The notes beneath the pieces were generated by a model. The model did not search any database. It was not told where the DNA came from and worked only from the letters and a program-made list of their open reading frames with translations. DNA of 64,000 nt from Planctomycetota bacterium (lineage in GTDB: Bacteria; Planctomycetota; Planctomycetia; Pirellulales; Pirellulaceae), in contig JAGWWZ010000001.1 of assembly GCA_018970165.1 (NCBI GenBank), forward strand, positions 1-64,000. Reading direction: 5' to 3'. Below, one piece after another: positions 1 to 64,000 of the stretch. How positions within the stretch are numbered: the first letter of the stretch is position 1; every line of letters begins with the position of its first letter. Position numbers and translations under genes: made by a program.

Positions 1-862
1 AAATCCCGCGCTTCCATGACAGGATCATCAAAGGGGTGCGCAGGTACGAGTCGGTCAACGGTTCCACGGCCGCGATCTTTTGCATTTCCTCGGCCGCTTC
101 TTCTCGCACCACGTCGATCACGTCGTCGTGTGTGATGATCCCCATCATGTGGTTGTTGTCGTCCACTACCGGAATGGCCATGATGTTGTAGAAGGCTACC
201 TTTTGAGCGACCACTCCTTGGTCATCGTGCACATTGACCGCGACCACGTCCCCTTTCATCAAATCGGCAAGCCGAGTTTCCGGTCGCCCGATCGAAGAGA
301 TCAGCGTTCGGCCACTGACGACCCCTCGCAGGTGATTGGTGTCGTCGACCACATAGATGTAGTAAATCGTTTCCAGTCTCTCGGCCTGGCGACTCAGTTC
401 GTCGAGCGCCTGCCGAACCGTGAGTGTCTCGGACAAGCAAGCGACCTCGGTGGTCATCAGCGACCCGGCAGTACCCTCTTCAAAGTTCTGCAGACGGCGA
501 ATATCTCTGCGGTCGGGGGCTGGCACCAAGGCCAGAATCTCTTCGACCCGCTTTTCCGGAAGTTCCTTGAGCAAATCGACAGCGTCGTCGGCTGGCAATT
601 GCGTAACGAGCACTGCCACTTGCTTCTCATCGTGGGTCGCCAGTAGCTCGATCTTGCGATCCCAATCGAAGTACTGAAAGATGTCGGCTTGCACCGTTGG
701 CTGCGCATGCTGGAGCACATGCCAAGTTTCATCGTTGTCCAATCCCTCCATGAACTCGGCGGTTCGGGCCGGGTGGAGTGCAACGCAGAACTCTCGGAGT
801 TCGTCCGTGCGATTCTCCGACAGCATCTCGCGCAGTTCAGGAAGGAAAAGAGTATTGATCAT
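1..862 (-). CDS. mgtE: Magnesium transporter MgtE, N-terminal and CBS domains (C-terminus lies beyond window start)
   Basis: Manual minus-strand translation starts MINTLFLPELREMLSENRTDELREF and continues through MgtE_N-like and CBS-like sequence (ADLMKGDVVAVNVHDDQGVVAQKVAFYNIMAIPVVDDNNHMMGIITHDDVIDVV); open at position 1. Confidence 0.88.
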   Translation of the reverse strand, partial: MINTLFLPELREMLSENRTDELREFCVALHPARTAEFMEGLDNDETWHVLQHAQPTVQADIFQYFDWDRKIELLATHDEKQVAVLVTQLPADDAVDLLKELPEKRVEEILALVPAPDRRDIRRLQNFEEGTAGSLMTTEVACLSETLTVRQALDELSRQAERLETIYYIYVVDDTNHLRGVVSGRTLISSIGRPETRLADLMKGDVVAVNVHDDQGVVAQKVAFYNIMAIPVVDDNNHMMGIITHDDVIDVVREEAAEEMQKIAAVEPLTDSYLRTPLMILSWKRGI

Positions 863-910
863 CGACCGCCCGATTTATTAACAAGTAGTTGCACCGAAGT
901 AAGGTCGGCC

Positions 911-976
911 GATCCGCAGCACGTGCGATCCGCAGCACGTGCGATCCGCATCGTACGCTCACTCCGCAGCGTACAC
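911..976. repeat. Short degenerate tandem repeat (unit about 16-18 bp)
   Basis: gatccgcagcacgtgc x2 exact (911-942), then gatccgcatcgtacgctc and actccgcagcgtacac. Confidence 0.85.
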
Positions 977-985
977 TGTGGTCGT

Positions 986-2095
986 TTAGCTTGGGATCGA
1001 CAGATGGAAGTCGCCTGTTAGATCGCGCCACACCGAGTGAATGTGATTGGCTCGAGTACCTTCGGGGTCGGTTTGGAAATTGCACAGTTCGGCGATGAAG
1101 CTGGGTCCATGCAGGCGGATGAAATGTTGTTCGCCCGGCGCGGTCCCCCCGGCCCAACCGAAATAGATCTTTTCGGTTCCATCGCGTTTGACCAGTTGCC
1201 ATCGCTCCTTGGCCACTGCAGCGGGCATCGTCGAGAAATAGGCATCGATGATAGCGGAGAGCTTTTGTTTTTGTCCGTCGTTCATCTCGCTCGAAGGGAG
1301 TCCGACTTGGGTCGCCGGTACCGGTTGCGGTTGGCCGGGCCACTGGATATCCTCCGGACAATCCTCGGAGAAAATCGCGAGGCTTCGTTGAGAGGGTTCC
1401 AGCGATTGAAGCAGCTCGTAGGACGCACCCTCTTCAGGCAGGAGCAAGCGTTTGCCTTTGGCGAAGGGGAGTTTGCCGTCAGCGCTCAATGGATCGGGTG
1501 TTTTAAAATCCCGGCGCAAGGTTGCCGGATTGACGCCGAAGAATTGAGGCGTCGAATCAACCACTCGGTCACCATCGAACGAGAGGTTGATCGACAAGTG
1601 GTGCCCTTCGACACTGACCCCCCACAACTCTTTCGGATCGGGGTTGCCGTAGACTGCGAAATAGAACTTCTGGTAGTCGCGGCGTTTGGCCTGCGCGGGG
1701 CCTTCGAGTTCGAGCAGGATCGCTTCATAGGCCATGATGTCGACGGCGCGGCGAAACCCATCTTCGCTCAACATGCTCGCCATCATGCCGAAGGCTGCCT
1801 CGCGCTGAGCCGGATTCATCTCGCGAAGCGGAAGCCCCTTGCGTGTCTCCATCGGGATAAAGTGCCACTGAGGACGACGAGCATCGACGTAGGGAATACG
1901 GGCTGCGGCCGTTTGATCTTTTCCGAGCAAGGATAGAAAGCCGAGCGCGGTTTCGCGTGCGCTCAATGCCGGATGAACGGAAGCGAGCGCGGTGCGGCTG
2001 AGCCCCGCGATCAAAGAACCGGCCATGCAGGAGGCCGCCGATCGGATCAGAAAATCCCGGCGCGACGAATTCGAAAGAGATGATAGGTGGGACAT
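986..2095 (-). CDS. DUF3500-like protein with Tat-type signal
   Basis: 369 aa; N-terminus SSRRDFLIRSAASCMAGSLIAG is Tat-like; the body resembles DUF3500 proteins. Confidence 0.75.
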   Translation of the reverse strand: MSHLSSLSNSSRRDFLIRSAASCMAGSLIAGLSRTALASVHPALSARETALGFLSLLGKDQTAAARIPYVDARRPQWHFIPMETRKGLPLREMNPAQREAAFGMMASMLSEDGFRRAVDIMAYEAILLELEGPAQAKRRDYQKFYFAVYGNPDPKELWGVSVEGHHLSINLSFDGDRVVDSTPQFFGVNPATLRRDFKTPDPLSADGKLPFAKGKRLLLPEEGASYELLQSLEPSQRSLAIFSEDCPEDIQWPGQPQPVPATQVGLPSSEMNDGQKQKLSAIIDAYFSTMPAAVAKERWQLVKRDGTEKIYFGWAGGTAPGEQHFIRLHGPSFIAELCNFQTDPEGTRANHIHSVWRDLTGDFHLSIPS

Positions 2096-2221
2096 GGTCG
2101 TTCCATGATTGAGGTAGCGGGGGGAGTCACAAAAGGCTTCTATCGACTTCTTCCATTATGACCTAGAACCCGTCTCGAACAAAAGCCCTGCATGTCGAGA
2201 TAGAGATGCGTTGCCATATGA

Positions 2222-2251
2222 ACTATTGCCAAAAGGACTATTGCCAAAAGG
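2222..2251. repeat. 15-bp exact tandem duplication (actattgccaaaagg x2)
   Basis: Read directly from sequence. Confidence 0.9.
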
Positions 2252-2259
2252 GCAAATGG

Positions 2260-2793
2260 TCACCAGATCGCATCCACCGTTGCGATCACCACCATGGCAG
2301 CTCCGATAACCAGCTTTGCCGATGTCCCCAAGAGCCTTCCGATCATGGCCCCGGTCCCGACATGGGCCCCTTCGGCCGCCGTTTTCCCCTTCCAAATCTC
2401 ACCCAGCCAAGCTCCGGCAAAGGCCCCGCCTGCACCTCCGAGCAGGGCTCCAATCACCGGACCTAGGATCGGAATCGGAACGCCGATGACGGCTCCGGTC
2501 AGACTTCCCGCCGCTGTGCCGACCACCGCCAAGGCCATCCCTCGGCGACTTCCCCCGCGCTTTCCTGCAAAAGCGGCTCCGGCGATGAACTCAATCACCT
2601 CGCCAACCACGGCGCACAGAGCGAGGATCGCCAAACCGATCCAGCCGATGCCGCTTCCCGCATCCTCGGGAAAGAACCAAGCGTAGATGCCACACAGGAT
2701 CAAAATGATCCAGTTCCCAGGCAACGTCAACAAATTCGCCAACCAAGCGACCGCATTCGACAACGTTAGGATCGAAATCCATAGATAAATCAC
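2260..2793 (-). CDS. DUF456-like membrane protein
   Basis: 177 aa, several TM segments, Gly-rich core GAVIGVPIPILGPVIGALLGGAGGAFAGAW typical of DUF456; overlaps the upstream nnrE start by 4 bp. Confidence 0.8.
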   Translation of the reverse strand: MIYLWISILTLSNAVAWLANLLTLPGNWIILILCGIYAWFFPEDAGSGIGWIGLAILALCAVVGEVIEFIAGAAFAGKRGGSRRGMALAVVGTAAGSLTGAVIGVPIPILGPVIGALLGGAGGAFAGAWLGEIWKGKTAAEGAHVGTGAMIGRLLGTSAKLVIGAAMVVIATVDAIW

Positions 2794-3575
2794 TCTGGGA
2801 CCTCGCAGGTTTCGTCGATCGCTTCGGTTCTTTCGATCACTTCAGGTGGGACGCCGATCGGCAGAACGATAACTCGACCGACATACGGGAGAGCATTCGG
2901 CGAATCGAAGCCGTTCTTGGCAGCTACAAAAGTGAGTGTTGCCTCTGCCCGAAATGTGGGAGCGTATGCGACTCCCGTCCTGCCATCCAATCCCGAGGGT
3001 ATGTCGATGGCAAACCGCCGAGCAGCGGACTCATTTGCTACTCGAATCGCCATCGCCATCGCACCCCGAGGAGGACCACTTGAACCAGTTCCCAGCAATG
3101 CGTCGATGATGAGATCCGCCTGCGCAATATCCGAGACAATGGTTGTAGCGCCAGCATCGGTGGGGATTGCAGCATCGAGGGGGATCCATCGACATGGAAT
3201 CCGCGTGTTGGAAACAATCGCATAGTTTGAACGGGTATCGGGAGTCATTCGAGATGCATCGCCGATCATCCACACCTCCACGGCTACATGTGCAGCATGC
3301 AAGTGCCTGGCTATCACCAAGCCATCGCCACCATTGTTGCCGGTGCCACACAGGATCACCGCGCGAACTTGCCCGGGAGCATGAGCAAGGATCCAATCGG
3401 CCGCACCTCTGCCAGCGTTCTCCATCAACATCAGCCCCGGCATTGCGAACTCTTCCATCGCAATCCGATCGACGGCGCGAATACGCGCTAGGCTCCACGA
3501 CTTGGACATCAGTTTGCGTTCCCCTCGAATCGATCGCTTCTCAATTTGCCAGTTGTTAATTTGCCAAGGCCTCAA
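2790..3575 (-). CDS. nnrE: NAD(P)H-hydrate epimerase (YjeF N-terminal domain)
   Basis: MLMENAGRGAADWIL, GTGNNGGDGLVIARHL and DALLGTGSSGPPRG motifs of the YjeF_N family. Confidence 0.88.
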   Translation of the reverse strand: MRPWQINNWQIEKRSIRGERKLMSKSWSLARIRAVDRIAMEEFAMPGLMLMENAGRGAADWILAHAPGQVRAVILCGTGNNGGDGLVIARHLHAAHVAVEVWMIGDASRMTPDTRSNYAIVSNTRIPCRWIPLDAAIPTDAGATTIVSDIAQADLIIDALLGTGSSGPPRGAMAMAIRVANESAARRFAIDIPSGLDGRTGVAYAPTFRAEATLTFVAAKNGFDSPNALPYVGRVIVLPIGVPPEVIERTEAIDETCEVPE

Positions 3576-3655
3576 TTTGACGGCCCCTTATGGGCATCGT
3601 AAGATCGCATTTCAAGTTTGTCTGCAATTCCCTATCGATGCTCGGAGAAGCTCGC

Positions 3656-4381
3656 ATGAGTTCGAAAATCGTTGATGAAAAAATCCTTGGGGTATGGCAC
3701 GGCCATTCGACATGGGGATTTCACATCGGCCCCTGCCGCATCTTGATCGACCCATTCCTCGATGACAACCCCGCAGCGCTCAGCAAAGCGGCCGATCTGT
3801 CACCCACGCATATCCTCATCTCTCATGGGCACGCAGACCACATCGCAGATGCAGCAGCGATCGCGAATAGAACCGGAGCACAAGTCTTGGCCAACTACGA
3901 AATCGCCCAATGGCTCGGGCATAAACACCATGTCAAACATACCGTAGGAATGAATCACGGTGGTGCTTTGAAAACGGAGTTTGGTCGCGTTATGTTGGTG
4001 CCAGCAATTCACTCTTCCAGTCTGCCGGATGGCTCGTACGGCGGGACCGCAGGAGGTTGGGTGATCGAAATTTTCCGTCCAAACGAAAAATGCTACAGGA
4101 TCTATTTCGCGGGTGACACTGCACCCTTTAGCGATATGAAATGGATCGCTCGCCACGGTATCGATACCTTCATCGTGCCAATCGGTGATCTCTTTACGAT
4201 GGGCCCCGAAGAGAGCATCGAAGCCATACAGTGGGTTGCGCCCCGCACGGTAATGCCCACCCACTACAACACTTGGCCACCCATCAAACAAGACCCACTC
4301 GCGTGGTCCAAAGCGGTGAAAGAAAAAACAGGGGCAACCCCCTTCATCCCAGCCGTCGACTCTCTGTTCGAACTCACTTAA
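3656..4381 (+). CDS. UPF0173-type metal-dependent hydrolase (metallo-beta-lactamase fold)
   Basis: WHGHSTWGF, LISHGHADHIAD and PTHYNTWPPI motifs; ORF 3590-4381, internal ATG at 3656 preferred. Confidence 0.82.
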   Translation: MSSKIVDEKILGVWHGHSTWGFHIGPCRILIDPFLDDNPAALSKAADLSPTHILISHGHADHIADAAAIANRTGAQVLANYEIAQWLGHKHHVKHTVGMNHGGALKTEFGRVMLVPAIHSSSLPDGSYGGTAGGWVIEIFRPNEKCYRIYFAGDTAPFSDMKWIARHGIDTFIVPIGDLFTMGPEESIEAIQWVAPRTVMPTHYNTWPPIKQDPLAWSKAVKEKTGATPFIPAVDSLFELT

Positions 4382-4564
4382 AGTATTGCTAGCAAACGAT
4401 AGACTTGCCTGAATATTTTTTGAAAGTTCAGGAACGCGTGAAATATTGATGTTGTGTCGCGGTCGGCCCTTTAGGTATAACGAACAGGTTGTCAAGGATT
4501 GGCGACAAGGACAGCAAGGAAGCGAGACAGGCGGCTTGATATGCAGTCAACACAGGAGGTTGCC

Positions 4565-5050
4565 ATGCTAGTGCTCGCAAGACAGGAAGGGGATGGGATC
4601 ACGTTTCCCGATTTGAATCTCGAGGTTGAGATTTTGAGAATCCAGGGAAGCCGGGTCCAGATTGGTGTTCATGCGCCGCGTGAAATCACGGTTCTGCGCA
4701 GTGAATTGGTCTCCGATGAATTGGTTGGTAATGGGTCTTCTCGCGAAGATGCCAAGAAGGCTTTGGATCTTCAGAACCGATTGCGCGAAGTTGCCAAGCT
4801 ATTGACGACCGCTCGTTTGCAGTGGGAGCAGGGAGATCTGGAAGCGGTTGAAAAAACTCTGCGATCGATGGTTGCTCGTCAGGGTTCACCGGACCGAGCG
4901 ACATCGCAGGTTTCGGAACCTGCGGCTTCCTACAACTGCTCGAAGCCAGCAGTTACTCACGATTGCAGGAGTGTGTGCGAGCAGTTGAAGATCGTCCATC
5001 CCGAGTGCCCATTGCGAGATATTGCTCGGGCAGAAGGACTCGCCTGCTAG
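4565..5050 (+). CDS. csrA: CsrA-family regulator with long C-terminal extension
   Basis: MLVLARQEGDGITFPDLNLEVEILRIQGSRVQIGVHAPREITVLRSEL matches CsrA; caggaggt Shine-Dalgarno upstream; about 161 aa versus about 60-70 for typical CsrA. Confidence 0.78.
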   Translation: MLVLARQEGDGITFPDLNLEVEILRIQGSRVQIGVHAPREITVLRSELVSDELVGNGSSREDAKKALDLQNRLREVAKLLTTARLQWEQGDLEAVEKTLRSMVARQGSPDRATSQVSEPAASYNCSKPAVTHDCRSVCEQLKIVHPECPLRDIARAEGLAC

Positions 5051-5505
5051 GTTTGCAGAGGTTGATCGGAAACGATTTGGTAGGCCGAAGCGATTTCGCT
5101 AGGAATTCGCTTCGGCATGCGCGTTGAGAAATCGATATAGGCCCAATTGGTGTGGGCAACCGCCAAGAGCGTTTCTTTTAACGGGCCGTTCGGATCATCT
5201 TTAGGTGGGTCGTTCCGCACCATGTGGTATCGCCGCAGCGATGTCACCTTCTTCATATCAGCAACCCAAGTACGAATGGTCACCCGATCGCGAGCGTATG
5301 CTGGCTGCAGGTACTCAATTTGGTGAAGCCTCGCCACCCAGCCCGCGCCATGTTGTTGATAGCGTTCTGCCGACCAACCGAGGGCGGATGAGTGAGCTAA
5401 TGCAGCATCTTGCATCCACTGCAGGTAAACCACATTGTTGACATGACCAACCAAATCGATATCGCTATCGGAAACGATCAGTTCATGTTTGTAGATTTCG
5501 ATCAT
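5047..5505 (-). CDS. Acyl-CoA thioesterase, 4HBT hotdog fold
   Basis: MIEIYKHELIVSDSDIDLVGHVNNVVYLQWMQDAALAHSSALGW is typical of 4-hydroxybenzoyl-CoA thioesterase-like proteins. Confidence 0.8.
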   Translation of the reverse strand: MIEIYKHELIVSDSDIDLVGHVNNVVYLQWMQDAALAHSSALGWSAERYQQHGAGWVARLHQIEYLQPAYARDRVTIRTWVADMKKVTSLRRYHMVRNDPPKDDPNGPLKETLLAVAHTNWAYIDFSTRMPKRIPSEIASAYQIVSDQPLQT

Positions 5506-5564
5506 TGTGGTTGTTTCTGAAAGTATGGGGATGAAGCCGAGCGGGGGGCAAGCCGCTTTGTGAA

Positions 5565-6158
5565 TCAATCGGGCGACCAGGGTGGAATTGGACTGCCATC
5601 GGGTCCTTTGGGTTTGGCCGGCTTGGATCCTCGGAGGCTGGCTACGTAGGCGGAAACCATGATCAAGTCGTTCTTGTTGCCGATGCGAGTTCCCCACGCG
5701 GGCATCGCACCTCCCGCGACCCCCTCGTTGATCACTTTGTAGATATCGGTGACCCCCTTGATGTGCTTGTAGTTTTCATCGCACAAGTTGGGGCCGACCA
5801 ATCCCCCTCCGTCCGCTCCGTGGCATGAGACGCAATTGACCTTGAAGATCGATTGGCCGACAACGATCCACTCCGGATCTTGGGAGTAGGTGTAGATCGT
5901 TTTAGAATCAGGGGTCAAGTCTCCGATCTTCTTGTATTTCTTTCGGGTGTTGGCATCCATGGCTGCTAGATATTGATCCTCCAAGGATCGGCCTTCTGCT
6001 CCGACGTGGAAGTACAAGATGTAAATAGGTGAAATGACCACGGTGATGATGAACAACCATGTCCACCAACCGGGGAGCGGGTTGTCGTATTCGCGGATTC
6101 CATCGTAGGAGTGTCCTAAGGTGACATCGTTTTGGGGTGCCGTGGGGGTGGATGCCAT
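5565..6158 (-). CDS. ccoP: cbb3-type cytochrome oxidase subunit III-like (CcoP), single CxxCH
   Basis: YDGIREYDNPLPGWWTWLF (CcoP N-terminal signature), one TM, one heme c motif CVSCH; start MASTPTAP at 6158. Confidence 0.83.
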   Translation of the reverse strand: MASTPTAPQNDVTLGHSYDGIREYDNPLPGWWTWLFIITVVISPIYILYFHVGAEGRSLEDQYLAAMDANTRKKYKKIGDLTPDSKTIYTYSQDPEWIVVGQSIFKVNCVSCHGADGGGLVGPNLCDENYKHIKGVTDIYKVINEGVAGGAMPAWGTRIGNKNDLIMVSAYVASLRGSKPAKPKGPDGSPIPPWSPD

Positions 6159-6373
6159 CAGTTCGGTCTCCCGTTCGAGGAGGGATTTGTGTTTTGCTGG
6201 GGTCTGGGATCGACGACTTCGTCGCTCAATGGGATCGAGCCGTAGCGATGGGTGGATTCCCGTCGCAGGGAGGCGGTCCAAGCGACAATGGCGACAAAGC
6301 AACTTGCGAAAATCACCAGTGCGAGTTCATCGAATACCGAGTAATCGAGCCATGACACAACATCTTTGAGCAT
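6158..6373 (-). CDS. Small one-TM protein, CcoQ-like position in cbb3 operon
   Basis: MLKDVVSWLDYSVFDELALVIFASCFVAIVAW...; sits between ccoNO and ccoP with overlapping start/stop. Confidence 0.6.
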   Translation of the reverse strand: MLKDVVSWLDYSVFDELALVIFASCFVAIVAWTASLRRESTHRYGSIPLSDEVVDPRPQQNTNPSSNGRPN

Positions 6374-6395
6374 CTCGATCCCTTTCCATTCCTTC

Positions 6396-8840
6396 CTACT
6401 GAGCGCCTGAATCGCGATCTGCCCACTCGGGTGCAGATCCCGGTCTGGCAGCGGCGGTTGCTGTAGTGGTTTCTGCATTCGCGGGCGCTGCAGCGGGCTC
6501 TTCCGTTTTGTAGAGGTCGGTACCCAATCGCTGCAGGTATGCGATCAAAGCAATAGCCGTCGAGTCCTTGATCAATTGGCCGTTGTAATCAACGCTTTCA
6601 CCTTGCGAGATAATCTCGGCGGCGATCTTGTCTGCTTGAAGTCGAGCTACCTCGGGAGATTTTTCGATATCGAATGGGTAGACCGCTCCAAGATAGCTCG
6701 CGGCTCGGACTCGATCGGTGATGGCGTTGAAATTGAGTCGTTCATCCAGGAGGTGTCTGTAACGGGGCATGATAGAACCCTCCGACCGACTCGTTGGGTT
6801 TTCTAAGTGTTGCCAATGCCATAAGCTGCTTTGCCGTCCCCCCTCGCGAGCCAGATCGGGGCCGATACGGCGAGATCCCCATTGGAACGGGTGGTCGTAA
6901 ATCGATTCGCCCGCTTTGCTGAAGTCACCATAGCGAAGCTTTTCCGCGACCATGGGGCGAATCATCTGGGAGTGACAGTTGTAGCAACCCTCCGAAACGT
7001 AAACATCGCGGCCCGCCAATTCCAAAGGTGTATAAGGTTTGACCGTTGAGATTGTGGGAACGTTGCTTCGGATCAGGAACATCGGGACGATTTCAAGAGC
7101 ACTTGCGATCAAGACCGCAATGGTGGTAACGATCGTAAACCAAATGGGAAAACGTTCCCATCTGCGATGCCAATTCATTTGGGAAACTTCGTCCACTTTA
7201 GCTGCGAGTTCGAGGACCGGCTTCCCTTTGAGGGTGCTTTGGGGAATCGGCGCATCGACGTGTTCGCGAGTCAACCTAGGAGCGGAGTAGACCGGTACTT
7301 CGTAGGTGGCAGGTCGGTTCAGCCAAGTCATGACGGCGTTGATCGCCAACATCGAAATACCTACCACATAGAGCGATCCCGCGATGACTCGCGTCCACCA
7401 GAATGGGACTACGGTTTGGATCGTTTGCAAGAAGCTTGGGTATTTCAAACTGCCGGACTCGTCCAAAGCTCGCCACATCAGCCCCTCGGTAATACCTGCA
7501 ATGTAGATAGGGATGATGTACAGCAGGATGCCAATGGTTCCGATCCAAAAGTGCCATTCGGCCATCTTGGTGCTCCACAGCTTGGTCTGGTACAGGCGAG
7601 GCAACAGCCAATAGATCATCCCAAATGTCATGAAGCCGTTCCATCCGAGTGCTCCGGAGTGAACGTGCGCGATCGTCCAGTCGGTGTAGTGGGATAACGC
7701 ATTGACGCTCTTGATCGACAACATAGGGCCTTCAAAAGTTGCCAGGCCGTAGAATGTCAGACCCACCACGAAGAACTTGAGGATCGGATCGGTCGTGACT
7801 TTGTGCCAAGCCCCTCGCAATGTCAGCAGGCCATTGATCATGCCACCCCAAGAAGGCATCCACAGCATGATGCCAAAGAGCATACCGAAAGTGCTGGCCC
7901 ATTCCGGCAGCGCGGTGTAATGCAAGTGGTGGGGACCAGCCCAGATGTAGATGAATACCAGCGACCAGAATTGAATGATGCTGAGCTTGTAACTAAAGAC
8001 GGGTCGCTCTGCTGCTTTGGGAAGGAAGTAATACATCAAACCCAGAAACGGAATTGTCAAGAAGAAGGCGACTGCGTTGTGACCGTACCACCACTGCATG
8101 AAAGCATCTTGAACACCCGCGTAGATCGGGTAGCTCTTCCACAATCCGCTTCCTGTCCATGCTCCAACTGGGATGACCAAATTGTTGAAGACATGCAGTA
8201 CCGTCACGGTCACAATCGTGGCGATGTAGAACCACAGAGCCACATACATGTGCCGTTCTCGGCGATTGACGAGAGTCATCATAAAATTGAGACCGAAAAA
8301 CAGGACCCAGACGACAGCAATCGCGAGATCAATCGGCCACTCGAGTTCGGCGTATTCTTTGCTTTGCGTTATTCCGAGAGGGAGCGTGATGGCGGCCGCG
8401 ACAATGATCGCTTGCCATCCCCAGAAGTGGAGGCGGCTCAGAACATCGCTCCACATGCGGCATTTGCAAAGACGCTGGGTGCTGTAGTACACGGCCGCGA
8501 AGATCGCATTTCCGGCGAAAGCAAAAATCGCTGCGTTGGTATGCAATGGGCGAAGTCGCGCGAACGACAGGATTGGGGAAACGTCGCTTCGAAGCCCCTC
8601 CGAGATCCAAGGGGCTGCTAGCAGGACCCCCACGAGAACTCCCGCGATGGTGCCTATCAAGCCCCAGAAAATCGTGGCAGTCACAAACATCCGGACTACC
8701 GCATCGTCGTAACTGTACTGTTCCATCGCCTCCGAGCCGGAGGCATCACTGCGTGAAAACGCCAAAGAATTTGCAGACATTAGGAGAACAATTAGCAGGA
8801 GTTGAGTCGCGTGGGGTTCGCTCGAACGCCGAGCACGCAT
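6396..8840 (-). CDS. ccoNO: cbb3-type cytochrome c oxidase, fused subunits I and II (CcoNO)
   Basis: 814 aa; N-terminal heme-copper oxidase subunit I (LRPLHTNAAIFAFAGNAIFA, WWYGHNAVAFFLT, HVHSGALGWNG) followed in the same ORF by CcoO (DVYVSEGCYNCHSQMIRP). Confidence 0.92.
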   Translation of the reverse strand: MRARRSSEPHATQLLLIVLLMSANSLAFSRSDASGSEAMEQYSYDDAVVRMFVTATIFWGLIGTIAGVLVGVLLAAPWISEGLRSDVSPILSFARLRPLHTNAAIFAFAGNAIFAAVYYSTQRLCKCRMWSDVLSRLHFWGWQAIIVAAAITLPLGITQSKEYAELEWPIDLAIAVVWVLFFGLNFMMTLVNRRERHMYVALWFYIATIVTVTVLHVFNNLVIPVGAWTGSGLWKSYPIYAGVQDAFMQWWYGHNAVAFFLTIPFLGLMYYFLPKAAERPVFSYKLSIIQFWSLVFIYIWAGPHHLHYTALPEWASTFGMLFGIMLWMPSWGGMINGLLTLRGAWHKVTTDPILKFFVVGLTFYGLATFEGPMLSIKSVNALSHYTDWTIAHVHSGALGWNGFMTFGMIYWLLPRLYQTKLWSTKMAEWHFWIGTIGILLYIIPIYIAGITEGLMWRALDESGSLKYPSFLQTIQTVVPFWWTRVIAGSLYVVGISMLAINAVMTWLNRPATYEVPVYSAPRLTREHVDAPIPQSTLKGKPVLELAAKVDEVSQMNWHRRWERFPIWFTIVTTIAVLIASALEIVPMFLIRSNVPTISTVKPYTPLELAGRDVYVSEGCYNCHSQMIRPMVAEKLRYGDFSKAGESIYDHPFQWGSRRIGPDLAREGGRQSSLWHWQHLENPTSRSEGSIMPRYRHLLDERLNFNAITDRVRAASYLGAVYPFDIEKSPEVARLQADKIAAEIISQGESVDYNGQLIKDSTAIALIAYLQRLGTDLYKTEEPAAAPANAETTTATAAARPGSAPEWADRDSGAQ

Positions 8841-9298
8841 TGTAACCCTGGAATCGTCCTACCGTCATCTCGGAACGAGTCGGGAGGCTTGAAAAGACCG
8901 CGACAGATTGAAGCAACATCCTTCTTTTTCGCTGTTGAAATAGTGATAACTCAAGCAATTAGCCAACGATTTGCCCCATCGGGACCGCTTCCTCCCCTTC
9001 CCATTCGTACTCCATCAATAGCCTGAAAAGTCATCGCAATCGCTAGACCTACCTTTATCGGCTGTTAATAATGCATCAATTCCAGGGTTTAAGCTGGGGA
9101 CTCCAGATATAGGGTCTTCGGGTTGAACCGAGCATCGGAGTTGTAGGGATTGCTCCTCCGAAGCTTCTCTCCTTTCCCGTGACACCCCGGTAATACATCG
9201 ATCGACCGCGTTCTAAGCTTAGTCAGAATAAAGACGTTGGTCGGTCGAGGCCATGTTTGACGTGTACGTTTCTTATAAACCTTGAGTGGAATCATCGA

Positions 9299-12214
9299 AT
9301 GAGCATTGATCGAAACGCAAGAAAATGCGGGCTGATGCTGGCCATGGCGCTAGCAGCATGCGTTCCCGCGATCGGACAACAAGCACCAGAGCCAACCGCA
9401 CCGGCACCCGACTATCCCCCAATTGAGAAAGTTGCGGAGGGGTACACCAAGGTGGAATCGAAATCCCCGGACCGCGGCTCCCTCTACAACGTCTGGGTGC
9501 GAGACAAAGACGGTCAGATGCTCCTGGAAATCCCCAAAGATTTCATGAGCAAGAAATACTTCATCGCTCTGACGGTCAGCAGCGGCGATCGCTTCGCAGG
9601 TCTCCAAGCGGGCGATTACTACGTTTACTGGCGGATGTACAACAAGCGTCTGGCGCTCATTCTCCCTGAATTGGATATCCGCTCCAATGGTGAGCCAGAA
9701 TCGAAATCGTCGGTCAAGCGACTCTTTACAGACACGGTACTGCTCGATGTGCCGATCGTTGCAATGGTTCCGCGCGGTGGTCCACTGATCGATGCCGACG
9801 CACTGTTTGTCGGACAGGCTTCGAAGTTCTTCGGTCCGTCGGTCCGCATTCAAGATCCGCAGCTCACGAAGATCGTGAAGGCCAAGCCGTTCACCAAGAA
9901 CACGGAGTTGGCGTTTGAAGTCGTGACCGCGGGTGGCAAGTTGCAGACCCTTCACTACTCGCTGAGCGAAGTTCCCGAGGACAACGGATACCGTCCACGG
10001 AAAGCGGATTCGCGCGTGGGTTACTTCGTGACCAACTTCACGGACTTGGGAAGCTACGATGACGACAAGAAACGGGTTCGCTACATCACTCGCTGGCGAT
10101 TGGAAAAGCGCGATCCGACTTTGAAGGTTAGCCCTCCTGTCACTCCGATTCGTTTCTATATCGAACACACCACCCCCGTGCGATACCGACGCTGGGTCAA
10201 GCAAGGGATTGAATATTGGAACAAAGCTTTTGAGAAGGTCGGTTTCTCCGACGCGATCGAAGTCCTCTACCAGGACCCTCGATCCCCGGACACAATGGAC
10301 CTCGATCCCGAGGATGTCCAGTACAACTTCATCCGCTGGCTTAATAATGATATCGGCACTGCCATCGGACCAAGTCGCGTGCATCCCATCACCGGCGAAA
10401 TCCTCGATGCGGATATCGTGTTGACGGACGGTTGGATTCGGCACTTCAACTTCCAGTACTACGATTTGATGCCTGAAATCGCTATGGAAGGGATGAGCTC
10501 CGAGACGATCGCCTGGTTGGGCTCCCATCCCGAGTGGGATCCGCGAGTGCGACTGGCTCCGCCAGCCGAACGCAAACGGTTGCAGGATGTCTATGCCGCT
10601 CAGGCGAAACTTCCCTACGCAGGGCATCCGTTGACGCAAGTGGATTCGCGTCTATTGGGTGACCAACAATACGATGGATTGGTTGGAAGAACCAGCCAAG
10701 TCAATGGCTTCTGCAACGCCGCATTCGGCAAGCAAATGGATATGTCGATGGCTCGTATGGCATTGGACCTGATCGAACTGATGCAGGATCCGAAGCCTGC
10801 CGAGGGTGGTAAACCAGAAGAGAAGAAAGCCGAGAAGCCCAAGGAGGACATGCTCGATGGCATGCCTGAGTCCTTCATAGGTCCCTTGTTGGCAGATCTT
10901 GTCGCCCACGAAGTCGGCCATACCCTCGGACTTCGCCACAACTTCAAGGCGTCCGGTTACCTGTCCTTGAAGGATATCAATTCCAACGCCGTCAAGGGCC
11001 AGAAGACGATTGCCACATCGGTGATGGATTATATACCGATCAATATGCCGTATCAGCTCGACAGTGAGACCAAGGGTGACTACACGATGATTGGCATCGG
11101 CCCCTATGATTACTGGGCGATCGAGTACGGTTACCTGCCTGAAGAGAATAAGCTTCCGGAAATCCTGAAGCGAGCTAGCGAACCGGAAATGCAGTACAGT
11201 ACCGATGAAGACACCAGCGGTCCCGATCCGTTGGCTCGTCGGTACGACTATTCTAAGGATCCACTCGACTACAGCGAAAACCAAATGCGATTGGTCAAGC
11301 TATACCGAGAGCGATTGCTCGACAAGTTTGTCAAAGATGGCGACAGCTGGGCCAAAGCCCGTCGCGGTTATGAATTGACACTTGGCGAACAAACCAAATC
11401 CATCAGCATGATGGCTAACTGGTTGGGAGGCACCACGGTCAATCGCGATAAGAAGGGTGATCCAGGCAATCGTCCATCCTTGATTCCGGTACCTGCCGAA
11501 CAGCAGCGAAAGGCAATGGACTTCGTCATTCGAAATGCGTTCCGAGATGATTCGTTCGGATTGACCAATGACATCCTGAGTCGTTTGACCGTCGACAAGT
11601 GGGCCGATGAAGGTGTTCGCTCGATGGGCGAATCCACCTTCCCGATCCACGACCGTATCCTGGGCATTCAAGCCAGCGCATTGACGATGGTCATGAATCC
11701 GACGACCCTGCGCCGTGTTTTCGACAACGAGCAACTCGTCCCAAGCGATCAAGATGCCGTGACGTTGCCGGAGGTGATGAATCGCCTGCGAACCGAGATT
11801 TGGTCCGAACTGGATGGAAAGTTCGAAGGGGAGGCAACTCCGCGTAAGCCCCGGATCAGCTCTTGGCGTCGCAATCTGCAACGCGAGCACCTCGACCGAC
11901 TGATCGATTTGGCCATTCCTGGAGGTAGCTCAAGCAACAAGGCGATCTCTTCGCTCTCGTTGCAACAACTCAAGGAAGTCAAAGGCAAGATCGACACGGT
12001 GTTGGCAGTTGGTGCTGGTTTGGATCCTTACTCGCAAGCCCACTTGGGTGAGTGCACACAGCGAATCACCAAGGCCCTGGATGCCATTTACATCTACAAC
12101 CAACCTAGCGCCGGTGGTGGTTCACCTCCGCCATTCATCATGCTAGGCAAGGAGAAGGGGATTGTGGAGGTGCCTATGGCCCAAGATCCGTCTCAGGACG
12201 ATAACCGCGAGTAA
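9299..12214 (+). CDS. Secreted zinc-dependent metalloprotease (DUF5117-like N-terminus, M10-like HExxH)
   Basis: Signal peptide, zinc site HEVGHTLGLRHNF, followed by SVMDYIP; about 971 aa. Confidence 0.82.
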   Translation: MSIDRNARKCGLMLAMALAACVPAIGQQAPEPTAPAPDYPPIEKVAEGYTKVESKSPDRGSLYNVWVRDKDGQMLLEIPKDFMSKKYFIALTVSSGDRFAGLQAGDYYVYWRMYNKRLALILPELDIRSNGEPESKSSVKRLFTDTVLLDVPIVAMVPRGGPLIDADALFVGQASKFFGPSVRIQDPQLTKIVKAKPFTKNTELAFEVVTAGGKLQTLHYSLSEVPEDNGYRPRKADSRVGYFVTNFTDLGSYDDDKKRVRYITRWRLEKRDPTLKVSPPVTPIRFYIEHTTPVRYRRWVKQGIEYWNKAFEKVGFSDAIEVLYQDPRSPDTMDLDPEDVQYNFIRWLNNDIGTAIGPSRVHPITGEILDADIVLTDGWIRHFNFQYYDLMPEIAMEGMSSETIAWLGSHPEWDPRVRLAPPAERKRLQDVYAAQAKLPYAGHPLTQVDSRLLGDQQYDGLVGRTSQVNGFCNAAFGKQMDMSMARMALDLIELMQDPKPAEGGKPEEKKAEKPKEDMLDGMPESFIGPLLADLVAHEVGHTLGLRHNFKASGYLSLKDINSNAVKGQKTIATSVMDYIPINMPYQLDSETKGDYTMIGIGPYDYWAIEYGYLPEENKLPEILKRASEPEMQYSTDEDTSGPDPLARRYDYSKDPLDYSENQMRLVKLYRERLLDKFVKDGDSWAKARRGYELTLGEQTKSISMMANWLGGTTVNRDKKGDPGNRPSLIPVPAEQQRKAMDFVIRNAFRDDSFGLTNDILSRLTVDKWADEGVRSMGESTFPIHDRILGIQASALTMVMNPTTLRRVFDNEQLVPSDQDAVTLPEVMNRLRTEIWSELDGKFEGEATPRKPRISSWRRNLQREHLDRLIDLAIPGGSSSNKAISSLSLQQLKEVKGKIDTVLAVGAGLDPYSQAHLGECTQRITKALDAIYIYNQPSAGGGSPPPFIMLGKEKGIVEVPMAQDPSQDDNRE

Positions 12215-12245
12215 TCTCACTTAGGTTCGAGTCTTCAACCAATTC

Positions 12246-12284
12246 AACAGGGAATGCTAACCACAGCATCCCCTGTTTCGTTTT
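12246..12284 (+). terminator. Rho-independent terminator candidate
   Basis: aacagggaatgct...agcatcccctgttt stem followed by cgtttt, 32 nt past the metalloprotease stop. Confidence 0.6.
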
Positions 12285-12393
12285 AAGGAATCGAAGAGGC
12301 CGACGAGGCCAAATCCGAACTTGCTAGCCGAAATGCGATCCTTCGGATGGCACGTCCCAGAGGCTCTGCGATGGGCGTGGACGGGCATTGCTA

Positions 12394-12473
12394 GCCGAGT
12401 TGCGCATGCATCCGGGTTGAAGCGCGCAACACCATGCCATGTTTGCCTCACTTCCAACCGGACGGCTTGCGCC
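12394..12473 (+). repeat. Dispersed intergenic repeat, copy A
   Basis: 80-bp ungapped alignment with 13764-13843 (60 of 80 positions identical by hand count); core gcatgcatccgggttga. Confidence 0.65.
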
Positions 12474-12561
12474 GTTCCGCTTTTATTGAGGGAGTGACAA
12501 CGGGTGCATGACGCCGATTGTACCCGCTCAACAGATGTGTCAAGTTCATCTCGTATGCAAC

Positions 12562-13534
12562 TCAACGACGCAAACCAGGAAACTCTTCTAGCGGTCCAAA
12601 CTGATCCGGCGGAGATCCTGATGGATCTGGCGAAGGACGTTTTGGAGGAGTAGGAAGTGTAGGCCGATTATCTTTCATGTTCCGAAGCGCTTCCTCGACG
12701 TTTCTCTTGTGCATTTTCTCATTCTCCAACGCACTCTGTCTGTTCTGTTCAAAAATTCGTTCCGCTTCCTCTCGGTTCTTGTCCGAGAGAGGAAGCGATT
12801 GATTGCGATTCCTTCCGCTTTGAAAATTGCTAAGGGGTGTCGCCTGACGCGGTCCCGCTGGATTCGTTGATACGGCTTCCTCTTGAGCATACTCACCACG
12901 TTGTAGAAGAAATCCTCCCACGCCAAAGACGAGTGTGATCATGATAGCCGCGATACCGGCAACAATCGCGTCGCTTCGACCTCTTCTGGCATAGACCACA
13001 ATGCCAGCGCCGATGAATCCCAGAATCATAGCGCCCAAGGGTGCATACGCTCCAGAACTTGCAAGCCGACGCAATTGCAGGCCAAACAAAGGAAGGATGG
13101 CAGCGAGAACCGGTACGACGATAAGGAAGATTGCGGTGGACTGCATGTTCTCATCCGCCGAAGTCATTTCACGATCGCCAGTCCTTTTGGGCTTCGGACT
13201 AGCGCCGTAGGCCGATGCTTGTTGAGGGGCAGAGTACGCAGGAAATGACGGAGCTGGTATCGACGCAGAAAGACCACCCGATTGCCATAAGGATGAACTG
13301 GCTGCTGGACTGGGGAACTCAGATTGAGAGTCGATCGGGTCAGGAAGATAATCCAGTGGTCCCGTCTCGTCCTTCGCAGGTTGCTTCAGCGCTCATGGCG
13401 GCCTTCACCGGAGGAGCCTCAGGGAGTTGAAGACGCTTCTGGCACTTAGGGCATGCAATCTGTTTGCCACGCATTTCTTGTTTGACTTGCAACGTTGCCT
13501 GACAGCCTGGACATTTGATGCGTAAATGAGACAT
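12562..13534 (-). pseudogene. Zinc-ribbon plus membrane protein interrupted by an apparent +1 frameshift
   Basis: Zinc-ribbon N-terminus (MSHLRIKCPGCQATLQVKQEMRGKQIACPKCQKRL, 13534) ends early in its frame, while the frame of the 12562-13167 ORF stays open upstream to about 13395 (LKQPAKDETGPLDYLPDPIDSQSEF...). Confidence 0.65.
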
Positions 13535-13763
13535 CGGGCGTTAGACCTTTTCGCAGAATGAACTCAGCAGAGTAAAAACGAAGCATAACCACGAATTTTC
13601 ATATAGTTCACGCTTCGTCGATTAAACCTTATATATAAGACAATCAGTCTAACAGCCTCAGTTTCTGAGTTCCACAAACGGTACGAGATTTTTGCATGCG
13701 TCTTGGCGGAAATTGCGACCTACGTGTGCAGAGCAAGAAACGCTCAGGTGGCCGCGGATTGCG

Positions 13764-13843
13764 GCCGAGATACGCAAGCATCCGGGTTGAGGTGCGCGGG
13801 ACATGGCCACGTTTGCTACAGTTCCCACCCAAGGGCTCGCGCC
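13764..13843 (+). repeat. Dispersed intergenic repeat, copy B
   Basis: Aligns to 12394-12473; core acgcaagcatccgggttga. Confidence 0.65.
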
Positions 13844-13885
13844 CATGCGGCTAGCAAGAACCAACAGCCAAGAAACAGCCAAAAT

Positions 13886-15073
13886 TCATGCGTTGTCGAG
13901 CAGGTCGACTGCCTTGAATTTCTCCCCTTCCAGCATCGCAAGGCTTGCGCCGCCACCGGTGCTAATATGAGTTACCGCATCGGCGAAACCGAGCTGCTCG
14001 ATCGCTGCGGCGCTATCACCACCCCCAATGATGCTGGTGGCATCGCTATCGGCGATCGCTTTCGCAACCGCCTTGGTCCCTGCATCGAACGGGGGCATCT
14101 CGAAAACTCCCATCGGTCCGTTCCATACCAAGGTCTTGGCACGACCTACAATCTCAGCGTATTGCGCAGCCGTCTCGGGCCCGATATCGAGACCTTCCCA
14201 TCCATCAGGAATCTCTCCGGCGCGAACGATCTGCTTGTTGCATTCGCCCCGGAAATCATCTCCGCAATGCGTGTCGACCGGCAGGATCAGCTTGGAACCG
14301 CCGACGGCAATCAACTCCTTGGCCAATGCTACCTTGTCTGGCTCAACCAAACTCTTTCCGGTCTTGCCTCCTTGGGCAAGCGAGAATGTGTAGGCCATCG
14401 CTCCTCCGATGAGGACGGAATCGCAAATGGACAAAAGGTTCTTGATGACGTTGATCTTGTCGCTCACTTTGGCTCCTCCCAGGATGGCGACAAAGGGGCG
14501 TTTCGGATTGGCGATGGTGTCGCTCAGATACTCAATTTCCTTCGCGACCAGGAAACCGACCACTTTGGGTTTTGAGCCCATCGCTTGCGGGACTGCAACC
14601 ATCGATGCATCTTCTCGATGGCATGTACCGAAGGCATCGTTGCAATAGATATCTGCCCAGCCCGCTAGCTTGCTCGCAAACGCTGGGTCTCCGTCCTTTT
14701 CGCCGGCATTGAATCGTAGATTCTCGAGGACGACGACTTGACCATCCTTCAGAGCTTTGATCTTCGATTCCGCTTCTGGACCGACCGTATCGGTAGCGAA
14801 TTGAACCGGTTGTTCGAGCAGTTCGGCCAATTTCACTGCTGTTGGATGAAGCGTGAACTCGGGTTCGGGGCCTTTCCCCTTAGGTCGCCCCAGGTGGCTG
14901 ATCAGGACCAGTTTGCCACCCCGCGACAGCACCGATTCAATCGACGGGATAGCCATGCGGATGCGACGATCGTCGGTGATTGCTCCGCTATCATCTTGCG
15001 GGACATTGAAGTCGACCCGCATCAAGACTACTTTGCCACGACAATCAACATCGGAAATACTTTTCTTGACCAT
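13886..15073 (-). CDS. pgk: Phosphoglycerate kinase
   Basis: [39 protein letters not shown] and [15 protein letters not shown] motifs. Confidence 0.97.
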
Positions 15074-15188
15074 GCCATACGTCCGTCGGATGAGGAAATC
15101 GAACCCTTGTCTGCTTCTATTTTGCGACTACATGTCTTTCGATGATGCGCATTATGGACCCAACGATCCAAATTCAAAAGCCCGACTC

Positions 15189-15695
15189 TTAGGAGTCTCT
15201 CGGCGGGCTGCGTCTGGCTCTGCCTCGCGCCGTGAGTTGTTGGTTGAGCAGCTCGAGTGCGGGTGGATATTGCGCCGCTAACCCCACGATTTGGGTGGCT
15301 GATACGCCGAGAGCTTTTCCGGCGTTTGCGGGATCCCAGTCGCATGCAGCAAGCGTATCGAGCGCTTCTGCGAGAACAGCCGGGTACTCCGGATTGGTGT
15401 CGGCGACTCGAATGCGTTGACCTCGACAATATCGTCGCCATAGCTCGCTTGGGGTGGCGTTTTGGCTACGGACCCCGACTGCAAGCGCGCAGCGCAGCCG
15501 ATGCATGGCTCGCTGTCGATTTTCGCCCTGAGAGCGAGCCTCGCCAGCAGCAGCGAGAATGCCTGTCGGTAGATGCTCCACCGTGACATGCGTTTCCACT
15601 TTGTTGCGATGCTGACCTCCCGGTCCTGAGGCTCTCGAGAAGCGGAACTTGCATTGAGCCTCCAGTTCCTCGATATCGCATCGTGCGGGGTGCAT
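15189..15695 (-). CDS. Peptide-chain release factor-like protein (RF-1 domain, GGQ)
   Basis: FRFSRASGPGGQHRNKVETHVTVEHLPTGI; start MHPARCDIEELEAQ just after the upstream VWA stop. Confidence 0.75.
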   Translation of the reverse strand: MHPARCDIEELEAQCKFRFSRASGPGGQHRNKVETHVTVEHLPTGILAAAGEARSQGENRQRAMHRLRCALAVGVRSQNATPSELWRRYCRGQRIRVADTNPEYPAVLAEALDTLAACDWDPANAGKALGVSATQIVGLAAQYPPALELLNQQLTARGRARRSPPRDS

Positions 15696-15700
15696 CGCGG

Positions 15701-17731
15701 TCAAATAAAGACTCGCTTGTTGAAGACCACCCACTCGATCATGAGCAGAACTAGGCCGATCATCAAAAGCCATCGCCATGTCTCTTGTCGAGCTCGAATG
15801 GTGATATCGGTTGCCTTAATCTTTTCGGCGCTGGTCTGAATCTCCGTACCGATCGCGAGGTTGCTTTCACTTGGAGAAAAAAGGTTCGAGCAGAACATTT
15901 CTACGGGGTATTCCAAACCGGGAGCGAGGACTTCATACGTTCCTGGTATATCGGTTTGGGTAAAGATGAATCTCCCGTCCGGCCCGCGATCGATCTTGGT
16001 ACGTTCCCCCTTCGGGTCGACGATTTCATAGGTCGGGGAGCGGCTTGATAGTGTTAGATTGATCGGCAGGCCGGGACGAACACTTTGCGCAGATGCTTGC
16101 GTTGTTCCACCGCCAAGATACTCGACGGCTCCATAAACAAATACAGGAAACGATCGCTTGATGCCCCAATCGGTATTCATCTCGAGTCCATTCGGTCCGG
16201 CCCGCACGATATCGAATCCCAGGATGGCATCTTGGTATGGACCCCGCGGTGCTAAGCTAAACACGGGTCCCGAGTCGGAAGTCATCAGCACCAACCCGTT
16301 CTCGGGAGGAGTAACGGCTCGGGCCTCGACAATATTCACGCTGGCCATCTCCAAGTACTGGGTGATCGGGTTGAGTCGATTCACATCGAGAATCAGAGCT
16401 GGGCTGACCGGCGGACCGAAATGCCACTTCGAGACCGCCGTTTTTGATTCTTCCCCTTGCGTATCTCCCTGAATTGAGGAGGCTTGGATGTCGTCCGGAG
16501 GCAGACTACCGATGAATAGCGTGCTGCTCTCAGGCATCTTAGTTGGGGTACAGCCATCGAAAATGATCAAATCGTATTTCGATTCGGCAGAAGCGGTCGC
16601 GTATTCCGGACTGGTAAGGAATGCCGAGTTCTCAACAGTCACATCGGCGATTTGTCGTACTCGCGATGTTTTGAGGGCTGCTTCCAAGGCTGCATTGCCA
16701 CCGGTCACCAATAGAATCGACATCTGTCGCGATGGACGGATCGCAGCATAGGCAACGTTATCGACCGACAACGCATCATTGTGGTCTAGTTCCAATCTTA
16801 GTTTGCCTCGCTCAATCCCTTGCATCTCGAAGCGAAGACCGGCTTCTTCTCCTCCGTTTACCGACAGAGTGCCGGCATCCAAGAGAACATCATCTAAGTA
16901 GAGGGAGGTTGTGCATTCGACCGCTTCTCGTCCGGTATTGGCAACGCGTGCAAAGGCTTCGAGGCGATCGGGTTGTTCTTCATTGCGTTCAACCGCAAAG
17001 CCGACGATTCCTACATTCTCTGTATCCGCGACTCCAACCGGTAGGTACTCGATCTTGAGTTGGCCGTAGTCCGCATCTCCCAAATCGCCGATCGCTCCAT
17101 CGGTGACGAGATAGACGGTCGCGGGGACCGCATCGGCAACTTGAACGTCCTTGTTGTCTTCAAAGCTAACGCGACCTGGATTTGCGAGCCCTGCCGCGGC
17201 GCGTAAGGCTTCGCGAGCATCGGTTGTATGCGAGGTGACTTGGATCGAAGCAACGGCATCGAGCAGTCGTCGCTTATCGCTGGTAAAGCCTTGTCGAACA
17301 TCGGCGCGATCGGAGAACGCGATCAGCATTCCAACATCGTCGCTCGAAGTGTCTTCGATCAGCTCTCGCACCTTTGCTTTGGCAATTTCGAGCCGGTTCG
17401 GATCGGCATCGGTCGCACCCATGGACGCCGAGTTATCGATGATATAGATCCGACGCTCACCAATCCGATTCATGCCGCTCCAACCCGGGCGGAGGCAAGC
17501 CAAGATGACTAATGCCATGAACAACAGTTGAAGGATGAGCAGCAGGTTGTTCCTAAGCCGCTGCCAGATACTGTTCACATGCAAGTCCTCGATCGCGCGT
17601 TTCCAAAGCATCGTGCTTGGGACGACGATGTCGCGTCTGCGCAACTTGAGAAAATAGAGGCTCAGAATCGCAGGCGGAATGGCTCCGAGGATCAACCATT
17701 GCCAAGGGCTGAGCGTATTGATCCAGTTCAT
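15701..17731 (-). CDS. BatA/VWA-domain membrane protein
   Basis: PPAILSLYFLKLRRRDIVVPSTMLWKRAIEDLHVNSIWQRLRNNLLLILQ (BatA N-term) and MIDAS-like IIDNSASMGATD; C-terminal TM. Confidence 0.85.
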   Translation of the reverse strand: MNWINTLSPWQWLILGAIPPAILSLYFLKLRRRDIVVPSTMLWKRAIEDLHVNSIWQRLRNNLLLILQLLFMALVILACLRPGWSGMNRIGERRIYIIDNSASMGATDADPNRLEIAKAKVRELIEDTSSDDVGMLIAFSDRADVRQGFTSDKRRLLDAVASIQVTSHTTDAREALRAAAGLANPGRVSFEDNKDVQVADAVPATVYLVTDGAIGDLGDADYGQLKIEYLPVGVADTENVGIVGFAVERNEEQPDRLEAFARVANTGREAVECTTSLYLDDVLLDAGTLSVNGGEEAGLRFEMQGIERGKLRLELDHNDALSVDNVAYAAIRPSRQMSILLVTGGNAALEAALKTSRVRQIADVTVENSAFLTSPEYATASAESKYDLIIFDGCTPTKMPESSTLFIGSLPPDDIQASSIQGDTQGEESKTAVSKWHFGPPVSPALILDVNRLNPITQYLEMASVNIVEARAVTPPENGLVLMTSDSGPVFSLAPRGPYQDAILGFDIVRAGPNGLEMNTDWGIKRSFPVFVYGAVEYLGGGTTQASAQSVRPGLPINLTLSSRSPTYEIVDPKGERTKIDRGPDGRFIFTQTDIPGTYEVLAPGLEYPVEMFCSNLFSPSESNLAIGTEIQTSAEKIKATDITIRARQETWRWLLMIGLVLLMIEWVVFNKRVFI

Positions 17732-17746
17732 GAAGCCAGCGCCCTT

Positions 17747-18685
17747 CTATCGGACCAAACCGCGAGATCGGAGATACTCATTGACCAACGGCTCGATCGG
17801 TTGGTCGCTGCGGACCGACACATAGGTGATCGATCGCCGATTGCAAAATGTCCTCGCTTGCTCAACAAACGCATTGAGCGTTTGCTCATAGCGTTGCAGC
17901 AGCGATGCGGAGACCGAAATGTCCCGGCGTTCGCTGTCTTCGGAATCGAGAAGTGAGAGGTCGCCAACCAGCTTGGGCTCTAGCTCTTCGGGACTCAGGA
18001 TGTGGAGCAAGTAAACATCCATCTCGCGAGCGACCAACATCTTCAGCGCGGTCTCGTATCCCGTCTTGCTCATCAGGTCGGTAATCACGACGACGATCCC
18101 CTTGCCTGTGTTCTTCAAGCAGAATCGTCGCATGACCTCTTCGGTAGTTGTCGGCGTATCGGAGCATGTGGCACTCTCCAGATAACCGAGCAATCGGTGG
18201 GCACTGGTCTTGCCTCGCACCACCACCGGTGATGCGGAGCGTCCGAATGTGGATATCGAGACACGATCACCGCGACATAAGCCGATGTAGGCTAAGCTAG
18301 CGGCCAATTGGCGAGCGACGAAGAACTTGGTCGGTGAGCCGAAATCCATCGACAGGGAATCGTCCACCAGTGCGTAAAAGTGAAGGTCTTCTTCTTCAAG
18401 AAAGAGCTTTAGGTAGAGTCGATCCATGCGAGCGAAGAGATTCCAATCGATGAACCGCAAATCGTCGCCAGCAACGTAATTGCGAAAGTCCGCGAATTCG
18501 ACACTCTGCCCTTTGCGTTTGCTGCGGCGCTCGCCCTTCATCCGGCCCCGGAAGATTTTTCGGGTGACCAGTTCCATCCGCTCCAGCTTGGCCATCATCT
18601 CGCTGGACAACAATGGACCTCCGACCTGGCCTGTGGACGGTGGTGTCGGGGGTGCTGTTGTTTGGGTGGTTTCCAATCGCGTCAT
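17747..18685 (-). CDS. DUF58 domain protein
   Basis: RMKGERRSKRKGQSVEFADFRNYVAGDDLRFIDWNLFARMDRLYLKLFLEEEDL is the DUF58 signature. Confidence 0.9.
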   Translation of the reverse strand: MTRLETTQTTAPPTPPSTGQVGGPLLSSEMMAKLERMELVTRKIFRGRMKGERRSKRKGQSVEFADFRNYVAGDDLRFIDWNLFARMDRLYLKLFLEEEDLHFYALVDDSLSMDFGSPTKFFVARQLAASLAYIGLCRGDRVSISTFGRSASPVVVRGKTSAHRLLGYLESATCSDTPTTTEEVMRRFCLKNTGKGIVVVITDLMSKTGYETALKMLVAREMDVYLLHILSPEELEPKLVGDLSLLDSEDSERRDISVSASLLQRYEQTLNAFVEQARTFCNRRSITYVSVRSDQPIEPLVNEYLRSRGLVR

Positions 18686-18708
18686 GACGAGTATTGTAGC
18701 CTACGCGT

Positions 18709-19842
18709 TTAGTTTTTGTTTCCAAAACAGGCAACGGTCCCTTTGTCGGTGGCAACAATGATTTTGCCGTTGGAAATCGAAGGGGACGCGATCAGTTGCC
18801 CCGTCAGGTAGTAAGACCAGCGTTCTTCGCCGGTTCGAAGATCGAAGGCGTAGAGTGTGCCGTCGAGCCCACCGACCCAAACCCGGCCGTCGCAAATCAC
18901 CGGGGAAGCATCGCAACGCTTTCGAACGACCGCTTCCCACAGCATCTTGCCGCTGTCGAACTCCAATCCCAACACGCGGCGATTGCGAGTGGTGACGACC
19001 GCGATGTTTTGGTGCGATGTTTCGCTCAATACGGCCACTGCTGGCGAAGAACGGATTTCTTGCGATCGCTCGGCATCGACAAAGCTCCACTTCTTCAATC
19101 CCTTTTCCATGTCGAACGCGAGAACCTGCCCGGACTGAGTCGGCACGATGGCTATCGCATCGAGCACGGCTGGAGTCGAGCCGCTCGGGCCGTCGAGCAA
19201 TAATCCTTCGCCCTCTGCTGAACCGGTCCGAAGATTGATTTTGTGCAATCGGCCATCGCAACCTCCGAGCAGCGCGTAATCGTTCCAGAGGGTCGCCGCC
19301 GATCTCAACTGGTCCCCCGTGGCATATTCCCATAACTGCTTGCCGGTCTTCAACTCCAATGCGAACAGTTGCCCGGCTTCACTGGTCAGCAGGACCATCT
19401 CGTCGATAAAGTTCGCTCCGCCAGCGATGGCTTGTCCGAGTTCCGCTTGCCACAGGACAGTTCCATCGGACGCCGAGAAGCAAAAGATCTGGCCATCGAA
19501 GTCACCTATCACAACGCGCTCGTCGCGATAGGCGGGAGAGACTATGAAGCCGTTCTTCTGCTTGACTTTCCAGATCTCTTTGCCGGTAGCCAGATCCAAG
19601 CAGAACATACTCCCTTCCACATCTCCTATCCAGACTTTGCCGTCCGCGATGACGGCGTTTCCTTCGAAGCCCGACTTCTCGGGTTTGAATTCCCACAAGA
19701 GTTCGGGTTGGTTGGGTAGCTTTTCATCCGCGAAGCCGGTCGACCACGCATCGCCCCGCGCGGTAGGCCAATCCCCGGCGCGTAATACCGAAGCCAACGC
19801 GAACAGAGCGATCGACACGCACAGGAGTTGCGAATATCTCAT
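18709..19842 (-). CDS. PQQ-binding-like beta-propeller repeat protein
   Basis: Signal peptide and repeats such as FCLDLATGKEIWKVKQ, FALELKTGKQLWEY, YAFDLRTGEERWSY. Confidence 0.88.
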   Translation of the reverse strand: MRYSQLLCVSIALFALASVLRAGDWPTARGDAWSTGFADEKLPNQPELLWEFKPEKSGFEGNAVIADGKVWIGDVEGSMFCLDLATGKEIWKVKQKNGFIVSPAYRDERVVIGDFDGQIFCFSASDGTVLWQAELGQAIAGGANFIDEMVLLTSEAGQLFALELKTGKQLWEYATGDQLRSAATLWNDYALLGGCDGRLHKINLRTGSAEGEGLLLDGPSGSTPAVLDAIAIVPTQSGQVLAFDMEKGLKKWSFVDAERSQEIRSSPAVAVLSETSHQNIAVVTTRNRRVLGLEFDSGKMLWEAVVRKRCDASPVICDGRVWVGGLDGTLYAFDLRTGEERWSYYLTGQLIASPSISNGKIIVATDKGTVACFGNKN

Positions 19843-19950
19843 GAGATGGGAAGAATGTGGAACGGGATGGAACGGAGAGGATTCATATCAACCATCCTAT
19901 CTTAGCTCGATTGCATCGAAACGAACAACGCTTTCTTATAGTCGCCGCAA

Positions 19951-19980
19951 TCGCAAGCTTCCGGGTGGACGTGTGGCGCC
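19951..19980 (+). repeat. Partial copy of the dispersed intergenic repeat
   Basis: tcgcaagcttccgggtggacgtgtggcgcc resembles the core of copies A and B. Confidence 0.4.
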
Positions 19981-19992
19981 CATCGCCAACCA

Positions 19993-21093
19993 TTACACCT
20001 TGGGTTGTTGCTGGGTAGCGCAGTGGAATGCGCCCAGGCCCCAGATGAAGTCGGAAGCATCGACACGAATGATGTCTCGGTCGGGATATAGATCCTGGAG
20101 CATCGCTGTAGCGGCGTCGTCGGTCTCTCGATATCCAAACACCGGAACAATCAAGATTCCATTCGCAAGATAAAAATTGCAGTAGCTTTCCGGTACACGC
20201 TTGCCCTGGATCAACCGCGGAGGTGGCGTGACCAAGGGAACGATTTGCAATGGTCGTTCCTGAGCATCGGTCATTTTCTCGAGGAGCTTACGCTGAGCTG
20301 ATAGTTTCGGAGCATTGCTGTCGTCGCTGGTAAACGAGATCGCGGAGACGACCAATCCGGGCCTAATGAAACGAGCCAACTGATCAATGTGACTGTCGGT
20401 GTCATCCCCCGCAAGTTCTCCACCGTCCACCCACAGGATCTTTGTCACTCCCAACATGCGACACAGTTCCGCCTCGACTTCCGAACGTGTCCAACGAGGA
20501 TTGCGTGTCGAAGCCATGACACAACTGCTGGTCGTCATCAAGGTTCCCATGCCGTCGGTTTCCAACCCTCCTCCCTCACAAACCAGCGTCGATGGGAATG
20601 TTGCCATCGAATGTTCATCGAGGGATCGAATACCGCCGTGTTCATTGAGTCGATCGCAGATACGAGCATTGGCCCCCGCATCATCATCGTACGGCTTGTA
20701 CTTTTCTCCCCATGCGTTGAATCGCCAACGGACAGCCCCCAATGTTTTTTTATCGCGATTCACAACAAACGTTGGACCATAATCGCGAATCCAACAATCG
20801 TTGGTAGGGATATCGTGCAGGGTAACATTTTGCACCCCCGCTAGCGCATTCTTGGCTTGCTCAAATGAGGCACTCGGGCCACCGCATACATGGACGTGCT
20901 CGACCTCGGCGAGGATCCGAATCACCCGCTCGGTCACCGAAGGAATGTTTTCAAAACGACCCGGCCATGTCCCCAGATTGTGAGGCCATGAGATCCAAGT
21001 CGCTTCATGCGGCTCCCATTCCGCTACCCAGCGATAGCCTGAATCGACGGCCGCATCATGGAATGGTAAACGCTCTTTCATAGAGTTACTCAC
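19993..21093 (-). CDS. aguA: Agmatine deiminase
   Basis: EPHEATWISWPHNLGTWPG, NDCWIRDYGPTFVVN, WVDGGELAGDDTDSHIDQLARF. Confidence 0.9.
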   Translation of the reverse strand: MSNSMKERLPFHDAAVDSGYRWVAEWEPHEATWISWPHNLGTWPGRFENIPSVTERVIRILAEVEHVHVCGGPSASFEQAKNALAGVQNVTLHDIPTNDCWIRDYGPTFVVNRDKKTLGAVRWRFNAWGEKYKPYDDDAGANARICDRLNEHGGIRSLDEHSMATFPSTLVCEGGGLETDGMGTLMTTSSCVMASTRNPRWTRSEVEAELCRMLGVTKILWVDGGELAGDDTDSHIDQLARFIRPGLVVSAISFTSDDSNAPKLSAQRKLLEKMTDAQERPLQIVPLVTPPPRLIQGKRVPESYCNFYLANGILIVPVFGYRETDDAATAMLQDLYPDRDIIRVDASDFIWGLGAFHCATQQQPKV

Positions 21094-21968
21094 GCATCGA
21101 TCCAGCGGCGAGTCAGATCCGCGTAGGCATCAATGCGTCGATCTCGCAAAAACGGCCAATAAGTCCGCTGAAGATCAATCTGATCGAGATTGCACTCGAC
21201 GATTGCGATGCTTTCCTCGTGATGGCCAGCGCGGTGGAGCAAATTCCCAGCTGGATCAAAGGCGAACGATGCCCCCCAAAACTCGATCGAGTCTTCGAGA
21301 CCAACGCGATTAGATGCGGCAACGAACACCCCATTGGCGATAGCATGCGATCGCATCATCGTTTCCCATGCTTCATGCTGGCTGCGACCATAAACGGGTT
21401 TGTCTGCAGCAAGCCAGCCGATCGCTGTTGGGTACAATAGAATCTCCGCGCCGCGGAGCGTGAACAAACGAGCCGCCTCGGGATACCACTGATCCCAACA
21501 TACTCCAACGCCGAGAGTTGCGAATTGGGTCTTTGCGACCGTAAAGCCTGTATCGCCGGGTGCGAAATAGAATTTTTCGTAGTAATGTGGATCGTCAGGG
21601 ATGTGCATCTTGCGGTAGAAGCCGACTTGCGAACCATCGGTATCGAAGACCAGGGCGGTGTTGTGATAGAGTCCATGGGTTCGGCGTTCGAACACGGATC
21701 CGGTGACGACAACTCCGCATTCTCTAGCTACGAGGCTCATGGCTTCGCTGGTGGGACCAGGAATCGACTCGGCCCCTGCAAAGCGATCGTGGTCTTCGCT
21801 CTGACAAGGATAGGGAGCGTTGAACAACTCTTGAAGGCAAACGATTTGTGCCCCCTGCCGGGCAGCTTTGCGAACATGATCCATGGCTTTAGCGATGTTG
21901 GCAGGTATGTCGCTGGTCGTGGACATTTGTACCAACGCCAGTTGGATGGATCGCGGAGTTCGAGGCAT
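21090..21968 (-). CDS. aguB: Carbon-nitrogen hydrolase, probable N-carbamoylputrescine amidase
   Basis: Nitrilase-fold motifs QIVCLQELFNAPYPCQ, YRKMHIPDDPHYYEKFYF, GVGVCWDQWYPEAAR; overlaps aguA by 4 bp. Confidence 0.88.
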   Translation of the reverse strand: MPRTPRSIQLALVQMSTTSDIPANIAKAMDHVRKAARQGAQIVCLQELFNAPYPCQSEDHDRFAGAESIPGPTSEAMSLVARECGVVVTGSVFERRTHGLYHNTALVFDTDGSQVGFYRKMHIPDDPHYYEKFYFAPGDTGFTVAKTQFATLGVGVCWDQWYPEAARLFTLRGAEILLYPTAIGWLAADKPVYGRSQHEAWETMMRSHAIANGVFVAASNRVGLEDSIEFWGASFAFDPAGNLLHRAGHHEESIAIVECNLDQIDLQRTYWPFLRDRRIDAYADLTRRWIDA

Positions 21969-22012
21969 GGCAGGCTTCCGATTCGACGAAGATGGATGAG
22001 ACTTGCAGATGG

Positions 22013-22570
22013 CTAGGACTTGCGAGGACTTTCCCAGGGAACATCCGCCACGTTTTGAAAGCGGTTGGCGCGACGAGCCATGACAAAGAGCATATCGCTC
22101 AGACGATTCAAGTAGATAATGATATGCGAGACATCGCTGACGCGAGGGTCATGACTGAGTCGTACAATTTCTCGTTCCGCGCGTCGACAGATCGTACGGG
22201 CTAAATGCAGATGTGCTGCCTGCGGACTGCCGCCGGGAAGTATGAAAGACCGGAGAGGTGGTAATTCACTCTCCATCGTATCGATCCATTTCTCAAGCTG
22301 TGCAACATGAGGATCTCCATCCCACTTCAGATGGTGTTCGTCAGGGTTGGGCGTAGCCAATTCTGCGCCGATAGAGAAGAGTTGGTGTTGGACTTGATCG
22401 AGCATCGCGTCCAAACTTTCCGAGAGCGGAGTACTCCGGGCAATTCCCAACACGGCATTCAGTTCATCGACAGAACCGTAGGCGCAGATCCGAACGTCAT
22501 CCTTGGATACGCGAGGGCCGCCAAAAAGCCCTGTAGTCCCCGCATCTCCTGTTTTTGTGTATATCTTCAT
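22013..22570 (-). CDS. Cob(I)yrinic acid a,c-diamide adenosyltransferase (PduO/MMAB type)
   Basis: MKIYTKTGDAGTTGLFGGPRVSKDD, FILPGGSPQAAHLHLARTICRRAER, YLNRLSDMLFVMAR. Confidence 0.93.
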   Translation of the reverse strand: MKIYTKTGDAGTTGLFGGPRVSKDDVRICAYGSVDELNAVLGIARSTPLSESLDAMLDQVQHQLFSIGAELATPNPDEHHLKWDGDPHVAQLEKWIDTMESELPPLRSFILPGGSPQAAHLHLARTICRRAEREIVRLSHDPRVSDVSHIIIYLNRLSDMLFVMARRANRFQNVADVPWESPRKS

Positions 22571-22691
22571 GCTGACTCAATCTGGAAAATGCGAGAATCG
22601 ACCGAAACATCGCGGTCAGAGTATCCGACGACCGGAGATTGTCAATCGAAGTCAAGTGACCTATGCTTTCCACCCTTAGAGAGCCTTCGTT

Positions 22692-23174
22692 ATGCAGCCT
22701 TCTGAGCCCGATTCATTGAAGCCGAGTGTTTTTTCAAGCGGCTACCTGATTTTCCGTCGCAGCGTGAACATTCAATTCCTGTTGATGCGACACGACGATC
22801 GTTGGGATTTGCCCAAGGGGCATCTCGATGCCGGGGAGACGAAACCGCAAGCCGCGATTCGGGAGTTGCACGAAGAGACGGGATTGAGCCCCGAACTGAT
22901 ATGGACGGATCCAGGATTTGTTTTCGAGCATCGATACTGGGTCGCCTCTCGCAAAGACCCTTCGCGGAAAGTGATGAAGGAATTGACGATCTATTTGGGT
23001 TTATTGCTCGAGGAGGAAGAAATCGAGTGCACTGAACATCGAGGATTTCGGTGGTGGAACTGGTGTCCACCGCATCGCATTCAAGAGCAGACGATCGATC
23101 CGCTTCTGGCAACCGTAGAAAAGCATTTGCTTAGATCTGTGGAAATCCGAAGTCGATTGCATCTAGCGAACTAG
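22692..23174 (+). CDS. NUDIX hydrolase
   Basis: Nudix box GHLDAGETKPQAAIRELHEETGL. Confidence 0.9.
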   Translation: MQPSEPDSLKPSVFSSGYLIFRRSVNIQFLLMRHDDRWDLPKGHLDAGETKPQAAIRELHEETGLSPELIWTDPGFVFEHRYWVASRKDPSRKVMKELTIYLGLLLEEEEIECTEHRGFRWWNWCPPHRIQEQTIDPLLATVEKHLLRSVEIRSRLHLAN

Positions 23175-23181
23175 GTGCGCA

Positions 23182-24243
23182 TTACCGAAGCATGGCTTTG
23201 GGCGTAAGCTTTTGGTTGGTGAAGAAGTCCTTTTGCTTGAAGCCGAAGTAGCTCGGCTTGAAGGCTTCGGGAACAGTAACGCTTGCTTTCTTCGGAACGG
23301 GTAGGCCTATTCCCCAGTAGACCGAATTGACGAACAGTCTACGAAGGTCTTCACTCAGCAGATCGACGGCTGCTCCGATCGTGGAACCGATTACCTTTCC
23401 CTCTTTTCCGCCGGTCATTTGATAATTCCGAGTCCAAATCAGAGGCATCATCGGCTCGTTCTTTTCACCCGGGAGAGGTGGATCGTCAGGTTTCATCCCG
23501 GAAAGGACCTGGCCGTACATAAGCACGTGTGCAGATTCCGGGAGATGCGTGACACCGTAGACATCGGTTGGGCCGAATACATCGGTCACAGAATTCAGTA
23601 GTGGAGAAGCCGAGTGCTTGGGATTGATGACGCCTCGCGTGGCCTGCCCATTGTGCACGCCATGATGGGAAACCCAGGTTTCACCGATGATTTGCTGTCC
23701 GAAACCACCAGGCCATTTACCGTTGTTCCACGACCACTCGGCGTAGGAGGTCTTGGCATCGCCACCGAAGTTGAACGGGTGGGTCGAGGTGCGGATGGCG
23801 AGAAACGGCTTTCCGGCCTTCACGAATCTGTCGATGTATTGCATTTGCTCATCTGGAAGTGCGCGAAAACGCAAGAACATGACCATGAAGTCCGCTTGAT
23901 CGAGCGACTCAAGCCCTGGAATGTTGCTTGAATAGTTCGGATCGATGGTGTTGGTCTCGGGGTTGATCGCGAAGAGGACTTTGCAATCGAAGCCATGTTG
24001 CTCGGAAAGAATCTTCGCGAGCATCGGAAGAGCTTCTTCGCTGCGATACTCTTCGTCTCCGGAGATCAAAACAACACGTTTCCCTTTTCCGGGTAGATCC
24101 GACAGCTGATTTCCTGGCAGATCCAACCAGAGGGACTCTTGGGCTGGCGACGGGAGTGCAAAAGCCAAAGCAAGAGCGAGTGAAGTGAGTAATTTGTAAC
24201 CGTTGCAAATCATGATGTAAGTTCCTGACAATCGATCCCTCAA
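23182..24243 (-). CDS. ThuA domain protein (secreted)
   Basis: Signal peptide; RVVLISGDEEYRSEEALPMLAKIL and FRALPDEQMQYIDRFVKAGKPFLAIRTSTHPF. Confidence 0.8.
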   Translation of the reverse strand: MRDRLSGTYIMICNGYKLLTSLALALAFALPSPAQESLWLDLPGNQLSDLPGKGKRVVLISGDEEYRSEEALPMLAKILSEQHGFDCKVLFAINPETNTIDPNYSSNIPGLESLDQADFMVMFLRFRALPDEQMQYIDRFVKAGKPFLAIRTSTHPFNFGGDAKTSYAEWSWNNGKWPGGFGQQIIGETWVSHHGVHNGQATRGVINPKHSASPLLNSVTDVFGPTDVYGVTHLPESAHVLMYGQVLSGMKPDDPPLPGEKNEPMMPLIWTRNYQMTGGKEGKVIGSTIGAAVDLLSEDLRRLFVNSVYWGIGLPVPKKASVTVPEAFKPSYFGFKQKDFFTNQKLTPKAMLR

Positions 24244-24249
24244 CCTCGT

Positions 24250-26466
24250 TCAATCAAACTGCCGCTTCAACAACTTCTCAAGCATCTCGATTCGATCTTC
24301 AGGTGTGCTGGTTGCCAGTGTCTTGCCATCAGCCCCTGCAATGCGCTCGAAAGCGGCGAGTTTGAGCGTATCATCGACTAACCCTTTGGAAGCGTACAAT
24401 TCAACCTCTGCGAGCAGATCAAGTTTGCTACGGACTTTGTCGTTGACCAAATCCTTAAGGCGTTTGTTGGTAATCGATTCCGTCTTGAAGTTGGGAAGGT
24501 CTTCCAAGGGATATGCTTCATACATCTTCTTGAGGAGGATATCGACCGCTTTCTCGATTTTCGAATCAGGATCTTTGTCATTGGCTACTTCTTGGTTGTT
24601 GAGGGAGGTACCAACGATCAACTTTTCTTTCGAATCTTTTTCAGCTCGTAAATTGATAACACGGATTCGGCAATCGTTCTTGATCGTGTTATTGACTCGA
24701 AGAAGCGAGACATCAACCTCGAAGACGATCAAGGCATCGTAGTTCTGTTCGATGGCCCGTTTCGACAGTTCACCGACGCTGTCTCCCTTGCCGATGTAAT
24801 TCAGTCCTGAAGTCAAAGGAAAAGTATCGGAAGGGAGTTCCAGATCCTTTGCAAGTGTGGGGTCCACGGGAGCTTGCATGGTATTCTGTTGGCCGAATCC
24901 TGGCCCTCCTAACCCTGGCCCCCCTAACCCTGGCCCACCGAAACCTGGCCGTCCAGGTCCAGGTGCTCCGAATCCGGGAGCGTTGGGATTTGCTGCGCCG
25001 GGGACACCGGTTGGGGCTTCATCGAAACCAGCTCCACCATCCTGCGGGTCGGGACGAAGAAACCGAAATGGACTGTTGATGTTTGATCCGCTGCCACCCC
25101 CTGCGGCACCTGCACCTGCACCGGGACCAGCACCGGGAACACCGAATCCGGGGGGAGCACCGCCTGCTGCAGGGCCGCCATTGTATCCCGCAGGGGGGCC
25201 TCCGCCTCCGCGTAGACCTGGAGGAGTTCCTGCACCGGGACCACCCGTATATCCAGCTGGAGGACCGCCAGGTCCACCGAATCCTGGAGGTCCACCTGCA
25301 CCTGGTCCACCGTTGTAACCAGCGGGTGGACCACCAGCATTAAAACCGGGTATTCCAGGCTGCCCTGCTGCCTGGCCGCCACCCGCTGGCATCGTATTCC
25401 CAGCAAGCCCGGTAGGCATCGGCAACGAGGTCATCGGAGCACCATACTCGTAATCGTGAAACGCCTCTGACCATTTGCCATCCGAGTGAGCTTTGCCAAA
25501 CTCGTCGACGAATATCGACGCATACTTGCCAGCAGCATCGGTAAGATCTTTCGGCAGCTTCTTTAGACCACTGTTGACACCGCCAGCCGCGCCTGGATTT
25601 CCGAAGCCTAGCCCTGCAGGTCCGCCAGGAAACCCGGATTCGCCTCCGGGCCCACCACCTCCAAACCCACCACCTGGTCCAGAGGAACCAGGAGGACCCG
25701 CACTCAGCTCTGCCTTCTTCGTACCGATGGGGCGGAGGTTGTCTTGCCTGCTTGTGTTGTTCACGATCACTCCCATTGCAAAGCTGTAGCCCAAGCGGGG
25801 AACGACGCGCTTCTTGTCCCAGCGGTAGCTACTCATTTCCGCTTCGCGTTCTTCGTTGGGCAACGACAGGAGATGCGATTGATAAAGGGCGTAGGCCCGA
25901 GGTAAATTTCCCCCTTTAAACGCGTTTACCGCTCGGTCGCGTAACGACAACGTGGGTGGCAGGAAATTCGAAGGATCTTGGAACGGATTGTTGTTTGGCG
26001 GAGGGGCAGCAGGAGGTGCACCGGCTATACCGGTATTCGAACCGGGGTTTCCCTCAAATCCTACGGGAGGCATCGCAGAACCACCACCAGCGTTTCCTAA
26101 AGAAGGTCCTCCAAATCCAGGTTGACCTCCAACCGCTCCACCACCTCCTACAGAGAGGCTTGGACGTTGAGGAGGAGCGTTCCCTGCGTTCGCACTGGGG
26201 CTTCCAGGTGTTACGGTCCCGCCAAAAGATGGAAACGAGGGCTTACTAGAAGTCTGTGCCGCGTTCCCGCTAGACGCCTCCTCTTCCGTACCTTGGCCAC
26301 CGGGGGGTTGCACGGCATTCGAAGGAGGTGCCGCCGTTGCCTTCTCAGCAGGTGGATTGCTTGCCGTGCTTGCCGGGGCAGCGGTTTGCGACGTTTTGCT
26401 CCCGCACCCACCTGTTGTCGCTAAGGCGCAGAGCGCAAAAGCCAAGAACCTAGTGTTCCGCTTCAT
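24250..26466 (-). CDS. Gly/Pro-rich putative lipoprotein with collagen-like repeats
   Basis: 738 aa; lipobox-like LCALATTGGCGS; imperfect repeats GGPPAGYNGGPGAGGPPGFGGPG and GPGLGGPGLGGPG; C-terminal globular part (SDTFPLTSGLNYIGKGDSVGELSKRAIEQNYDALIVFEVDVSLL). Confidence 0.7.
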   Translation of the reverse strand: MKRNTRFLAFALCALATTGGCGSKTSQTAAPASTASNPPAEKATAAPPSNAVQPPGGQGTEEEASSGNAAQTSSKPSFPSFGGTVTPGSPSANAGNAPPQRPSLSVGGGGAVGGQPGFGGPSLGNAGGGSAMPPVGFEGNPGSNTGIAGAPPAAPPPNNNPFQDPSNFLPPTLSLRDRAVNAFKGGNLPRAYALYQSHLLSLPNEEREAEMSSYRWDKKRVVPRLGYSFAMGVIVNNTSRQDNLRPIGTKKAELSAGPPGSSGPGGGFGGGGPGGESGFPGGPAGLGFGNPGAAGGVNSGLKKLPKDLTDAAGKYASIFVDEFGKAHSDGKWSEAFHDYEYGAPMTSLPMPTGLAGNTMPAGGGQAAGQPGIPGFNAGGPPAGYNGGPGAGGPPGFGGPGGPPAGYTGGPGAGTPPGLRGGGGPPAGYNGGPAAGGAPPGFGVPGAGPGAGAGAAGGGSGSNINSPFRFLRPDPQDGGAGFDEAPTGVPGAANPNAPGFGAPGPGRPGFGGPGLGGPGLGGPGFGQQNTMQAPVDPTLAKDLELPSDTFPLTSGLNYIGKGDSVGELSKRAIEQNYDALIVFEVDVSLLRVNNTIKNDCRIRVINLRAEKDSKEKLIVGTSLNNQEVANDKDPDSKIEKAVDILLKKMYEAYPLEDLPNFKTESITNKRLKDLVNDKVRSKLDLLAEVELYASKGLVDDTLKLAAFERIAGADGKTLATSTPEDRIEMLEKLLKRQFD

Positions 26467-26617
26467 GAATTACCCCATCAACTCAATAGGTGATCACTGC
26501 TTGAAGTTACCGCTGGAAGATATCGCTGGAGGCCGCTCGCGCCGCACAAAACCTTATATCAACTTAGCATCCGAATTCTGACTCGGAAAAAACAGATTAT
26601 CAGTCACCCAGAAGTCG

Positions 26618-27058
26618 TTGTCTATGGCTTGGTCGGATATATTAGAGAGGATCACAAGCCCCTCTTGTTGCGGAAGGACTTCCCGAGTGCCTCCAACACC
26701 CAATCCGACCGATGCTCAAACACCCTTTGCATCCCAGGATGATCGGTCTCGATCCACGGTTGGATTGTGGACTTTGCTCATTTCGATGGTCGTTTTTGCT
26801 GCTATTTCGTTCCTTTTGATGTTCGCAGCCCGTGTGCCAGCGATCTCGGAAAGCATCAACGACATGTTCGGGATCCGAAGCTCGACCAATGGGACTGACA
26901 AACCCGACCGCTCGGCTCATTTGTTCATGCTCCTTTTCTGCTACACATCCCCGCTCATGCTCATGCTGTGGGTCAGCCTCCTGAAGGGACTTGGACAACG
27001 CCGTTCGAGGCAACCTGCCAGTCCTTCGTCCACCAACTCCTCCGATCCTTTCGCCTGA
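26618..27058 (+). CDS. Hypothetical two-TM protein
   Basis: 146 aa with two hydrophobic segments; co-directional with the next two ORFs. Confidence 0.55.
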   Translation: MSMAWSDILERITSPSCCGRTSRVPPTPNPTDAQTPFASQDDRSRSTVGLWTLLISMVVFAAISFLLMFAARVPAISESINDMFGIRSSTNGTDKPDRSAHLFMLLFCYTSPLMLMLWVSLLKGLGQRRSRQPASPSSTNSSDPFA

Positions 27059-27065
27059 TTGATCT

Positions 27066-28796
27066 ATGCAAGAAGTCTTAGAAGCCATCGAACGACATTT
27101 GGGGCGCACCATTCCCATCTCGCAACTCGATTACTACCAAGTGATTGGGCTTGAACTTTATTGCAATGACCCTCAGCAGATCCGCAAAGCACTTCAAGAA
27201 GCGACCAATCGCTGGATGCAATCGGAGACGGGCAAATATCCCGAATCGGCTCAAATCATCGCCAAGTTGCTCAAGCAAGCCCAAACCATCCTGCTCGATC
27301 CAGAAAGACGAGAGAGGTACAACCTACAACTCGAGAAACTAAGAAGCTCACAAGCAGAAGTGCCGCAACTGGCCAGAGGTGCAGGAGGCGACAAGTCTGT
27401 TAGCGATAGAGAAGATAAAGGAGATAGAGAAGATAAGGCCGAAGACGCTTACCACTTGTTCCCAAACGCCGATCCCATGGCACCATTCTCGTTTGAATCT
27501 GCCGCGTCATCATCCTTTTCACGCGACAGCTCATGCGCTTTGCTCGAACGGATCCGAGATCCACAATCTCGACTTGCAGAACTCGAGCTACTCTTTCCTT
27601 CGCTCTCGGACTATGAATACGCCCACTCGGAAGAAGACAGTAACGTCAACTCTTATTCAGCCCCTTCTCTATCTTCGTTTTCTCCGATACGCGATGGGAC
27701 TTCCGGAGGGTTATCTCTAGCTCAGCAGATGGCCCGAAGGCGAAAGAGAAAACGAATCATACTCTCACTTCTTTTCTTCTTCGGTTCGCAAGCGATCCTA
27801 GGAGTCGCCATATGGGCCTATATGCGCGACCAAAGCAGATTGGCCTCGAAAAATAAACGGTTAGCCGACGGGCAATGGCAGGCTGATAATCCCGAAAACC
27901 CCAAACTCCCTAGCATCTCGAAGGGAGCCAAAGATGAAACCGGCATCTTCCCGAGTGAACAGCCTCCCACTGAGGAGAACGCAAACTCCAAAAATCCTTC
28001 CTCGCCGGATGAACCAAAGCGAAACCAATCGAACAGATCGCGACAGCCAGGAAGCAAGCCCGAGGTTATGCTCGGTTCGAAGGACCTCCAAATGGCCGCC
28101 CCCGAACCGGCGGAAGAAACCAAACCTCAACCAGACTCCAATCCAACATCCCCGTCCGTCCCAGCACCTGATGATCCCACAGCCATGCCGGACATGAAGC
28201 CCTCGCCTGAGAAATCGCCAGCTGGAATGGAAAGCGAAACACCTACTGAAGAAAGTAAGGATTGGAAGAAGCTGATGCTCGGGGCTCGAAGTGCACTTGA
28301 CCAAGCCAAGTTCGAGACGTTCGAGAAGGAAATCGCTAAAGCGACCGAAACCGCCCAGACTCCTGCAGGCAGCAAACAAGCAGCCCGGCTGGATCAATTG
28401 GGACAACTTTACAAGATCGGAAATGACTCCTTCGAAGAAGCAAAAAAGAAACTCAAAGGCATCTCCTCGCTACGAATGGGCTCAAGTGCGATAAGCATTG
28501 TGGAATATTCGCCAGAGCGATTGGTGGTTAGGGTTTCCGGCAAGAACCAAATCCATCCCTGGGAGAAACTCCCGTTTGGTATAGCGATCGCAATGCTTGA
28601 TCTAACCCTCGATTCCGAAAAGCCAACCGATGTCGCTGCGAGAGCTGCTTTCTTCTCCCTGGCCCCTCAATTCCGCGAGTCGGCTGCCAAGAGCGATCTG
28701 TTGAAGAAAAGAATTGCCACATGGTTTGAGAAATCTGCAGGTAAAGAACAGATTCTTTCCGATCTCCCCCAAGCGTTGACCGACTCCTTCGAATAG
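27066..28796 (+). CDS. J-domain-like N-terminus plus TM plus disordered and C-terminal region
   Basis: N-terminus ISQLDYYQVIGLELYCNDPQQIRKALQEATNRW...AQTILLDPERRERYNLQLEKL is DnaJ-like but lacks HPD; TM RIILSLLFFFGSQAILGVAIWAYM. Confidence 0.6.
   Translation: MQEVLEAIERHLGRTIPISQLDYYQVIGLELYCNDPQQIRKALQEATNRWMQSETGKYPESAQIIAKLLKQAQTILLDPERRERYNLQLEKLRSSQAEVPQLARGAGGDKSVSDREDKGDREDKAEDAYHLFPNADPMAPFSFESAASSSFSRDSSCALLERIRDPQSRLAELELLFPSLSDYEYAHSEEDSNVNSYSAPSLSSFSPIRDGTSGGLSLAQQMARRRKRKRIILSLLFFFGSQAILGVAIWAYMRDQSRLASKNKRLADGQWQADNPENPKLPSISKGAKDETGIFPSEQPPTEENANSKNPSSPDEPKRNQSNRSRQPGSKPEVMLGSKDLQMAAPEPAEETKPQPDSNPTSPSVPAPDDPTAMPDMKPSPEKSPAGMESETPTEESKDWKKLMLGARSALDQAKFETFEKEIAKATETAQTPAGSKQAARLDQLGQLYKIGNDSFEEAKKKLKGISSLRMGSSAISIVEYSPERLVVRVSGKNQIHPWEKLPFGIAIAMLDLTLDSEKPTDVAARAAFFSLAPQFRESAAKSDLLKKRIATWFEKSAGKEQILSDLPQALTDSFE
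27405..27440 (+). repeat. 18-bp in-frame tandem duplication (DREDKG/DREDKA)
   Basis: gatagagaagataaagga / gatagagaagataaggcc. Confidence 0.8.
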
Positions 28797-28806
28797 AAGG
28801 TGCATC

Positions 28807-30621
28807 ATGCAAACAAGCTCAAACCACACCGAACCGTTCAAGCGTCCTCCCGTGATCGCTGAGGTGGTTTCCGCTACGGATATCATGCCAGCAATAACGG
28901 CAACATCGGTAACCGCTTCAAGCCAACCAACTACCCCACCCACACGCCCGGTGGGTAGATGGAAAAAGCGATTGCTGTTGCTAGGTGTCGGCGTATCGAT
29001 CGTGGGTCTGATCCTTTGGGCGACGACCGATCGTCCGATGCTTTTGCGACAACCCGATGAAGTCGCCCGAAAGTTCGATTCCGAGATTCTCGAACTCGCT
29101 GCACAGATAGATCGCCAGTTCGATGTTCGAGCCCAAGAGTCCGACTTGCAGACCGCACCCGATGCACCTTGGAATGTCGTCGCTCGAAGATTGAGCTTGG
29201 CCATGGTTGGCAACAGCATGTCTTTGGAAGAGTATCGAGCTTTGGAACGCATCGAAGAGGCCGACCGCGTTGCTTGGTGGACGGAATACCTGCTGAGCGA
29301 AAGGCGGTGGGCGGATCAGTTTGCTGAACGCTGGGCGCGAGCGACCGTCGGAACGAGCGACGGCCCATTCCTGATCTTCCGCCGACGCAAGTACCAACAA
29401 TGGCTCGCTGATCAGTTTCAAGCAAACATCCCTTACGATCAGATCGTCCGTAAACTCATCACCGCAGAAGGCTCGTGGACCGATGCTCCCGAAGTCAATT
29501 TTTACACCGTGACGATGGTCGAGGGAGGGAATGGCAAGCCTGATCCGATCGTCCTTGCTGGTAGAACATCTCGTGCGTTCCTCGGCATGCGCATCGATTG
29601 TCTGCAATGCCACCAAGACTATCTGGGGAACGTGAAATTCTCCGATCGCGAAGGGGATGAGCCTCGATCCGGCGAACAAGCCGACTTCCATGAACTTGCA
29701 GCGTACTTTGCGAGAGTCCGCATGGAGAATCCGTTCCGCGGTTTGCGCAATACCGATGGTGAGTATCGCTATCGGTTCCTCAACGCAAACGATGAAACGA
29801 TCGTTTCGCCCGATGTACCCTTCGAGCAAGATTTGTGTCCAACAAATAGACACGATCGCGAATCGCTCGCGAACTGGATCACACACCCGGAAAACCGACC
29901 CTTCGCAAGAGCGACAGTCAACCGCGTGTGGGCAATTCTGTTCGGCAGACCTCTCGTTCGACCGATCGATGATATTCCTCTCAACGGTCCCTTTCCTCCG
30001 GGGCTGGAAATCCTCGCCGATGACTTTGCGAAACATGGATACGATCTGCATCGCCTCATTCGAGTCATCGTCGCGACACGTGTCTTCCAACGCGATTCGC
30101 GACTGGGGTCTGGATCAGATGAGCCAACGCTCGAACATGAAGAAGTATGGGCCGTGTTCCCGATGACGCAGTTAAGGCCCGAGCAAATGGCCGCTTCGAT
30201 TCTTCAGGCATGTCGACTGAAAGCCATCGATGCGTCCTCTTCGATCATCTCGCAGTTGGAAATGTTCGGTGGCGTACGCGATTTTACTCAGGCCTACGGC
30301 GATCGGGGCGAAGACGAATTCGAAGAAGAAGCAGTCACCATCCCGCAACGATTGTTGATGATGAATGGTGGTTTCATCAGCGAACGGATCAAGAACGATC
30401 CCGTGCTGAATGCCCCGACTCGCATCGCTGGCCTCACGGCGAGCGACGCCTCGGCCATCGAGTCTGCTTATCTGGCGGCGCTGAATCGAATGCCTGAACC
30501 CGAGGAACGAGAACTGTTTGGGGCAAGGCTTCGTGGCAAGGTCGGTCCGGCTCGAAGCGAGGCCCTCGGTAGCATGTACTGGGTCCTTCTCAACAGTACC
30601 GAATTCCAGTGGAACCATTAG
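28807..30621 (+). CDS. DUF1549/DUF1553 domain protein with N-terminal TM
   Basis: WTEYLLSERRWADQFAERW, CLQCHQDYLG and NRPFARATVNRVWAILFGRPLVRPIDD typical of planctomycete DUF1549/DUF1553 proteins. Confidence 0.82.
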   Translation: MQTSSNHTEPFKRPPVIAEVVSATDIMPAITATSVTASSQPTTPPTRPVGRWKKRLLLLGVGVSIVGLILWATTDRPMLLRQPDEVARKFDSEILELAAQIDRQFDVRAQESDLQTAPDAPWNVVARRLSLAMVGNSMSLEEYRALERIEEADRVAWWTEYLLSERRWADQFAERWARATVGTSDGPFLIFRRRKYQQWLADQFQANIPYDQIVRKLITAEGSWTDAPEVNFYTVTMVEGGNGKPDPIVLAGRTSRAFLGMRIDCLQCHQDYLGNVKFSDREGDEPRSGEQADFHELAAYFARVRMENPFRGLRNTDGEYRYRFLNANDETIVSPDVPFEQDLCPTNRHDRESLANWITHPENRPFARATVNRVWAILFGRPLVRPIDDIPLNGPFPPGLEILADDFAKHGYDLHRLIRVIVATRVFQRDSRLGSGSDEPTLEHEEVWAVFPMTQLRPEQMAASILQACRLKAIDASSSIISQLEMFGGVRDFTQAYGDRGEDEFEEEAVTIPQRLLMMNGGFISERIKNDPVLNAPTRIAGLTASDASAIESAYLAALNRMPEPEERELFGARLRGKVGPARSEALGSMYWVLLNSTEFQWNH

Positions 30622-30622
30622 A

Positions 30623-31060
30623 ATGCGGGCGCTGTTGCAAAGAGTGTCCGAAGCTCGCGTCGAAGTCGATGATCGGGTAGTCGGACGGATCGGAGCCGGC
30701 TGGCTCATTCTGCTTGGCGTTCGAAGGGGGGATAACCTGGAAACTGCGAAATGGCTCGCAGACAAGTGTATCCATCTGCGAGGATTCGCTGACGATCAAG
30801 GGAAGATGAACCGGTCGATCGTCGATGTCCAGGGCCAGCTGTTGATCGTCAGCCAATTCACCCTCTACGGCGATTGCCAACGCGGTCGGAGGCCCGGTTT
30901 TGATGACGCTGCACCTCCAGATCAAGCCAAGGAACTCTATCTTTCGTTCTGCGAACATGCTCGATCCTTCGGTATTCCTGTCGAACAAGGGGTCTTTCAG
31001 GCAGACATGAAGGTTTCGCTCGTCAATGACGGTCCGGTTACCTTCCTCGTCGAAAGATAA
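30623..31060 (+). CDS. dtd: D-aminoacyl-tRNA deacylase
   Basis: MRALLQRVSEARVEVDDRVVGRIGAGWLILLGV, LLIVSQFTLYGDCQRGRRPGF. Confidence 0.95.
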   Translation: MRALLQRVSEARVEVDDRVVGRIGAGWLILLGVRRGDNLETAKWLADKCIHLRGFADDQGKMNRSIVDVQGQLLIVSQFTLYGDCQRGRRPGFDDAAPPDQAKELYLSFCEHARSFGIPVEQGVFQADMKVSLVNDGPVTFLVER

Positions 31061-31227
31061 GCTTTCTACCCACGATCCCGAGCTGAAAAACTGAGGGGGA
31101 TTGCCTTGGGGATGCTGGACATATGACACATCCTGAGACCAGAATACAAAACGCCGCATCGAGGCAATGGCCTCGTTCGGCTTGAGACTCACCTGTTCCT
31201 TCCCTCCACTGATCAAGGTCCTCTCTC

Positions 31228-32562
31228 ATGAGCAGACGAACCCGCCGCGATTTTCTCGTTCAAACCTCCGCAGGGGCTGCGGCCCTGGCAACCGTCCCTT
31301 ATTGGTCGACCAGCGCACAGGCCAAGCCTCTTTCAGCAGCAGATCGCTTCACGATCGGCTGTATAGGCATGGGGGGGATGGGGATGGGTGATGCACACGA
31401 TCATTCGCGATTTGGCGATGTTGTGGCGGTTTGCGATGTCGATGCAAATCATCGCGAACGGGCTCGGGGCAACGACAATATCGGCAAGGGCAAGGCGGAT
31501 TCGGTCGAGGACTATCGCCGAGTGCTCGATCGCAAAGACATCGAAGTGGTCAGCATCGTAACCCCCGACCATTGGCATACCAAGATCGCCATCGAAGCCC
31601 TTCAGGCAGGCAAGCACGTCTTTTGCCAAAAGCCGCTTACCCTCACACTCGAGGAGAATCGCTTGATCCGCGCAGCCTGCAAAGCCAATCCAAAACTGAT
31701 GTTCTTCATCGGGACCCAGCAGAGATCCGACCGTCGACTCTTTATGCGTGCGGTCAATATGGCCCAAAAGGGATTGCTCGGAGACCTCAAGAAGATCACT
31801 TGCGGGATCAACGGCAGTCCGACAGGCGGACCATTCGCCAAAACGACTGCTCCCGCTAATCTCAATTGGGATATGTGGCTCGGCCAAGCTCCGAAAGTCG
31901 AATACATTCAACAACGTTGCCATAACGATTTCCGTTGGTGGTACGAATACTCCGGCGGCAAGTTCACCGATTGGGGTGCTCACCATGTTGATATCGCACT
32001 CTGGGCCGCAAAGCTTACTGCCGAAGGAACAGGACCCGTGGAAATCGACGGTTCCGATTGCAACCATCCGGTCGAATTCAAGGACGGCAATCCTCTAGCC
32101 GACGATCACTTCAATACATCGCACGATTTCAACATCGTCAACACATTCGCCAACGGTCTGCAAATACATGTCACCAGCAGAGGCGATAACGGTGTGCTGA
32201 TCGAAGGAACAAAAGGACGCATCTTTGTCAACCGGGAAAAGATCACGGGCAAGCCAATCGAGGAATCTTGGGACAAGGACAGCTACGGAGATGCCGATGC
32301 ATCGGCCCTGTACAACGGCAAGCCACATGAAGGACACAAGAACAACTTCTATCGCTGCATTCGAGAAGGTGGTTTGCCTGTCTCGGATGTCTACTCTCAC
32401 CTGCAAACGATGAACGTTTGCCACCTGTCGGCTGTCGCTGGACGACTGAAGCGAAAGATCAAGTGGAATCCAGCAACCGAACAGATCGAAGGGGATGAAC
32501 TCGCAGCGGCTATGCAATCCCGCAAGCAGAGAGCGGGTTTCGAGATCCCACGCGTAAGTTGA
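31228..32562 (+). CDS. Gfo/Idh/MocA family oxidoreductase with Tat signal
   Basis: RRTRRDFLVQTSAGAAALA; IGCIGMGGMGMGDAH; GKHVFCQKPLTLT; GGKFTDWGAHHVDIALWA. Confidence 0.9.
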   Translation: MSRRTRRDFLVQTSAGAAALATVPYWSTSAQAKPLSAADRFTIGCIGMGGMGMGDAHDHSRFGDVVAVCDVDANHRERARGNDNIGKGKADSVEDYRRVLDRKDIEVVSIVTPDHWHTKIAIEALQAGKHVFCQKPLTLTLEENRLIRAACKANPKLMFFIGTQQRSDRRLFMRAVNMAQKGLLGDLKKITCGINGSPTGGPFAKTTAPANLNWDMWLGQAPKVEYIQQRCHNDFRWWYEYSGGKFTDWGAHHVDIALWAAKLTAEGTGPVEIDGSDCNHPVEFKDGNPLADDHFNTSHDFNIVNTFANGLQIHVTSRGDNGVLIEGTKGRIFVNREKITGKPIEESWDKDSYGDADASALYNGKPHEGHKNNFYRCIREGGLPVSDVYSHLQTMNVCHLSAVAGRLKRKIKWNPATEQIEGDELAAAMQSRKQRAGFEIPRVS

Positions 32563-32594
32563 TCTGCAGAAGTCTTTCTCTGAGTTCAAACCAC

Positions 32595-32626
32595 AAACGA
32601 GAGGAGCAGGCCTCTCGTTTTTTCTT
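32595..32626 (+). terminator. Rho-independent terminator
   Basis: aaacgagagg-agcagg-cctctcgttt followed by tttcttg: perfect 10-bp stem and T-rich tail downstream of the Gfo/Idh/MocA ORF. Confidence 0.85.
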
Positions 32627-32650
32627 GATTTCAGTGTTGCCGCCCTAGGC

Positions 32651-33943
32651 TCATACCTTGCGACGTAAACGATTCCAACGAGGCTTCGTCCCTTCGGTTT
32701 TGGCTTCACCGAATTTGCGAGTCGCAGGTCTCTCAACGGAGTCGTCTGAAACAACGACTGGCGATGGACGCTTGCTGGGGACTGGCTCCGAGAGCGGATC
32801 GCGTTCGAGCAAACGATTGATGCGATGCTCGATCTCTGTAAGTTGCTCTCCCTCGTCCTTGCTGACAAACAAGAATGCGATTCCCGATCGACCCATTCGG
32901 CCAGTTCGTCCAACGCGATGCACATAGTCATCGCAGTCGGATGGCAGATCATAATTGATGATATGTGAAATCGAGGAGACATCTATACCGCGACCGACGA
33001 CATCGGTTGCCACCAGGATTTGCAACTCCCCTTCGCGCAGCGCTCGAAATACCGCATCGCGCTGGGATTGATTCATATCGCCATGGATCATCCCCAATCG
33101 GACCGCGTTGCTCGGGTTGCTTCGAAAATGTTTTTCCAAGCGGTTGTGCAACTTCGCTGTGCCGATCTTGGTTCGGCAAAAGATGATGGCCTGCGGCGGT
33201 TGCTCGCGATCGAGGAGCTCAATCAAAACCGGCATCTTGTTTTCGGGAGAGACGGTGATAAATCGCTGCTCGATCGTTTCGACCGAGACATCGTTTTCGG
33301 AACAGTCCACCACCACGGGTTCGTAGAGATATCGGTTCGCCAATTCGCGGATCCGCTCGTCGAGTGTGGCGCTCAGTAGCAGCGTTTGCCGGTTCTCGGG
33401 GCATCGGCGGAGAATGCGTTCGATGCTCGGTCGAAATCCGATGTCGAGCATGCGGTCTGCTTCATCGAGCACGACGCACCACAGTCGGTCCAATCGAAGG
33501 GAGCCGCGTTGGAGGTGATCGATCACGCGCCCGGGGGTGCCGACCACGACTTGTACGCCCTCGCTGAGGGCTTTAAGTTGGCGTCGCATGTGTTTGCCGC
33601 CGGAGATCTCCAAGACTCGAGTGGGACAACCATAGGCTAGCTTCTCAAACTCGCCATGGACTTGAGCAGCCAACTCCCGGGTGGGAACCATGACGAGTGC
33701 CTGTGGATAAGGATTCTCGGAAAACGGATCCAATTGCTCCAAGATCGGGATCGCAAACGAGGCAGTTTTCCCGGTGCCCGTGCGGGCTTGGCCCAGGACA
33801 TCGTAGCCTTCGAGGGCGTACGGAATCACGCCCGCTTGGATCGGAGAGGGGGCCGACCAACCGAGTTTCTCCAACGACCGCATCATGATCGGCGACAATT
33901 GGAGGTCCGAGAAATGCTCGGGTTTGGGTAAATTCATGGACAT
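32651..33943 (-). CDS. DEAD-box RNA helicase
   Basis: ARTGTGKTASFAIP, VVLDEADRMLDIGF, LLSATL, VATDVVGRGIDVSSISHIINYDLP, YVHRVGRTGRMG; start MSMNLPKPEHFSDLQ at 33943. Confidence 0.95.
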   Translation of the reverse strand: MSMNLPKPEHFSDLQLSPIMMRSLEKLGWSAPSPIQAGVIPYALEGYDVLGQARTGTGKTASFAIPILEQLDPFSENPYPQALVMVPTRELAAQVHGEFEKLAYGCPTRVLEISGGKHMRRQLKALSEGVQVVVGTPGRVIDHLQRGSLRLDRLWCVVLDEADRMLDIGFRPSIERILRRCPENRQTLLLSATLDERIRELANRYLYEPVVVDCSENDVSVETIEQRFITVSPENKMPVLIELLDREQPPQAIIFCRTKIGTAKLHNRLEKHFRSNPSNAVRLGMIHGDMNQSQRDAVFRALREGELQILVATDVVGRGIDVSSISHIINYDLPSDCDDYVHRVGRTGRMGRSGIAFLFVSKDEGEQLTEIEHRINRLLERDPLSEPVPSKRPSPVVVSDDSVERPATRKFGEAKTEGTKPRWNRLRRKV

Positions 33944-34044
33944 CCTGTTTCTATGGGCATCTTCTTGCAATTCGCTTTTCGCTCTACGATACCCTGTCGA
34001 ACTCCAGTTGTTCAATCCAAACCAGCTGATTTGCTCGGGAAAAG

Positions 34045-35376
34045 ATGGCGATAGATTACACCCATGCCGATGTCGCGTGGTCGCAGGTCTGTGTGACGCG
34101 ACTTGCGGAATCGTTGAACGCCGGCGAAATCGGCTTAGAAAAACCGGCATTGAGCTCGGAAACAACCTGCCCGCTTCGCTGGGAGCGGCCACCATCGCAC
34201 TGGGCGGTCCTGTTGTTGGCTGACGCTGTGCTGAACCATGATTTCGATAAGGAACTCTTGCAACGCGACGCTGGTCTGCGAGGCTTGCTCGAGCAGGCCC
34301 TTCGATGGCTGGCGACATGGATTCTCCAGATCATTCGGGAACCCAGTTCGGAAAATGATGCATCCTCGCCACTGATGCAAGCCATGGCGGCGCAGCGCGG
34401 AGCGATGCTCTACCAACGCTTCTACGAGCTTCGAATGCGGCATATCCAAGGAATGCTTCTCCAGGCTCTGCTCGGAAACCAGGTTCGATCCGCGATCGTG
34501 CTGGGAGTAGATCTCCTGGTCGATTGTCCCCCGCATTCGTGGCAAGACTCGAGCTTGGCGATTTCGTCGCTGGTTCAGTCAGAACATTGGAAAGTCGATG
34601 ACGTGTATCCACGGTTGCTCGATTCCACCGATCCGGCCGTTCTCGCCCCTGCCTTGGATCTCGCAAACCTCCTTTCGCAGGAAAAGAGTGTCACGCCGCA
34701 TCCAGCCTCGGAACGATTCGAAAACCTACTTGCCCTCTTGGGAGGTGTCGTCTCTCGATTGGGGCTTCTGGAAGAAGACCCGGCCCGTTTTTCTCAAAGC
34801 GTATCGGAAATTCAACAGATCCTCTTCGACAGCGTATCGCTTACCGTGTCGCTCTGTCACACCATGGCTTTGCTGGGGGACTCGCGAGCCATCGGGAAAC
34901 TCAATCAAGCCATGGATCTGCGACATCGTCGCATTCGGGCCGAGGCGGGATTCGCTTTGGCGAAGCTAGGGGAATCGTCAGCAGTCGACCGCTTGCTGGA
35001 GTTGGTGGAGGATGACGCGACGCGACCGCGTGTTTTGCAGTATGCCGAGGAACTGGGGCTAGGTGGTCGGATTCGACCTGAGTGGCAAAGCGACGAAGCC
35101 AGAGCTAGATCGATGCTCGCTCTGCATCTGAGTCAACCCGAATGGTTTGCGATCGCACCCCAACGGATCGAGCTGGTCGATCGTCGCGAATTAATAATTC
35201 CCGGTTACCAAGATCCGCAAGCCTGCTTCCTGCTTCGCTACGAATACGACATCGGACCGCATGGGATCGCGAATATCGGCTTTTCAGGTCCGTGCGTCTA
35301 TTTGTTCCCAACCAACAACTTGGATTGGGACTACGACATGATCTACGAGTTGGTGCTGCAGTCGCTGGAAGAATAG
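34045..35376 (+). CDS. HEAT-repeat-like hypothetical protein
   Basis: 443 aa, alpha-helical; LRHRRIRAEAGFALAKLGESSAVDRLLELVEDD resembles a HEAT repeat. Confidence 0.65.
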   Translation: MAIDYTHADVAWSQVCVTRLAESLNAGEIGLEKPALSSETTCPLRWERPPSHWAVLLLADAVLNHDFDKELLQRDAGLRGLLEQALRWLATWILQIIREPSSENDASSPLMQAMAAQRGAMLYQRFYELRMRHIQGMLLQALLGNQVRSAIVLGVDLLVDCPPHSWQDSSLAISSLVQSEHWKVDDVYPRLLDSTDPAVLAPALDLANLLSQEKSVTPHPASERFENLLALLGGVVSRLGLLEEDPARFSQSVSEIQQILFDSVSLTVSLCHTMALLGDSRAIGKLNQAMDLRHRRIRAEAGFALAKLGESSAVDRLLELVEDDATRPRVLQYAEELGLGGRIRPEWQSDEARARSMLALHLSQPEWFAIAPQRIELVDRRELIIPGYQDPQACFLLRYEYDIGPHGIANIGFSGPCVYLFPTNNLDWDYDMIYELVLQSLEE

Positions 35377-35404
35377 CACTTAGCTTAGCGATCAAACAAA
35401 AAAA

Positions 35405-35437
35405 GCGAGCCGACGAAATTGTCGGCTCGCTCTTTGT
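35405..35437. terminator. Bidirectional Rho-independent terminator between convergent genes
   Basis: gcgagccgac-gaaatt-gtcggctcgc with tcttt on the + side and aaaaaaa on the left (T-run on the minus strand). Confidence 0.88.
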
Positions 35438-35467
35438 TAACTCACAATTTGATAATGGCCTAGACCA

Positions 35468-36541
35468 TTACTCGTCAATGTTCGCAACTTCGCCGCCGTT
35501 ACGCGTAACCAGTGCAGTGAACACTTGAGTCGCGGTCGATGCAGCCATGAAAGTCACAGAACCATCGCCACGAACAACCTGCACTCCGCTGGTGTGGAAG
35601 GAGTAGGGGTTGTTTTCATTGTAGATGTTGATGACCGAGCAACCCTGAAGATTCGGAGTGGCACGGTCTGTACCAGCCAATCCTCGCGGGTGACGGGCAC
35701 TGTTCCAGTCGACATAGGAAGAGTTCAAGGTGAACCCAGGTGGAGTAGTCGTCCAAGTTCCTTGAAAGGGAGCTCCATTAAAGTAGAGTCGCTGTTTGCC
35801 CGCGATCTCAATAAAGCAGATGGTGTTTGAAAGACCATCGGTTACCGCTGCGAATTTTCGTTTCGGGTTGACGACGATTTCCGCGTTCTCCCCACCAGCA
35901 TCATTTGCTCCAAGCATCGAATTATGGGTAGTGGCATTCGGCAAGCCAACGCAAGTCGCCAACGTGCTATCCAGACCGCGCAGGGCAACATAATCGGTCC
36001 GTGGCAGAATGAACTGCACGCCCGACGGGAGAATACCCGCCTGATTGAACCAAGGACCGTAATCCGATTCTGCAGGGAGAGTCGGTGTCGATGGGCAAAT
36101 AAACGTAGGAACAGTCGAGGTCGCCGCAGCGGGGACAACCGCACCCAGGGGTGGCGGCAAGTTGCGAGGATCGATCAGAGGCTTTCTCAGATCGAAGTTT
36201 TGATAGATCGTGTTCCCTTCAATGTAAGGAAGGAGCAGACCGAGAACCCCGAAACTTCGTCGAGCATCCGAGGTGAGAGCAAAAAACGGATTGCCCTGAG
36301 CGGCGTAGGTGTCGGTCAAGCGGAATTGGGTTGCCCATGTGGGTACCCATTTGTTAGCTGATTCGTGGTTGTGCACCGCCATTCCCAATTGTCGCATGTT
36401 GTTGCCACAACTCATTCGTCGTGCCGCCTCGCGTGCGGCTTGTACAGCTGGCAATAACAATCCGACCAAAATACCAATGATCGCAATCACCACCAGCAAC
36501 TCGACCAGCGTAAAGCCATGTCGTCGAGAAGTTCGATTCAT
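35468..36541 (-). CDS. DUF1559 type IV pilin-like (pseudopilin) protein
   Basis: [41 protein letters not shown]; the classic planctomycete DUF1559 N-terminus. Confidence 0.95.
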
Positions 36542-36747
36542 TACCCACCTCCGAAGGTTAGAAAAGGATACATAATAGAAAGACAGAGGAGGAGCGTACT
36601 CCGCTAACTACTTTAAGACCCGCATGTGCCAGCGTCTACTAGAAGATAGGTATTTTGTGAGCCAGCATTGAAAAATCTGGTAGTTTTCTCCGGTCGTACC
36701 CCAGCGGTTCGAGCAGGGAGAGGACCGAGAACCCTTGGAAATGACTT

Positions 36748-37563
36748 CTACCGCCCCTCTCGAAACCAGGGGCAAAGCCATTTGCGGAACCATTCCAGGC
36801 CGGAATCGAGGATGAGTCCCAGTACACCTAGGACGAACGCGTAGAACAGGATGATGTCAAAAGACAAGAGCTTATACTGCATCCGAATTTGGGAACCCAT
36901 ACCAGGTTCTCCAACGGAGTACTCAGCAAGAACCAGATAGACCATGGCTGGTCCGGTTTGGGAGCGAATGCAGTCTAAAACATTGGGAAGGATTTGCTTC
37001 CAAATTACCTCGTAAATGACTTCGAGCTCGGAGGCTCCCAATGTGTATGCCTTGCTGATTGCCTCGTCGCTGACATTGTCTCTGACGGCTTGGAATATCG
37101 TTTGTGTCATGGAGAAAAAAATCCCAAGAGCAACCATCAACACGTACATGCGAAAGCTGATTCCTGCGAACAAGAAATAGAAGGGCATGATTGCGACCGG
37201 CGGAACCTTGGACATGAATGTAATGATTGGACTGATCGGTGCCTCGATCCATCGGTAGCAACCCATAAGGATACCGATGATGGTTGAAGCGATGACACCC
37301 AAACCGAGGCCCAGTGCTAAACGCGACAGAGTAGCCCCGATGTCATTCCAAAACATCGGTGGCTTTGGGGCTTCAGTTGGTCCCTGCATCTTAAAAGCTC
37401 GTTGTATCCCCTCAATCAATTTGGAATAAGAGGGAACGGTCGTCTGCGAGGGATTATTAGCAGTCTGTCTTACCGAGAGCCATTCGTACACCGCAAGCAC
37501 GACGATAACGCCAGCGATTGCGAGCGAAACAAACAGCCACTTGGGAAGATTCCGACGTATCAC
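36748..37563 (-). CDS. NitT/TauT-type ABC transporter permease
   Basis: Multiple TMs; EAA-like loop EAISKAYTLGASELEVIYEVIWKQILPNVL. Confidence 0.85.
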   Translation of the reverse strand: MIRRNLPKWLFVSLAIAGVIVVLAVYEWLSVRQTANNPSQTTVPSYSKLIEGIQRAFKMQGPTEAPKPPMFWNDIGATLSRLALGLGLGVIASTIIGILMGCYRWIEAPISPIITFMSKVPPVAIMPFYFLFAGISFRMYVLMVALGIFFSMTQTIFQAVRDNVSDEAISKAYTLGASELEVIYEVIWKQILPNVLDCIRSQTGPAMVYLVLAEYSVGEPGMGSQIRMQYKLLSFDIILFYAFVLGVLGLILDSGLEWFRKWLCPWFREGR

Positions 37564-37578
37564 TAGAGAGGTTCCAAT

Positions 37579-38709
37579 CTACTTCTTTGACTCGATATAT
37601 GATTTCAGGTAAGAGGCATCGAAGTCCATAGCTCCTTCCTTGTTTCCAAAAGAGAGGTTGATCGGCTCGGGGGTCATACCATACTTCACACAGAAGTCAT
37701 TCACCTTTTTCATGGTCTCTTTTTGGAACAAATCACTGGTGAAGAGCCGGATCGCATCGTTCGGATCCGAGTAAAAGCGAGTCTGCTTGACGATCGTTTT
37801 CATATCTGCCAACTCGAGCTTAGAGAATTTAGCACCGATCCCAACCAGTGTTTGGTCGGAAGTCTTCGGATCCGCCATCCGTTCATTCATGACGTAAAAC
37901 GTCTTCAGAATCGCCATCGCAAAGTCTTTGCCCCCTTTTTTGTTGAGGGAATCTTTACTGACGACAACCATATCGATGATCTCTTCGGGGATTTCCTCGG
38001 AGCTGAAAAGGACTTTGGCATCGCTACGGCTACGCAAGGATTGCATTACAAATGGGTTCCAAACCATGATCGACTGCACGCTTGGGTCTTTTCCTTGGAA
38101 GGCGACGGCAGCTTGTGCCGGATCCATTTGACTAAAAGGGTAATCGGCGTTTGCGACCTTCCGATTTTCCAAACAACGGTCAAAGCAATACTGAGACACA
38201 CTCTTCTCGAGCCCGTGGGTTTTCTTTCCTTTGAGCCCTTCAAGCGAATCGATTCCTGCGGTAATACAAGCATCGGCCCCTGCGCTGGTGGAGGTCGGGA
38301 TGATTGCGACCGCAGCGCGGGAGCGGGCTGCCGGTAGGATATCAATATTGGTGATGCATACCGCATCGGTCATGGATATGCCGTAGAGATTGATGCACTG
38401 GTCGTAATCGGCCAGCACCAACTCGATATCCACGTTGAACTCTTTCTCAATGGAGCCCATCCCGTTTTGAGTGCCATCGATCAAGCCCACTTCGTCAGCT
38501 ACGCCGAAAATACTCCATGAGGGGTATTCGCTCCAAGCCAATCGAAATCTGGCTGGTGGTAGTTTGATGTCTGTGTCGGAGGTGTCTGCGTTAGCAGTCC
38601 GGTTGTTGGTTGCCGTTGTCGCAGGCTTGCTTTCGGTGCATCCCGCGGCGGCCAAGGCCGCGATGAAGCAACTGAGGACGGACCATCTCCACATCGATTT
38701 CATTTTCAT
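37579..38709 (-). CDS. NMT1/SsuA-like ABC substrate-binding lipoprotein
   Basis: Lipobox-like AALAAAGCTES; RFRLAWSEYPSWSIFGVADEVGLID...; typical SBP body. Confidence 0.82.
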   Translation of the reverse strand: MKMKSMWRWSVLSCFIAALAAAGCTESKPATTATNNRTANADTSDTDIKLPPARFRLAWSEYPSWSIFGVADEVGLIDGTQNGMGSIEKEFNVDIELVLADYDQCINLYGISMTDAVCITNIDILPAARSRAAVAIIPTSTSAGADACITAGIDSLEGLKGKKTHGLEKSVSQYCFDRCLENRKVANADYPFSQMDPAQAAVAFQGKDPSVQSIMVWNPFVMQSLRSRSDAKVLFSSEEIPEEIIDMVVVSKDSLNKKGGKDFAMAILKTFYVMNERMADPKTSDQTLVGIGAKFSKLELADMKTIVKQTRFYSDPNDAIRLFTSDLFQKETMKKVNDFCVKYGMTPEPINLSFGNKEGAMDFDASYLKSYIESKK

Positions 38710-38757
38710 CTCTTGTTCTCCGGGTTTTGGAAGTTATCGGTGAAAGCCTTCGTTGAA

Positions 38758-39576
38758 TCATGCCTCGGGAATCTTGGTGTCGTGAGCAGGCGGTTCGCTG
38801 CTCTTCTTCTCTTGCGACAGACCGATCAGTGCGTCGAACTCGTCGTCCGCAGCGGACTTCTGCGCATACTCGAGAAACTCGGACTCTGCCCGCTTGGAAT
38901 CCATGCCGGCCAGTTCGCGGGAGATGCGGGCATTCGCAGATGCCTTTTGACGCATATCGCGAAGGCGTTGCAGTTCCTCGGAGGTCTTGTCGTTGGAAAT
39001 GCCGTTGACCATATCGGCAATCTGCTTTTCCTCCGTCGCTGAAAGGACGTCGGCAACCGCATCGTGCTTTTCTTCCTTGATTTTGTCCAGCTCGCGCATC
39101 AAGCTTTGGATTTGGTTCTTGTGGCCGGTCACATTCTGAACGAGCTGTTTGAGATCCTCGTCGATTTCGTTGGCTCGCTGTTGTTTCTCAGCCAGGGTGC
39201 TGGAGAAGTCTTTGAAGGCGGCCTGGCATTTGGCGTACTCGGGATCATTTTTGATCGCGACCGAGTCGCCGTTGTATTTATCCACCAATTGTTTGGCTCG
39301 CGCGGCAGCTCCGGACTTGAGTTTCTCGAGCTTTTGAATTTCCTCTGTGAGGGAAGTCAGTTTGGCTTTTTTCGCCTCCTCCTGCGCGATCATGGCGCTG
39401 ATCGCATCTTTATACTGATTTAGCCGATTTTTCTTTTCCTGAATGATGCGATCGTAGTTGGCGGAGATGACGGTCGGGTTAGCGCTCAGGGCATCGGCGG
39501 CCGCGTCGATCTTGCCAGTGAACAGATACTTGATTGCTCGAAAAAAACGGCCTATCGCATTGAACATGAGTCTCAA
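38758..39576 (-). CDS. PspA/IM30-family coiled-coil protein
   Basis: RFFRAIKYLFTGKIDAAADAL...YDRIIQEKKNRLNQYKDAISAMIAQEEAKKAKLTSL...; long coiled coil consistent with PspA/Vipp1-type organisation. Confidence 0.72.
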   Translation of the reverse strand: MRLMFNAIGRFFRAIKYLFTGKIDAAADALSANPTVISANYDRIIQEKKNRLNQYKDAISAMIAQEEAKKAKLTSLTEEIQKLEKLKSGAAARAKQLVDKYNGDSVAIKNDPEYAKCQAAFKDFSSTLAEKQQRANEIDEDLKQLVQNVTGHKNQIQSLMRELDKIKEEKHDAVADVLSATEEKQIADMVNGISNDKTSEELQRLRDMRQKASANARISRELAGMDSKRAESEFLEYAQKSAADDEFDALIGLSQEKKSSEPPAHDTKIPEA

Positions 39577-39616
39577 CTCCTCTCGGGGAATTCACTAAGG
39601 GAAAAGGGATCTTGGG

Positions 39617-40342
39617 TTATTCTTTCAGAAAGGACTCGTAGTCGGGGGAGCTTTCGAGTTCCTTCATGCGTTCGTCGGAACGCTTGGCGGCTTCGATCGA
39701 AGCCGCCAATTCGCTCTGGAGTGTATCCATATCGCGTTCCTGGTTCTTGTCGGCGAACCGACGAAATGTTTCGACTGCATCTCGCAAGTGGCCGGAACTC
39801 TCGACAGCTTCGCTGAGAAACCGCTCTCGCTGCTCGAGGGCATCGCGTCGCGCTGGTCCGCTCAGTTGCTGCGCTAGATGATACATTTTTAGGGACTGTT
39901 CGAGTTGATCCACTGCGGCCCAAAAAAGTTGTCTCGCTTGTTTGACAATCTCCATGCTCCGCAACTGGATGCCAGGGGTTTGAGCCACCCGCTCGATCTC
40001 GGCTCGATTGACCCGAAGGATCTTCAAGCAATCCTCGGTGCGAGCATCGTGATCGGCCAGGAGACGCTCTGCTAGATCGTTGAGCTTGGTTTCCTCGCGA
40101 CGAATCTGCTCGGCCACTTGGTCCCGCATCGCTTTTTCGGTGATCGCATCCATCCGAAAGATAAACCGTGTCGCGAACCAGCCGATCCCCACCAAGACGC
40201 CGACCAATCCAGCAGCGTTGAGCCAGTCGACGCCCCCCACCCCCCAGGACATGAGCCAAGCCGTCGCGCCACCGACGATCGGCAATACGACCGACGGCGC
40301 GACGAACAGCTCGTTCATAATTCGCTTTCGCAGATCGTCCAA
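39617..40342 (-). CDS. Hypothetical protein: two N-terminal TMs plus cytoplasmic coiled coil
   Basis: VAPSVVLPIVGGATAWLMSW, LNAAGLVGVLVGIGWFATRFIF, then an alpha-helical charged region. Confidence 0.65.
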   Translation of the reverse strand: MDDLRKRIMNELFVAPSVVLPIVGGATAWLMSWGVGGVDWLNAAGLVGVLVGIGWFATRFIFRMDAITEKAMRDQVAEQIRREETKLNDLAERLLADHDARTEDCLKILRVNRAEIERVAQTPGIQLRSMEIVKQARQLFWAAVDQLEQSLKMYHLAQQLSGPARRDALEQRERFLSEAVESSGHLRDAVETFRRFADKNQERDMDTLQSELAASIEAAKRSDERMKELESSPDYESFLKE

Positions 40343-40372
40343 AGCAGTCTGTCCTATTCCCCTTGCTCGATT

Positions 40373-41908
40373 TCAATACGGCACTTGACCCACAACGAAG
40401 CTCACCCGGGTTTGCCCGGTGATTTCGCCGGTGACGACGCGCATTCGCTCCGGTGGAATGCCGAGGGCCAGCAGATGCTTCAGCGCGGCGTCTCCTCGCT
40501 GCTGCGCCAGTTGAAGATTGGCTTGCATGTCTCCAGCCTTCGAAGCGTTTCCGCGGATAGTAAGATAGTATTGCGGCCAAGCCAGCAGTTTCTGACATAA
40601 CTCGTCGAGAATCCGTTTGCTCTGATCGGACAATGTCGCGCTGCCGCGCAGAAAGACAAGCTCCGGTACGCTGAGCGTACCTACCGTTACCAACCCGTCC
40701 CACTGCTCGTCGCTGAGAGCCTTTAGTTTTTCCTCGACCCTTACCGATTCAGAAGATAGACCAGGATGAAAGTTGCGGGTCTGAAGATTCTCTAACGGGC
40801 GATCAAAGAAATAACGATTGAATTTCTCGTCGCTGCCAATGCTCGATATCGCTCCCGATTTCGAAAGAACGGTGGCAATTCGCCCGAGCATGTCTTCGAC
40901 ATGAACGACTGCTCCCGCACGCTTGCCGAAGTGAGCGAAGTTCTCTTGCGTGTTCTTCCATTGGATCCCATCTACCAAGCGATTTGCCTGTTCCGCAGTT
41001 AGTTCCTGCTTGGTCTGCTTGGCATCTTCGAGTAACAAGCGAATCAAGGCTTGTTTCTCACTGTAGGAGTGAAGTGCGGTGAAGTAGGCTTCGAGGACCG
41101 ATTCGACCACAGGGCCATTTTTGAGCAAGTAATCTCGGCTGACGACCAACGAATCAACGATATAACCCGTGAATCGCGAACTATCGACCAACACATGGAG
41201 TTGATCGTTGGCCAGTATTTGACTGACGAACGGTTCCCAAGTCACATACACTTCGTTGGTAGCGGGGGAAGCAGCCCGATAGCGGGCGATCAATTTTTCG
41301 GGCGAATCGACTGTCTCGATGGCCGAGGCTCCGACATTCTTGAGATCGAAGTCCTGCATCACCACGCGAACAAGGGTCTCGCTGGGGGAATCCCCGACGA
41401 GCACAAAACGAACGTCGCTCTGATTGAGTCGATCGATATCGGGGAACTTGCCCTTATAAGCCAACATCGCATCGGCTCCGCGCGTTTCGTCGATGATCGC
41501 GACGATCGTAGCGGCCGGAGCATCGTTGCTCGAGAGAGTCTTCAGGAACGCGTCGATGGGGAACGCAGCCATCTGTAGCGTACCCTTTTGCAAACCCTCA
41601 GCACGCTTGGCGTAATTGGCGCCGTCGTCGACGTTCTTGATGCGAATGCCTCGATCTGCGAGCTGCTTCCGGAACTCCTCACTTCGCAGAATCGCGTATC
41701 CGGAAAAACTGTCGAGACCGAGCTGGATTTCATGCCTGTAGCGACTCGTTCCCGATGTCTTCTCAACTTTTTCGTTCTCTTGCTGCTGGGCTTGCTCGGC
41801 CTGCTGCTGAGACCGACGAGGATAAATCACCAAACGCCAGATCGAAACTCCGATCCCGAACAGGACGAGCCAAACAAGGGCGACGAGTACAATCTTGGCT
41901 TTGCTCAC
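40373..41908 (-). CDS. Fused substrate-binding protein and OmpA-like C-terminal domain, N-terminal TM anchor
   Basis: N-term TM; SBP-like central part (IQLGLDSFSGYAILRSEEFRKQLADRGI...VYVTWEPFVSQIL); OmpA-like C-term (VFLRGSATLSDQSKRILDELCQKLLAWPQYYLTIRGNASKAGDMQANLQLAQQRGDAALKHLLALGIPPERMRVV). Confidence 0.8.
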   Translation of the reverse strand: MSKAKIVLVALVWLVLFGIGVSIWRLVIYPRRSQQQAEQAQQQENEKVEKTSGTSRYRHEIQLGLDSFSGYAILRSEEFRKQLADRGIRIKNVDDGANYAKRAEGLQKGTLQMAAFPIDAFLKTLSSNDAPAATIVAIIDETRGADAMLAYKGKFPDIDRLNQSDVRFVLVGDSPSETLVRVVMQDFDLKNVGASAIETVDSPEKLIARYRAASPATNEVYVTWEPFVSQILANDQLHVLVDSSRFTGYIVDSLVVSRDYLLKNGPVVESVLEAYFTALHSYSEKQALIRLLLEDAKQTKQELTAEQANRLVDGIQWKNTQENFAHFGKRAGAVVHVEDMLGRIATVLSKSGAISSIGSDEKFNRYFFDRPLENLQTRNFHPGLSSESVRVEEKLKALSDEQWDGLVTVGTLSVPELVFLRGSATLSDQSKRILDELCQKLLAWPQYYLTIRGNASKAGDMQANLQLAQQRGDAALKHLLALGIPPERMRVVTGEITGQTRVSFVVGQVPY

Positions 41909-42122
41909 GATATCAAACGCGGTTCAAATTACCGAAGGGCCCCATCCTAGGCCGAAAACATGTAACCTGGAGGCGCGCAAACCACTTCGAGGAACAAGGA
42001 TAGGAAAACGTATAGTACCATGAAGGTCGGGATCTTTGGGACCCTTCCTGAGTTTCTAGGAAGCTCCCCAGTTTTTTGACTCCAGCTTGCTCAGGAATGG
42101 ACGATTCGTTAAGGAATGGTAC

Positions 42123-42956
42123 ATGAAATCGCTAGAAAGTATTGAAGCCATCCCAACGCTCGCTCCCCGACCCGCTCATGCTCACAAGGGACTCTACGGA
42201 CATGCTCTTCTAGTCGGGGGAAGCCTCGGCATGACCGGAGCCATCATCCTCGCCGGACGAGGAGCCCTTCGCGCCGGAGCAGGACTCGTCACTCTGGCGG
42301 TACCCACCGCTTGCCAGGGAATCGCAGCCTCGGCACTCCCGTCTGCCATGACACTCGGACTCGACGATCAGTTGTCTGGATTGAAAGATCCTCGATTCGA
42401 AAACTGCACCCTGGCCATCGGACCAGGCTTGGGACGGAACCCGAACTCGGACCATCAAGTGGCCAAACTGTTCGTTGAATGGAGAAGCACCGCCATCCTG
42501 GATGCTGATGCTCTCAATGCGCTGACTAGCACGGCATGGCAGGATCTGAAGCCGCGAGGACCTCGTATCCTTACACCCCATCCGGGCGAATGGTCGCGGC
42601 TCTGCGGTATTGCCGCCGCTGACCGAGCAGCTCAACAACAGCGAGCGATCGAAATCGCCCATGATCTCGGCTTGATCATCGTTCTCAAGGGGCATCGAAC
42701 CATGGTCACAGATGGAAACCGAGTTTATGAGAATTCGACCGGTAACCCGAGCATGGCGGTCGGAGGCAACGGCGATGTCCTAACCGGCATCCTGGCCGCG
42801 CTGGTATGCCAGAAGCTTGCTCCATTCGAGGCCGCACAACTTGCAGTTTATTTGCACGGACTATCTGGCGATATCGCTCACCAGCGTCTCGGAACGCCAA
42901 GTTCACTGCCAGAGGATCTGCTGGAACATTTGCCAACCGCCTTTCAGAGGGTTTAA
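42123..42956 (+). CDS. nnrD: ADP-dependent NAD(P)H-hydrate dehydratase
   Basis: HKGLYGHALLVGGSLGMTGAIILAGRGALRAGAGLVTLAVP; LTPHPGEWSRL; GNPSMAVGGNGDVLTGILAALV. Confidence 0.93.
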   Translation: MKSLESIEAIPTLAPRPAHAHKGLYGHALLVGGSLGMTGAIILAGRGALRAGAGLVTLAVPTACQGIAASALPSAMTLGLDDQLSGLKDPRFENCTLAIGPGLGRNPNSDHQVAKLFVEWRSTAILDADALNALTSTAWQDLKPRGPRILTPHPGEWSRLCGIAAADRAAQQQRAIEIAHDLGLIIVLKGHRTMVTDGNRVYENSTGNPSMAVGGNGDVLTGILAALVCQKLAPFEAAQLAVYLHGLSGDIAHQRLGTPSSLPEDLLEHLPTAFQRV

Positions 42957-42959
42957 CGT

Positions 42960-43682
42960 TCAGTCGTTGGGTAACTCTTCGAACAGTCTCGATCCGATCC
43001 TGACCATGGTCGAGCCTTCTGCGATGGCGATCGCGAAGTCTTGGCTCATCCCCATCGATAACTCCGACATCTGCATCCCAAAGCGTTGATTCCAGGCATG
43101 CATCTGATTTCGCAGAAACGCGAATTCGCGATGGACTTGTGACGATTCGGCGCCGAGCGAACTCATCCCCATCAATCCCCTAACCTCCAGTTGGGATTGC
43201 TTCCGGTCATCGGAAGCATAATGTTCGAGCCAAGTTTGCGCCTCTTGAGGTTGCATACCCGTCTTCGTCGCATCCTGAGCGATCTGGATTTCGAGAAGGA
43301 CAGCGGTACGAATCCCAAGAGCTTGAGATTCCTTTAGGATCTCGTCCGCGAGTCTTGCGGAATCCAACGAATGCACCAGATGAATCTGTGGGATCGTTCG
43401 GCGAACTTTGTTCCGTTGCAAATGCCCGATCAGATGCCATCTCACGGGTGATGGAAGTTGTGGAGCTTTTCCCCAAATTTCCTGCGGTCGGCTTTCTCCT
43501 AGGTCGAGGCAACCGGCATCCACCAGAGCCATCGCCTCCGCGGCACCGACGTACTTGGTCACTCCGATGGTTCGGATTTCCGCTTGGCTTCTGCCCGCAG
43601 CCGCAGCCGCGTTTGCGACCTCACCGAGGACATTCCTGTAGTTTTTCCCGATCTTTTCCGCTCTTGACGATGATGCACTCAT
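42960..43682 (-). CDS. YggS-family PLP homeostasis protein
   Basis: TIGVTKYVGAAEAMALVDAGCLDLGESRPQEIWGKAPQLP, WHLIGHLQRNKVR, LSMGMSQDFAIAIAEGSTMVRIGSRLF. Confidence 0.93.
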   Translation of the reverse strand: MSASSSRAEKIGKNYRNVLGEVANAAAAAGRSQAEIRTIGVTKYVGAAEAMALVDAGCLDLGESRPQEIWGKAPQLPSPVRWHLIGHLQRNKVRRTIPQIHLVHSLDSARLADEILKESQALGIRTAVLLEIQIAQDATKTGMQPQEAQTWLEHYASDDRKQSQLEVRGLMGMSSLGAESSQVHREFAFLRNQMHAWNQRFGMQMSELSMGMSQDFAIAIAEGSTMVRIGSRLFEELPND

Positions 43683-43715
43683 TGGACAACAAGAATAAAA
43701 ATGTTTTCGCAATTG

Positions 43716-43735
43716 GATTGCATCTAGAAGCAATC
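43716..43735. promoter_or_regulatory. 20-bp near-perfect palindrome in divergent intergenic region (candidate operator)
   Basis: gattgcatct|agaagcaatc: 9 of 10 symmetric pairs; lies between YggS (minus) and the MerC-like gene (plus). Confidence 0.45.
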
Positions 43736-43810
43736 TCGCTACGATAGGGAACTCTTGAACGGCAGCGTGTGGTCTCTGAGAACCAGAGTCGGTTTAGATT
43801 CGAACGAGGA

Positions 43811-44491
43811 ATGGGAGTTGGTGGAATGCGTGATTGGAAGGATCGGCTAGGAATTTTCGCCTCTGCCGCGTGTGCTGTCCATTGCGCGGCAACCCCGTTC
43901 TTGGTGGCAGCGCTACCGACCCTGAAACTGACTGAATGGATGGCCGATCCGAGGTTTCACCAAATTGCAGCGGTGATTTGCTGCAGTTTGGTGGCGATCG
44001 CAATTGTGCCAACAACTCTCCGATTTCGCGACCTCGGCCTGTTCTCTTTCGCATCATCGGGTTTGGGATTGATTCTTGCCGCCGCCTTCCTGGTCCCCGA
44101 TACTTGCTGCTCGAGCAGCAACTGCTCCATCGAAGGAAGTGGGATTCTGGCCAGTTCTCACGCCGGCTCAGATCACACCCATGATGGGCATTCCCACGAT
44201 GATCATTCGCATCATGATCACACGCATCATCATCATTCGAGCATTGGCCAAACTCCTGCATCGGAACAAGCCGAGTCTCCTACTCTCCTGATGGCGGGGA
44301 TGAGCATCGCTCAACCATGGATGACGCCAGTTGGAGGGTTGTTGCTGATCGTAGCTCACGGACTGAACATGAGAAGGCGATGGAGGTCGGAATGCGGCAG
44401 GGCGAATTGCTGCGCGGGACAGCCAGAGGCCGAACTTCTCCAGATGCCCAACGCATCAACCGGCGATTCGACGTTGGCTCGTGCCTCGTAA
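43811..44491 (+). CDS. MerC-domain membrane protein with His-rich loop
   Basis: DRLGIFASAACAVHCAATPFLVAALPTL (MerC-like) and loop HAGSDHTHDGHSHDDHSHHDHTHHHHS; GTG/ATG alternatives at 43811 or 43826. Confidence 0.75.
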   Translation: MGVGGMRDWKDRLGIFASAACAVHCAATPFLVAALPTLKLTEWMADPRFHQIAAVICCSLVAIAIVPTTLRFRDLGLFSFASSGLGLILAAAFLVPDTCCSSSNCSIEGSGILASSHAGSDHTHDGHSHDDHSHHDHTHHHHSSIGQTPASEQAESPTLLMAGMSIAQPWMTPVGGLLLIVAHGLNMRRRWRSECGRANCCAGQPEAELLQMPNASTGDSTLARAS

Positions 44492-44539
44492 AGGAAACTG
44501 CAATCAAGCTCCCACGCACTCTGCTTACAAATCGTGCCA

Positions 44540-44818
44540 TTAATGGCGACGTCGAGCCGAAACCAGAATATCCCACGCGTACCACTCCAAGTACAGCAGC
44601 AACATCGGAACGACGTAAATGGAGTATTGAATGATCTGCTCGATAAGAGGGACGTTTTGGAAAGTAGACTCCAGGACGGCAGCTAGTCCGAAGACCATAC
44701 CTGCGTTAACCGACAACATCAGGATACTTGCCGACACGATCCCAAAAATGTAAGCCGCCAGTCTCCAAAGAGCCCTTGATTCCTGGCTTTGGTCGTATTC
44801 CTGTTCTCTCATTTTCAT
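44540..44818 (-). CDS. Hypothetical small membrane protein
   Basis: 92 aa, two hydrophobic segments. Confidence 0.5.
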   Translation of the reverse strand: MKMREQEYDQSQESRALWRLAAYIFGIVSASILMLSVNAGMVFGLAAVLESTFQNVPLIEQIIQYSIYVVPMLLLYLEWYAWDILVSARRRH

Positions 44819-44875
44819 CTGGCATTTGTGTCTGGCATTTTTGCTTGGACAGACTGATTTTAACAGTTCAAGAAA

Positions 44876-46450
44876 TCATTCCTCTAAGTCCTGGCTGAAG
44901 TCCCCCTCGAAACCCAGGCTTGTGATGTCGCTGATACGTCCGGCCAGAACGCCATATTGGTTGGCAATGAAGAACAAGCCCAGGGGAAGCAGTAACCCGA
45001 ATAATGCCGTGATCATCGAGTTGGTAACATACCCGATGGCATACACAACAAACAGCCCTGCGATCGCCATCCCGGATTGAAAGTACATCGCTCCCCATGA
45101 ATCCGGCCTTTCGCCAAGCGACCTGAAGATGACCGAAGAAAACGGCTGCGTGGTCGCATTGTTATCGATCATGCTCAGGAGCAGCAACGGCGTAAGCCCC
45201 CAGATCGACAGCAGAACGAGAATCTCGCTGACGACGGATGGTAGCCCCATCAAGGACACAGCAGATGCAAAAAATCCGCCGGGCAAAGCCGCTAGGATCA
45301 CAGCGGTAGCCAACATGACCAGTTCCCCGATCGCCTCGCCAAACCTACCAAAAGGCCAATCCTCAACGCGAGTCCTGCGGTTGGCTGCCATCGGAAGGAT
45401 CACCATACAGCACATGAATATTCCTGCCAAAAGAGGTACTCCGAAACACAGGAATACAGCCAGCCGGATAATCACCTTTTGAATCGATGCTAGTTCCAAA
45501 GAGCCAATCGCATGCAGGCTAGCAAAGCAGACCGCAGCACATACGCCGAGAATAACCGACAAAAAAATCATGCCAGGGTCGCGCAAGAATCCGAAAATTA
45601 AAGACAGCCAACGCTGCGAATCGAACGGTACCGCGACCGCATCGATTTCCTTGCGCTCGAGGGCCGCTTCCTTCGCCGCTCGCTCGAGTATCTCTTTGGT
45701 CTTGAGCGAATCACCGATCTGTGTTCGAGGATTGGAGTTCTCGATAGGAGCAAGCCGAACGTTAGCCACCTCAGGATCGATCTTGAATTCAGCCTGTTTC
45801 TTCTTGGCGGGAGGCGCGGGGATTTTCAGTTCCGAGTGGCAATCAGGACATCGCGTTTTGGTCCCTGCACGTGATGCTTGACTGTAAAGAAGCGTTCCAC
45901 AAACTTTGCACGGAAATGAAAAATCCTCATCGACCGGCCGTTTCGAAGGCTCTGCCGATTTATCCGAGGGCACGGATCTTTTCGTTGTTGAAGCTGGTGC
46001 ATCCAAAGAATCAGGTAGATCCTCTCCCAATGGAAAGTTCATCTCGCTCAACAGCGGACTGGGGATGGGAGACAATTCTGGATCCAACGGCTTTAGCTCG
46101 GGCAAGTCGTCGTCGAAGAGACTCTGCCCAAGCTTCGGACCGTTTTCTGACGTGGGTGGCCTGTCCGATTGCTTGGGACTCTCTGATCGTTGGGGAACAG
46201 GAGATCGGGTTGTAGGTTTCCGCTCCGCCTGCGGTTTCGATAAACGGTTGGATTGAGGTGGCTTGCTGGGGCTATCGAGTTGCAACCAGGAATCCGCATC
46301 CTCGTCTGCGGTTTCATTCTGGGGAACGATGATACTGCCACTACAACTCGGACAGCGAGTGCGTTTGCCTGCTGAGGATGAGGCCACTCGCAATCGCTTC
46401 GCGCAATGCGGGCAATCAAAACTTATGGGGGAACCGGACTGGTTACTCAA
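44876..46450 (-). CDS. Zinc-ribbon membrane protein
   Basis: Two CxxC ribbons (CPHCAKRLRVASSSAGKRTRCPSC; CKVCGTLLYSQASRAGTKTRCPDC), then multi-TM C-terminal half. Confidence 0.72.
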   Translation of the reverse strand: MSNQSGSPISFDCPHCAKRLRVASSSAGKRTRCPSCSGSIIVPQNETADEDADSWLQLDSPSKPPQSNRLSKPQAERKPTTRSPVPQRSESPKQSDRPPTSENGPKLGQSLFDDDLPELKPLDPELSPIPSPLLSEMNFPLGEDLPDSLDAPASTTKRSVPSDKSAEPSKRPVDEDFSFPCKVCGTLLYSQASRAGTKTRCPDCHSELKIPAPPAKKKQAEFKIDPEVANVRLAPIENSNPRTQIGDSLKTKEILERAAKEAALERKEIDAVAVPFDSQRWLSLIFGFLRDPGMIFLSVILGVCAAVCFASLHAIGSLELASIQKVIIRLAVFLCFGVPLLAGIFMCCMVILPMAANRRTRVEDWPFGRFGEAIGELVMLATAVILAALPGGFFASAVSLMGLPSVVSEILVLLSIWGLTPLLLLSMIDNNATTQPFSSVIFRSLGERPDSWGAMYFQSGMAIAGLFVVYAIGYVTNSMITALFGLLLPLGLFFIANQYGVLAGRISDITSLGFEGDFSQDLEE

Positions 46451-46482
46451 AGGAACGCCTCTACCTACAGACTCGATAGGAG

Positions 46483-47514
46483 TTAGCGCAAAGCCATAGC
46501 GGTTTTTGCGAATTGATTCCAGTGATCATTGCCACTCTCGATTCCCCATCGACCGCGATGCAGAACGACACGGTACTTGAACGCGAGCGAGTCGCCTGCC
46601 TTCAAGACATACCCCCCGGGGTGCGGCGCTTCACGCTGACCCGACTCGGTTTTCGTTCGCCCGGGCAGGAAGTCTTTGATACCAAAGGCGTTGTGAGCAA
46701 ATAGTCCGTATGTCCTAGCATGCCAAAGTCCAGCGGCGCGAAAACTCTCAGGATGAACAAGGATGGCGATTCCGTAGATGGCTTCACCTTCCTTCACAGT
46801 CGGTCCCGAGTAATCCACCCACTTAGCAGACTTGCCCCAGACATCTCCGCCACGATCTCCTTCACTGTTGAGCAATTCCCCGCCAGGACGATCACCTCGC
46901 ATGGTTTCGGGGACACGAATCGCGAACATTCCTTCTTTGGTATCACCGAAGGTCACCGTATCGTGCGGTCCATCGATACTCCACAAGTATTCGCAGTCGA
47001 TAACTCGTTCTTCGGCATCTCCACTGAATGTATAGCGGCACGTCTCTTTCAGACACGGGAGCGGCTCCTCTCCCTCTCCTCGCGGTTTAACCCACTGATG
47101 TTCGGCTGTGACATGAGCCGTTTTTCCGTCCGCTGTCGCTTCCGTCACGCGGCGATGAAGGACGACACCCCGTCCTGGTCCTTCCCCCCACCAATCCCCG
47201 CCATCGATATCACCAAAGGTCATCCAAAGCCCTCGATGATGGGGGTGATCGTGAGCCTCTCCTTCCACACTCGGATCGAGCGGGTAGCTCCGGGTCATTC
47301 TTTGTTGATCAGGACCGATGATCGGCCACAAGACCGGCTTGGAACCGGAACGAAACCGATAGGAAGTCAACAACGTTTCCTCGTGCAAGATATCGACCCT
47401 GTCATCCTGCGGCTTCACCGAGTACTGGGCGCACGCGGCCGATGTCCACATCGCGCCGAGCGTCAACAAAACCAGATGAACCCCGACGGATCGGGAAAAG
47501 GGTGATGCACACAT
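46483..47514 (-). CDS. PmoA-like/DUF6807 family secreted protein
   Basis: RFRSGSKPVLWPIIGPDQQRMTRSYPLD...HDHPHHRGLWMTFGDIDGGDWWGEG. Confidence 0.82.
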   Translation of the reverse strand: MCASPFSRSVGVHLVLLTLGAMWTSAACAQYSVKPQDDRVDILHEETLLTSYRFRSGSKPVLWPIIGPDQQRMTRSYPLDPSVEGEAHDHPHHRGLWMTFGDIDGGDWWGEGPGRGVVLHRRVTEATADGKTAHVTAEHQWVKPRGEGEEPLPCLKETCRYTFSGDAEERVIDCEYLWSIDGPHDTVTFGDTKEGMFAIRVPETMRGDRPGGELLNSEGDRGGDVWGKSAKWVDYSGPTVKEGEAIYGIAILVHPESFRAAGLWHARTYGLFAHNAFGIKDFLPGRTKTESGQREAPHPGGYVLKAGDSLAFKYRVVLHRGRWGIESGNDHWNQFAKTAMALR

Positions 47515-47670
47515 TCTGATAGACCGCTTTAAGATTTTTGTTGTGGGATCGACGCCTCTTTGGGCTGCACGGCAACGCGGATTCGATACTATATACGAGT
47601 CGAACCATTTTTTGGACCGCGCCAGACCATCGTCCAACATACTTGAATCCCCACTCCGGGAAGAGCATCC

Positions 47671-50600
47671 GTGTCGAACATTTGGTGGAAAAACTGTTTG
47701 CTGCGCGTCGGAATCCTGTTGATGGCCGTCGGTTCACCGTCGTTTCGTACGGTGGCTCGGGGACAGGATCCACCCTTTTCCGTTCCCGATGGATTCGTTG
47801 TGCAGCGTGTGGCCGACGACAAGCTGGCCCACGATTGTTTTTGCATGACTCTCGATAACGCGGGTCGTCCGATCGTATCGGGACCGGGTTACGTTCGGAC
47901 ATTGATCGATGATGATAGCGATGGAATATTCGATCGGAGCATCGATTGGACCCGCGAAGTCAAACAAGGGGCACAGGGAATGTGGAGCGAAGGAAAATCG
48001 CTCTACTGGGTCGCCGATGGAGGATTGTGGCGATCCGAAGATACCGATGGGGACTTGGTCGCGAATAGTCGAGCCCAGCGAGTGCTAGAACTCCCCACCG
48101 GTGGAGAACATGATGCGCATGCCATCAAGCGTGGTCCGGATGGCTGTTGGTATCTGATCGTAGGCAACTTCGCTGCCAACATCAGTCGAATGGCAAATGA
48201 CTCAAGCGCGCCCATTGCTCGACCGCGTGCTGGAACACTGTGGCGCATGAGTCCCGACTTCTCCCGTCGAGGTGTTTGGGCCCATGGCCTTCGCAACTGC
48301 TACGACTTTGATTTTTTGCCCGACGGGCAAGCGGTAACCTATGACAGCGACGACGAACGGGAAGCGACCCTTCCTTGGTACCGACCAACAAGAGCGTTTG
48401 TTATGGGACCTGGAACCGATGCAGGTTGGTGCGGCGCCGCATGGAAGGATGATGATTATCGGGTAACGATGCCCTTGGTTCTGGCTCGGTTAGGGCGTGG
48501 GTCGCCAACAGGCGTTGCTGTATATGAACATACTTCCTTTCCGGAACGCTATCGCGATGCAGTGTTCGTCTTGGATTGGACCTTTGGCCGCGTCATCGCG
48601 ATCTATCCCTCGGCGAACTTGAAGCCCGATGAGCGGATCCCTGACAAGATCCCCAGCGAAGTATTCATGGAGCCCACAGGTACCGCTGGTTTTGCTCCCA
48701 CTTCAGCATGCGTTGCTCCCGATGGAAGTCTCTTGGTTTCCGTCGGAGGTCGAGGAATCGTGGGAGCTATCTACCGAGTTTCCTACTCGCCCGGCACATC
48801 GAAGTTACCCGCGCCTGCCGGCGATCCGTTACCCGCATGCCTTGTTTCTGCTATCGAAAAGAAAATTCTCTCTGCGCAAGACGCCGAAACTCTTGAGTCG
48901 GTACTCAAGTCCCCCTCGCCATGGAGCGCCTGGTCGATCGCTCGGTGGCGGCCTCGAGTCACTCCGCGCGTTCGAGGTCAACTCGTTGACGTGGCGATGG
49001 GGCGTCTATCACTTGATGGCCCGGTCGACATGACGGAGAAGTACGTACTGAGAGCAGCGCAGATGCTGACCCGACTTGGAGAGACAGTCAGCGCGGAGCA
49101 GATCCAGCGAGGTACTTCTTCAAAGGATCCTGCGGTGCGGGCTGCCGCATGGTGGGTGGCGGGCAGACAATCGCCTGCAGCGACTCGCGAAGTTGCGATT
49201 CGCAGTCTCGGAGCCAATTCCATCGAAGGGAGATTGGGTACGCGTTGGGAGGTTCATCTGGGCGCTGACGAGGAACGACTGCGATGGGAAGCAATAGGAC
49301 TCAAGCGTTGGCCTGTATCTGCTAACCAACCCCCAAAATTGGAATCCCGACCCTCCGACTCTGCACTGCGGCGAACGTGGTTGTGGGCGCTTAGCCGAGC
49401 AACAGGTTCCCCTAACGAGACTGGACTGGCGGGTCGGTTGGAAACCCAAATCGCGAAAGCTCTTTTCGCCCCGAACTCGAAAACACCCGATAAAGATCTG
49501 CTCGATGCGGTCACTCGCAAATGGGGCGACAACCGGGACAAACTGTCTCAAAGGGAATTGATGGAAAGCCTCGCATATGTACAGGCCGCTCTCGGTGATC
49601 GTCGCTGGGACTTTCCTTTACAAACCGATGCACCAGCCGATATCAGCGATGGATACCGCGGCTTGTATACTAATCAAATCGCCGAATCATCGCGCAACAA
49701 CATGGCGCGTTGGTTCCTTTACTTTGCAGCAACCGCAAAAACACAGGGCTGGGATGCCGTCTACGCCGAATCGATCCGCACCATGGCCATGATGGAGCCC
49801 AGCGACCAGCAATGCATGGCCTTCATCCTAGAACAGATCACTGCCGATAGCCATCCGACCTCCGACCTTCACATGCTCTGCGCATTGGCCCAATGCACCG
49901 CGCCGAGAACCGCGCCCGAAACCAGCAAGACAGCTGCCGCCTTGTCGGAGATTATCCGAAAAGTAAAAGGACGCGGGTTGTACACAGACAATCAGTGGCC
50001 CATTCGGCTCAATCAACTTGTCGCTCGACTCACCGCGCGCGATGAAAAACTCGGACCAGCCTTCATCGAACTATCCAATCTGTACTGCAGCGAAGATCTC
50101 GCGCTGATCAGCGCCTTCCCGCAGGAAATCCAAGAACAAGCTCGCGAGAAGATTCGCGGTCAACTCAAGTCTGCTTCGCCCGAAGAATGGTCGATCCCGC
50201 TGGTAAAGTTTGCAGTGGTTGGACCGTTGGACAAATCGCTGCGCGATGCACTGAGAAGGGGATGTCAACTCGAGAACCTCCACCAAACCTGCTTGGCGTT
50301 TTTGGCGCAAATGCCAGAAGAGGAAGATTACGATCTGTATCTCAGTTCGATCGAGGAGACCGATCGGACATTGTGGCCCGATGCATGGCGGGGGCTCGAT
50401 CCGCTTGCCATCAAAGATCCGGCACGAGAATTCCCCGCGATCGCAAAGCTTTTGTCTGCCAGTTTCAATACCGGTACCCCATTGCCTCGATCAGCTATTC
50501 TCGATCGAGCGCGACGAGTCGCCGCCGACAGCCGAAAGACGCCGCCGCCGTCCACAGATTCCTGGCCTGAATGGACCGCGTACCTGCAATCGCAACTCGA

Positions 50601-51081
50601 CGAAGCACAGATGGCCGCAATGGTAGTCCCTAGCGCCCAAGCTGATGTGGCAAGCATCCGTAAGTCGATCGAGGGTGTATCGGGAAATTCCGAACGAGGA
50701 GCAAACCTGTTTCGGGCCAAGTGCGCGCTCTGCCATGGAGGACAATCAGCGCTCGGGCCAAGCCTTTCCGGAGTCTCGAAACGCTTCTCTCTCGAAGATC
50801 TTGCTCGAGCCATCTACGAGCCAAGCCGCGATGTCCCCGATCGCTATCGCGCCATCCGCGTCCTTACCGTCGATGATGAAGTCCTGACCGGTATGATCAT
50901 CTACAATGCGGCCGATGGCGTGACTCTCCAGACTGCCGACGGTTCCATCCTACGGATCAATCAAGATCAAATCGAACAGAAGGCCTTCTCCACCGAATCG
51001 ATCATGCCCAGCGGACTACTCGACGATCGCTCCGCCCAGGAAGTCGCCGATTTGTTTGCATACCTTGGCACGCTGCCGTAG
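47671..51081 (+). CDS. PVC-type heme-binding (CxxCH) membrane-bound dehydrogenase-like protein
   Basis: GTG start; PFSVPDGFVVQRVADDKLAHDCFCMTLDNAGRPIVSGPGYVRTL; C-terminal cytochrome c RGANLFRAKCALCHGGQSALGPSL. Confidence 0.88.
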   Translation: MSNIWWKNCLLRVGILLMAVGSPSFRTVARGQDPPFSVPDGFVVQRVADDKLAHDCFCMTLDNAGRPIVSGPGYVRTLIDDDSDGIFDRSIDWTREVKQGAQGMWSEGKSLYWVADGGLWRSEDTDGDLVANSRAQRVLELPTGGEHDAHAIKRGPDGCWYLIVGNFAANISRMANDSSAPIARPRAGTLWRMSPDFSRRGVWAHGLRNCYDFDFLPDGQAVTYDSDDEREATLPWYRPTRAFVMGPGTDAGWCGAAWKDDDYRVTMPLVLARLGRGSPTGVAVYEHTSFPERYRDAVFVLDWTFGRVIAIYPSANLKPDERIPDKIPSEVFMEPTGTAGFAPTSACVAPDGSLLVSVGGRGIVGAIYRVSYSPGTSKLPAPAGDPLPACLVSAIEKKILSAQDAETLESVLKSPSPWSAWSIARWRPRVTPRVRGQLVDVAMGRLSLDGPVDMTEKYVLRAAQMLTRLGETVSAEQIQRGTSSKDPAVRAAAWWVAGRQSPAATREVAIRSLGANSIEGRLGTRWEVHLGADEERLRWEAIGLKRWPVSANQPPKLESRPSDSALRRTWLWALSRATGSPNETGLAGRLETQIAKALFAPNSKTPDKDLLDAVTRKWGDNRDKLSQRELMESLAYVQAALGDRRWDFPLQTDAPADISDGYRGLYTNQIAESSRNNMARWFLYFAATAKTQGWDAVYAESIRTMAMMEPSDQQCMAFILEQITADSHPTSDLHMLCALAQCTAPRTAPETSKTAAALSEIIRKVKGRGLYTDNQWPIRLNQLVARLTARDEKLGPAFIELSNLYCSEDLALISAFPQEIQEQAREKIRGQLKSASPEEWSIPLVKFAVVGPLDKSLRDALRRGCQLENLHQTCLAFLAQMPEEEDYDLYLSSIEETDRTLWPDAWRGLDPLAIKDPAREFPAIAKLLSASFNTGTPLPRSAILDRARRVAADSRKTPPPSTDSWPEWTAYLQSQLDEAQMAAMVVPSAQADVASIRKSIEGVSGNSERGANLFRAKCALCHGGQSALGPSLSGVSKRFSLEDLARAIYEPSRDVPDRYRAIRVLTVDDEVLTGMIIYNAADGVTLQTADGSILRINQDQIEQKAFSTESIMPSGLLDDRSAQEVADLFAYLGTLP

Positions 51082-51175
51082 CGGCTCAACACGCCGCACC
51101 AAACAAAACTTCGGCGCACCCTTTTGTTAAGACAATAGTTCGACGATTCAACGATTGAAACGGAGATTGTGAGCG

Positions 51176-51523
51176 ATGTCGTCTCGCCAGTCTAAATTGG
51201 CACCAACACATGTTTTCGTAAACCGCATGCTGCGCTCGATCGCGTTTTCGAGCGTACTCATTTTTTTCACGCTCGCAGTAGGAATTTTTGGATACCACTA
51301 TCTCGCTGGCTTAGACTGGATCGATGCGTTACTCAATGCTTCCATGATCCTCGGGGGCATGGGGCCGATCGATCCTCTCAACTCGAATGTCGCCAAGATC
51401 TTTGCGTCATTCTATGCGCTGTTTTGCGGGCTGGTTTTGGTGGGTGCTACAGGACTGGTACTTTCGCCAATCTTGCATCGCATGCTTCATCGATTTCGAA
51501 TCGACGAAGAGGATCTTTCCTAG
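51176..51523 (+). CDS. Small 2-TM protein resembling a 2TM pore module
   Basis: 115 aa: TM, amphipathic segment LDWIDALLNASMILGGMGPIDPL, TM. Confidence 0.55.
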   Translation: MSSRQSKLAPTHVFVNRMLRSIAFSSVLIFFTLAVGIFGYHYLAGLDWIDALLNASMILGGMGPIDPLNSNVAKIFASFYALFCGLVLVGATGLVLSPILHRMLHRFRIDEEDLS

Positions 51524-51639
51524 CATTAAAGGCATCTAGAATGAACAGGATTTACAATCTAGAATGCGGAACAACGGAAATCGTTCCGACAGGAGCGTCG
51601 CCGTTCGTACACTTAAGTTCTCTACCAACAACTCAATCG

Positions 51640-51879
51640 ATGCATGCTATGTTGACGAAAAGATTTTTTTGCTCGCTGATGGCGACATCGTTTTGGGCGG
51701 CGTCGATACCATGTCTCGTATGGGCCCATCCCGGTCACGGCAACGCAGATCCTGATAGCCCGGCACACTATCTCTTGTCTTTTGAGCATACCGCTCCCAT
51801 GGTGGCGATCGCTTTATTTGCGATAGCGATCGCGATCGTGCTGGGCAGGCGATCGCGTCGCGTTCGAGTCCGCGTCTAG
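51640..51879 (+). CDS. Small secreted/membrane protein (signal peptide plus C-terminal TM)
   Basis: FFCSLMATSFWAASIPCLVWAHPGHGNADPDSPAHYLLSFEHTAPMVAIALFAIAIAIVLGRRSRR; ORF open from 51424. Confidence 0.5.
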   Translation: MHAMLTKRFFCSLMATSFWAASIPCLVWAHPGHGNADPDSPAHYLLSFEHTAPMVAIALFAIAIAIVLGRRSRRVRVRV

Positions 51880-51935
51880 CTGGCCGGAAGTGCCGATCCG
51901 ATATCGATTGGGGAGGGTGACTCGTGCCACCCGCT

Positions 51936-51977
51936 AAACAAGCTGATCTCTAGCAAAAACAAGCTGATCTCTAGCAA
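51936..51977. repeat. 21-bp exact tandem duplication
   Basis: aaacaagctgatctctagcaa x2. Confidence 0.92.
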
Positions 51978-52037
51978 AGAGGTGCTTGGGTGGCGTGTTT
52001 TCATCAGGGGTCGGCATCCACCCTGATGCTTGCGATT

Positions 52038-52073
52038 CTTGGCTAACAGGCACTGCTTGGCTAACAGGCACTG
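52038..52073. repeat. 18-bp exact tandem duplication
   Basis: cttggctaacaggcactg x2. Confidence 0.92.
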
Positions 52074-52101
52074 TGCCAGCACAGATTTTTGAAAAATCCA
52101 G

Positions 52102-52190
52102 CGGAGAGGACAGGATTCGAACCTGCGGTAAGGAGTTAACCCTACGCCGAATTAGCAATCCGGTGCTTTAGACCACTCAGCCACCTCTCC
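52102..52190 (-). tRNA. tRNA-Ser (GCT)
   Basis: Reverse complement GGAGAGGTGGCTGAGTGGTCTAAAGCACCGGATTGCTAATTCGG...GGTTCGAATCCTGTCCTCTCCG; anticodon loop TTGCTAA, long variable arm, closed acceptor stem. Confidence 0.95.
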
Positions 52191-52432
52191 AATTCGCCCC
52201 GCGGTGCCCGCTCGAATCCAAATAGACCCATTTAAGGCAACGCAAAGCCACGTGAAGCCAAGGTTTACTCCTCGACCACTACTGACAGTTTGCCACATTT
52301 TCCTCTTTTTGCAAGACAGGAAGCCAACTCTACTCGGTTCGCGTTCTGATCTGGCGTTCAGGGAACCCAGCTTGCTATTCTCCCCAGCGAACCCCGAGAA
52401 ATCCCTCGGTACCAACCTCAAGGAAACGCGCC

Positions 52433-53170
52433 GTGCCGTTGCCATCTTCACCTCAACTCGACTCCAGGATTAGCAGAATCCTTCTGGCATGCGTTCTCTT
52501 CGCCGCCGCACCGGGATGCACCGATGGCCCCTTCTTCCAAATGAAGAAGCTGAATCCCTACATCCAATCGCAGTGGCGTAAAGACCGTGAAAAAACAGTC
52601 GTCTACTCGCAGCGAGTCAATGAAATGCGACTTCTGAGACGTCAAATCGCAAACATGCCTACCGAAGAGCAATCGCGATGGATTGCTAAGTTGACAGATA
52701 TCCTGCAAACTGAAACCAGCCCCGAACTGAGGCGCGAGTCGGTATTGGTTCTCCAAGAAGTTATGGATCGCCAAGATGCTGTGGCAGCGGTTACCCCATT
52801 GAGCCAGGACAAAAACGACAAAGTGCGATTGACCGTCGCTCAGACCCTCGGCGCTCGGCCCAACACCGAAGCAGCATCAGCTCTCATGGCGATGGCTACA
52901 TCCGATAGCAGCCGCGTCGTACAACTCGCAGCGACCGAGTCGCTCGGAAAACACCCTACTGACGAGGTCCGTCAGTTCCTGGCTAGCAAACTGGAGGATC
53001 GTAACCCAGCCATGCAATACCAAGCTTCGCTCGCTCTCAAGAGCATCACCGGAAAGAACTACGGCGGAGACATCGATGCATGGAAACGCTACTTGGCTGG
53101 TGAAGATATCCCCGAGCCGAAGGCGAGCTTAGCCGATTCCATGAAGTCGTTCGTTCCAATGTGGAGATGA
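52433..53170 (+). CDS. HEAT-repeat lipoprotein
   Basis: Lipobox-like LFAAAPGCTD; repeats DKVRLTVAQTLGARPNTEAASALMAMATSDSSRVVQLAATESLGKHPTDEVRQFLASKL. Confidence 0.78.
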   Translation: MPLPSSPQLDSRISRILLACVLFAAAPGCTDGPFFQMKKLNPYIQSQWRKDREKTVVYSQRVNEMRLLRRQIANMPTEEQSRWIAKLTDILQTETSPELRRESVLVLQEVMDRQDAVAAVTPLSQDKNDKVRLTVAQTLGARPNTEAASALMAMATSDSSRVVQLAATESLGKHPTDEVRQFLASKLEDRNPAMQYQASLALKSITGKNYGGDIDAWKRYLAGEDIPEPKASLADSMKSFVPMWR

Positions 53171-53289
53171 TAGCATTCGAGCGATCGCGCACGAATTCCA
53201 TTATTTATCTCTGTATGCGCCCAATAGGGGGTGCCGATAGACGACAGAGTATCTCAGCATTTCCCATGTCGTCTAACTGATTATTCGCT

Positions 53290-55389
53290 ATGCGGTCATG
53301 TCACATCAGTCGTCTTGGATTGGCCGCCTTCACGCTGGTAACTTGGGCTGTTCTGACGAATTGGTCAGAGTGGAGTTTAGGTCAAGACAATCCTCTGCGC
53401 GCTAATGGGACGAGTCAACCCAATGCCGCGGCTCCAGACCCCACGTCGCTACCTCTAGTCGCCGAAGAACCAACTGCTATCCAAGAGCGGCAACTTGCAG
53501 AACGCATTGCTTCAATCTGCACTCAGCAATTTGGACCATGGATGCAATGGCTTACACTGGTATCCCAGAAGCCAATCAAGGCAGACGCAAACATCGCTGG
53601 CGAAGATGACAACGCGATCATCGAGATTCCCGAAGCCGCATTAGGAGCGCTCGATCCTCCGGAACTCACGGAAGCTTCGAAAGATGGCGAGGCCGCGAAT
53701 GAGGAAGAGTCAACTGGCGGTATCGTCATTGGAGAGACATCGGAGGAAATGCTCGCGGACAACGCGGATCAACCTGCCGAGATTGCAGATGTGCCATCCC
53801 GAGAAACCACCGCCGCTAAGGAAAGCGCCGAGAATAAGCAAAGCACCGAGAATAAAGAGACTACCTCCCATAAAGAGCGATCCGTCAAGGATGCTTCTTC
53901 GAGGAACGTTCGAACTCCGCGTTCGTTGCTCGAGGTCGATGCAGTTGATTTGGAAGAATCGACAACACCTCGCGCCCTCTCGCAGTCTATGAAATCCAAG
54001 TCGGAAGAGGCTTCCGCCGAGGAAACTTCTGCCAAGGAAACTTCCGCCAAGCGGAGCATCAAGTCTTCGGACGAGGACATGCGTGACTATCTTGCCCAGG
54101 AAGAACCCTCGCCCGAGAGCATTCGCAACTCCACTAGCGATAAAATGCAAGGAATGGATGCAGACCGCGCAGTCAAGCCCAATACGAGCGATGCACCGGG
54201 GAATGGGATTCGATCACCGAGCAAGAAGCATGCAATCACTGACAAGCCGCGAGCCAATATACCGGTCCCGATGCAGCAAAGATTGGCACGAGTTCAGAGT
54301 TGCCTCAACTACTACCTCGACAATCCGGAGACGACCACCGCTCGCTCACCATGGGCTGTGATGCATGCAATCCTGGCCTATGGCGCAGATTACGAGTTGA
54401 TCGGCCCGAATGGCCGAGTGAATGCAATCGGATGGATGTGCCACAATGGACTGTGCCGCACGCAGAGAATTTTCACACCTCGTGGAGACTTCTTTATTCC
54501 GAATGTCGGAGGGGGAGTTCAAGGGCACGAAGGTCAGTTCCTGGCCATTCTCGCGCAATGCCAAGTTCCTCTCGATTACCCGATTCAGATCGGTTCCAAA
54601 AAGTTCACGGTCGAGGATCTGGTTCGCTACGAGATGGCAACCTGTAAAGAGAAGTCGGAGCTGACGTTTAAGTTGATCGGACTATCGTATTACGTCGATG
54701 CCGACAAACAGTGGCGGAGCAACGATGGCAAAGTTTGGAATCTGGAAAAACTACTGCGGGAGGAGATGGCACAGCCGGTTGTTGGTTCAGCCTGTGGTGG
54801 AACGCATCGCTTGATGGGCTTGTCTTTCTGCCTGCGTCAGCGGGAACTGCAGGGCTTGCCGATCAACGGCCAATTTGCACGTGCAGCCCAGTTCATCAAC
54901 GAGTATGTGCGCTACACTTGGCAGATCCAGAACCCGGACGGTAGCTTCAGCACCAACTGGTATGCAGGTCGGGGCAACGAGCCGAACGACGAACGCAAAG
55001 TTCAAACGTCGGGTCACATGCTTGAGTGGCTGATGTTCACGGTATCCGATGATGAGTTGACCAGTCCGCGGGTGGAGAAAGCGGTCGACTTCCTGCTCAG
55101 CAAAATCCACGATCGGCGCGACTTCAAGTGGCCGATTGGACCGCGAGGCCATGCCACCCGGGCGCTCGCCCTCTACCAACTTCGGATCGAAGCCCTCCTC
55201 GAGCAACGGTCGGGAGCTCCGGCAACGTTGGCTGAAGAGAGGGTTCAAGTTGAGGATACTGCGAAGACTGTCCAGTCTCCAGCTACCGCCCCAGTCATTC
55301 GCCAGGGACAGGTTTCGCCGGGGGGACGCCCCACGAGCCAACCAGCCTCCCGCTCCACCGGTCGTCCGAATCGCCGAGTTCGCGGCTGA
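53290..55389 (+). CDS. Secreted alpha/alpha-toroid (prenyltransferase/squalene-cyclase-like) domain with low-complexity linker
   Basis: C-terminal repeats (HAILAYGADYEL..., GQFLAILAQCQVPLDYPI, WQIQNPDGSFSTNWYAGRG, HATRALALYQLRIE); central KE/ET/S-rich linker. Confidence 0.65.
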   Translation: MRSCHISRLGLAAFTLVTWAVLTNWSEWSLGQDNPLRANGTSQPNAAAPDPTSLPLVAEEPTAIQERQLAERIASICTQQFGPWMQWLTLVSQKPIKADANIAGEDDNAIIEIPEAALGALDPPELTEASKDGEAANEEESTGGIVIGETSEEMLADNADQPAEIADVPSRETTAAKESAENKQSTENKETTSHKERSVKDASSRNVRTPRSLLEVDAVDLEESTTPRALSQSMKSKSEEASAEETSAKETSAKRSIKSSDEDMRDYLAQEEPSPESIRNSTSDKMQGMDADRAVKPNTSDAPGNGIRSPSKKHAITDKPRANIPVPMQQRLARVQSCLNYYLDNPETTTARSPWAVMHAILAYGADYELIGPNGRVNAIGWMCHNGLCRTQRIFTPRGDFFIPNVGGGVQGHEGQFLAILAQCQVPLDYPIQIGSKKFTVEDLVRYEMATCKEKSELTFKLIGLSYYVDADKQWRSNDGKVWNLEKLLREEMAQPVVGSACGGTHRLMGLSFCLRQRELQGLPINGQFARAAQFINEYVRYTWQIQNPDGSFSTNWYAGRGNEPNDERKVQTSGHMLEWLMFTVSDDELTSPRVEKAVDFLLSKIHDRRDFKWPIGPRGHATRALALYQLRIEALLEQRSGAPATLAEERVQVEDTAKTVQSPATAPVIRQGQVSPGGRPTSQPASRSTGRPNRRVRG

Positions 55390-55609
55390 TTTGGACCGCG
55401 CATGTCCAACGTAATTCTCAACCCGAAACACAAGTTAGGGATAGAGTTACGAAGCTTTTGAGGTCTTTCCTCATGCGTTCCTCGCTGACGCGTCGGGTTC
55501 TGAAAAAATTTGCTATTCCACGGGATCTCAAGTACGCTGGACATCCAGTGATCTACCCGGTCGTGGTTTTTCCGCACCCCCTTGCTTGGCCAATGGTTTC
55601 ACGTTCATG

Positions 55610-55822
55610 TTCACTCTGATCTCTTACCTTTGGATTCTGTTTACCCTCACCGTCCTGATCGCCCCTTTAGTGGTCGGTCTTATGTCCAGGCCCAAGAGGA
55701 CCAAGCCTGCCGTAGCCAACGCTGCAGCCGGGGAGCCAACCGACGCCGCAACAGAGGAGGCCCCCGCAGAGGAACCCGTTCTCGATTTCAACGATGAGCT
55801 CGCTGAGATGAAGCCGAACTAG
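55610..55822 (+). CDS. Small single-TM protein
   Basis: MFTLISYLWILFTLTVLIAPLVVGLMSRPKRTKPAV... with acidic C-terminus. Confidence 0.5.
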   Translation, partial: FTLISYLWILFTLTVLIAPLVVGLMSRPKRTKPAVANAAAGEPTDAATEEAPAEEPVLDFNDELAEMKPN

Positions 55823-56793
55823 GCATCCATCCGCTCGGCGACCCGAAGCTTCGCAGAACGACTCCTCGGATTCGCGTCCAGTTCAGCGAGATCGGCCACA
55901 ATCGGCTTCTTGGTGATCACATGTAACAAGTCATGCTCGCGCATGGCATGCTTGACGATTCGGTCTTCGAGAGAGTGAAAGGAGATCACGGCAAGTCTTC
56001 CACCCATTGCCAAACACTGAGGCAGGGTTTGCATCGCTTGCTCTACATGCTCGAGTTCCCGATTCACAGCGATGCGCAAAGCTTGAAACGTTCGAGTCGC
56101 ACTGTCGACCCGACCGTGGATTCTCCCTGGCACCAGGCGATGGATCAAATCGGCAAGCTGTTTCGAAGTCTCGATCGGCTGCGCTTGGCGCGTTTCGACA
56201 ATCGCCCGCGCGATCCTCCGCGAAAATCGCTCCTCGCCGAACTGATAGATGGTGTCTGCGATTTCCTTCTCGGTCCTGATTCTCAGGAAATCCGCTGCGC
56301 TGATCCCAGAGCTAGAATCGAACCGTAGATCGAGAGGACCATCGGTCCGAAAGGAGAAACCTCGCTGTGCATCCTGCAATTGATCGCTCGACAGCCCGAG
56401 ATCCAACAAGATGCCATCTACACTCGAGATGCCGAGCTGGTGTAGAAGATCAGGAATCGCGCAGTACGATTCCGCGCACACAATCCAGCGACATCCCTGA
56501 ATGGGTTGCAAGAACCAACCAATTTCGGAACGCTCTGCGGTCGTCTCCAGTTCGGACTCCAAGAACGGTACCATTCGCTCGATGACACTCGGGTCGCGGT
56601 CCATCGCGATCAGGGTTTCACTCGGGGCTAAAGAGGAACCGATCCGAATCGCGTGACCGCCACCACCGAGTGTTCCATCGATGATCACCCGTTTCGAGGA
56701 CGAATCCCTCGCCCCATCGAGTCTCAAACCCGTCAGTACCGAGTCGACGAGAACCGGGACATGCACTGTGGGAGAGGTCACTTTGAACGCCAA
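55819..56793 (-). CDS. rsmH: 16S rRNA (cytosine1402-N4)-methyltransferase
   Basis: HVPVLVDSVLTGL, DGTLGGGGHA, DGILLDLGLSSDQLQDAQRGFSFRTDGPLDLRFD, RLAVISFHSLEDRIVKHAM. Confidence 0.97.
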   Translation of the reverse strand: MAFKVTSPTVHVPVLVDSVLTGLRLDGARDSSSKRVIIDGTLGGGGHAIRIGSSLAPSETLIAMDRDPSVIERMVPFLESELETTAERSEIGWFLQPIQGCRWIVCAESYCAIPDLLHQLGISSVDGILLDLGLSSDQLQDAQRGFSFRTDGPLDLRFDSSSGISAADFLRIRTEKEIADTIYQFGEERFSRRIARAIVETRQAQPIETSKQLADLIHRLVPGRIHGRVDSATRTFQALRIAVNRELEHVEQAMQTLPQCLAMGGRLAVISFHSLEDRIVKHAMREHDLLHVITKKPIVADLAELDANPRSRSAKLRVAERMDA

Positions 56794-57275
56794 ATAAAAA
56801 AAGAGCCGGTCGGGGAGAGCACCTCACCCAAACCATCGCAGCATGCACCTGATAGTCCTTTCAACGCGCTTTGCTGGGTCAAATCGAGAGGTCAATCCAT
56901 GCTGGTTCAACGTCCCGATTCAAGGCTGGAGCGTGCGTGTGGTCTCAGGGTGGGGAACCGATCTCTGCTTCGCGATCGATTCTGCGTTTGAGCCCGTGGC
57001 CGCGAGGCTCAAACCAACCCTTGGTCCATCAACCACACATCGCTTCGATGGAGGGAGGCGCCGCACCCACCGACCGGCAATGGATCGATTGAAGAGCGAC
57101 AGGATCTACGATATCGGCCCCCCCCGACTTTGGCTACCTTCTTTTCACAGTTCTCTCCATGGAAAGTATGGACTTTTCCAGGATTTGATAGCATGATTCG
57201 ACGATCCAGCGTCGTTCCGTTTGTGGGCTGACCGACCTAAACATCTAGTTCTTCGAGGCTTACGGCTACCCGGGA

Positions 57276-58085
57276 ATGACCCTGTCGCATTTATCTTCAT
57301 TAGTCTTTTTAATTCTTTGCCTCGCTTCTGCCTGCGCGTATCTGGGCCGGCAATTGTTCGGACCCGGGCGATACAGCCTGCAGGAACGCTTCTTGTACCT
57401 GCCGGTTTACGTTGTATCGAGGCTGTTGTGGCGGGTTCGGATCGAGTGGTCGCACGAGTACGTCGACTGGGAGCGGAGAGAGTGGTTATTGACCGATCGG
57501 ATGCTAGGAGGAGCGATTTTGGTCGCGAATCATTGCAGCTCGATGGACCCGATGTTTGTGCAGTTGTGCGCAGGTAGGCGGGTGCATTGGATGGTGACGA
57601 GTCTCTATTTTCAGAAGCCGATTATCGGTGGTTTGCTAAGATCCTTTGAGACGATACCGACGCATCGCAGCGGTATGGATACCGCATCCACGAAGCATGC
57701 GATTTCTCTCGCGAAGCAAGGGCGGTTCGTAGGGATGTTTCCTGAGGGGCGAATCAATCGTACGGGACAACCATTGATGACCATTCGCCCTGGCGCAGCG
57801 ATCGTTGCGTTGCGTGCCAAGGTTCCTATCGTGCCAATCTGGATCGAGGGAGCACCCATCGGGCCGTCGATCTTCAGCGCGCTGTTTCGAGCAGCGAACA
57901 TTCGAGTCCTGGTCGAGAAGCCGAATGATTGGGGATTGCAAGCTGTGAATCAGCACGGGCGATCGGATCGCTCGGTTGCCGAGGAATGGATCGCACGAGT
58001 GATGGCTCAAGCCGTGGTCCGTTCGGGCAGGTCGGACCCAGAGATATCCTTTGCTGGCCGTCATTGGGTCGAAGAGACGGGATGA
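57276..58085 (+). CDS. plsC: 1-acyl-sn-glycerol-3-phosphate acyltransferase
   Basis: ANHCSSMDPMF (HxxxxD), MFPEGRINRTG, VPIVPIWIEGAP. Confidence 0.85.
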   Translation: MTLSHLSSLVFLILCLASACAYLGRQLFGPGRYSLQERFLYLPVYVVSRLLWRVRIEWSHEYVDWERREWLLTDRMLGGAILVANHCSSMDPMFVQLCAGRRVHWMVTSLYFQKPIIGGLLRSFETIPTHRSGMDTASTKHAISLAKQGRFVGMFPEGRINRTGQPLMTIRPGAAIVALRAKVPIVPIWIEGAPIGPSIFSALFRAANIRVLVEKPNDWGLQAVNQHGRSDRSVAEEWIARVMAQAVVRSGRSDPEISFAGRHWVEETG

Positions 58086-58141
58086 TTAGAATTGGGCGCA
58101 AGAGATTAGGGTTTCGATGTCACGATGAGGGGTACAGCAGC

Positions 58142-60067
58142 ATGAGCATGAAACGGTTTCACCAAACGATTATCGCATCGAAATTTGCGGGCCCTTCCAA
58201 AACACTAATCGCACTGTGCATGCTCTGCTCGCACCTTCTGTTGCGAGGCTCCGCATTCGGACAAGACGAAGCACCTGTTGCTCAAGACATCAAACAACCT
58301 GTCTTTCGAGAGGGGGAAGCGCAGGTCGTGCCCGCGTTCAAGTCCAACTGGATTGAGCATGATTTGTTTGTTGAGACCGAGTTCGACTCCGATGGCGATG
58401 GGAAATTGGATCGCGTGCATGTGAGTGTGACTCGCCCCGAAGCTACTCAAACCGATGGACTCAAGGTTGCGGTGATCTATCAGTCGAGTCCGTACTATGC
58501 GGGGATGGGCTCCACGTTACCTGAACACATGTGGAGCCCACGGCAAAACCTAAACTCGAACCCGCCCAAGCATGAAACACCGCCTGCGATTACTCAGTTA
58601 TCCAAACGGCCTCGATTATCGGGGGAGCATCTTGGTGAATGGGTACCGCGCGGGTTCGCCGTGGTTCATTCTTCATCGCCGGGAACAGGATTGTCGCAAG
58701 GCTGCCCAACGGTCGGAGGGCCCAATGAATCGCTTGCCCCCAAAGCGGTGATCGATTGGCTCAACGGACGCGCTCGAGGCTTCGCAAGCGTCGATGGAGA
58801 CGAGACCGTCGAAGCGACCTGGGCGACCGGCAAGGTGGGAATGATCGGCACCTCCTACAACGGAACGCTCTGCCTTGCAGCAGCTACGACGGGAGTAGAG
58901 GGTCTCGAATGCATCGTGCCGATCGCTCCCAATACTTCGTACTACCACTACTATCGGTCCAACGGCTTGATTCGCCATCCAGGTGGTTACATGGGTGAAG
59001 ACATCGATGTCCTCTACAACTTCATTCACTCGGGTTACGAAGAAAAACGCAATTACTGCAATTGCAACGTGCGCGATGAAGGAATGCTCAAAGAGTTCGA
59101 TCGAACCAACGGGGACTACAATGCGTTCTGGGCCAGCCGCGATTATCTAAACCAACTCGAACGCATGCGAGCTCCGATGCTGATGGCGCACGGCTTCAAC
59201 GACTGGAATGTGATGCCCGAGCACAGCTACCGCATCTACAAAGCATGCAAAGAGAAGGGACTCCCTTGCAAGATCTACTACCATCAAGGTGGCCACGGTG
59301 GGCAGCCACCATTGCATCTGCTCAATCGCTGGTTTTCCCATTACTTGTACGGCATCGATAACGGCGTCGAGAATGAACCGAGGGCATGGATCACGCGCGA
59401 AGGGAAGCGGGCCAGTCGTCCCGAGACCTACGATGATTACCCCAATCCTGCAGCGAGCGATGTAACGTTTGCTCCAATGCCAGGAGGACGGACGATCGGA
59501 CGCTTGCTGCCAGAAGAAAAAACTGGATCGTCCAATGAACAGGGTGAGGCGACCAAGCGAGTCGAAGAGATCATCGATAACTTTTCGTTCAGCGGTCCGC
59601 AACTGTTGCAGGCTGAATGGTGCAACCATCGATTGCTCTATGCCACCCCCAAGCTCAAGGAGCCAGTGCACCTGTCGGGAGTCGCCAAGATTACGGTGCG
59701 ATTGGAATGCGATCGACCGACGGCATGCCTCTCGATTTGGCTGGTTTCGTTGCCATGGACAGGGAGCGAACGGATCACCGACGACGTGATCACCCGAGGT
59801 TGGGCAGACCCAGCAAATGCCCAATCAATCCAAACAGAAACCCCATTGGTCAGAGGCGAATTTCGGGACGTTACCTTTGAATTGCAACCGGACGACCAAG
59901 TCATTTCGGCTGGGGAACAAATCGGGCTGATGATTTTCTCGAGCGACCGCGACTTCACGTTGTGGCCCGAGCCCGGGACCCGAATTTCCGTGGATTTGGA
60001 GGGAACTCGATTGACCTTGCCCATTGTGGGCGGAATGGATGCATTCTCGGCGGCAGTCTCGGAGTAA
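58142..60067 (+). CDS. CocE/NonD family hydrolase (X-Pro dipeptidyl-peptidase-like)
   Basis: Signal peptide; RPEATQTDGLKVAVIYQSSPYY, GMIGTSYNGTLCLAAATTG (GxSYxG), YHQGGHGG. Confidence 0.85.
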   Translation: MSMKRFHQTIIASKFAGPSKTLIALCMLCSHLLLRGSAFGQDEAPVAQDIKQPVFREGEAQVVPAFKSNWIEHDLFVETEFDSDGDGKLDRVHVSVTRPEATQTDGLKVAVIYQSSPYYAGMGSTLPEHMWSPRQNLNSNPPKHETPPAITQLSKRPRLSGEHLGEWVPRGFAVVHSSSPGTGLSQGCPTVGGPNESLAPKAVIDWLNGRARGFASVDGDETVEATWATGKVGMIGTSYNGTLCLAAATTGVEGLECIVPIAPNTSYYHYYRSNGLIRHPGGYMGEDIDVLYNFIHSGYEEKRNYCNCNVRDEGMLKEFDRTNGDYNAFWASRDYLNQLERMRAPMLMAHGFNDWNVMPEHSYRIYKACKEKGLPCKIYYHQGGHGGQPPLHLLNRWFSHYLYGIDNGVENEPRAWITREGKRASRPETYDDYPNPAASDVTFAPMPGGRTIGRLLPEEKTGSSNEQGEATKRVEEIIDNFSFSGPQLLQAEWCNHRLLYATPKLKEPVHLSGVAKITVRLECDRPTACLSIWLVSLPWTGSERITDDVITRGWADPANAQSIQTETPLVRGEFRDVTFELQPDDQVISAGEQIGLMIFSSDRDFTLWPEPGTRISVDLEGTRLTLPIVGGMDAFSAAVSE

Positions 60068-60112
60068 GTTTTTTCGCAAAAGACTCGCAACGAGCGGTTC
60101 GTTAACAGCTTA

Positions 60113-60138
60113 TTGGCAAGGCATTTTCGCCTTGCCAA
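60113..60138. terminator. Perfect 10-bp hairpin, possible terminator lacking a U-tract
   Basis: ttggcaaggc-attttc-gccttgccaa. Confidence 0.4.
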
Positions 60139-60162
60139 AGCGGGGCAAAATAGGCGACACTA

Positions 60163-63100
60163 GTGGACTTGCCTGTTGCGCACCCTAACGGATTGACTGA
60201 CGGAATGACGAGTTTGGCACAATTGGATCCGCCCAAAGCGAGCGGATTGGTCGTCCACATCCTGAGTAGCATCGCCCAGTTCGAGAAGAAGTTCCGCCCT
60301 CAGCAATTGCTGATGGCTAGGTATTTCACCTCGGGAGACTTGCCGCGACTGAAGAAGACCGATTCGGTTCTGAATTGGCTCTTTGAACTCGAAGGGGTCT
60401 CCCCTATCAAAGGCCAGTTCACCACCGGGATCTCCATCGAACTGGATCCCAAGCAACTGGCGAACCTCGACGACGTCACTTCATCGAGAGTCATTCGTGG
60501 CATCACGATGAGTTGCTCATGCACGGAAGCTCAAAAGCCTTGCGTGCACCAGATCTATTGCCTGAACTATCTGCGTCGCCAGTTGAGTCAACGTTCTCCA
60601 TCGGCGGCCGTGGAATGGATGCTGAGTTGTATCTCCGATGGTCGTGTGGCGGGTCGCAAGTTGGTGGAGTCGCTGCAGTATCTCAAGGTGGAAGAGGTGA
60701 TCCCGGAGACTGATGATTCCGATGAAGAGCCAACTCGATTGCAACGCATTCAGTGGCGATTGAATATGGCCCAGGGATGTCAGATCCATGCCTACGTGCA
60801 GACATCGCGCAAACGGGGCGGCTGGAACAAGGGTCGTCCGATCCGCGAAAACTTCGACTCGATCCCAGAAGAGGCCTTGGCCTTCGGCACCGATAAGATG
60901 TTGGTGTTGTTGTTGCAATCCGCCGAAGACTCCTATCGAGGCCAGACGCCTCGCATGACCCGCGAGTGCTTGAGGATGTTGATCGATCATCCCCATGTGA
61001 CTCTGGACGATGCTGCACAAACTCCGGTGCGCATACGCGAGGTGCCGCTGGAGATCCGGCTCGATTCCGAAGGGGAGGTCTTCAAACCGATGGTCTACCA
61101 ATCGGATATGTTGATCGAAGATATTCAGGATCAACCCGGCTTGATCTTGAAGAACATCAACAACCGAGAATCGCTCCTCTTGCGATACGATCGCGAGCGG
61201 CACACGTTGTGGATGAGCACATTAGATCAACGCATCGTTCGCTTGATCAATGATCTCAGTGTGGCCGAGCGTCGCGAAGCGGTCTTGGATCGCGAATGCG
61301 CGGAATACTTCGCCGACTTGATTGTTCAGGTTGCTAAACCTCGCCGTGTCGAAGTTCAGTTGCCTGAATCGCTTGCAGGGCCCGAGCATCCGTTGGAGCC
61401 GAAGATCGAATTGCATTTGTCTCCTCGCGGTAAAGAAACGATGCAGGTGGGACTCCGTGTGGCTTGTGATTCGGTTTCGGAGCAACCGGTTCCTGGTGTG
61501 GAACCGGAGCGGTTGCGAATCGCTACCGCAGCTGGCCGATTCCAATTGCTGCGGGCTCTCGACGAGGAAGCTTCACTCGCCGACGAAGTCGCCGAGCAAT
61601 TGCAACTGAATTTGCTCGCCTACGATGGGACTTATACATGGGTCGCGCAGACTCCCGACGAGGCGCTTGATCTGCTACAGCGCATCGAGCGATTGGGAGA
61701 CGCCGCTCCCACGGTCTGCTGGCCGAAGAGCCTGCCAATGCAGGTCATCGGCGAGATCACGCCGCAACGCTTGCAGGTACGTCTCTCAAGCGGCCGCGAT
61801 TGGTTTGGTGTCGATGGTATCGCGGAACTCAACGGTTTGGAAATCCCTCTTTCAGAGTTGCTGTCCGCGCTTCGGCAAGGGCGCCGCTTCGTGCCTTTAG
61901 GGGACGGCCAATTCGCTTTGATCTCCGAGGCATTGAGGCAACGTCTCGGTGTAATCGATGACGTATCGATCGGAGATGCCGGACAAATCCGGGTCTCAAA
62001 AGCGGGTACAGCGGTGATCGAAGAGGCGCTCGGCAGCGACATCACCTACGAAGCGGACCACTCGTGGAAAGAAGCGCTCGCCCGACTCTCGGGTGCCAAG
62101 AACCTCAATCCGGTCGTGCCCAAGGAACTCAGGGCGGAACTCCGAGCCTATCAACAAGCTGGCTACTGTTGGCTCGCGCGATTAGCCCACTGGGGAATCG
62201 GTGGTGTGCTCGCCGATGACATGGGTCTGGGAAAGACGGTCCAGGCGCTCGGGATATTGATCGAGCGAGCGAAGAATGGTGCCGCGTTGATCATCGCTCC
62301 GACCAGTGTGGGTGTGAACTGGCAACGCGAAACCGAACGCTTCGCTCCTACGCTTCGACCGCTGCTCTATCGCGAGCATGATCGCCAGGCATTGATCGAT
62401 TCCGCCGGACCTGGCGACCTGATCATTACGAGCTATCAACTCCTGCAGCGCGATATCAGTCGATTCACACAGCGAGCTTGGAACACCTTGGTTCTCGATG
62501 AAGCTCAGTTTATCAAGAACTTTCAAACCAAAACCGCTCAAGCAGTGCGGCAGATTCAAGCCGATTGGCATCTCGCCTTGTCAGGCACCCCCCTCGAGAA
62601 CCATCTTGGCGAACTCTGGAGTTTGATGAGAACGGTCAGTCCCGGACTGCTCGGCTCCTGGGATCGATTCCGAAAGAATTTTGCGGAACCTATCGAAAGA
62701 CACAATAAGAGAGAGAGACTTCAAGCCTTGGGGCGTGTCGTTCGTCCTTTCATACTTCGCCGTACCAAAAAAGAGGTCCTCACGGAACTGCCTGAGCGCA
62801 CCGAAGTGGTATTGCTCGCGGAACTCTCCGAGAACGAGCGAAAGAAATACGACGCCGCGCGTTTGGCCGCCTTGTCCGAGTTGACCAAGACCGGTGCGGA
62901 AAACGATCAGCAGATGCGCATCAAGGTGTTGGCATGGCTGACGCGCCTTCGCCAGTTGGCTTGCCACCCTCGACTGGTCGACAAACGTTGGGACAACTCT
63001 TCGGCAAAGCTCGACTTGTTTATGGAAGTGGTCCATGAACTCCGCGAGGGAGAACATCGCGCCTTGGTATTCAGTCAGTTCGTACAGCACCTGACGTTGC

Positions 63101-63528
63101 TTCGCGAGTCCTTGGATAAGGCGGGGATCAAGTACCAATACCTCGATGGCGCGACTCCCACACCCAGACGCCAGGAAGCAGTGGATCGGTTCCAAGCGGG
63201 TGAGGGGGATCTATTCCTGATTTCGCTCAAGGCGGGAGGAACGGGTCTGAATTTGACTGCGGCGGATTACGTGATCCATATGGATCCTTGGTGGAACCCA
63301 GCCGTCGAAGATCAAGCGACCGACCGCGCGCACCGACTTGGACAACTGCGGGCAGTCACCGTTTACCGTTTGGTGGCCAAGGACACGATCGAGCAACAGA
63401 TCCTCGCATTGCATGAAGACAAGCGTGAATTGATCAGTGGCGTATTGGACGGAGCCGACCGAGCAGGTCGCATGAGCACGGAAGAGTTGATCTCGCTGAT
63501 CCGACTGAGCCAAATCGAAGGGGCCTAG
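60163..63528 (+). CDS. SNF2-family helicase with SWIM zinc finger
   Basis: SWIM CSCTEAQKPCVH; GVLADDMGLGKTVQALGIL; LVLDEAQFIKN; ALSGTPLENHLGELWSLM; FLISLKAGGTGLNLTAADYVIHMDPWWNPAVEDQATDRAHRLGQ. Confidence 0.95.
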   Translation: MDLPVAHPNGLTDGMTSLAQLDPPKASGLVVHILSSIAQFEKKFRPQQLLMARYFTSGDLPRLKKTDSVLNWLFELEGVSPIKGQFTTGISIELDPKQLANLDDVTSSRVIRGITMSCSCTEAQKPCVHQIYCLNYLRRQLSQRSPSAAVEWMLSCISDGRVAGRKLVESLQYLKVEEVIPETDDSDEEPTRLQRIQWRLNMAQGCQIHAYVQTSRKRGGWNKGRPIRENFDSIPEEALAFGTDKMLVLLLQSAEDSYRGQTPRMTRECLRMLIDHPHVTLDDAAQTPVRIREVPLEIRLDSEGEVFKPMVYQSDMLIEDIQDQPGLILKNINNRESLLLRYDRERHTLWMSTLDQRIVRLINDLSVAERREAVLDRECAEYFADLIVQVAKPRRVEVQLPESLAGPEHPLEPKIELHLSPRGKETMQVGLRVACDSVSEQPVPGVEPERLRIATAAGRFQLLRALDEEASLADEVAEQLQLNLLAYDGTYTWVAQTPDEALDLLQRIERLGDAAPTVCWPKSLPMQVIGEITPQRLQVRLSSGRDWFGVDGIAELNGLEIPLSELLSALRQGRRFVPLGDGQFALISEALRQRLGVIDDVSIGDAGQIRVSKAGTAVIEEALGSDITYEADHSWKEALARLSGAKNLNPVVPKELRAELRAYQQAGYCWLARLAHWGIGGVLADDMGLGKTVQALGILIERAKNGAALIIAPTSVGVNWQRETERFAPTLRPLLYREHDRQALIDSAGPGDLIITSYQLLQRDISRFTQRAWNTLVLDEAQFIKNFQTKTAQAVRQIQADWHLALSGTPLENHLGELWSLMRTVSPGLLGSWDRFRKNFAEPIERHNKRERLQALGRVVRPFILRRTKKEVLTELPERTEVVLLAELSENERKKYDAARLAALSELTKTGAENDQQMRIKVLAWLTRLRQLACHPRLVDKRWDNSSAKLDLFMEVVHELREGEHRALVFSQFVQHLTLLRESLDKAGIKYQYLDGATPTPRRQEAVDRFQAGEGDLFLISLKAGGTGLNLTAADYVIHMDPWWNPAVEDQATDRAHRLGQLRAVTVYRLVAKDTIEQQILALHEDKRELISGVLDGADRAGRMSTEELISLIRLSQIEGA

Positions 63529-63603
63529 CGGCCTGCTATCCAGGCCGCTGATCAAGAGAAGCCCTGCAGGAATTCTGAACAAATCACTGCACCGAAGTGG
63601 GTG

Positions 63604-63800
63604 AAGGCCACAAAGCGTTGCACACAACGCGGCCTTCTTACTCCCTTCCCCTCGCGGGGAGAAGTGCTGGGGATGGGGGCAAAGTGCGACGCAAACATGG
63701 ATGCAATGAGGAGCGCTGGGTCAAACTCCAAGTATCTACCCCCGACCCACTCTCTCTGCTGAAAGTCTGCCGTGGTGGAAAGGGGGCGAGGGAGAGATGG
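63604..63800. repeat. Intergenic inverted-repeat-rich element
   Basis: aaggcc..gcgtt/aacgc ggcctt hairpin followed by ccctcgcggggag...and right-hand cccccgacccactctct...aagggggcgagggagag. Confidence 0.4.
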
Positions 63801-63890
63801 ATTATGAATTCGAATTAGCTTCGTAGGGCTAGCGATCACCTACTGGTTCACGCGTTATACCTGTCCTCGTTTCGTCATCGCAGGAAAGTT

Positions 63891-64000
63891 TCACTTCCAC
63901 TTTGGAATCGCGCGGCCGGGAGTCCACGGGGCGCCGACATCGTCGAGCTTCTTCAACAGCGCCGGAATGTCTGTCCCGAGCAACTGATTTAGCTCTACCA
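63891..64000 (-). CDS. C-terminal end of an unidentified protein (extends beyond window)
   Basis: Manual minus translation ...VELNQLLGTDIPALLKKLDDVGAPWTPGRAIPKWK-stop. Confidence 0.5.
   Translation of the reverse strand, partial: VELNQLLGTDIPALLKKLDDVGAPWTPGRAIPKWK

Follow-up and report, generated by a model that had tools for sequence, protein, structure and literature searches.

Within the window, the 64,000-nucleotide stretch of planctomycete DNA analysed here, an operon places genes for solute uptake beside the gene of a coiled-coil protein resembling PspA, which raises the question of whether these parts form a single system. Our analysis suggests that they probably do, and we read the operon with reasonable though far from full confidence as belonging to a PspA-type coat that has its own Vps4-like ATPase and is coupled to a NitT/TauT-type importer.

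Layout of the operon and its transport genes

The original prediction described five co-directional minus-strand genes with short spacers, and an ORF check confirmed that all five ORFs lie on the minus strand (36748-41908), with intergenic spacers of 30, 49, 48 and 15 bp. From first to last, the genes are as follows.

40373..41908, minus strand: SBP-OmpA, a fusion of substrate-binding protein (SBP) and OmpA parts, 511 aa; TM helix at 6-24, TIGR03427-related SBP domain, C-terminal OmpA-like domain at 419-492
39617..40342, minus strand: 2TM, a coiled-coil protein with two TM helices, 241 aa; may serve the coat as membrane receptor or anchor
38758..39567, minus strand: CC, a coiled-coil protein, putatively of a divergent PspA/IM30 type (ESCRT-III superfamily), 269 aa; amphipathic N-terminal helix, tail ending in KIPEA
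37579..38709, minus strand: SBP lipoprotein, 376 aa; TIGR03427-like, paralogue of the SBP domain of SBP-OmpA
36748..37563, minus strand: NitT/TauT-type (TauC/NtrB-like) ABC permease, 271 aa; without an adjoining ATPase gene

An overlapping 376-aa ORF at 39573-40703 was rejected as spurious, as the same DNA is taken by the conserved 2TM and SBP-OmpA frames. No Rfam RNA or riboswitch was found near the operon. Scans for sigma-70 promoters and terminators were uninformative: no promoter-like site was returned, and of the 14 terminator-like sites, 13 lay on the opposite strand.

Genome contigs yielded 24 SBP-OmpA loci, in which 2TM comes next wherever the contig extends far enough, followed in order by CC in 16, the SBP in 18 and the permease in 14. 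This order, retained in most Pirellulaceae copies, is not due to chance since it is repeated across the 24 loci.

The permease was assigned to the NitT/TauT type as originally proposed (PF00528, 8.6e-16; TauC, 4e-23). The SBP lipoprotein matched TIGR03427 (2e-45), and SBP-OmpA, which has one N-terminal TM helix, combines a TIGR03427-like SBP domain (1.5e-9) with an OmpA match (9.5e-11) that supports the OmpA-like domain first proposed. The two substrate-binding modules had been taken to be different, but both are relatives of this one family. Neither reached the TIGR03427 equivalog cut-off of 333.9 bits (155.3 and 37.5 bits). The system matches NitT/TauT importers (TauABC, SsuABC and the urea-carboxylase-associated SBP of TIGR03427) in its SBP, permease and ATPase families, but differs from them in scoring far under the equivalog cut-offs and in having one of its SBP copies joined to a TM helix and an OmpA-like domain. 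Because of these low scores, we left the SBP ligand unassigned; a solved structure for the SBP family, sought to infer the ligand, was not found.

OmpA-like domains use an Asp and an Arg to bind the diaminopimelate of peptidoglycan. In SBP-OmpA, Arg471 is retained but Ser456 replaces the usual Asp; among the domains compared, the Arg is kept in 17/17 and the Asp changed to Ser, Arg, Ile or Gly in 17/17. Without the canonical Asp, the earlier assumption of a peptidoglycan tether is weaker.

The two TM helices attributed to 2TM were predicted again, and profile searches gave no reliable family match for this protein. Ravi et al. 2024 described a "Snf7 homolog with a TM segment"; we saw no Snf7 or PspA link for 2TM, whose placement as a relative of either was unsupported by hhalign and by fold search.

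Relationship of the coiled-coil protein to PspA/IM30

CC is the most conserved member of the operon. Its start is the ATG at 39567 rather than the TTG at 39576, with a GAGAGGAG ribosome-binding site upstream, and its orthologues begin there too. PF04012, the PspA/IM30 family, was the commonest Pfam match of CC homologues (17/23, best E 2.3e-6), ahead of any other family, and none of the CC members tested reached its gathering cut-off (33.9 bits). The copy in the window scored 12.6 bits (E = 0.1). Three sister orthologues, whose positions coincide with those of CC matches, scored 20-28 bits (up to 27.6) and covered most of the model, against 11.4 bits for the best unrelated PF04012 match in this genome. 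Alignment with hhalign gave E 2.7e-4 and a probability of 42% against canonical PspA, compared to 2.8% for 2TM as a control; against PF04012-positive proteins at the order level, the probability was only 17%. In a fold search with an AlphaFold model of moderate confidence (pLDDT 71, pTM 0.43), the eight best PDB matches were all Vipp1 (213-249 columns), at E values of 1.2e-3 or worse and with generic coiled coils close behind.

CC resembles PspA, IM30 and Vipp1 in its length, predicted all-helical hairpin and best PDB folds, as well as in its amphipathic N-terminal helix and the (N/D)P motif that comes after it. Computed from sequence, residues 1-18 have the highest hydrophobic moment in the protein (0.62 vs a median of 0.25), and the first 22 residues carry a net charge of +3. 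Unlike these proteins, CC scores under the family cut-off and has an additional, conserved tail at its C-terminus, which ends in (I/L/V)PE. Together, these features suggest that CC is a divergent PspA/IM30 relative, if weakly for the copy in the window. Profile and fold searches do detect the PspA/IM30-like character on which the original prediction hinged, with profile scores under the Pfam threshold; the homologues carry it more than the window copy itself. PF04012 detected no canonical PspA in this genome. In sister genomes, G395 and G436 among them, CC is found alongside canonical PspA, indicating that it is a separate paralogue.

Partner genes and co-occurrence across genomes

We examined co-occurrence in 149 genomes of the family, which, being related, are non-independent observations. 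Of all partners, an AAA+ ATPase showed the closest association with CC: CC occurs in 34/149 genomes, and the ATPase in 32 of these 34 and in none of the 115 CC-negative ones. Its gene lies within 10 kb of CC in 17 genomes and, in 8, at a distance of under 500 bp; outside the family it adjoins or lies near CC in 7 of 8 matches. Most partner genes form one long operon in other planctomycetes: loci L048 and L054 carry the run AAA+/NMT1-OmpA/vWA/SBP-OmpA/2TM/CC/SBP/permease, and an ABC ATPase gene directly follows the permease in L018, L019 and L040. In L040 the solute-binding/OmpA fusion belongs to the same operon as these two genes.

In this genome, the corresponding genes are distributed among contigs C171, C158 and C30, and permease, ABC ATPase and SBP/OmpA fusion do not all share one operon. 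Besides the AAA+ ATPase, contig C158 encodes a vWA protein and a second fusion, of NMT1/OmpA type; the AAA+ ATPase and NMT1-OmpA there are clear orthologues at 59% and 68% identity. Walker A (GPIGGGKT) and Walker B (VDEADT) are retained in the C-terminal half of the AAA+ protein, and the degenerate N-terminal half, read by eye, has a Walker-B-like LIEAAD and lacks the Walker A lysine. PF00004 was the sole domain found, no MIT domain being detected, and the best PDB relatives were VCP/Cdc48, with Vps4 lower in the list. The homologues do cluster in related genomes and the shared-system idea is supported, but the system is larger than first described and split, the AAA+, ABC ATPase, NMT1/OmpA and vWA genes having been missed.

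Could the two halves be mere neighbours, CC and the AAA+ ATPase being a self-contained membrane-maintenance pair, and the SBP, permease and ATPase an ordinary importer that shares their operon in some lineages? Five genomes of the family, and most of the distant ones, have CC and AAA+ but lack SBP-OmpA, indicating that the importer is optional, and in some genomes the pair adjoins SPFH/Band_7 or response-regulator/FHA genes instead. Conversely, SBP-OmpA, present in 29/149 genomes, is accompanied by CC in 29/29, and the order SBP-OmpA/2TM/CC/SBP/permease is retained between families at 34-50% identity. We think this explanation clearly less probable than a coupled system.

A permease that lost its dedicated ATPase gene here might instead relay SBP occupancy to the coat without transport, making the locus a ligand sensor. 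The operon in the window has no ATPase gene and fuses an SBP domain to an anchored OmpA-like domain; however, contig C30 carries the gene of an ABC ATPase that shares 66% identity with its counterpart in the L018 operon, in addition to the ATPases that follow the permease directly in the three loci above, and we consider a sensor unlikely. The C30 ATPase, surrounded by unrelated genes and assigned by orthology alone, is probably the missing ATPase of the importer; with it, the NitT/TauT set of SBP, BPD_transp_1 permease and cognate ABC ATPase is complete, the SBP by TIGR03427/SsuA-type matches and the ATPase by homology only. A third possibility, an ordinary NitT/TauT importer operon with an incidental AAA+ link, in which CC would be some generic coiled coil and no relative of PspA, is very improbable: coiled coils are prone to spurious matches and CC stays under the PF04012 cut-off, but PF04012 leads across its members, Vipp1 takes the top places among fold matches and CC is strongly linked to the AAA+ ATPase.

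A proposed coat coupled to an importer

We return to a PspA-type coat coupled to an importer. Gene order, domains, partner genes and co-occurrence are observed; the physical contacts between the proteins, the Vps4-like role of the ATPase and the direction in which signals run are all inferred. The operon would encode part of an inner-membrane machine combining an ESCRT-III-superfamily coat and an ABC importer. CC would attach to the inner membrane on its cytoplasmic side, using the amphipathic N-terminal helix, and form a polymer; 2TM would anchor or nucleate this coat. The C158 AAA+ ATPase would pull on the tail of the coat and recycle it, in the manner of Vps4 acting on ESCRT-III. The two SBP domains, membrane-anchored or lipidated, would pass a small solute on to the permease, with the stand-alone C30 ATPase supplying the energy. 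SBP-OmpA may sense substrate occupancy or envelope strain, a signal that 2TM would couple to coat assembly around the importer.

The system is a variant of an operon type already described by Ravi et al. 2024 (PspA - AAA+ - ABC ATPase/permease - PBPB-OmpA, example OGG56892.1), who suggest remodelling tied to solute transport and do not name planctomycetes in their main text. Features apparently shared are a PspA-type coiled coil, an AAA+ protein whose N-terminal AAA copy seems inactive, an ABC ATPase, a permease and a solute-binding/OmpA fusion; in contrast, the set here is split over three contigs and adds the family-less 2TM, the second NMT1/OmpA fusion and the vWA protein. Literature searches turned up no paper on all these genes in combination, and on planctomycete PSP systems none beyond Makarova et al. 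2024 (PMC10936438). The archaeal and eukaryotic ESCRT-III/Vps4 systems treated there likewise pair an ESCRT-III-superfamily protein with a Cdc48/Vps4-like AAA+ protein, and SPFH and substrate-binding proteins lie near some of the archaeal ones too. The ATPase here differs in being closest to Cdc48/p97 and in having no detected MIT domain, and the coat protein in being PspA-like. CC and AAA+ most likely make up a bacterial look-alike of the ESCRT-III/Vps4 pair known from eukaryotes, with an importer attached.

Planctomycetes have unusual internal membranes. A bolder proposal, which we advance tentatively and think less probable than not by some distance, is that planctomycete CC and its dedicated AAA+ ATPase form a two-part ESCRT-III/Vps4-like machine whose polymer is under the control of a periplasm-facing solute importer and acts on it in turn. 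The PspA-like protein and the Cdc48/Vps4-like ATPase, which occur jointly across 17 genera of one family and as neighbours in distant planctomycetes, provide a specific pair to purify, and the importer link a measurable output. If true, membrane remodelling would be directly coupled to uptake in a bacterium.

Operon anatomy and conservation

The five minus-strand genes that the original prediction grouped into one shared system are all present where it placed them, with spacers of 30, 49, 48 and 15 bp in transcription order. The third of them, drawn there at 38758-39576, has its start moved to the ATG at 39567, which is backed by an upstream GAGAGGAG site and by orthologues.

Genes of the operon, in transcription order
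41908-40373, minus: SBP-OmpA, a solute-binding/OmpA fusion (gene 1)
40342-39617, minus: 2TM, a 2-TM coiled coil (gene 2)
39567-38758, minus: CC, a PspA/IM30-like coiled coil (gene 3)
38709-37579, minus: SBP lipoprotein (gene 4)
37563-36748, minus: permease (gene 5)

Judging by its relatives, the window belongs to a MAG of a Pirellula-type planctomycete. The expected clustering held among relatives, as gene order was kept across 24 related loci, within the limits set by fragmented MAGs and uneven sampling. 2TM follows SBP-OmpA wherever the contig extends that far, and CC, SBP and permease are found in 16, 18 and 14 of these loci, respectively, in unchanged order. CC is the best-conserved protein of the operon (median 80% identity vs 52-63% for the other members). 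Three loci (L018, L019 and L023) carry the operon without CC; in L018 and L019, an ABC ATPase immediately follows the permease, and genes for vWA and NMT1/OmpA proteins lie upstream. In three others (L010:7133-7855, L014:7936-8658, L025:6716-7438), the operon stops after 2TM, with CC elsewhere or absent in the sequence examined.

The gene downstream of the operon (35468-36541) encodes a DUF1559/H-X9-DG prepilin-like protein and is probably unrelated. Positions 43769-44491 encode a predicted membrane protein with a strongly His-rich stretch, HDHSHDDHSHHDHTHHHH, that is metal-binding in appearance.

CC as a predicted divergent PspA

The proposed PspA/IM30 similarity of CC is supported by sub-cut-off family matches and by fold matches. 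PF04012 matched the window protein alone at E = 0.1 and was the commonest family match over 23 CC orthologues and distant homologues (17 members, best 2.3e-6), with scores below the cut-off throughout. Searching relatives' whole genomes with PF04012 returned sub-cut-off matches at the CC positions of G395, G426 and G436 (20-28 bits, most of the model covered); the best other match in the window genome scored 11.4 bits. The AlphaFold2 model of CC is moderate (pLDDT 71; one model per protein, built from a shallow alignment), and its top eight PDB matches are all Vipp1 (E 1.2e-3 to 1.6e-2), followed by generic coiled coils. Comparison of the CC profile with that of canonical planctomycete PspA gave E 2.7e-4 and a probability of 42%; the 2TM control reached 2.8% and the positive control 87%.

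Residues 1-18 form the most amphipathic stretch of the protein and precede an (N/D)P motif that, judged by eye, is common to PspA, while the C-terminus is (I/L/V)PE plus at most one residue in 23/23 members. Profiles and models point to CC as a divergent PspA. Since several sister genomes, G395 and G436 among them, harbor canonical PspA together with CC, the latter is a separate paralogue.

An AAA+ partner encoded outside the window

In most distant planctomycete loci obtained from CC profile matches, CC is adjoined by a Cdc48/Vps4-like AAA+ ATPase of ~600 aa. L040, L043, L048, L054 and others carry AAA+, an NMT1/OmpA fusion, vWA, SBP-OmpA, 2TM, CC and SBP in one gene run, and several distant loci also include a permease or ABC ATPase within such runs. 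The C-terminal domain of AAA+ is intact (Walker A GPIGGGKT, Walker B VDEADT, RRPGR), and its N-terminal half has a Walker-B-like motif without the Walker A lysine. Its closest solved relatives are Cdc48/p97, with Vps4 further down the list. The window genome encodes clear orthologues of AAA+ (59% identity) and NMT1-OmpA (68%), along with vWA, on contig C158, and of the ABC ATPase (66%), surrounded by unrelated genes, on contig C30. Therefore, the window operon is one part of a dispersed system.

The firmest of the new findings is that CC is associated with AAA+. Of 149 family genomes, 34 have CC, and AAA+ occurs in 32 of these 34 and in 0 of the 115 CC-negative genomes; the two CC genomes in which AAA+ was not detected (G398 and G429) are fragmented assemblies. 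SBP-OmpA occurs in 29/149 genomes, and CC is also present in 29/29. Fisher p values were 1.5e-30 (CC with AAA+) and 4.3e-26 (CC with SBP-OmpA), both inflated by genome relatedness, and the CC co-occurrence pattern involves 17/68 genera. AAA+ lies <10 kb from CC in 17 genomes (<500 bp in 8), and SBP-OmpA <1.2 kb from it in 17. Divergences of CC and AAA+ correlate (r = 0.91, 13 loci), as shared descent would also produce.

Other genes adjoin these loci. On C158, genes for a factor of the sigma-70 family and for an M50 peptidase of the site-2-protease type (L068:6492-7064, 5390-6487) adjoin vWA/NMT1-OmpA/AAA+; their products are possibly regulators of the module, or unrelated. SPFH/Band_7 and very large DUF3686 AAA proteins lie beside CC-AAA+ in distant planctomycetes (L044:4545-6560, L042:3464-5479 and 5489-10945, L041:10739-16105), which is another membrane-linked context, without the importer. 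A response-regulator/HATPase/FHA protein adjoins CC-AAA+ in one genome (L052:12279-13595) and an HD-domain protein adjoins 2TM-CC in another (L047:11197-12537), hinting at signalling links.

The importer and known systems

The permease belongs to PF00528 and is closest to TauC/NtrB. The substrate-binding modules, initially described as two different ones, are instead related, as the lipoprotein (2e-45) and the SBP portion of SBP-OmpA (1.5e-9) both match TIGR03427. Both are far under its equivalog cut-off, and urea is therefore not established as the ligand. The OmpA domain is a clear fold match in which Ser456 occupies the site of the usual peptidoglycan-contacting Asp; Arg471, partner of that site, and the adjacent Asn are invariant. 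A wall tether is a guess and should not be assumed.

Overall, the evidence best fits a PspA-type membrane coat that has a dedicated AAA+ ATPase and is tied to a NitT/TauT-like importer. In support of the coupling to the importer, no SBP-OmpA occurs without CC in our sample; a receptor role for 2TM and a sensing step are guesses. This kind of system was already known, since Ravi et al. 2024 (PMC11237479) describe operons that combine PspA and TM-Snf7 with a double AAA+ protein, an ABC ATPase, a permease and PBPB-OmpA. Our analysis adds the planctomycete anatomy, vWA, a second fusion with OmpA, the dispersal of the system over contigs and measured co-occurrence, with possible overlap with the supplements of that paper. 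In the context of Makarova et al., the planctomycete CC-AAA+ pair is a concrete candidate.
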